Shown here: one piece after another, positions 1 through 24,019 of the stretch | How the letters are laid out: the number at the start of each line of letters is the position of its first letter | Position numbering within the stretch: position 1 is the stretch's first letter | DNA from: a virus | Virus record (IMG/VR): IMGVR_UViG_3300027970_000139 | Location: 1-24,019 of that record | Strand: one strand, 5' to 3' | Length of the DNA stretch: 24,019 bases | Made by a program: the position numbers and the translations under genes | Notes under the pieces: model-generated | The model's input: only the letters and a program-made list of their open reading frames with translations | The model's database searches: none | What the model was told of the DNA's origin: nothing

Positions 1-2
1 CT

Positions 3-389
3 CAGCGCCTCACCGCCGAGCTGAGCCCCGAGCAGGTGGCCCAAATTCACAGCCGGCGGCTGTTGTCGTGGCAGGAGACCGAGCGGTTGATGCGCGATGC
101 CCGCATGGCCCGGGCTGCAGGTGATCCCGACGCCATGCCCTGGTTCATCGCCGAGGTGCGCCACGCCGTAGCTCGGCAGATGGCCCGCCATGGCCCGATC
201 CTTGCCGAGCTGGATCCAAGCCCTGGTGCGGCTAGCCAGGACCCGCGGCGGCTCCAGCCCCAGGGCGGCGTGCTGGCCTCCACCCTGGCCAGTGCTGATC
301 CTGGCCAGCCGGGGCCTTTCAGTCGTTTGCCCCAACCCCACGGAGCTGCCCAGATGACTCCAGAACCAGCCTTGCCCGCTGCCGCCTGA
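3..389 (+). CDS. 3' part of an unknown protein, cut by the window edge
   Basis: The frame is open from the first complete codon at position 3 to a TGA at 387-389, so the gene probably begins upstream; an internal GTG at 36 is the first conventional start. The visible N-terminal ~65 residues are helical and charged, with LLSWQETERLMRDARMA and WFIAEVRHAVARQMARHG as the most protein-like parts. The last ~45 residues are rich in Pro, Ala, Gly and Gln and look disordered. I do not recognise a family. It is followed by about 165 bp without a gene before the resolvase-like ORF, so it is probably the last gene of the preceding unit. Confidence 0.55.
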   Translation, partial: QRLTAELSPEQVAQIHSRRLLSWQETERLMRDARMARAAGDPDAMPWFIAEVRHAVARQMARHGPILAELDPSPGAASQDPRRLQPQGGVLASTLASADPGQPGPFSRLPQPHGAAQMTPEPALPAAA

Positions 390-554
390 GCAGCGCACCA
401 GCACCGGCGGCCCAAAGGCGACTCGGCTGCTGATTAACACCGCTACATCCCGATACCGAACAGCAGCGTGAGTAGCTCGGTGTGACTTAGGTGCTAGTGC
501 GCTGGTGTATCCGCTAGCGCCAGCTAGGCTGCCCTGATGTGCTGAGCCGCTGCC
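390..554 (+). promoter_or_regulatory. Intergenic region, possible early promoter or operator
   Basis: This 165-bp gap before the recombination block contains no convincing ORF. It is less GC-rich around 430-520 than its surroundings, as expected for a control region. At 497-508 it carries GTGCGCTGGTGT, which matches GTGCGCTAGTGT at 5532-5543 in the gap before the terminase genes at 11 of 12 positions. That is the only concrete regulatory hint; no canonical -35/-10 pair could be assigned. Confidence 0.3.
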
Positions 555-959
555 ATGGCCAACGCCCAGAAGGGTCGCGGCGATCGCGCCGAACGGGAGG
601 CTGCTGAGCTGCTCTCCCTGCTGCTGGGGCTGCCGATTCGCCGCAAGCTTGGCGCCGGCCGCCTGGATGACCAGGGCGATCTCGATGGCCTCAGCGGCTT
701 TGCCCTGCAGGTGGCCGATTGGCAGGATGTGGCCCGCGCTGCCCGGGAGAAACCCGCTGCCGCCGAACGGCAACGCCACCATGCCGCCGCCCCCCACGCT
801 GCCACCCTGGTGCGCTTCCGCGGTGGCCTCTGGCGGGTGGTGCTGACCCCGGAGCAGTGGGCGCGGCTGGTGCTGGAGCTGCGCGCAGATGCTCTTGCCG
901 CTGACTCTGTGCCTTTGCCCCAGCACCCCGCCCGCCCGCCGGATCACGCGGCGGCCTGA
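555..959 (+). CDS. Phage PD-(D/E)XK resolvase/nuclease-like protein, active site degenerate
   Basis: This 134-residue protein follows the plan of small phage Holliday-junction-resolvase-like nucleases: an N-terminal KGRGDRAEREAAELL helix, an RRKLGAGRLDDQGDLDGL turn holding the expected catalytic Asp (about D42), then the next beta strand FALQVADW. In active relatives that strand ends in an E-x-K or Q-x-K pair; here the triplet is Q52-V53-A54, so the catalytic lysine is absent. The C-terminal half adds LWRVVLTPEQW and a Pro/Ala-rich tail. It heads a rightward early block with an HTH protein and an ERF annealase, which fits DNA recombination. It may be inactive or structural. The family call rests on motif pattern only. 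ATG 555 is chosen because the alignment-like region starts at once. Confidence 0.6.
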   Translation: MANAQKGRGDRAEREAAELLSLLLGLPIRRKLGAGRLDDQGDLDGLSGFALQVADWQDVARAAREKPAAAERQRHHAAAPHAATLVRFRGGLWRVVLTPEQWARLVLELRADALAADSVPLPQHPARPPDHAAA

Positions 960-1009
960 GACCCCATCTCTCCTCCAGCACAGCAGCGATCCCCGACCCC
1001 ACGCGATCC

Positions 1010-1705
1010 ATGAGCAGTCCCGACAACGCCAGCTACCCCTCCCAGTCCTGCCGCGAATGCTTTGGCAAAACTCTCACCAGCTGGCTGGAACGCGCCGGCT
1101 GGAGCCATGACACACCCCTGCGCTGGGGCAAGGCCGCCCAGTTCCCAACAGTCGCTGACTCAACCTTCAATCGCATGCAGCGGGGCAAGATCGCCCAGCC
1201 CTATCCGGTCACCTTCATTCAATTCGGGATGATGAACGACCGGCTGGCCAGCAGGAACTACGGCCTAGCAGAGGACGACCCGCTGCTGCCCCGCATCGCC
1301 CGGCAGCGGGCGATTGAGCACGAGGATGGGCGGCAGTGGACCGCTACCGATTTCTTCTCCCACTTCATCGGCGAGCTGGAGCCGCCGGCCTGGGCCAAGG
1401 AGCAACCCCTACCCACCCTCCAGCAGGCTGTTGAGGCCAGCGCAGAAGCGGTCGAGCGCTTCCGGGGGACGGCGCAAGCACTGAACCTGCCGCTGCCGGA
1501 AGCCTGGGAATCGCTGGCAGCGGTGGCAGCCAAGGCGTCTGCGACGGTGATGCCACACCTGAGCAACGACGAGCTGGAGACGCTGCGGATGGTGCTGAGC
1601 GGCTGGCACACCTGGACACCAGAGCAAATGCACCAACTGCGGGACCTGGACGGCGGCCTGCGCCCCTTGAGCCTGCTGGACTATTGGAAAGACACCATCA
1701 AATAA
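1010..1705 (+). CDS. Unknown protein with an XRE-like helix-turn-helix N terminus
   Basis: 231 residues from ATG 1010. Residues ~15-75 read like a Cro/C1-type HTH: a helix FGKTLTSWLERAGW, a second helix WGKAAQ, then FPTVADSTFNRMQRGKI and a conserved-looking PYPVTFIQFGMMN segment, matching the usual end of XRE domains where a small-residue helix is followed by 'P.p.tf..l..lN'. The rest is alpha-helical with an acidic middle (LEPPAWAKEQPLPTLQQAVEA shortened here) and a C-terminal LSNDELETLRMVLSGW helix. It lies 50 bp after the resolvase-like gene and before the ERF gene, so it could regulate the early block or act in replication. I cannot name a specific family and the HTH call is inference. 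Confidence 0.6.
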   Translation: MSSPDNASYPSQSCRECFGKTLTSWLERAGWSHDTPLRWGKAAQFPTVADSTFNRMQRGKIAQPYPVTFIQFGMMNDRLASRNYGLAEDDPLLPRIARQRAIEHEDGRQWTATDFFSHFIGELEPPAWAKEQPLPTLQQAVEASAEAVERFRGTAQALNLPLPEAWESLAAVAAKASATVMPHLSNDELETLRMVLSGWHTWTPEQMHQLRDLDGGLRPLSLLDYWKDTIK

Positions 1706-1708
1706 TCT

Positions 1709-1715
1709 CAATAGC
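1709..1715 (+). promoter_or_regulatory. CAATAGC motif upstream of the ERF gene (putative phage promoter element)
   Basis: CAATAGC sits in the short AT-richer gap after the HTH gene, 41 nt before the TTG start of the ERF gene. A small hairpin AGCC-CTAA-GGCT (1717-1728) follows at once. The same heptamer occurs only upstream of the portal, capsid and fibre genes on this strand. This copy lacks the CGG extension of the other three. Confidence 0.4.
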
Positions 1716-1756
1716 GAGCCCTAAGGCTAAAGTCTGCTGAACTGCGATCCGCACCG

Positions 1757-2995
1757 TTGTCTTCTCCTGGGACTGCTGTACGCGAGTCACAGCCTGACTA
1801 TCCGGCCAGCCTGCCCCTGGCGCTGCTGGCCTTTCACCGCCATGTCGGCCCGATCCGCAAGCAGTCGGAAGCCAAGTACGGCGCCTTCGCGGATCTGCGC
1901 ACCGTGCTGGAGACCATCACCCCCTCCCTGCTGGATCAGGGCCTGGTGCTGACCCAGACGCTGGAGCCGGGAGCCGAGGGCTCCTGCCTGCTGCACACCA
2001 CCCTCAGCCACGCCCCCAGCGGTGAGCGGATCAGCTCCAGCTGCCCGATACCCACCCTGGAGGGGCTGCTGGAGTGGGTGCATGCGCTGCGCAGCCAGGT
2101 GCTGCAGCACTTCCCGTTGGATCTACCGCTGGCGGCGGTCGGTGCCTTGCCACCGGTGCTGCCGCCCCGCAATCCAGAAGGACAAGCAGAGCTGTCGCCA
2201 GCGCCGCGCCAGCCCGGCCTACGCCTCGACGACCAGCTCAGGGGGCTCTACACGCTGCTGGGCCAGCTGGGCACCACCACCAATCCTCTGCACGCCTTAG
2301 GCGGCACGATCACCTACCTGCGCCGTTATCAGATTCTGGCGCTGCTATGTCTGGCGGCGGAGGACAACGACGGTGGCGAGGGGCGCCAGGAGCTTGGCTC
2401 CCAGCCCCTGCAGCAATCGTCCATGCCGTCCATGCAGCAGCCAGCTGCGGATAGCGCACCGAACGCTGCGACGGCTGCCAGCTCCGCACCGCGCACCACA
2501 AGCCGCAGCCGCACAACCCGCGGCCGCAGCACTCAAGCTGCGACGCTGGCCCATGGGCAGGACCAGGGCGCGGCTGCCAGCCATACGCCCAGACCGGCGC
2601 CCACCCCGGCGCCAGCGGTGGCTGCGGCGGTAGCCCCAAAGGCAGATGCTCAGGACGGGTCTGCTCTGCCGGCCCCGGCACCAGACGCTGTGCCCGCAGC
2701 CTCCGCAAACCCAGCTGATGCCGCTGAGCAGGTGGCCACGGCGCAGACGGCTGCCACTGATCAGGCGCAGGGTGAACACCAGGACGGCGCCAATCCGCTC
2801 ACCGCAGCTGAGGTGCAGCAGTTGATCGCCCAGATCCGCTCCCTACCCACCGAGACCATTCCCCAGCTGGTGACGGCCTTCCGGCACCAGTTCCAGCTGC
2901 CGGTTTCTGCCCTGGTCTCCGACTACATCCGCACCTGGGACCACGCCGTCTTCATTCGCCAGCAAGTGGCCCAGCTCGCCGCCGTAGCCGTCTGA
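1757..2995 (+). CDS. ERF-family single-strand annealing protein (recombinase)
   Basis: 412 residues. The ERF superfamily pattern is clear: YGAFADLRTVLETITPSLL near residues 41-58, then beta strands with SGERISSSCPIP (~88-99), and the diagnostic GGTITYLRRYQILALLCLA with AEDNDGG at ~182-207. ERF proteins anneal complementary single strands in phage recombination. Two oddities: a stretch of about 75 residues separates the two halves of the conserved domain, and a Pro/Ala/Gln-rich linker (~210-350) precedes a separate helical C-terminal module (LTAAEVQQLIAQIRSLP onward). The start appears to be TTG at 1757, since no ATG or GTG lies upstream in frame near the gene. A CAATAGC motif is 41 nt upstream. 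It heads a tightly packed gene string reaching 5322. Confidence 0.85.
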   Translation: MSSPGTAVRESQPDYPASLPLALLAFHRHVGPIRKQSEAKYGAFADLRTVLETITPSLLDQGLVLTQTLEPGAEGSCLLHTTLSHAPSGERISSSCPIPTLEGLLEWVHALRSQVLQHFPLDLPLAAVGALPPVLPPRNPEGQAELSPAPRQPGLRLDDQLRGLYTLLGQLGTTTNPLHALGGTITYLRRYQILALLCLAAEDNDGGEGRQELGSQPLQQSSMPSMQQPAADSAPNAATAASSAPRTTSRSRTTRGRSTQAATLAHGQDQGAAASHTPRPAPTPAPAVAAAVAPKADAQDGSALPAPAPDAVPAASANPADAAEQVATAQTAATDQAQGEHQDGANPLTAAEVQQLIAQIRSLPTETIPQLVTAFRHQFQLPVSALVSDYIRTWDHAVFIRQQVAQLAAVAV

Positions 2996-3027
2996 TCCGC
3001 GCCGCTCTGCACAGCTGCTTTCCCCCC

Positions 3028-3453
3028 ATGGCTTCCACCTCTCTTCCTGGCTCGATGGAGCTGCTTAATCACACCTCCACCACAGCCACAGCCGCCGCTG
3101 CTATTGGCTCCCCTGGCGTCCTTGACGCTGAACGGCTGCGGCAGGTGCTGCGCCATCCAGCCGGTGCCGCCGGTTGGTTGCTGCAACACCGGCAAGGCCA
3201 GCTGCACCAGCAGCTGACCGAGGCCCTAGCCGCTGTGCTGCTCGCCTGCCGCGACACCGAGAAGCCTGGCGAGATCACCCTCAAGATCCGGGTCAGGCCC
3301 AACCCCGACTACCTCGGGCAGATGTTGATCAGCGATCAGGTCTTGGCCAAACCACCGGAGCAGGCCACCAGCACGGCCTACCTATTTGATGCCGATGCTC
3401 TGCGCCTCCATGGAGAAGACGAGGGCCAGCTCTCCATCCCCCTGGCCAGCTGA
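3028..3453 (+). CDS. Conserved-type phage early protein next to the ERF gene, function unknown
   Basis: 141 residues from ATG 3028. After a low-complexity N terminus (Ser/Thr/Ala-rich, ~30 residues), a helix LRQVLRHPAGAAGWLLQH leads to an alpha segment and then a beta-rich core, GEITLKIRVRPNPDYLGQ and LISDQVLAKPPEQATSTAYLF, ending DALRLHGEDEGQLSIPLAS. This layout (a 'tLkI.v.p' strand pair, a 'P....ts.yLf' strand, an ending with 'G.L...Dp.Q..l') recurs in small unannotated phage proteins encoded beside annealases and SSBs, so a role in phage DNA metabolism is likely. I know of no established activity. Two bases separate its stop from the next ATG. Confidence 0.7.
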   Translation: MASTSLPGSMELLNHTSTTATAAAAIGSPGVLDAERLRQVLRHPAGAAGWLLQHRQGQLHQQLTEALAAVLLACRDTEKPGEITLKIRVRPNPDYLGQMLISDQVLAKPPEQATSTAYLFDADALRLHGEDEGQLSIPLAS

Positions 3454-3455
3454 CG

Positions 3456-3800
3456 ATGGCACTCCCCAAGCTCACGGTAACCCTGTTCCCGCCAAGACCG
3501 GGCAAGGCCTATGCCGCTTCCGGCAGCCTGGTGATTCCGCTCTCGGATCTCCACGCCCTGGCCGAATGGTTGCTTGGCCAGGCCGGTGAATACGACGACT
3601 ACAAGCAGCAGCACGTGGTGCGACTGCTGGCCTTTGAGTACCACAACAGCAGCCGTGGTGGAACCAACTACCGCACCATCCAGCTGCGTGATCCGGCCGA
3701 TCTGAACAGCGCCCGGCCCCCTGCCGCTGGCTCCATGCCACAGCAAGCCCATCTCCAGGCCCCGAACCCTGCCGACGACCATGGCGACCTTCCCTTCTGA
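3456..3800 (+). CDS. Small phage DNA-metabolism protein with an SSB-like acidic C-terminal tip
   Basis: 114 residues. The N-terminal 80 residues contain beta strands (LPKLTVTLFPP, SGSLVIPLSDL) around a helix (HALAEWLLGQAGEYDDY) and another strand pair (VVRLLAFEYHNSS, NYRTIQLRDP). A flexible Pro/Ala/Gln linker follows and the protein ends DDHGDLPF. An acidic stretch finishing in a hydrophobic dipeptide (IPF/LPF) is the hallmark of bacterial and phage SSB C-terminal tips, used to recruit replication and recombination partners. The core is not an obvious OB-fold by eye, so this is either a divergent SSB or another protein that mimics the SSB tip. The 3' end overlaps the next gene by 20 nt. Confidence 0.7.
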   Translation: MALPKLTVTLFPPRPGKAYAASGSLVIPLSDLHALAEWLLGQAGEYDDYKQQHVVRLLAFEYHNSSRGGTNYRTIQLRDPADLNSARPPAAGSMPQQAHLQAPNPADDHGDLPF

Positions 3801-4023
3801 GCTACCCGCCAGCCCCCTTGGCACCCTGCCCGAGGCAGCCCTGGCCCAGCGCTGCATGGAGGCCTTTGAGCGGGAGTTCTGGTCCGGCCGACACCACCGC
3901 GGCCGGCTGGTAACTGAGCCCCTGCGGGTGATCCGCCAGTCGCTCGACCCCAGTGATGACGCCGGAGCGCTGCTCGAGACCCTGCTCCACACCCTGGAGG
4001 CCGGCTGGCCCGGCCGCCGCTGA
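3781..4023 (+). CDS. Small unknown phage protein
   Basis: 80 residues from ATG 3781, beginning inside the last 20 nt of the preceding gene and ending 3 nt before the exonuclease ATG; this packing supports a real, co-transcribed gene. The sequence is mostly helical: LPEAALAQRCMEAFEREFW, RLVTEPLRVIRQSLD and ALLETLLHTLEAGW, with a basic WSGRHHRGR turn. No membrane segment, signal or known motif is visible. Its place among ERF, SSB-like and exonuclease genes suggests a part in DNA processing, which is inference from context. Confidence 0.6.
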   Translation: MATFPSELPASPLGTLPEAALAQRCMEAFEREFWSGRHHRGRLVTEPLRVIRQSLDPSDDAGALLETLLHTLEAGWPGRR

Positions 4024-4026
4024 ACC

Positions 4027-4719
4027 ATGAACCTGCCCAAGCGCCTGCTGATCCTCGACACCGAAACCACGGGCCTTGATCCCGCCGCCGATGAGCTCTG
4101 CGAGGTGGGGGCGGTGCTGTTCTCAGTGCCGCACCGGGCGGTATTGCAGCAGCTCTCCTTTCTGCTGCCGGTCACCGCCAATGACGCGTTCTCGGTGAAC
4201 GGCATCGACCCCCAGCTCACTCAGGTGAACCAACCGCAGCAGCAAGCCCACGGCCTCTTCCTGGCGATGCTCGCTGCAGCCGATGCGGTGGTCTGTCACA
4301 ACGCCGCTTTTGATCGGTCCTGGATTGAACTCTGGCTGCAGCGCTTGGGCGTGGAGCCCCCAAGCCAGTGGATCTGCACCTGCGAGGGCATCAGTTGGGA
4401 GGGTCTGCGGCCAAACCCCTCGCTGATGACCCTGGCGTTGGCCCACGGGATTCCGGTGTGGGCCGCTCACCGGGCATTGACCGACTGCATCTACCTGGCC
4501 CAGGTGCTGGAACGCGACCCCCTGCTGGAGCAGCACCTGGCAGAAGGCCTGCAGCCCCGTCAACGGGTAGCAGCTGATCTTCCCTACTCCCGCCGCGAGG
4601 AGGCCAGGGCGGCGGGCTTCCGTTGGATGGCGGAGGCCAAGCAATGGCAGCGCCGCTGCAGCGCTGAACAGATCGCTGCCCTGCCTTTTCCCGTCATCCC
4701 GCTGGAGCCCGCCGCATGA
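4027..4719 (+). CDS. DnaQ-like DEDDh 3'-5' exonuclease with a C-terminal DUF5710-like module
   Basis: 230 residues. All three exonuclease motifs are present: ILDTETTG (D11, E13), HNAAFD (D96) and HRALTDC (H148, D153), which define the DEDDh class of metal-dependent 3'-5' exonucleases related to the DNA polymerase III epsilon subunit. After residue ~180 comes LPYSRREEARAAGFRW with KQWQRRC, the pattern of the small DUF5710 domain ('...A...GA.WD...K.W'), often appended to phage and plasmid DNA enzymes. No polymerase is present in the window, so a stand-alone repair or recombination exonuclease acting with the ERF annealase is the likeliest role. The stop codon overlaps the ATG of the next mini-gene (ATGA). 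Confidence 0.88.
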   Translation: MNLPKRLLILDTETTGLDPAADELCEVGAVLFSVPHRAVLQQLSFLLPVTANDAFSVNGIDPQLTQVNQPQQQAHGLFLAMLAAADAVVCHNAAFDRSWIELWLQRLGVEPPSQWICTCEGISWEGLRPNPSLMTLALAHGIPVWAAHRALTDCIYLAQVLERDPLLEQHLAEGLQPRQRVAADLPYSRREEARAAGFRWMAEAKQWQRRCSAEQIAALPFPVIPLEPAA

Positions 4720-4829
4720 GCAAAGCCCTGCCTGCTCGTCTCTATCCCCACGCGCGAGCGGCACTGCAGCGGCTCTCCACCAGCCAGCAATCAGCACCAG
4801 GCACTGATACCCCCTATCCCAAGCCATGA
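4716..4829 (+). CDS. 37-residue coupled mini-protein
   Basis: ATG 4716 overlaps the exonuclease stop as ATGA, and its own stop at 4827-4829 overlaps the next ATG (4826) again as ATGA. This double coupling argues for real translation of a peptide MSKALPARLYPHARAALQRL plus a short polar tail ending TPYPKP. The first half could form a basic amphipathic helix. No family is recognised. It could be functional, or mainly keep ribosomes moving from the exonuclease gene into the following small gene. Confidence 0.5.
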   Translation: MSKALPARLYPHARAALQRLSTSQQSAPGTDTPYPKP

Positions 4830-5020
4830 GCGATCAACAGAACCCAGACCCCACCTCCGACCTCGCCGGCATGCGAGTCACCCGGCTGCCCCGCAATGGC
4901 CCCAGGCCTGGCCAATCCACCAGTGCCTGGCTATACGGCAAACAACGGGCCGATGAACGCCTGGTGGATGACCTGCGTACGCCGGTGCGGGGCATCACCG
5001 GCCGCCGCCGCTGGCACTGA
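4826..5020 (+). CDS. 64-residue basic unknown protein
   Basis: Starts in an ATGA overlap with the 37-residue mini-gene and is rich in Arg, Asp and Pro. Recognisable stretches are LAGMRVTRLPRNGPRPGQS, SAWLYGKQRADERLVDDLR and a basic end GITGRRRWH. It looks largely disordered, with one helix in the middle. Function unknown; small Arg-rich phage proteins often bind nucleic acid, but nothing here proves it. The next gene starts 23 nt downstream. Confidence 0.5.
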   Translation: MSDQQNPDPTSDLAGMRVTRLPRNGPRPGQSTSAWLYGKQRADERLVDDLRTPVRGITGRRRWH

Positions 5021-5043
5021 TCGCCAGAGCCGAGCCCGATCAC

Positions 5044-5322
5044 ATGACGCAAACAAGGACGATGGCCAACCACCAGCCGCTGGCAACAACCAACATCGAC
5101 GCACCGGAGACGGTGCGAGTGCGCATCGCCGTGATGGTTGATCGCCTGGGCCAATGGGTTGCCTCCGGGTCTTCTGATCTGGATGACTCGGAGATGGTCA
5201 GTGAGGTCTCCGGAATCCTGGACAACGTCACCTGCCTGAGCTGGATTGAGGCCGACGTGCCCCGCTATGTGCCGACCGTTGATGGTTCTGTGGGCCACAC
5301 AGCGGTTCAGCAGGACGCCTGA
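5044..5322 (+). CDS. Small unknown phage protein with a beta-strand 'VRVRIAVMVD' core
   Basis: 92 residues from ATG 5044; an internal ATG at 5062 (MANHQPL) is an alternative start. The core APETVRVRIAVMVDRLGQWVASG, an acidic helix DDSEMVSEVSGIL and CLSWIEADVPRYVPTVDGSV resemble a family of small phage and plasmid proteins with a 'vrvriavavd..G.w.a.G' strand pair and an ending 'vPlP....V.G.V'. These are usually unannotated. It is the last gene of the early block, followed by a ~300-bp gap. Confidence 0.6.
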   Translation: MTQTRTMANHQPLATTNIDAPETVRVRIAVMVDRLGQWVASGSSDLDDSEMVSEVSGILDNVTCLSWIEADVPRYVPTVDGSVGHTAVQQDA

Positions 5323-5618
5323 CAACTGGAACCTCAGTCCTGTCGCAGCGGTTCTGCACCAGCAGTCGCTGGTGGTGCCGATTCCAGTTCATTTATCCCG
5401 AGCTGGTTGTGTAGGCGGCAGCTGGAGAAGCCCCCATGGCGATCGCTACAGATCTCACATCGAACTGACCGCATTCGCCGCGGGCCCCACATGGCTTACC
5501 AGTGACTGTCGCTCCTTAGCGCGTTAATTTTGTGCGCTAGTGTTCGTTAGCAGAAGGACTTGCCGCGAACCTCGCTCAGCCCACCGTTGATCCACGCCAG
5601 CAGGTCCGCCTGGCGCTG
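5323..5618 (+). promoter_or_regulatory. Intergenic region before the terminase genes
   Basis: No ORF here has credible composition. A HIP1 octamer lies at 5439-5446. The segment 5515-5545 is clearly AT-richer (TTAGCGCGTTAATTTTGTGC) and contains GTGCGCTAGTGT at 5532-5543, which nearly repeats the element at 497-508. A promoter for terminase transcription is likely here, but -10/-35 boxes cannot be assigned with confidence. The small-terminase frame is also open from 5541, so translation could begin at a non-ATG codon upstream of 5619. Confidence 0.35.
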
Positions 5619-6155
5619 ATGGCGGCACTTGGCGAGATCACACCAGAAGACCCGGCGATCGAAGTGTTGCGCAATTCCGCTCCGCTGGAGGACGCCGACG
5701 GCAACCCCATCTGGCCCGAGCCGCCGCCGGGGCACAAAGGCAGGGGACGCAGCAAACGCAATCCGGCCGCTGTTGGTGTCAGCAAGCGCTTTCCGCAGCA
5801 GAGCGTCTCGCCTCGCCCCAGCCGCTCTGAGGTGGAGCAGCGCATCGCCACGCTCCAGCTATGGCTGGCGCAGCGCCAACCCGCGGTGATGATCCGCGAC
5901 CAAGCAGCGCTGCTGTGGGAGATGACCTCCTACACGACGCTCAAGAAGTACCTGCGGGTGGCCCGCTCTCGCATGGTGGAGGAGCTGGTGGAAGACAGGC
6001 TGGTCCATCAGGCAGAAGCCATCTACGCGTTACAGGACGTTGCTCGTCGTGCAGCCGACGCCGAGCAGTTTTCCGCCTCGGTGGGCGCCCATCGGGTGCT
6101 GGCGGAGATCACCGGCATGCTCCGCGCCCCGGTCAAACCACCGGCTGCCGCCTGA
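5619..6155 (+). CDS. terS: Terminase small subunit (probable)
   Basis: 178 residues from ATG 5619. It lies directly upstream of, and overlaps by one base (TGATG), the large terminase gene, the standard terS-terL arrangement. The first ~65 residues are Pro-rich and basic, as expected for a flexible DNA-binding arm. The core reads EVEQRIATLQLWLAQ, MTSYTTLKKYLRVARSRM, VEELVEDRLVHQAEAIYAL and SVGAHRVLAEITGML, matching small terminases that recognise the packaging site and have the pattern 'arkYlr.Ar..i.e...A...l..i...a...d...al.a..lLa.l.gl'. The frame is open for about 25 codons before the ATG with protein-like sequence, so the true start may be an unusual codon upstream. Confidence 0.65.
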   Translation: MAALGEITPEDPAIEVLRNSAPLEDADGNPIWPEPPPGHKGRGRSKRNPAAVGVSKRFPQQSVSPRPSRSEVEQRIATLQLWLAQRQPAVMIRDQAALLWEMTSYTTLKKYLRVARSRMVEELVEDRLVHQAEAIYALQDVARRAADAEQFSASVGAHRVLAEITGMLRAPVKPPAAA

Positions 6156-7879
6156 TGCCCGCTTCTCTTACGACGGCATTCCTCTCTGGTGGCCAGGGCA
6201 CAGCTTTGGTCGGTGGCCTGCTCGGTTCTCCGACCCATGGCGATCCCTGGTGCGACACCGGCGTGCTCGGCCCCTGCCACCCATCCCTGCAGGCGTCCAG
6301 ACCAGCTCAACGCACTTTCCGCGACTTCATCACCGCGGCCTACCCGAGCTACGCCTTCCACACCTGGGCTGAGCGCCTGATCGTCCTGCTGCAGCGGGTG
6401 GCCGATGGCCAGCTCAACCGCCTGATCGTCTGCTGCCCGCCAAGGCTGGGCAAATCACTGCTGGTCTCCAAGCTCTTCCCCGCCTACTGGGTGAGTCGCT
6501 ACCCGAGCCGCTTCTGCGCGATCGCCTCCTACTCAGCCGAGCTGGCCTACGCCCACAGCCGGGAAGCACGCCACTACTACCGCGCGGTGGGCCATGCCCT
6601 CTCCAAAGACTCCACCGCGGTGGGCAACTGGCTCACCCCCGAGCGCGGCGGCTGCATCGCCGCCGGCGTGCGCGGACCGTTCACGGGCAAGGGTTATGCG
6701 CTCGGGATCATCGATGACCCCTACAAGGGCCCAGAAGATGCCAACTCCGCCAGCCAGCGCCAGAAGCTGATCGAGTGGTTCCAGTCCGTCTGGCTCACCC
6801 GCGCCGAACCCGGGGCCCCACAGGGGCCCTCGCGGTGGGGTGTTGCAGGGGACGGCCGAGGGAATGGGTTGGAGCAAGTCGCGCCACTTGCTGGCTCCGC
6901 TGCCCAGGTGGTGGTATTGACCCGCTGGCACCAGGACGATCTGATCGGCTGGCTGCTGGAGCAAGAAAGCGGCGATGCACCACAGCGCTGGCATGTGCTC
7001 AACCTGCCGGCCACCTGTGAGCCGCCCGAGCAGCAGCTCAGCTTTCCTGCCACCTGCATGCTCGAGCCCGACTGGCGCCAACCCGGCGAGCCCCTCTGCC
7101 CCGAGCGCTTCCCGCTCGATGAACTCGAGCAGATCAGGATCCGCGCTGGCAGCTACTGGTGGAACGCCCTCTACCAGCAGCGGCCCTCTCCAGCGGAGGG
7201 TTTGCTGTTCCAGCGGCAATGGCTGCGCCGCGCCCAGGGCCAGCAGAGCTTCTCCCCGGTGGTGCTCAGCTGCGATCTGAGCTTCAAGGGAGGGGAGGGG
7301 AACGACTACTGCGGCTTTGTGCTCCTGGGCTTGGTGGCCGAACAGCAGTCCAGTCATCCAGCAGCTGTTGCCAAGGACCAGGGGATGCAGCTGCACCGCA
7401 GCGTTACCCATCTGCCGCCATCTCCACCGCAGACAACTGCCGATGCCGGCGATGGGCGCATCACGGTGCTGTGGAGCCAGCACCAGCGGCTGGACCTACC
7501 AGGGGTGCTGGCGTTCCTGGGCCGCACCCTGGCTGAGCTCAACCAACAGGGCCTGGCTCCTGATGCGGTGCTGATTGAGGACGCGGCCAATGGCCCGGCA
7601 GTGTGCCAGCTGCTGCAGCGCCAGATCCCAGGGCTGATTGCCATTCGGCCCGTGGGCAGCAAGCTCAGCCGTGCCCATGCCGTCGCCCCGCTGCTGGAAG
7701 CGGGCCAGCTGGCCTTCCGCAGCGGCAACGAGGCGTTGATCACAGAACTCCTCGGCTTTCCCAACGCCGCCCACGACGACCTGGTGGATGCCTTCTGCCA
7801 GGGGGTGATCTGGCTGCAGAACCGCCACTGGCGCGGTCAGGGCAAGGCGCCGCCCAGGCCCCTGCTCTTCTCCCGCTGA
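6155..7879 (+). CDS. terL: Terminase large subunit (ATPase and nuclease)
   Basis: 574 residues from ATG 6155, coupled to terS. The N-terminal ATPase carries the Walker A variant CCPPRLGKS (~93-101), Walker B LGIIDDP (183-189) and the TRWHQDDLIG motif (~256-265) typical of phage terminases. The C-terminal RNase H-like nuclease has its first acidic strand at LSCDLSFKGG (D374), the second at VLIEDAANG (E475/D476) and the third at FPNAAHDDLVDA (D541/D542). It pumps DNA into proheads and cuts concatemers. A Gly/Pro-rich insert of about 30 residues (~216-250) sits between Walker B and the TRWH motif, and another (~396-435) lies within the nuclease. The frame is open back to 5861, but that part is the terS gene read out of frame. 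Confidence 0.93.
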   Translation: MPASLTTAFLSGGQGTALVGGLLGSPTHGDPWCDTGVLGPCHPSLQASRPAQRTFRDFITAAYPSYAFHTWAERLIVLLQRVADGQLNRLIVCCPPRLGKSLLVSKLFPAYWVSRYPSRFCAIASYSAELAYAHSREARHYYRAVGHALSKDSTAVGNWLTPERGGCIAAGVRGPFTGKGYALGIIDDPYKGPEDANSASQRQKLIEWFQSVWLTRAEPGAPQGPSRWGVAGDGRGNGLEQVAPLAGSAAQVVVLTRWHQDDLIGWLLEQESGDAPQRWHVLNLPATCEPPEQQLSFPATCMLEPDWRQPGEPLCPERFPLDELEQIRIRAGSYWWNALYQQRPSPAEGLLFQRQWLRRAQGQQSFSPVVLSCDLSFKGGEGNDYCGFVLLGLVAEQQSSHPAAVAKDQGMQLHRSVTHLPPSPPQTTADAGDGRITVLWSQHQRLDLPGVLAFLGRTLAELNQQGLAPDAVLIEDAANGPAVCQLLQRQIPGLIAIRPVGSKLSRAHAVAPLLEAGQLAFRSGNEALITELLGFPNAAHDDLVDAFCQGVIWLQNRHWRGQGKAPPRPLLFSR

Positions 7880-7903
7880 GGGGCACAGCCCCCACTTTTT
7901 GTT
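7880..7903 (+). terminator. Intrinsic terminator after terL
   Basis: Immediately after the terL stop lies GGGGC-ACA-GCCCC (7880-7892), then CAC-like bases and five T (7896-7900). This is a classic rho-independent layout and separates terminase transcription from the sigma gene. Confidence 0.7.
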
Positions 7904-7917
7904 GTTCTGCCGTTTGT

Positions 7918-7933
7918 CGCACCGCGAGGTGCG
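7918..7933. repeat. Short palindromic repeat, GCACC-N4-GGTGC family
   Basis: CGCACC-GCGA-GGTGCG forms a perfect 6-bp stem with a 4-nt loop between terL and the sigma gene. The same arm sequence recurs at 10575, 12074-12105, 13355 and throughout the 17246-17424 tandem array. With the terL terminator just upstream and the sigma start at 7944, it could affect sigma expression. Confidence 0.5.
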
Positions 7934-7943
7934 CTCAACATCC

Positions 7944-8522
7944 ATGACCGCTCCGCCAGCCAACCACCACCCACGGCCGCTGCAGCCCGGGGCGATGGGC
8001 ACCAGCACCATCGCTTCTCGCCGCATCAGCCGCTGTCAAAGCGACCAAGGCGGGCCTCCAATCCGTCAGCGGCCCTGCCGCTCACCCCATGCCACTGCTG
8101 ATGCGCTAGTGGTGGAGCATCTGCCCTTTGCCGCCAAGGTCGCCGCCAACTACGCCCGCCGCACCGGCCACCCCAAAGAAGACCTGGAGCAGCTGGCGGC
8201 GATCGGGCTGATCAAGGCGTCACGCCGGTACGACAGCCAGCGGGTGAACCGCAGCTGCTCCAACTTCATCGCCTACGCCAGGCCCTACGTGAACGGAGAG
8301 ATCACCCACTACCTGCGCGATAAGGGGTTCTTGATTTCCGTGCCGGGCCGCTGGCGGGAGCTGCATGCCCGCGGGCAGAAGCTGCTGCGCCAGGGACTGG
8401 CTCCAGCCCAGGTGCCGCAGCAGCTTGGCCTCACACCAGGGCGTTGGGCTGAGATTGCAGCGGCCTGCTCAGTGCGGGTGGTGGCGATGGCGATCAGCGA
8501 CGACGAAGCCCTGAGGGGCTGA
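7944..8522 (+). CDS. Phage sigma factor with regions 2 and 3 but no region 4
   Basis: 192 residues from ATG 7944 (an in-frame TTG exists at 7899). After ~50 disordered residues, LVVEHLPFAAKVAANYARR, KEDLEQLAAIGLIKASRRYD and FIAYARPYVNGEITHYLRDK form a full sigma-70 region 2 (core binding, -10 recognition, melting), closest in style to the SigB/SigF group with its 'GEI.hylRDkg...vP.r' stretch. Residues ~141-182 (LLRQGLAPAQVPQQLGLTP) resemble region 3. The protein then ends with no region 4, the -35-binding HTH. Without it the factor would depend on -10 or extended -10 contacts or on a partner protein. It sits between the terminase and portal genes, a sensible place for a late-gene activator. 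Confidence 0.8.
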   Translation: MTAPPANHHPRPLQPGAMGTSTIASRRISRCQSDQGGPPIRQRPCRSPHATADALVVEHLPFAAKVAANYARRTGHPKEDLEQLAAIGLIKASRRYDSQRVNRSCSNFIAYARPYVNGEITHYLRDKGFLISVPGRWRELHARGQKLLRQGLAPAQVPQQLGLTPGRWAEIAAACSVRVVAMAISDDEALRG

Positions 8523-8545
8523 GCGGTTGGGGTCAGCCGCAGTGA

Positions 8546-8677
8546 TCAGGACACACTGGCTGTGTCAGCAACGATCAGGCCCCACTCCAGCAGGAAGGCA
8601 GTCACCATGGCGATCGCACCAACGGTCCAGGCCGAGCGCAACAAGCGGCTGAGCATCAGAAAACGAATTGGAATCAT
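8546..8677 (-). CDS. 43-residue single-pass membrane protein
   Basis: From ATG 8677 the peptide begins MIPIRFLMLSRLLRSAW and continues into a hydrophobic stretch TVGAIAMVTAFLLEWGLIVA with a short polar end, so one transmembrane helix with a basic N-terminal side is predicted. A longer frame to 8833 exists but its extra part is low-quality Ser/Cys-rich sequence. It lies 37 nt downstream of the HicB-like gene on the same strand. It could be a phage membrane protein (exclusion or lysis accessory) or a toxin-like peptide. No family recognised. Confidence 0.45.
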   Translation of the reverse strand: MIPIRFLMLSRLLRSAWTVGAIAMVTAFLLEWGLIVADTASVS

Positions 8678-8714
8678 TTGACCATCCAAGTTCGATTTGT
8701 CAGCGGTGCCGACA

Positions 8715-8972
8715 TCAGTGCCTGATCCCTGACGGCAGCGCTGCAGCACTGCGGTCGAGCTTGCTGAGCTCTGAACCGCTGATGCGAGCGCTGGGCTGCA
8801 ACCGCACCCGGTAGCTGACATGGGCTGGGCCAACCGCCTGGATCAGAGCATCACGGGCCTCTTCCTGCAGGCTTTCGCGCTCCATGGCGCAGACAGCCAG
8901 CCCAAGGGCGGCGTTCTCGCCGATCAAGGTGCCATCGGGTCGTTGGCTAACGGTGAACAGGGCTTCTCGCAT
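8715..8972 (-). CDS. HicB-like small protein (possible orphan antitoxin)
   Basis: 85 residues from ATG 8972. The opening MREALFTVSQRPDGTLIGENA, followed by a helix MERESLQEEARDALIQAVG and a strand YRVRLQP, resembles the HicB-like fold, whose members start 'mre..f.ve...dGgy.a' and continue with a 'l.el..ear.av' helix. HicB proteins neutralise HicA RNases; no HicA-like partner is visible, and there is no C-terminal HTH or RHH. It is transcribed away from the portal gene with about 157 bp between them. The gene may be an orphan antitoxin or a HicB-fold regulator; the family call is tentative. Confidence 0.5.
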   Translation of the reverse strand: MREALFTVSQRPDGTLIGENAALGLAVCAMERESLQEEARDALIQAVGPAHVSYRVRLQPSARISGSELSKLDRSAAALPSGIRH

Positions 8973-9100
8973 GCGTTGGATATTCGGGTTCTGCTCGCCA
9001 GAGTCATTGCTCGCTTCATCTTCACGGCAACGGCGAGGGTGACGGTGTGATTAGCCCTACCTGTTGAGGTGACGATTGCCGACCTTTGGGGTGCAGCAGC

Positions 9101-9110
9101 CGGCAATAGC
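9101..9110 (+). promoter_or_regulatory. CGGCAATAGC motif upstream of the portal gene
   Basis: The decamer lies 19 nt before the TTG start of the portal gene, in the gap shared with the divergent HicB-like gene. It is flanked by CAGCAGC and GCTGCTG arms. The same ten bases recur before the capsid and collagen-like fibre genes. It is proposed as a phage-specific -10-like element. Confidence 0.5.
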
Positions 9111-9129
9111 TCGTAGCTGCTGATCCCTG

Positions 9130-10548
9130 TTGCTGTCGCCGGCCACCGATCCAATCACCTGGCCCCTGCACCCCTCCCTTGTGGCCCTGCTGCCCCGCTT
9201 GGAGCTGGTGGGTGACTGCTGGAACCTGCTGGCTTTGCCCGACGGCAGCGATCGCCGGGAGCACTACCTGAGCCGGGGTGAGCGCGAACCGGAGAGCGCT
9301 TACCGCCGCCGGCTGGAGGCGGCTCTGCCTTCGGGCTTCTTTCGCGATGCCCTGCGCACCTTTGCCGGGATGCTGGCCTCCAGCCACTGGCGTGAACTGC
9401 CAGCCTCGCTGCAGGCGGTGATCAGCGATGTAGATGGACGCGGCACCGATCTGGGCGTGTTCCTGGAGCGCGCCGACCTGCTGGTGCTCAGAGATGGCTC
9501 TGCCCTGGTGGGGGTGCTGCCGCCTGTGCACCTCTGGCCCAGTGAGGGCGACCGGCAGCAGGCCTTGCGCCGTGGCGATCGACTCTCGTTGCCGCGGCTG
9601 GTGCTGCTGGAGCGCCGCGACGTTCTCAACTGGCACCTGCCCGATCCCCAGTCGCTGCCAGGCGCAATCAGCTTCCGGCTGCCCAACCCCAAAGCCCAGA
9701 TGTCAGAGGGATCGGATGGCGTGGCTGACCATCCTCCCCACCCGTGGCTCTACGGAACGGTGGCCCTCGATACAGAGGGGATAGCGCTGGAAACCTCTGA
9801 GCTGGTGGCGGACCCGCAGGCACCGTCTGGCTGGCGAGCCCAGCGCATTGGTCTGCAGCACTACCGCGGCATCACCCAGCTGCCGCTGATCTGGTACGCC
9901 AGTGACGGCGCTGCCTTTGGCGAGGGCGACCTGCCGCACCTGGGTCTGGCGCATCAGTACCTGAACCACTTCCGCTGCCAGAGCGATTACCAGGAACTGC
10001 TCTACCGAACGGCACTACCTGTTGGGGTGCGCACCGGAGTACTGGGTCCCATGGGCGGGACCGGCTCTGCTGGTGAACCGGTGGTGCTGGGTCCCAACAG
10101 CGTGATCGATCTGCCGGAGGGGGCCAGCTTCCAGTTCGTGGAGATCCAGGCGCGTTCGCTGGCGGAGCACCGCGCCTGGCTGGAATCGCTCGACCAGGGG
10201 ATGCGCCGTGATGCCCTGATCCCCTCCGGCGCCCAGGGTGCACCGCGCACCGCCACCGAAATCTCGCTGGCGGCATCCCAGGCCTACGCGCTGCTGCAGA
10301 GCCAGGCGATCCAGAAGGCCTCGATGTTTTCGTCTCTGCTGGAGCACTGGTGCACCCTCACCGGTGAACCGCTGCCGCAGCGCGACGGTCCGGCGCTGCT
10401 GGTGGAGATCAGCCCACTGGCGCCGGCGCCCAAACCGCAACCGACCCTGGCCGAGATGCTGCAGCTGCAGGAGCGGGGAATCATCAGCGAGCAGGCCCTG
10501 CGGCAATGGCTGGGGGATCTGGCCGGCATCGCACCGGCAACGACATGA
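9130..10548 (+). CDS. Portal protein (DUF4055-like)
   Basis: 472 residues. The N-terminal HPSLVALLPRLELVGDCW, then ESAYRRRLEAALPSGFFRDAL, FAGMLASSHWRELPASL and DGRGTDLGVFLERADLLVL follow the DUF4055 portal layout ('Y...r..a.f.n...rtv..l.gmlf......dg.G.sl..f...'). Later conserved-looking parts are HYRGITQLPLIWY, PHLGLAHQYLNHFRCQSDY and the C-terminal helix SQAYALLQSQAIQKASM. Portal dodecamers form the DNA channel at one capsid vertex and dock the terminase. The start is read as TTG 9130 because the family-like sequence begins at once; GTG 9181 is a shorter alternative. Its stop overlaps the next ATG as ATGA. Confidence 0.85.
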   Translation: MLSPATDPITWPLHPSLVALLPRLELVGDCWNLLALPDGSDRREHYLSRGEREPESAYRRRLEAALPSGFFRDALRTFAGMLASSHWRELPASLQAVISDVDGRGTDLGVFLERADLLVLRDGSALVGVLPPVHLWPSEGDRQQALRRGDRLSLPRLVLLERRDVLNWHLPDPQSLPGAISFRLPNPKAQMSEGSDGVADHPPHPWLYGTVALDTEGIALETSELVADPQAPSGWRAQRIGLQHYRGITQLPLIWYASDGAAFGEGDLPHLGLAHQYLNHFRCQSDYQELLYRTALPVGVRTGVLGPMGGTGSAGEPVVLGPNSVIDLPEGASFQFVEIQARSLAEHRAWLESLDQGMRRDALIPSGAQGAPRTATEISLAASQAYALLQSQAIQKASMFSSLLEHWCTLTGEPLPQRDGPALLVEISPLAPAPKPQPTLAEMLQLQERGIISEQALRQWLGDLAGIAPATT

Positions 10549-11078
10549 CGCAGATGCAGTCAGGACTGCCAAGCGCACCTATTGGTGCAACCTCCTGGCA
10601 ACCAAGCGACCAGGAAGCCATCCGGCAGGCCCTGGCCCTACCGGCGACAGTGCCATGCCTCGCTGCCATCAGCCGGGCCATGGCCGATCTGGAACGTCAG
10701 CACCCGGCCGGGGTGCTCAGCGCTCGCGCCCTGCTGGATGCGGTGGCCCTGATTGACCAGCAACTACAGGCCGGTGGACCTGAGCAGGAGCAGGCGATCC
10801 AGAAGATCAGCCGCTCCGGACCGATCGCCGGTTCGGTTGCGGCTGATGGTGACGCCCCGCTGCAGAAAGCCGATGTGATCGCCTACGACACCGCTCTGCT
10901 GCGGGAAGAGAGCGAGACGGTGTACGCCGCCCCAGGCTCACCAGCGGTTGCCATGCAGAAGCAGCGGCAGCGCTACGCCGAGCAGCTGCTGTTGCTGCTG
11001 CCGGCCCTGGCCAGCTGGGTGGGCTTCTCTGCCACTGGCTCTGGGCGAGCAAGAAGCGTGGCGATTCTGCGGGGCTGA
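10545..11078 (+). CDS. Unknown head-region protein
   Basis: 177 residues from ATG 10545 (ATGA overlap with the portal gene). Mostly helical: QEAIRQALALPATVPCLAA, AISRAMADLERQHPAG, LSARALLDAVALIDQQLQAG, and a hydrophobic helix YAEQLLLLLPALASWVGF near the C terminus. The GCACC-TATT-GGTGC palindrome at 10575-10588 lies inside and encodes APIGA near the N terminus. Position between portal and scaffold genes suggests a head or connector component. No family recognised. The next gene starts in a TGATG overlap. Confidence 0.6.
   Translation: MTQMQSGLPSAPIGATSWQPSDQEAIRQALALPATVPCLAAISRAMADLERQHPAGVLSARALLDAVALIDQQLQAGGPEQEQAIQKISRSGPIAGSVAADGDAPLQKADVIAYDTALLREESETVYAAPGSPAVAMQKQRQRYAEQLLLLLPALASWVGFSATGSGRARSVAILRG
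10575..10588. repeat. GCACC-TATT-GGTGC palindrome inside a head gene
   Basis: A perfect 5-bp stem with a 4-nt loop belonging to the same family as 7918, 12088, 13355 and the 17246-17424 array. Here it lies in frame within the coding region. Confidence 0.45.
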
Positions 11079-11641
11079 TGATCTCCCCTCACCAGTTCAC
11101 CAGCGGCAGACATGCCCGCAATGCCCAGGCCTGGGGCGCGACACCTTTGCAGCCCTATGCCAATGCCCGGCTGCTGCTGCACCAGAACGCGACCCCTGGC
11201 GACACCACCTCGCCGGTGGTGGCGGCCCATGTCCTCGAGTGCTTCCTTGAGCGGGCCAACTACATCTCTGCCAAGGAGAACGGCCCCGGGGTGGAGACCG
11301 GAGACTTCACCTACCAGGGCTACATCTGCCGTGCCAGCCGGCTGCCGCCCAACCCCGGTGCGATCTGGCTGAGCACCGAGCTGGCCTGGATGCAGAACGG
11401 TCGCCTGGTCGCCAGCGATGGCAAGACAGTCGTGGCGCCCTGCGAGGGGTGGATCTGGCTGGGCGACCTCAACCGGCTCAACCCAGCCGGAGATGCTGAG
11501 GTGGATCCCTACGCCCAGCACACCCAGTTCAGCGTGCTGGAGTTCGGCGCCAGCTACGGCTCCGGCGGCATCGGGGCGCTGGTGCAACCCCTGATCGGCG
11601 AGCGGGTATTTGGCACGCTCAAGCCGAATCGGTTGACCTGA
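11078..11641 (+). CDS. Unknown head or connector protein
   Basis: 187 residues, starting in a TGATG overlap with the preceding gene. It is beta-rich and looks globular: ARLLLHQNATPGDTTSPVVAA shortened to its core, VLECFLERANYISAKENGPG, GDFTYQGYICRASRLPP, TVVAPCEGWIWLGDLNRL and FSVLEFGASYGSGGIGALV. No signal peptide, transmembrane helix or enzymatic motif is visible. Lying between portal and scaffold, it could be a connector, head-completion or minor capsid protein; I cannot choose among these from sequence. Confidence 0.6.
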   Translation: MISPHQFTSGRHARNAQAWGATPLQPYANARLLLHQNATPGDTTSPVVAAHVLECFLERANYISAKENGPGVETGDFTYQGYICRASRLPPNPGAIWLSTELAWMQNGRLVASDGKTVVAPCEGWIWLGDLNRLNPAGDAEVDPYAQHTQFSVLEFGASYGSGGIGALVQPLIGERVFGTLKPNRLT

Positions 11642-11758
11642 GTCACCATCCCATGCCGTTTGCTCCCGCTGACAACCGCGGCACATCGGCTTGCCCTTAG
11701 GGACAGTGCGCTCGGGCCGGTCTGCCGAGAAGAACCCAGAGCGCCCCAAACCCTTTTC

Positions 11759-12061
11759 ATGACAATCACGAACAAGCACCGCGCCGCTAGGCGCACCTCA
11801 CGGGGCGAGCGGCCCTGGCCCGATCAAGCCTTGGTGCCTGGCGACCAAGCGTGCATGCAGCCGGATCAGGACTACCGGCAGCTGGAGGCCAGCTACCGCC
11901 ACTCGGCCCAATACGCCGCGATGGTGCAGCGCTACCCGGTGCTCAAACATGCCATTGAGGCCTGCCAGCAGGCTGAATTGGTGAGCGATCAGCAGTGCCC
12001 GCTGCTGCCGACCCTCCATGGCCCCCAACTGCACTGGCATCGCAGCCACGGAGAGCCATGA
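11759..12061 (+). CDS. Small basic unknown protein
   Basis: 100 residues from ATG 11759; a longer frame to TTG 11660 exists, but its extension looks less protein-like. The N terminus is strongly basic (NKHRAARRTSRGERPW). A helical centre (DYRQLEASYRHSAQYAAMV, VLKHAIEACQQAELV) and a His/Pro-rich end follow. There is a gap of about 117 bp after the previous gene with no other ORF worth calling. Role unknown; a DNA-binding or internal head protein is possible. Confidence 0.5.
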   Translation: MTITNKHRAARRTSRGERPWPDQALVPGDQACMQPDQDYRQLEASYRHSAQYAAMVQRYPVLKHAIEACQQAELVSDQQCPLLPTLHGPQLHWHRSHGEP

Positions 12062-12073
12062 GGCCATTTCGCT

Positions 12074-12105
12074 GAGCGCACCTCGTCGCACCGGTAGGTG
12101 CGCTC
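12074..12105. repeat. Extended inverted repeat of the GCACC/GGTGC family
   Basis: GAGCGCACCT (12074-12083) and AGGTGCGCTC (12096-12105) are perfect 10-bp inverted arms around a 12-nt loop that itself contains GCACCGGT, so two alternative hairpins can form. It lies 13 nt after a stop codon and before the scaffold gene. There is no T tract, so it is not a standard terminator. It is the longest member of the repeat family in the window. Confidence 0.6.
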
Positions 12106-12189
12106 GGCGATGCGGTGCAACAGCCCCTCGGCAACAGGGAATGGCAGCGCCGCGATGGGCTGCCATCCCACTGACAGCCGAGACGGGTC

Positions 12190-13053
12190 ATGGCCACAAC
12201 TGCAACGCACAACAGCTCCAGGGCAACTGACGAGAGCAGCGAGCTGCTTGAGCAGCACCTCCCAGAGCTTGGAGAACCAGAGAGCAGCAGCACGGCTGAC
12301 TATCCGCCCACTGAGCGCCAAGTCGGCATCGCTCTGGCTGATGCAGACGAGACCAGCACAAGCGAGATCCAGCCCAGTAGCGGCCTTGGTGATGCCCTCA
12401 AGGCCGAGCGCAGGCGCAGCAACAACCTTGAAAAAGAACTGCGGGGTCTGCGGCAGCAGCTGACCCGCTTTTCAGAAATCAATCCCGAGGAGTACGCCCG
12501 CCTGCAGCAAGCCGAACGCCAGAAGCAACTGCTCGAGCAGCAGGTGGAACTGCGCGAACGCCAGATGGAAGAGGCCTCTGCCCGCAAAGTGGCGGCCGTT
12601 GCGGCCGAACGCGACGCGGCCCATGAGCGCGTGCAGGAGCTGCGCAAGGAGCGGCTGCTGGAGCGCGCCTTCTCAGAAGCAGAAGGCCGCACCGGCGGCG
12701 ATGGGCGCGGCACCTTTTTTCAGGTGTTCAAGGGCCAGCTGGGCGAGAGCTTTCGCCTTACCACCAGCAAGGACGGCATCGATGTGCTGGAACCGCTGGA
12801 CAGTCAGGGACAGCCGTTGCTGGGGGATGACGGCCGGCCGCTGAGCACCGCTGACTTCCTCGATCAGCTGCGCATCCACCCCGTCTACGGCTTTCTGTTC
12901 CAGCAGCGCGGTGCCATGACCAGTAGCCCAGGGCTGGGAACAGCACCTGCAGCAGCAGGGGCCTTTGGCGAGGTGCTCAACCCCCAGGCGATGAGTGCCA
13001 GCGAGCTCTACCGGGCTGGCTTTGTCACCAACGGCCGCAGCCCACGCCGCTGA
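12190..13053 (+). CDS. Phage scaffolding protein (probable)
   Basis: 287 residues from ATG 12190. An acidic, low-complexity N terminus (~1-65) is followed by a long coiled coil (~70-165: ALKAERRRSNNLEKELRGL, LLEQQVELRERQMEEASAR, HERVQELRKERLLERAFSE), then a C-terminal domain with FFQVFKGQLGESFRL and FLDQLRIHPVYGFLFQQRG. An acidic tail, central coiled coil and C-terminal capsid-binding region located between portal and capsid genes is the usual signature of a scaffold that shapes the prohead and then leaves. An internal minor protein is the alternative. In most phages the capsid gene follows at once; here about 2.6 kb intervenes. Confidence 0.72.
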   Translation: MATTATHNSSRATDESSELLEQHLPELGEPESSSTADYPPTERQVGIALADADETSTSEIQPSSGLGDALKAERRRSNNLEKELRGLRQQLTRFSEINPEEYARLQQAERQKQLLEQQVELRERQMEEASARKVAAVAAERDAAHERVQELRKERLLERAFSEAEGRTGGDGRGTFFQVFKGQLGESFRLTTSKDGIDVLEPLDSQGQPLLGDDGRPLSTADFLDQLRIHPVYGFLFQQRGAMTSSPGLGTAPAAAGAFGEVLNPQAMSASELYRAGFVTNGRSPRR

Positions 13054-13070
13054 GCACAGCCGTTCAGCCG

Positions 13071-13352
13071 ATGGCCAGCCGCTACTACCTGGTGTTCTGG
13101 AGCCACCGCTCGACAGCCACCGTGGTGCCGGCTGCCACAGCTTCTCAGGCCCGCACTAGAGCCCGTGCCCGCCATAAGGCGGGCTACGGAACCCTGATCT
13201 CAGCCCGTCAGGCCAATGCGGCGGACCGTCGCTTGATCCGCAAAGGGGCCTGGGTGCGTCGCCGCAAGGACGGCAGCAGCCCACAGTTCGGCACCTCTGC
13301 TGCGCGAACAGCGGCCAGACGCCAGCGCAGCCGTTACCGCCACTGGCTGTGA
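13071..13352 (+). CDS. Small, very basic unknown protein
   Basis: 93 residues from ATG 13071, 18 nt after the scaffold gene. Arg-rich throughout: SQARTRARARHKAGYG, RRLIRKGAWVRRRKDG and AARRQRSRYRHWL, with one hydrophobic strand YYLVFWSHRS at the start. Such composition suggests DNA or RNA contact, for example an internal head protein neutralising packaged DNA, but no motif proves this. A GCACC palindrome begins 3 nt after its stop, and it is the last rightward gene before the minus-strand segment. Confidence 0.55.
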   Translation: MASRYYLVFWSHRSTATVVPAATASQARTRARARHKAGYGTLISARQANAADRRLIRKGAWVRRRKDGSSPQFGTSAARTAARRQRSRYRHWL

Positions 13353-13354
13353 GC

Positions 13355-13368
13355 GCACCTATCGGTGC
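13355..13368. repeat. GCACC-TATC-GGTGC palindrome at a gene end
   Basis: A perfect 5-bp stem and 4-nt loop directly after the stop codon of the basic protein. It belongs to the same family as 7918, 10575, 12088 and the 17246-17424 array. No T tract follows. Confidence 0.45.
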
Positions 13369-13428
13369 AGACGTTGTGATGGAGCCCAGAAACCTCGAGC
13401 AGGCGCGAGTGGGTGGAGGGGCGGAATG

Positions 13429-13449
13429 AAAAAGGGGCCGCGAGGCCCC
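13429..13449 (-). terminator. Intrinsic terminator for the leftward gene at 13460
   Basis: Read on the minus strand, GGGGCC-TCGC-GGCCCC is followed directly by TTTTT (complement of A at 13429-13433). A second, overlapping perfect hairpin GAGGCCCC-CTAC-GGGGCCTC spans 13442-13461. This is a strong rho-independent signal right after the stop of the small minus-strand gene and helps to establish that gene's orientation. Confidence 0.75.
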
Positions 13450-13459
13450 CTACGGGGCC

Positions 13460-13675
13460 TCAGATCACCGAGACGGTGCAGCCCTTGGTGCCTTGCATCG
13501 CCTTGGCGATGGAGAAGGCTTTTTCAGCCGGGACAAAGCGCATCTTCTTGACGGGCTTGCCGCGGCGACCAAAGAACTGCTGCTCGCAGGGGAAGGCACC
13601 ACCTTTGATGCCATCGGGATAGAAGTGGACCACCACGCGGCGGATTTCGCAGCAGGGGAAAGAGATGACGGCCAT
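13460..13675 (-). CDS. 71-residue unknown protein with its own terminator
   Basis: From ATG 13675 (a longer frame to 13729 is possible) the sequence begins MAVISFPCCEIRRVVVHFYP and has further parts FPCEQQFFGRRGKPVKKMRF, AEKAFSIAKAMQGTKGC and a final TVSVI. It contains four Cys, a beta-rich first half and a helical AEKAFSIAKAM, and its amino-acid use is natural rather than shadow-like. The strong terminator just downstream supports expression from the minus strand. I do not recognise the family. It lies at the left end of the minus-strand block with lysis and toxin-antitoxin genes. Confidence 0.6.
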   Translation of the reverse strand: MAVISFPCCEIRRVVVHFYPDGIKGGAFPCEQQFFGRRGKPVKKMRFVPAEKAFSIAKAMQGTKGCTVSVI

Positions 13676-13986
13676 GGGATTGGCGCGAGGGACCCCACCG
13701 ATCAGCCCGGCGTGCGATGGAGAAGGCAAGGGCGGCGGTACGCCGCTTGCGCAGCCCTTGCCGAACCGAGCCGCCTGGGCACGGTGCTGGGGCCCCTCGA
13801 GACAACCCAGCCGCCAACTCCCCTGTGCTGCCGACTAGCCGCGGTGGTACTACAGACAGACCAGATGCAGAAGACGGTGTCTCCCTGCTGGAAGGTCAAG
13901 AAGCGTGGCCTGCCTGTCTGCGCATCGGCTGAAAAGGACGCGCCCCAGCTCTACGCCAGGCGGCACCGTCTCTGAGCCCATGGGCT
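13676..13986. other. 311-bp stretch with no convincing gene
   Basis: Both strands have short open frames, but their products are Arg/Ser/Pro-rich shadow-type sequences. The best of a weak set is a plus-strand frame from ATG 13866 to 13975 (MQKTVSPCWKVKKRGLPVC onward), which lacks a ribosome-binding site. No hairpin with a T tract and no CAATAGC motif was seen here. Confidence 0.4.
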
Positions 13987-14271
13987 TTACGGCCCTGGCT
14001 TTTGCTCAAACCTGGAGAGTGCTGCCCCGCCCAGGAGCGCCAGCAGCAGGTTGAGGGTCGAATCAAAGCCGCTCTGGAGTTTCTCGAGGGTGCCGGGGCA
14101 GATCTGACCGACGGGTTTGCCGCCCAGGGCCCGATCGGCGCAGACCCCGGCAGCAAGGGAATAGATCAGCAGTTGGGTGCCAATCACCAGCGCCAGCGTC
14201 TTGAAGACAAATCGCTCCCGATCAAAGGGCGGCTTGGGGCATCTGGGTGCTGGCGGCGGTGCATCACTCAT
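13987..14271 (-). CDS. Holin-like two-TM protein
   Basis: 94 residues from ATG 14271; the minus-strand upstream sequence has AGGA about 10 nt before the start, a usable Shine-Dalgarno. A short Pro-rich cytosol-type N terminus leads to helix one (FVFKTLALVIGTQLLIYSLA, ~21-44), a loop with two Cys (CADRALGGKPVGQICPG), and helix two (STLNLLLALLGGAALS, ~71-86) with a charged tail. Size and topology fit a class II-type holin that opens the membrane at the end of infection. It starts 34 nt after the stop of the C39 peptidase gene on the same strand, the normal endolysin-holin pairing. A different small membrane protein cannot be excluded. Confidence 0.62.
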   Translation of the reverse strand: MSDAPPPAPRCPKPPFDRERFVFKTLALVIGTQLLIYSLAAGVCADRALGGKPVGQICPGTLEKLQSGFDSTLNLLLALLGGAALSRFEQKPGP

Positions 14272-14305
14272 GGACTTGTTCCTGTAACCCTGTCCCTTCT
14301 CCTGC

Positions 14306-15061
14306 TCAGGGATGGCAGGTGAGCAGCCAGCCGGTCCCTGGACCATCGGCCTCCCAGCGGGGCTGCCAGTTCTTCCAGCTGTAGTGCTGGCCGGCGCCGT
14401 TGGTGTTGGCGGTGTAGCCGCCAGCAACCAGATCGGCCTCCCCATTGGGGTCGTTGTGGATGGCGACTGACTCGGTGAAACCGATCACCACACTCCAGTG
14501 GCCGCCGCCTGAGGGTGCTGACACCGGACCGTGATGCAGCCAGCCCACGGCCACCGGCCGGCCCAGGTTGATCTGCTCTTCCAGGGCCTGGCGATCGCCA
14601 TTGGTCGCGAAGTTGGCGATCAGCCCCAAGGAGCGCAATGCCGACAGCTGGGCTTCTGCACTGGTGCTGTCGCCGTACTTGGCACGGATGGCGTTGTATT
14701 CGTCGTCGGAGCCGACCTTGCCCCAGTAGCGAGCGAGCATGGCGCAGCTACTGGAGAAGCACTCGCGGTAGCCGGTGCCGGAGGCGTTGTCGTTCTGGTT
14801 TTCCCAGGCCACCGGTAGGGGATTGGCGTGGGAGGAGGGCTCAGGAGCAGGCGGTGTTGAGGAGAAGGTCTGGCGCCAGGGAGCGGCCTCTGTGAGGACG
14901 GCTGGGTCAGCCGCAATGACGGCCTGGCGGAGCAGCTCGATGCCTGCCAGTTGCTGGGGCTGGGCTTTCCAGGCGTTCCAGAACTGCTCCCAGCGCACAG
15001 CTGTGAACGGCGCTTGGGCGGCAGGAGTGGCAGTCGGAGTCGTTGCGGAAGGAGTGGTCAT
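14306..15061 (-). CDS. C39-like cysteine peptidase, probable phage endolysin
   Basis: 251 residues from ATG 15061 (a frame to 15166 exists but adds poor sequence). A Thr/Pro/Ala-rich start and a helical segment (VRWEQFWNAWKAQPQQLAGI, ~22-41) precede the papain-like domain: YRECFSSSCAMLARYWG with the candidate nucleophile C101 (C106 also present), GGHWSVVIGF with H188, and IHNDPNGEADLV with D204. The order Cys-His-Asp and the spacing match peptidase C39-type domains, also used as cyanophage lysins. A holin-like gene lies immediately downstream. The helical N-terminal part could bind cell wall. It could also be a bacteriocin-style processing peptidase, but no ABC transporter is near. Confidence 0.72.
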   Translation of the reverse strand: MTTPSATTPTATPAAQAPFTAVRWEQFWNAWKAQPQQLAGIELLRQAVIAADPAVLTEAAPWRQTFSSTPPAPEPSSHANPLPVAWENQNDNASGTGYRECFSSSCAMLARYWGKVGSDDEYNAIRAKYGDSTSAEAQLSALRSLGLIANFATNGDRQALEEQINLGRPVAVGWLHHGPVSAPSGGGHWSVVIGFTESVAIHNDPNGEADLVAGGYTANTNGAGQHYSWKNWQPRWEADGPGTGWLLTCHP

Positions 15062-15110
15062 CGCAGCAGGGCAGGCCCCCGCTGTTGCCGTCCCCGGCAA
15101 CCCGTTGACC

Positions 15111-15404
15111 TCAGCCCCTCTTCTTCCAGCGAGACGGGTCTTGCCGTCCATGGACCGCAAGAACAATGATCTCCTCGGACTCGACGCGGAAATAAACGGC
15201 GTAGGGGAAGCGCTGCAGGATCACCCGCCGGATTGGACCGACTACCGCTGGATACCTCAGAGGACGGTCCTGCAGCCGTTGGACGCCATCAGCCAATGCC
15301 TGGGCGAACATCGCTCCAAGCCCTGCTTGGCGTTGCTCATACCAGTTCCGACTTTCGATCGCCTCCTGCTGCGCCTCTAGCAGGAACCTCACCGGCAAGG
15401 TCAT
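15111..15404 (-). CDS. parE: RelE/ParE-family toxin
   Basis: 97 residues from ATG 15404. The pattern VRFLLEAQQEAIESRNWYE, GLGAMFAQALADGVQRL, RPLRYPAVVGPIRRVILQRF, PYAVYFRVESEEIIVLAVHG and final RQDPSRW is the standard ParE/RelE fold ('a..di.ea..wYe.r..glg..f...v......i...P..yp.v...irr..l.rFPy.v.y.v....i.ilav.H.rr.p..W'). ParE proteins poison gyrase; RelE types cut mRNA, and sequence alone does not tell which. The start overlaps the antitoxin stop by 4 nt, the usual antitoxin-first layout. It could be a plasmid or prophage stabilisation module or a defence cargo. Confidence 0.88.
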   Translation of the reverse strand: MTLPVRFLLEAQQEAIESRNWYEQRQAGLGAMFAQALADGVQRLQDRPLRYPAVVGPIRRVILQRFPYAVYFRVESEEIIVLAVHGRQDPSRWKKRG

Positions 15405-15631
15405 GCCAGGTCGAGGTCCTGGCGAACGACATCCCAGTTGATGGCCTCTTCTGGATGCTGTTGATGCCGGGCCCAACGACGCTCAAGTTCAGAGCTCAGC
15501 TCTGCGTCGATCTGGAGGGCCTGCTCCTGCTCAGCGATTGCCAGGCTCTGCCAGAGGGCCATCGCCAGCTCAACCCTCTCAGCCCCTGGCAGCGCCAGCA
15601 ACTCAGCCAGCTTGGTTGCTCCCATCAACAA
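15401..15631 (-). CDS. Antitoxin of the putative addiction-module component family (TIGR02574-like)
   Basis: 76 residues from ATG 15631 (MLMGATKLAELLALPGAERV). The sequence LLALPGAERVELAMALWQSL, an acidic helix with LSSELERRWARHQQHPEEAI, and the ending NWDVVRQDL match the short helical antitoxins of TIGR02574, which pair with ParE/RelE-like toxins. It presumably masks the toxin encoded directly downstream and may repress their shared promoter. That promoter would lie in 15632-15713, the same gap that holds the CGGCAATAGC motif for the divergent capsid gene. Confidence 0.85.
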   Translation of the reverse strand: MLMGATKLAELLALPGAERVELAMALWQSLAIAEQEQALQIDAELSSELERRWARHQQHPEEAINWDVVRQDLDLA

Positions 15632-15670
15632 GCCTGTCTGACCGGATCTTCAACGCTAGCGGCAGCTGCT

Positions 15671-15706
15671 CGGCAATAGCCCCTGACCTCCCTGGGGCTG
15701 CGCCCC
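15671..15706 (+). promoter_or_regulatory. CGGCAATAGC motif and GC hairpin leader of the capsid gene
   Basis: CGGCAATAGC (15671-15680) is followed after 13 nt by the hairpin GGGGC-TGC-GCCCC (15694-15706), and 7 nt later by the capsid ATG. The fibre gene at 20120 has the same arrangement with 14 nt and 7 nt. No Shine-Dalgarno is visible. If the motif is a -10 element, the hairpin would sit near the 5' end of the capsid mRNA. Confidence 0.55.
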
Positions 15707-15713
15707 CTGTGCC

Positions 15714-16646
15714 ATGGGCCTCACCCTGATCGAGGCAGCCAAATACGAGAACCGGCTCGAGCACCTGGCCGTGCTCAAGACCTTCTCAGAAGGCGAATTG
15801 CTCGCCCGGCTGCCGTTCATGAACATCGCCGGCAGCGGCCTCTTTTATTCGGCCGAGCAGGAACTGCCCTCGGTTGGCTTCCGCGCGGTGAATGAGGGCT
15901 ACACCCAGAGCTACGGCGTGGTGGACCAGCGCGCAGAAGCGGTGCACCTGTTCGGTGGTGACGTGGATGTGGACCGCTCGATCGTGGACCTGATGGGCCC
16001 TGAGGCCCGGGCCAGCCAGATCGAGATGAAGGTGCGCTCCATGCGCCTCACCCTGGAGGCGACCGTGATCAACGGCGACACCAGCGCCAACCCGCGGGCC
16101 TTTGACGGGCTGAGCAAGCGCCTGCAGCCCGGCGATGCGATGGCGATCGACAACAGTGCTGGCGCCGGTGCTGCCGGAGCCCCGCTCGATTTCGATCGCC
16201 TCGATGAGCTGATCGATTCGGTGAATGCCTATGGCGGCAGCAAGGTGCTGGTGATGAGCAAGGCGATGCGCCGCCAGCTCAATGCCCTGGCCCGCAGCAC
16301 CATGGGCGGCGGGGTGTATCAGACCAGCACCAACTCCTACGGGATGACGGTGCACCGCTACCAGGACTGCGACATCTTGACGGTGGACCGCGATGCCCAG
16401 GGCGTCGAGGTGATGGGCTACGACGAGGCGGGCGGCACCAGCTCGATCTACTGCTGCACCTTTGGCGATCAGGGCGTCACCGGACTGCAGGGTCCCTTTC
16501 AGGGGCGGTATGGGATTTCGGTGCGGGATCTGGGCGAGGTGCCCGACGCCCCGGTGTTTCGCACCCGCGTCGATTGGTACGTGGGCTTTGCCGTGCTGCA
16601 AAGCCGCGCTGCTGGCCGCCTCTACAACATCACCCCTGCTAATTGA
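15714..16646 (+). CDS. Major capsid protein (HK97-fold type)
   Basis: 310 residues from ATG 15714. It follows the ~310-residue capsid family whose members begin 'LTLaeAAk', followed by 'LPF..i.G.gl.Y..e..lP...fRavnEgYt.s.g': here LTLIEAAKYENRLEH, LPFMNIAGSGLFYSAEQELP and VGFRAVNEGYTQSYGVV. Then come HLFGGDVDVDRSIVDLMG, TLEATVINGDTSANPRAFDG and the C-terminal P-domain region VFRTRVDWYVGFAVLQSRAA. It forms the icosahedral shell. No maturation protease is visible in the window. The gene begins the second rightward late block, 83 bp from the divergent toxin-antitoxin genes. Confidence 0.9.
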   Translation: MGLTLIEAAKYENRLEHLAVLKTFSEGELLARLPFMNIAGSGLFYSAEQELPSVGFRAVNEGYTQSYGVVDQRAEAVHLFGGDVDVDRSIVDLMGPEARASQIEMKVRSMRLTLEATVINGDTSANPRAFDGLSKRLQPGDAMAIDNSAGAGAAGAPLDFDRLDELIDSVNAYGGSKVLVMSKAMRRQLNALARSTMGGGVYQTSTNSYGMTVHRYQDCDILTVDRDAQGVEVMGYDEAGGTSSIYCCTFGDQGVTGLQGPFQGRYGISVRDLGEVPDAPVFRTRVDWYVGFAVLQSRAAGRLYNITPAN

Positions 16647-16649
16647 GCC

Positions 16650-17078
16650 ATGAACGGCAATCCCTTGCTTGATGCGGAGACCACCTTGGTGGGCTGGACC
16701 AACCGCAGCGCCATACGCAACTTGGAGCGCACCTTCCTCTCTGGAGAAGAGGTGCTGCTTACAACCAAGCTCGATGCGGCGTCACGCTTCTCAGTAGTAG
16801 CAAGTAATCCAGGCTCTGCTGCTGCAGTTGAAATTCAGGTGTCCTTTGCGCCTGTGCTGCGTGATGGCACAACCGGCAGCTGGGTGGTTGCAGCCACCGT
16901 GGCACTACCAGCAGAAGGCGGGCGGGTGGAGGCGTTCATCAGTGGACGTGACATTCAGCTCAATGCAGCTGATTTAGCCGATGTGGATCTGCCGGCGGTC
17001 TGCTTTGCCAAAGCGGAGGTGAGCCCCGAGACCCCAGAGGGGATGCACGTAGGACTTACCGCCACCATCCCCGCTTGA
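16650..17078 (+). CDS. Beta-rich virion-type protein, possibly capsid decoration
   Basis: 142 residues from ATG 16650, 3 nt after the capsid gene. Alternating strands such as EEVLLTTKLDAASRFSVVA, AVEIQVSFAPVLRDG, SWVVAATVALPAEGGRVEA and GMHVGLTATIPA suggest an all-beta sandwich without enzyme motifs. Directly downstream of the capsid gene, the commonest roles are decoration or head-stabilising protein; a connector role is an alternative. No family was recognised by name. Confidence 0.6.
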   Translation: MNGNPLLDAETTLVGWTNRSAIRNLERTFLSGEEVLLTTKLDAASRFSVVASNPGSAAAVEIQVSFAPVLRDGTTGSWVVAATVALPAEGGRVEAFISGRDIQLNAADLADVDLPAVCFAKAEVSPETPEGMHVGLTATIPA

Positions 17079-17083
17079 GCGCC

Positions 17084-17809
17084 ATGACGACTCTTGTGCG
17101 CCATGACCTCATAGACCCCGCCATTCCTGAGGGGATGGTGCGGATCAGTGCTGGAGCAGAGCACCGCTTTATTTGGCCGGTGCACCTAGGCGGCTGGCAA
17201 AGCCTGGGCTGGCAGCTGCAAGAAGCTGGATCAGATCTACCGGATGCACCTACTAACGGTGCAGATCTGCCAGGCGCACCTACCGGTGCTGATCTGTCAT
17301 ACGCACCTACCGGTGCTGATCTGTCATACGCACCTACCGGTGCTGATCTGTCATACGCACCTACCGGTGCTGATCTGTCATACGCACCTACCGGTGCTGA
17401 TCTGTCATACGCACCTACCGGTGCGACACCAGAAGAGCTGCTGCCTGGCTTCGTCCCAACCGATCTGATCGCCCTGGAGCCAGAAGAAGTAGCTCAGCCA
17501 CTGCCTGCCGTTGAACCAGAAGCAGTGCCAGAAGCGGAATGGGAACCGGAGCCCGAACCAGAGCCTGAACCAGCAGCTGAGCCAGGGTCAGCAGCTGAGC
17601 CCAAGCCAGATGCAGCCCCTGCGCCAGTAGCAGCGCCTGATTTTCAGGCCATGACTAAGGCGCAGATCCTTGAGCATTGCTCCAGCGTTTATGGCGTCGA
17701 GCTCGATGGCAGCCAAACCAAGGCAGAGCTGGTGGAGCAGGCCACGGCACTTGCGCAGTCATCCGAGCAGCTGCTCCCAGATGTGCTGCTGGATGACCCC
17801 CTGATTTAA
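17084..17809 (+). CDS. Virion-type protein with a nonapeptide repeat array and a HeH/Rho-N-like C terminus
   Basis: 241 residues from ATG 17084 (a TTG at 17075 is possible). Residues ~1-50 form a small beta region (RISAGAEHRFIWPVHLGGW). Then come five exact and two variant copies of the nonapeptide ADLSYAPTG, encoded by a 27-bp tandem repeat. Next is an acidic Glu/Pro stretch (EPEPEPEPEPAAEPG type). The protein ends with MTKAQILEHCSSVYGVEL and QTKAELVEQATAL, the two-helix pattern of HeH/LEM or Rho N-terminal domains often appended to phage head-region proteins. The middle is probably an extended spacer. Its length is likely to vary between relatives by copy-number change. Molecular role unknown. 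Confidence 0.65.
   Translation: MTTLVRHDLIDPAIPEGMVRISAGAEHRFIWPVHLGGWQSLGWQLQEAGSDLPDAPTNGADLPGAPTGADLSYAPTGADLSYAPTGADLSYAPTGADLSYAPTGADLSYAPTGATPEELLPGFVPTDLIALEPEEVAQPLPAVEPEAVPEAEWEPEPEPEPEPAAEPGSAAEPKPDAAPAPVAAPDFQAMTKAQILEHCSSVYGVELDGSQTKAELVEQATALAQSSEQLLPDVLLDDPLI
17246..17424 (+). repeat. 27-bp coding minisatellite built on the GCACC-TACC-GGTGC palindrome
   Basis: Five identical 27-bp units run from 17290 to 17424, each ending in GCACCTACCGGTGC. They are preceded by a diverged unit (17263-17289) and an older interrupted copy (17246-17262, GCACC-TACTAAC-GGTGC). The exact identity implies recent expansion or gene conversion. Each unit can form a hairpin. There are no spacers of unique sequence, so this is not a CRISPR array. 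Confidence 0.9.
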
Positions 17810-17822
17810 CGAGGTTCAGCAG

Positions 17823-18638
17823 ATGACCATGGCCACGCGCACCAGCGTTGCGATCAGCAGTGGTGGCATCAGCGCGCAGCTGATCCGCCTGCTGCCGCCT
17901 GTGGGTTGCCCTGGTGAGGCGGTGTGGGTGCCGCCCAATGAGGTGCAGCGCTGGGAGCAGCTGGGGTTTGGGCGTGCGCCTATCCCAGCGGCTGATCTGG
18001 AGCTGAGCTGGCAGCCTGCTGGCCCGGAGTCGGGCGGGCTGATCCCGATCGAGCTGCTGCTCAACCCACGCACCACGCCCCCCAATGCGGTGACGGTGGA
18101 CTGGGGCGATGGGGTGAGCGAGACCCTGCCCTGGCCGGCAGGCGGCGATGGCAATGGCCGGCTGCAGCACGGCTACACCAGCCGCAGCGATTACACGATC
18201 ACCGCTGAGCTGAGCGGCAATGGCATCACGGCTGCTGTGCTGGTGAGCCTGGCGGGCTGTCCGATCTGGCAGCCCGAGCTCACCCCACCACCCGATGGCG
18301 GAGGCAGTGGATCAACGCCTGGGGTGTTGCTGCCCCTGATCCCTGGCGCTGGCATTGCGGGCGGTGCCTACAACGGCAGCAGCAGCCAGCAGTGGAGCCT
18401 GCAGGCCTGGGCTGGCGGCACCAGTGCTGGTGGTGTGCCGCCCAGCGATGGATCGAGCGCCATGTTCCTCTGCGCTGATGGCAGCTGGGCAATCCCGCCT
18501 GGCGGCAGTGGTGCTGGCAGTGGTGATGGCAGCCGCTGGTTCAACGGTGATGGACCGCCTGGGACCGTTGCCGGTGCTGAACCTGGTGACTACTACCTCG
18601 ATGGCATCAGCGGCCTCTTCTACGTGCTGGAGAACTGA
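17823..18638 (+). CDS. Fibre/tail-tip-like structural protein with a PKD-like domain
   Basis: 271 residues from ATG 17823, with GAGG 9-10 nt upstream, one of the few real Shine-Dalgarno sites here. The first ~85 residues hold a small beta domain (VAISSGGISAQLIRLLPPVG, VWVPPNEVQRWEQLGF). Residues ~90-145 contain AVTVDWGDGVSETLPW and HGYTSRSDYTITAEL, the WGDG and 'Y...g.Yt.t' marks of PKD-like Ig folds. A Gly/Ser/Pro-rich region then leads to a C terminus RWFNGDGPPG with GDYYLDGISGLFYVL, which is shared with the fibre gene at 20120. It probably belongs to the adsorption apparatus and may be the adaptor nearest the virion. Confidence 0.65.
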   Translation: MTMATRTSVAISSGGISAQLIRLLPPVGCPGEAVWVPPNEVQRWEQLGFGRAPIPAADLELSWQPAGPESGGLIPIELLLNPRTTPPNAVTVDWGDGVSETLPWPAGGDGNGRLQHGYTSRSDYTITAELSGNGITAAVLVSLAGCPIWQPELTPPPDGGGSGSTPGVLLPLIPGAGIAGGAYNGSSSQQWSLQAWAGGTSAGGVPPSDGSSAMFLCADGSWAIPPGGSGAGSGDGSRWFNGDGPPGTVAGAEPGDYYLDGISGLFYVLEN

Positions 18639-18641
18639 GCG

Positions 18642-20045
18642 ATGCCCTGGAGCCAGATCACCAACATCAAGGGGCCCCCAGGCGAAAAAGGGGAGGCGGG
18701 GCTGGCCAACGGCAGCTTCTCCAAGCTGCTGACCACACACCTGGATCTCTACGTCTCAACAAGCGGCAGCGACAGCACCGGCGATGGCACAGAAGCTCTG
18801 CCCTGGGCGACGCCACACCGGGCGATGCGTGAGCTGTTTGCCTACATCATCACGCCGGAGGCCTCAGCGACGGTTCACATCGCCGATGGCCAGTACACCT
18901 TCTCTGAGCCGCTGGAGATCGGCCATCCCAACGGAGAGCGGATCAAGGTATTGGGCGGCTCAGTGGGCAGCAGTAAACCCTCCAGCAGTGACCTCACCGG
19001 CAATGCTGAAACCGGCAACACCGCCGGCAGCCTGGCCTTCAATGACGCCGTGCTGGCTGGCTACTACAACACCCGCTGGCAATTCAATGCACCGCAAGCG
19101 CTGCTCTGTTCATCTGGCAATGGTGTGACGCTGGATCGAATCCTGGTGCGCGGTGCCGGCCAGACCACCACGGCGGGGCTCTCGCTCAAGGGTGGCTCCG
19201 TCAACCTCGGAACCAACTATTCCGGCAACGTGGCCTTCTGCAATTGCAGCCTGGGCGTTGGGGTTGCGGCCAGAAGCCTCAAGGCTCCTGGCATTCAGAT
19301 TGTCAACTGCAACACCGGGCTCAGAGTCAGCGGCGGAACTGCCGAGCTGGACTCGCTTGTGGTGGCCAACTGCAGCGAGCATGGCATCGACTGCAGTGGC
19401 GGCTATCTGCAGGCGATGACTGCCACCAGCCAGCGCAATGGCTCAAGCGGTGTGCGCGCTTACGGCGCGGCGGTGGTGGAGTTCAGCTACTCCAACTGCT
19501 CGTTCAACAACGGAGATGGGATTGAGGCCCGCGGCGCGGCCACGGTGACGGCAAACAGCAGCAAGCTCCGCAACCAAACCAGATCAGGTGCTGTGGCAGG
19601 TGGTAGCGCCAGCGTGAGCCTCGATAGCGCCCAGCTCTCGGGCAACCAGATGGATGGATTGAACGCAGCTGAGCACGCCACGCTCAGCGCCGGCTATGCC
19701 CAGATCCTCAGCAACGGCCAGGTGGGGCTCAGCCTGAGCGGCTGCGCGACGGTGAAAGCATCTGGGGCCTCTATCTCCAGCCACCCGCAGGTGGGGGTGA
19801 GTGTGAATGGCCCGGCCTACCTCGATGCCTGGGGCGCGACGATCAGCAGCAACACCGGTGGCGGGGTGAGCATCCAGCAGGGCGGATCGGCCTATCTGGT
19901 GCAGGCATCGCTGCCTGGCAACGGCGGGACGGGCATCAAGGTCCAGGGCGATGGCTACGTCGATTTCACTGGGGGGGATCCGTCGGTGACGCTCTCCCCT
20001 GCTGCCAACACGCTCGGCAACGGCAGGGGTTACATCAGCAGATAG
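18642..20045 (+). CDS. Tail spike with right-handed beta-helix
   Basis: 467 residues from ATG 18642, 3 nt after the previous gene. A short N-terminal adaptor MPWSQITNIKGPPGEKGEAG with collagen triplets leads to DLYVSTSGSDSTGDGTEALP and WATPHRAMREL, the entry motif of pectate-lyase-like spikes. From ~130 to the end, strands recur every ~22 residues with a G-I-x-x (GIDCSGG, GSSGVRAYG, GDGIEARG, VGLSLSGCATV, GVSVNGPAYLD, GGVSIQQGGSAYL), the coils of a parallel beta-helix. Such spikes bind and often cut surface polysaccharide, though catalytic residues cannot be assigned by eye. Ser, Asn and Cys line many turns. Confidence 0.85.
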   Translation: MPWSQITNIKGPPGEKGEAGLANGSFSKLLTTHLDLYVSTSGSDSTGDGTEALPWATPHRAMRELFAYIITPEASATVHIADGQYTFSEPLEIGHPNGERIKVLGGSVGSSKPSSSDLTGNAETGNTAGSLAFNDAVLAGYYNTRWQFNAPQALLCSSGNGVTLDRILVRGAGQTTTAGLSLKGGSVNLGTNYSGNVAFCNCSLGVGVAARSLKAPGIQIVNCNTGLRVSGGTAELDSLVVANCSEHGIDCSGGYLQAMTATSQRNGSSGVRAYGAAVVEFSYSNCSFNNGDGIEARGAATVTANSSKLRNQTRSGAVAGGSASVSLDSAQLSGNQMDGLNAAEHATLSAGYAQILSNGQVGLSLSGCATVKASGASISSHPQVGVSVNGPAYLDAWGATISSNTGGGVSIQQGGSAYLVQASLPGNGGTGIKVQGDGYVDFTGGDPSVTLSPAANTLGNGRGYISR

Positions 20046-20073
20046 GAGCCGATGGTCAACCGAGCGGCTTGAT

Positions 20074-20112
20074 CGGCAATAGCAGCTGAGATCACACCGG
20101 GCTGCGGGCCCG
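20074..20112 (+). promoter_or_regulatory. CGGCAATAGC motif and GC hairpin leader of the collagen-like fibre gene
   Basis: CGGCAATAGC (20074-20083), 14 nt, hairpin CGGGC-TGCGG-GCCCG (20098-20112), 7 nt, ATG 20120. The hairpin shares GGGCTGCG with that of the capsid leader. This gap separates the spike from the next two fibre genes and implies that these have their own transcript. Confidence 0.55.
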
Positions 20113-20119
20113 CTGAACC

Positions 20120-20665
20120 ATGGCTTGGGTGGCAGCCGGCTCCTTAAAAGGACCGCAAGGCATTCAGGGTCTGCCGGGTGTAGACGGCCCGGCTGGACCG
20201 GCCGGAGCAGACGGTGCCCAGGGCATCCAAGGCGAGCAGGGCATTGCCGGACCAGAAGGCCCCCAGGGCCAGCAGGGCATCCAGGGTGCTGCGGGTCTGG
20301 GCATCACCTTTAAGGGTCAGGTAGCAACAGAAACGGAGTTGCCGGTTGATGCGGCCCAGGGCGATGCCTACATCGTGCAGGCCGATGACTCCTTCTGGGT
20401 GTGGGATGCGGCCAGCAGCAGCTGGGTGACTGGCGGCTCGATCCAGGGGCCCCAGGGCATTGCAGGCCCCCAAGGCCCGCAGGGCCTGCAGGGAGACGTC
20501 GGGCCCCAGGGCATTCAGGGTCTCGATGGCCCAGCTGGCATTCAGGGCGTGCGCGGCACCGGCTGGTTCAACGGCAGCGGTGCCCCTGCAGCTGAGATCC
20601 CTGGCTCAATTCCTGGCGACCTGTATCTGGACAAGGACAGCGGTGATGTCTACACGCTGAGCTGA
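20120..20665 (+). CDS. Collagen-like phage fibre protein
   Basis: 181 residues from ATG 20120. MAWVAAGSLKGPQGIQG opens a first Gly-X-Y tract (~10-58), interrupted by a compact domain (~59-105) GITFKGQVATETELP, AQGDAYIVQADDSFWVWD. A second Gly-X-Y tract (~110-150) and the ending GTGWFNGSGAPAAEIPGS with PGDLYLDKDSGDVYTLS follow. Collagen tracts form trimeric rods in phage fibres; the two globular pieces recur in many phage fibres as a 'GDayiV' domain and a 'WFnGsG.P....GdlYLd..tGdvY' tip. The same end occurs at 18638. Stop and next ATG are adjacent. Confidence 0.85.
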   Translation: MAWVAAGSLKGPQGIQGLPGVDGPAGPAGADGAQGIQGEQGIAGPEGPQGQQGIQGAAGLGITFKGQVATETELPVDAAQGDAYIVQADDSFWVWDAASSSWVTGGSIQGPQGIAGPQGPQGLQGDVGPQGIQGLDGPAGIQGVRGTGWFNGSGAPAAEIPGSIPGDLYLDKDSGDVYTLS

Positions 20666-21217
20666 ATGGCGCGCTGGTCTTTTGCGGGCAACCTGCAGGG
20701 CCCGGCTGGCCCGAGCGCGGTGTCGGCTGATGCCGGCAACAGCGCCAGGCTGGGCACTGACGCCAAGGTGTTTGTGCCCTCCTCCCTGTACGTCCTGCCC
20801 GCAGCGACGGCCAAGGTGTTGGGCGGCATCAAGGTGGGTGCTGGGCTGAGCATGACGGCCGATGGCGTGCTCAGCGCTGCGATGGCAACCACCTACGTCA
20901 ACAAGGCAGGTGATGTGATGAACGGCCCGCTGCGCTGGGCCAACAGCGGCGGTGTTTCAACCTTCAATGGCCGGGACGTTTACCTGTACTACGACGGGAC
21001 CTTCTTTCGTTGCCAGCTGCCGTCTTCTAGATCGGCCTGGCGAATTGAGAACAGCAGCGGTCAGGTGACCTTTGGCTCTTGTCCTGCAGCAGCTAGCCCG
21101 CCAGTTGCGGCCGGTGACCTGACCAATAAGGGCTATATCGACAAGCTCGTAAGCGCGCTTTTAGATGAGCTGCAGTCCCTCAAGGCAGAGGTGGCGGCCC
21201 TCAAGGCCGTGAGCTGA
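20666..21217 (+). CDS. Phage fibre protein with coiled-coil end
   Basis: 183 residues, starting directly after the previous stop. It begins MARWSFAGNLQGPAGPS, the same adaptor style as the two preceding fibre genes. TAKVLGGIKVGAGLSMTADG and TYVNKAGDVMNGPLRW are signature elements of tail-fibre shafts ('a...vlGgvkvG.glsi..dGvls' and 'yvnkaGDtMtGpL'). The last part, LVSALLDELQSLKAEVAALK, is a trimer-type coiled coil. It probably forms the distal receptor-binding fibre or joins with the collagen-like protein. No intramolecular chaperone domain or known receptor motif was seen. Confidence 0.82.
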   Translation: MARWSFAGNLQGPAGPSAVSADAGNSARLGTDAKVFVPSSLYVLPAATAKVLGGIKVGAGLSMTADGVLSAAMATTYVNKAGDVMNGPLRWANSGGVSTFNGRDVYLYYDGTFFRCQLPSSRSAWRIENSSGQVTFGSCPAAASPPVAAGDLTNKGYIDKLVSALLDELQSLKAEVAALKAVS

Positions 21218-21263
21218 GGCGTTGCTGGTGACCTACGGAGGAGAGCTTCTCCAACGGGCCTCG

Positions 21264-21356
21264 ATGTGCCGCAAGATGCGCCAATGTGCCGCGGGGAACC
21301 TGGCAGCACGCGTCAGAGCGCGCCAGGTTGGGTGCATCTGGGGCATGAGCAGATGA
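21264..21356 (+). CDS. Possible 30-residue coupled ORF before the Nif11 gene
   Basis: ATG 21264 opens a frame (MCRKMRQCAAGNLAARVRAR onward) whose stop overlaps the Nif11 ATG as ATGA. A strong GGAGGAG lies at 21237-21243, about 20 nt upstream, which is too far for ideal initiation, and a GGAGA-GCT-TCTCC hairpin overlaps it. The peptide is basic with three Cys. It may be a coupling leader rather than a functional protein. Confidence 0.25.
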   Translation: MCRKMRQCAAGNLAARVRARQVGCIWGMSR

Positions 21357-21580
21357 GCTGGTCGGATCTGGAGCGGTTGGTGGCTGATGCAGAAACCAGC
21401 CCTGAGCTCCAGCAGACACTCCGCCAAAGCCGCAGCCGCCAGGAGCTGCTCCACACCGCCCGCCGGCTGGGCTACCGGGTCACCAGAGCTGACCTGCAGA
21501 ACGCCTGGCTGGAGCACCACAACACAGCAGCAGCCAATGAAGCCGGTGGTGCTGATCGATGGGCAGCTGGAGGCAGCTGA
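21353..21580 (+). CDS. Nif11-domain small protein
   Basis: 75 residues from ATG 21353. MSWSDLERLVADAETSPELQ, TLRQSRSRQELLHTARRLGY and RVTRADLQNAWLEHH follow the Nif11 pattern ('ms...l..fl..v..dpeLr..l......eel...A...Gy.vt..dl'). In picocyanobacteria Nif11 domains serve mainly as leader regions of ribosomal peptide precursors, but stand-alone Nif11 proteins are common. The C-terminal ~17 residues end in NEAGGADRWAAGGS with no Cys-rich core after a double Gly, so it does not look like a complete precursor. No lanthipeptide synthetase or peptidase-ABC gene is near. It follows the last fibre gene and faces the leftward block. Confidence 0.6.
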   Translation: MSWSDLERLVADAETSPELQQTLRQSRSRQELLHTARRLGYRVTRADLQNAWLEHHNTAAANEAGGADRWAAGGS

Positions 21581-21594
21581 CACTCAACCCTGAC

Positions 21595-21762
21595 CTAGAC
21601 GGCCCAGCGCAGGGGCTGCTCCCAGGCTTCTGCAGGGCAGATCAGATCCCAGCAGCTGCCGATCGGCTCAGGCAGGGTGAACAGCACCAACTGCTGAACC
21701 GCTGGGGCCGGCTTGCCCTGCTTGGTGCTGCTGGAGCGGAAGAGGCTGGCGGTGGCTTGCAT
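21595..21762 (-). CDS. 55-residue unknown protein, possibly the 3' part of a frameshifted gene
   Basis: From ATG 21762 the peptide (MQATASLFRSSSTKQGKPAP, then VQQLVLFTLPEPIGSCWDLI and AEAWEQPLRWAV) has natural composition with a hydrophobic strand in the middle. Just upstream on the minus strand are runs of seven G and six T (21775-21789). Another frame upstream of these runs, from ATG 21896, also looks protein-like (SSLTGWQCRSIKAKACALRA); a one-base shift at the runs would fuse the two into a protein of about 100 residues. The 3' end converges on the Nif11 ORF with 14 nt between stops. Function unknown. Confidence 0.4.
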   Translation of the reverse strand: MQATASLFRSSSTKQGKPAPAVQQLVLFTLPEPIGSCWDLICPAEAWEQPLRWAV

Positions 21763-22043
21763 CGCAGGACGGAGAAAAAACGCCCCCCCTCGCGCCCAAT
21801 AAGCCGCCGGGTCAAGGCCGCCCGCAGGGCGCACGCCTTGGCCTTGATGCTGCGGCACTGCCAGCCCGTCAGGCTGCTGGCCCTTGGGCGAACCATCGGG
21901 GACGTGCTCTCCTCGGCAATGCACCCCTGCCGGCCTTGAACTCCAGGGGGGTAACAGGGGAAGAAAGCCGGGATTGGGCCCCCGGCAAGGCCAGAGCCTG
22001 TGGCTCCTGAGCTTGTGGCTCCTGAGCTTGTGGCTCCTGGGCC
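21763..22043 (-). other. Region with possible broken ORF and homopolymer runs
   Basis: No intact gene is called here. It contains six A (21775-21780) and seven C (21783-21789) on the plus strand, the possible frameshift point of the gene at 21595, and a minus-strand frame from 21896 with a short protein-like N terminus. The right end is a 15-bp tandem repeat. Confidence 0.35.
21999..22043. repeat. 15-bp tandem repeat, three units
   Basis: TGTGGCTCCTGAGCT is repeated exactly at 21999 and 22014, with a third, diverged unit at 22029-22043. It lies immediately 3' of the stop codon of the leftward gene at 22044. No hairpin or known element is evident. Confidence 0.7.
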
Positions 22044-22343
22044 CTAGGCCAGGGCGTGCCGCTGGGATTCGAGCGTGCAGCGCCGCAGCAGCTCCTGCTG
22101 GGCCAGCAGCCGCTCATCGAGGGCATCCACCCGGGCCAGGCACTGGCGGATGGCGGGCAGCACCTCTTCTTCCAGAAGAGTGATCTCCTCTTCTCCATAG
22201 GGCTGCTCGATCCAGGTGCGACGCAGCGGCAGATCGCGCCGCAGCATCAGCACCACCTCGATGGAACGGAGGGTGGATTCGAGCAGCAGGAACGGATCTT
22301 CTTCTGGCCGACAGAACTTGGACTGGGCGCTATGCGTGGCCAT
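22044..22343 (-). CDS. Helical acidic unknown protein
   Basis: 99 residues from ATG 22343; a longer frame to 22628 overlaps the S24 gene and looks like a shadow. The protein is nearly all helix: DPFLLLESTLRSIEVVLMLR, EEEITLLEEEVLPAIRQCL and VDALDERLLAQQELLRRC, with WIEQPYG as the only clear turn. Heptad spacing of Leu suggests a coiled coil or helical bundle. It lies 157 bp after the S24-like gene in the leftward block. No known motif. Confidence 0.55.
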   Translation of the reverse strand: MATHSAQSKFCRPEEDPFLLLESTLRSIEVVLMLRRDLPLRRTWIEQPYGEEEITLLEEEVLPAIRQCLARVDALDERLLAQQELLRRCTLESQRHALA

Positions 22344-22500
22344 GGGATTCGGCGCCAGGTGTGGCGCAGCGATGGGACCGATCCCAGAGGCGTACTGACG
22401 CAGGAAGGAAGCACAATGGAGAGGACCCGGAGTAAGCCCCACCGGAAGCCGACCCAGCCAGAGCGAGGCTTCTGCACAGGTCAGGACAAGGCAGGAGCGA

Positions 22501-22905
22501 TCAGATCTTGCGTAAGCGCGGCTTGCCAAGGTGATGCACCGCGTGCACCACCACGCCAAATAGCCCTGAGCGATCAAAGACCTCCAGGTCCAAAGGAATT
22601 GCTGTCTCTCCTGGCCGCACCGGTTCAAGCAACCACTGCTCTCCCTGACGCAACAGAGGCCGCATCAAGAAGCTGCCCTGGTGGGCAACTACGACGACAT
22701 GGCCGGAGCACGGTTCCACACTGCGGTCGATCACCATCAAGTCGCCGTCGTTGATCCCGTGCTGGCGCATGCCATTGCCGCTGGCCCGCATGTAGAAGGT
22801 GCAAACCGGTTTGGGAATCAGGGCGGATTGGAGATCCAAGCCCTCACCCAAAGAGCCCGGGCAGAAGGGCACAGGCTCTCCAATAGGCAGGTCGGCCAAA
22901 ATCAA
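22501..22905 (-). CDS. S24-family (UmuD/LexA-like) protein lacking both catalytic residues
   Basis: 134 residues from TTG 22905, as no ATG or GTG is available before a TAG upstream. The UmuD framework is clear: LDLQSALIPKPVCTFYMRAS, GMRQHGINDGDLMVIDRSVE, GHVVVVAHQGSFLMRPLL, then an FDRSGLFGVVVHAVHHL end. Active UmuD has Ser in SGDSM (S60 of E. coli) and Lys in FTVKRL (K97); here these are SGNGM (Gly45) and FLMRPL (Arg82). The usual Ala-Gly self-cleavage segment near the N terminus is also absent, and there is no HTH. It therefore cannot use the Ser-Lys mechanism and may act as a dominant partner of host UmuD or LexA-like proteins. No umuC is in the window. Confidence 0.82.
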   Translation of the reverse strand: MILADLPIGEPVPFCPGSLGEGLDLQSALIPKPVCTFYMRASGNGMRQHGINDGDLMVIDRSVEPCSGHVVVVAHQGSFLMRPLLRQGEQWLLEPVRPGETAIPLDLEVFDRSGLFGVVVHAVHHLGKPRLRKI

Positions 22906-22971
22906 ACCAGTGGAAGCAGCAGTACAGCCGTTCTACTCCTGGTGAGGTGTGTTGGGTTGGGCTGGGCCGGC

Positions 22972-23211
22972 TCAGCTGCCTGCTTCTGGCCAGGGCACAA
23001 GCTTCATATCCCCCACCTTGTTCCAGGCTTTGCATTTGGGATCAGCCAGCCGGTAGATGGCGCTGCCGTCTGGCCCGTTCTTGGTGACGACCAGGACCGG
23101 CGCACCAGGCCAGCCGATCCGCCAAAGCTGCTCACCATCGGCCAACACAATCAAATCGCCGGTGGCAGGGTGCTTGAGGTCTGGGGCCATCGCTGCACCG
23201 TAGAAAGCCAT
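22972..23211 (-). CDS. Small beta-rich unknown protein
   Basis: 79 residues from ATG 23211. LKHPATGDLIVLADGEQLW, RIGWPGAPVLVVTKNGPDG, SAIYRLADPKCKAWNKVG and MKLVPWPEAGS suggest a small all-beta fold of SH3 type. The frame extends to a GTG at 23298 that overlaps the sigma stop as TAGTG, which would add 29 residues; I prefer the ATG because a perfect hairpin (23269-23289) lies in that extension and the added sequence is less protein-like. It is part of the leftward operon between the sigma-like and S24-like genes. Function unknown. Confidence 0.55.
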   Translation of the reverse strand: MAFYGAAMAPDLKHPATGDLIVLADGEQLWRIGWPGAPVLVVTKNGPDGSAIYRLADPKCKAWNKVGDMKLVPWPEAGS

Positions 23212-23268
23212 TGGCGATTCGTTGCTAGTGCGGCAGAACAATCGGTAGGGGCTCGCACGGATCAGGTG

Positions 23269-23289
23269 CGCCTGGCTCCGCGCCAGGCG
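23269..23289. repeat. Perfect hairpin between the second sigma gene and its downstream neighbour
   Basis: CGCCTGGC-TCCGC-GCCAGGCG forms an 8-bp perfect stem 9 nt downstream of the sigma stop on the minus strand. There is no T tract, so mRNA processing, attenuation or stability control is likelier than termination. Confidence 0.5.
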
Positions 23290-23297
23290 GGTGGGCA

Positions 23298-23879
23298 CTA
23301 GGCCACCAGCTGCTGCCGCAGAGCCTCAAGAGCCTTCTTCTGGGCCCGCTGCACGGACATGGCGCTGATCTCCAGCTGCTCTGCCGCCTGCCGGAGCGAG
23401 AGGCCCTCAAGGATGGTGAGCCTCAGGGCCGTGGCTTGCGGCGCAGGCAGCTGATCTACAAGCTGCTCCAGCGCCAGATCATCAGCGGGGCTTGCTGCTT
23501 CTTGCTCTGGGCTGGCCAGCTGATCGAGCAGGCACGGCTCGCCAGCGGCCTGGCCATCAAGGCTGATGTGACCCAAAGGGCACTGACCCTGCTCATGCAG
23601 CCGCCGTGGAATGCGCACCAGCCGCACCCGATCGCGCAGGTGATGCTGCAGGGCTCCTGAGATGCAGCGGCGCAGATAGGGCTCTGCAGGCTCGCCTGCT
23701 TTGCAGCGCAGGACAGAGCGGAGCAGGGCTTCTCTGGCTACCTGGATCAGATCCTCCCGCTCGACCAAAGGGAAGAAGCGGCGGGCTACAGCTGAAGCAA
23801 CGGAATCAGCCAGGGAGAGGTGCTCCAGCACCAGGGCATCGCGGGCACGGAGGGCAGAGCGGGAAAGTGGGGCAGCCAT
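23298..23879 (-). CDS. Sigma-70-like factor with regions 2 and 4, region 3 reduced
   Basis: 193 residues from ATG 23879. Residues ~12-92 match sigma region 2: DALVLEHLSLADSVASAVAR, EREDLIQVAREALLRSV and YLRRCISGALQHHLRDRVRL, followed by VRIPRRLHEQ. A Gly/Pro/acidic linker (~97-135) takes the place of region 3. Residues ~137-190 form region 4, LPAPQATALRLTILEGLSLR and QAAEQLEISAMSVQRAQKKA, the HTH that reads -35 boxes. It thus has the domain set missing from the factor at 7944 and lacks the one that factor retains. It heads the leftward block with the inactive S24 protein. It could drive early genes, autoregulate, or supply region 4 to the other factor. Confidence 0.78.
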   Translation of the reverse strand: MAAPLSRSALRARDALVLEHLSLADSVASAVARRFFPLVEREDLIQVAREALLRSVLRCKAGEPAEPYLRRCISGALQHHLRDRVRLVRIPRRLHEQGQCPLGHISLDGQAAGEPCLLDQLASPEQEAASPADDLALEQLVDQLPAPQATALRLTILEGLSLRQAAEQLEISAMSVQRAQKKALEALRQQLVA

Positions 23880-24019
23880 CTAGGGACGGCGAAGAACCCC
23901 ACCCCCAACGGCCAGCCGCAGGGATGTGACAAGGACGCCCCACCGGGGCGCATGGCCCGATCCTTGACGCAGCGCGAGGACTGGACGAGGGATTTAGGTG
24001 GGTGTTTGACGGCCTGGTG
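23880..24019. promoter_or_regulatory. Control region upstream of the second sigma gene, with hairpin
   Basis: The 140 bp to the window edge should hold the leftward promoter, but no clear -10/-35 pair and no CAATAGC motif is present. GCCCC-ACC-GGGGC (23937-23949) is a perfect hairpin. On the plus strand a frame opens at ATG 23952 (MARSLTQREDWTRDLGGC onward) and runs off the end; it may be the start of a divergent gene but is too short to judge. Confidence 0.35.

Follow-up and report, generated by a model that had tools for sequence, protein, structure and literature searches.

A catalytically inactive UmuD-like protein of picocyanobacterial prophages and a putative division of host UmuD between two genes

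The sequence analysed here, referred to as the window, is the whole 24,019-base virus record IMGVR_UViG_3300027970_000139 (positions 1–24,019). At 22501–22905 on the minus strand it carries a UmuD-like gene of a prophage class (class F) in which the N-terminal arm is lost and neither residue of the Ser60–Lys97 catalytic dyad is present. Tentatively, with confidence a little short of even, we read it as an SOS-controlled accessory gene whose product would substitute for the non-catalytic subunit of host UmuD in its processed form. More tentative still is the wider proposal that Pol V of freshwater picocyanobacteria might be activated through a protease-only and a substrate-only UmuD, leaving trans cleavage between two gene products as the sole route, and that prophages might carry a pre-processed substrate bypassing this checkpoint.

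The product, 134 residues long when counted from a TTG codon, matched Pfam Peptidase_S24 (8.4e-13), phrog_811 (UmuD-like; 9e-23) and the Escherichia coli UmuD' chains in the PDB (6e-14), and its homology to UmuD is far above chance. An AlphaFold2 model (mean pLDDT 71, with the first 31 residues unreliable) had UmuD' as its best structural match (1umu, Z 11.4, 97 residues, rmsd 3.1), and the protein combines a UmuD-like sequence with the C-terminal-domain fold. Alignments placed Gly45 (SGNGM; codon GGC at 22771–22773, minus strand) where UmuD has the nucleophile Ser60 and Arg82 (FLMRPL; codon CGG at 22660–22662, minus strand) where it has the general base Lys97. An earlier note on this DNA had described a UmuD-like protein with Gly for the nucleophile and Arg for the general base and with no DNA-binding domain, and these descriptions were borne out. 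The 134 residues held no N-terminal DNA-binding domain, the S24 domain starting at residue 8, which ruled out a LexA-like repressor. The note had also taken the self-cleavage segment to be missing. This was partly correct: the segment is shortened and altered, but about eight residues remain ahead of the Gly25 position, and Ile8–Gly9 (22879–22884, minus strand) occupies the position of the cleavage bond (Cys24–Gly25 in UmuD, Ala–Gly in the hosts). The cleavage-region motif is GEPVPF instead of GFPSPA, with LPIGEPVP where hosts have AAGFPSP. In near relatives, the start is an ATG at the codon following the window's TTG. This codon is ATT in the window (22900–22902, minus strand) and is flanked by TTG codons on both sides; thus, the window copy either relies on a TTG start or is poorly translated, and its own expression is uncertain.

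Besides this gene, the window carries those for terminase, portal and endolysin, two sigma-factor genes and a gene for a major capsid protein (phrog_212, 2.6e-72). With the capsid protein as query, the window was assigned to a family of prophages found in Cyanobium, Synechococcus, Vulcanococcus and Aphanothece from fresh water. The UmuD-like protein, used alone against viral contigs, gave no matches, and relatives were reached via the capsid protein. The gene was regarded as accessory because it is absent from most related virus records (1 of 35 carries it). It lies opposite to the structural genes, and its position varies, following the tail genes in the window and falling between the scaffold and capsid genes in prophage locus L313. 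The 108-residue ORF upstream of it (22972–23298, minus strand) travels with it in several prophages, with homologues of 82%–90% identity adjoining the class F gene in L102/L311, L309, L310 and L313. The conserved prophage ORF downstream (22044–22346, minus strand) had 72 matches in related prophage loci, and its relatives adjoin class F genes in L102/L311 and L313. In these two loci, from Synechococcus sp. HJ21-Hayes and genome G191, respectively, the cassette adjoins capsid genes 62% identical to those of the window, which suggests either mosaic exchange or neighbouring prophages of the family in one genome.

The class F set comprised 15 prophage sequences with a minimum pairwise identity of 49%, the relatives coming from genomes of cyanobacteria and from one further virus contig. 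Both catalytic residues were missing in all 15 (Gly/Arg in 12, Arg/Arg in three), and no relative with an intact Ser–Lys pair was found. Where a cleavable Cys/Ala–Gly bond would follow an arm of about 24 residues, class F has about eight residues and mostly Ile/Leu–Gly (I/L-G-E/Q-P as opposed to A-G-F-P). Judging from these replacements, class F proteins should be neither protease nor substrate. Position 41 is His or Gln in class F and Asn in host classes C and S described below; together with the altered arm, this change may shift the choice of partner, and the effect of class F may be of either sign. Class F resembles E. coli UmuD and UmuD' in fold, in sequence (ca. 31% identity) and probably in SOS control, whereas umuC was not found beside the gene in the window, a possibly incomplete contig, or in the relatives examined (up to 1.5 kb on each side).

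A LexA/SOS box, AGAACGGCTGTACT, lies at 22921–22934 (minus strand), 15 nt upstream of the TTG start. It was the only match to AGWACNNNTGTACT in the 24 kb with one mismatch allowed, and shuffled sequences averaged 0.07 matches; the published cyanobacterial LexA-box consensus is AGTACWNWTGTACT (PMC3091678). When a box was scored as present at nine or more of 11 positions, it occurred upstream of 12 of 14 class F relatives and of 40/41 class C, 49/50 class P and 51/58 class S host genes, against 5 of 682 control stretches. LexA control of the window gene is predicted from this match, and the gene behaves as an accessory gene under its own putative SOS control.

The hosts are Cyanobium and Synechococcus, and their UmuD proteins were compared for residues 60 and 97, for the cleavage motif and for linkage to umuC, the class calls resting on the two residues and the cleavage site. 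A single canonical UmuD (class C) with the Ser/Lys dyad and an AGFPSP site was found in 66 genomes, with umuC adjoining in nearly all, and 53 genomes carried two UmuD genes, one of class P and one of class S. The genomes read at the locus were picked partly for their multiple matches and were not a random sample, so the 59 genomes with class S against 66 with class C do not represent a frequency in the family. Class P has Ser60/Lys97 in 49 of 49 sequences, a gapped site region and linkage to umuC. Class S has Ala60/Arg97 in 58 of 58, with G25-F26-P27-S28 invariant; the residue preceding the bond is small (Ala 53, Ser 3, Thr 1; n = 57), and S also keeps a good part of the sequence ahead of it. 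The S gene usually lies away from umuC, except in four genomes, where it stands upstream of P-umuC on the same strand. Only 21 positions were invariant among the 49 P sequences, Ser60 and Lys97 included, and P was the fastest-evolving class (median pairwise dN/dS of 0.455, compared with 0.27 for C and 0.26 for S).

The dyad and the cleavage site are thus found on separate genes that occur together. P accompanied S in 53 genomes, six had S alone, and among the host genomes scored none had P without S or a canonical UmuD together with S (Fisher p of ca. 2e-27 in an early tally). In the six genomes with S and umuC, no P was detected near umuC or elsewhere, so that either S is useful without P there or P was missed, a result that constrains the split-UmuD reading given below. 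A single umuC-linked UmuD with Ala60/Lys97 and a cleavage site was found in G100 (L322/L352) and G122 (L321/L351), and one with Ser60/Arg97 in G055 (L334); these are possibly non-cleaving UmuDs or intermediates. No S or P was found outside the family in 146 genomes across the phylum, of which 18 had a match, a small sample in which distance lowers sensitivity. Among other cyanobacteria, two LexA-like proteins had Leu at the position of the catalytic Ser (ATGELM) and kept the Lys.

P and S each retain the part of the reaction that is missing from the other, and we read them as a natural split UmuD in which P would cleave S in trans. The retention of Ser60 and Lys97 in P despite so few invariant positions points to a proteolytic role. 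The same division of labour has been engineered with E. coli UmuD: in vitro, on RecA/ssDNA, the armless UmuD 18 cut UmuD S60A in trans (PMC5342242). That pair was built in the laboratory, whereas P and S are two natural genes in at least 53 genomes, Lys97 is also replaced in S, and their pairing and trans cleavage, like the pairing of class F, are what we infer from the sequences. The E. coli UmuD itself differs from F and S, which lack Ser60 and Lys97, and from P, which lacks the cleavage site. A reason for specialisation is offered by a Pol V model in which the two UmuD' subunits differ, the UmuC tail binding one while the other inserts its arm into UmuC (PMC12926913). Upon DNA damage, RecA* would promote the cleavage of S by P in trans within a P–S dimer to give S', and P–S' together with UmuC would form active Pol V. 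A class F protein, with no arm, cleavable bond or dyad, could act as a ready-made S' in partnership with P or canonical UmuD; Pol V would then assemble without passing the cleavage checkpoint, as in the case of P1 HumD and UmuD'. Such a Pol V might help to copy a damaged or induced phage genome.

This role for class F is favoured because its closest likenesses are P1 HumD, N15 gp26 and phiKO2 gp23, which are phage-borne UmuD'-like proteins without an N-terminal arm; class F is likewise phage-encoded and armless from the start. A LexA site is annotated upstream in P1 and phiKO2, Thr appears to take the place of Ser60 in N15 and phiKO2, and the GenBank record of HumD describes it as complementing UmuD'. 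The likeness is not complete. The three proteins begin at the Gly25 position, keep GFPSP and the Lys and share a one-residue gap near Ser60, whereas class F has lost the Lys, has a changed cleavage region and shows neither GFPSP nor the gap. In the tree described below, which covers classes F, S, C and P, class F groups with the cyanobacterial host paralogue S. UmuDAb of Acinetobacter and the LexA/CI-type S24 repressors share the S24 fold, but F and S have no DNA-binding domain. The earlier note had proposed a constitutive UmuD'-like partner, a proposal that agrees with the loss of the arm, the change at the cleavage site, the presence of an SOS box and the precedent of P1 HumD. The likely partner differs, however, because class F groups with the catalytically dead, site-bearing S, itself paired with the active, siteless P.

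A tree built without the arm and columns 60 and 97 (101 columns, with many unresolved forks) placed S and F on one side and C and P on the other. F formed one clade (SH-aLRT 99), as did P (89), and S was not resolved as a clade; the residue-based class labels required four changes on this tree, the fewest possible. The simplest reading would be that a prophage acquired a host S gene and then dropped the arm. Class F occurred in 10 of 59 S-bearing genomes and in one of about 65 canonical genomes (G036; p = 0.003, uncorrected for host relatedness).

Among the other explanations, the strongest, although unlikely in our assessment, is that class F acts as a decoy, a role also suggested in the earlier note. 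It would pair with host P, S, canonical UmuD or UmuC and leave Pol V blocked or held inactive, for example to restrict mutation in the phage genome or to restrain the SOS response. The missing catalytic residues and the alteration of the arm expected to enter UmuC are consistent with such a role, and overproduced UmuD 8 S60A harms UV-treated E. coli (PMC5342242). However, the P1, N15 and phiKO2 proteins are armless too, with HumD annotated as complementing UmuD', and expression timed by the SOS response would poison Pol V just when the induced phage meets damage. The ready-made S' is therefore preferred to the decoy, on the present sequence comparisons; a decoy directed at LexA found no specific support.

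Less probable again is a permanent asymmetric pair of P and S that undergoes no cleavage, with class F as a third member, the phage's counterpart of the subunit that bears the arm or binds the tail. The insertion of only one UmuD' arm in the Pol V model would suit this arrangement and offers another explanation of why GFPSP is conserved in S, and the six genomes with S and umuC but no detectable P are also in its favour. On the other side stand the dyad kept in every P sequence of such a variable class, and the small residue and pre-bond segment kept in S, features that argue for cleavage of S by P.

Estimates of selection further supported the maintenance of the class F protein. The dN/dS between the window and its class F relatives was 0.10–0.24, far from the value near one that decay would give, and the median among the other class F pairs was 0.18. 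In the other 14 sequences analysed, the reading frame stayed open over 110 or more aligned residues, and truncated copies were present in three genomes (G040, G191 and G198). Across these sequences, the double loss of the dyad is, as we read it, fixed in class F under purifying selection, and together with the low dN/dS it supports the earlier suggestion of selection for a non-proteolytic function. Decay of a single copy was ruled out by the residues shared among relatives and by dN/dS, and a captured host UmuD gene degenerating in the prophage is very improbable, since the ATT in the window and the truncated copies are outweighed by the constraint, the open frames and the SOS boxes.

A UmuD split into cutter-only and cut-only proteins appears to have been known so far only from engineered mutants; among the openly accessible papers searched, the only trace was a tally of umuD duplicates for Cyanobium gracile PCC 6307 (PMC5101192). 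Self versus mutual cleavage of UmuD/LexA-like proteins has been studied with artificial mutant pairs, and nature appears to have produced such a pair, now retained by dozens of species, which makes trans cleavage in vivo directly testable. The split may also be relevant to the question of why Pol V works with two UmuD' copies that differ in role. If it is real, the phage gene would represent a virus copying the finished product of the UmuD switch.

Several other features of the window were observed. Two different sigma-70-type factors (phrog_36098 and phrog_351) are encoded on opposite strands of the one prophage, at 7899–8522 (plus) and 23298–23879 (minus). Between the endolysin and capsid genes, two small overlapping ORFs (15111–15476 and 15401–15631, both minus) resembled, by eye only, a RelE/ParE toxin and an antitoxin. 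The ORF at 17075–17809 contains an in-frame tandem repeat at 17244–17468 with SYAPTGADL units. Tail-region proteins are encoded at 18642–20045 and 20120–20665, the latter with collagen-like GPQG/GIQG repeats.
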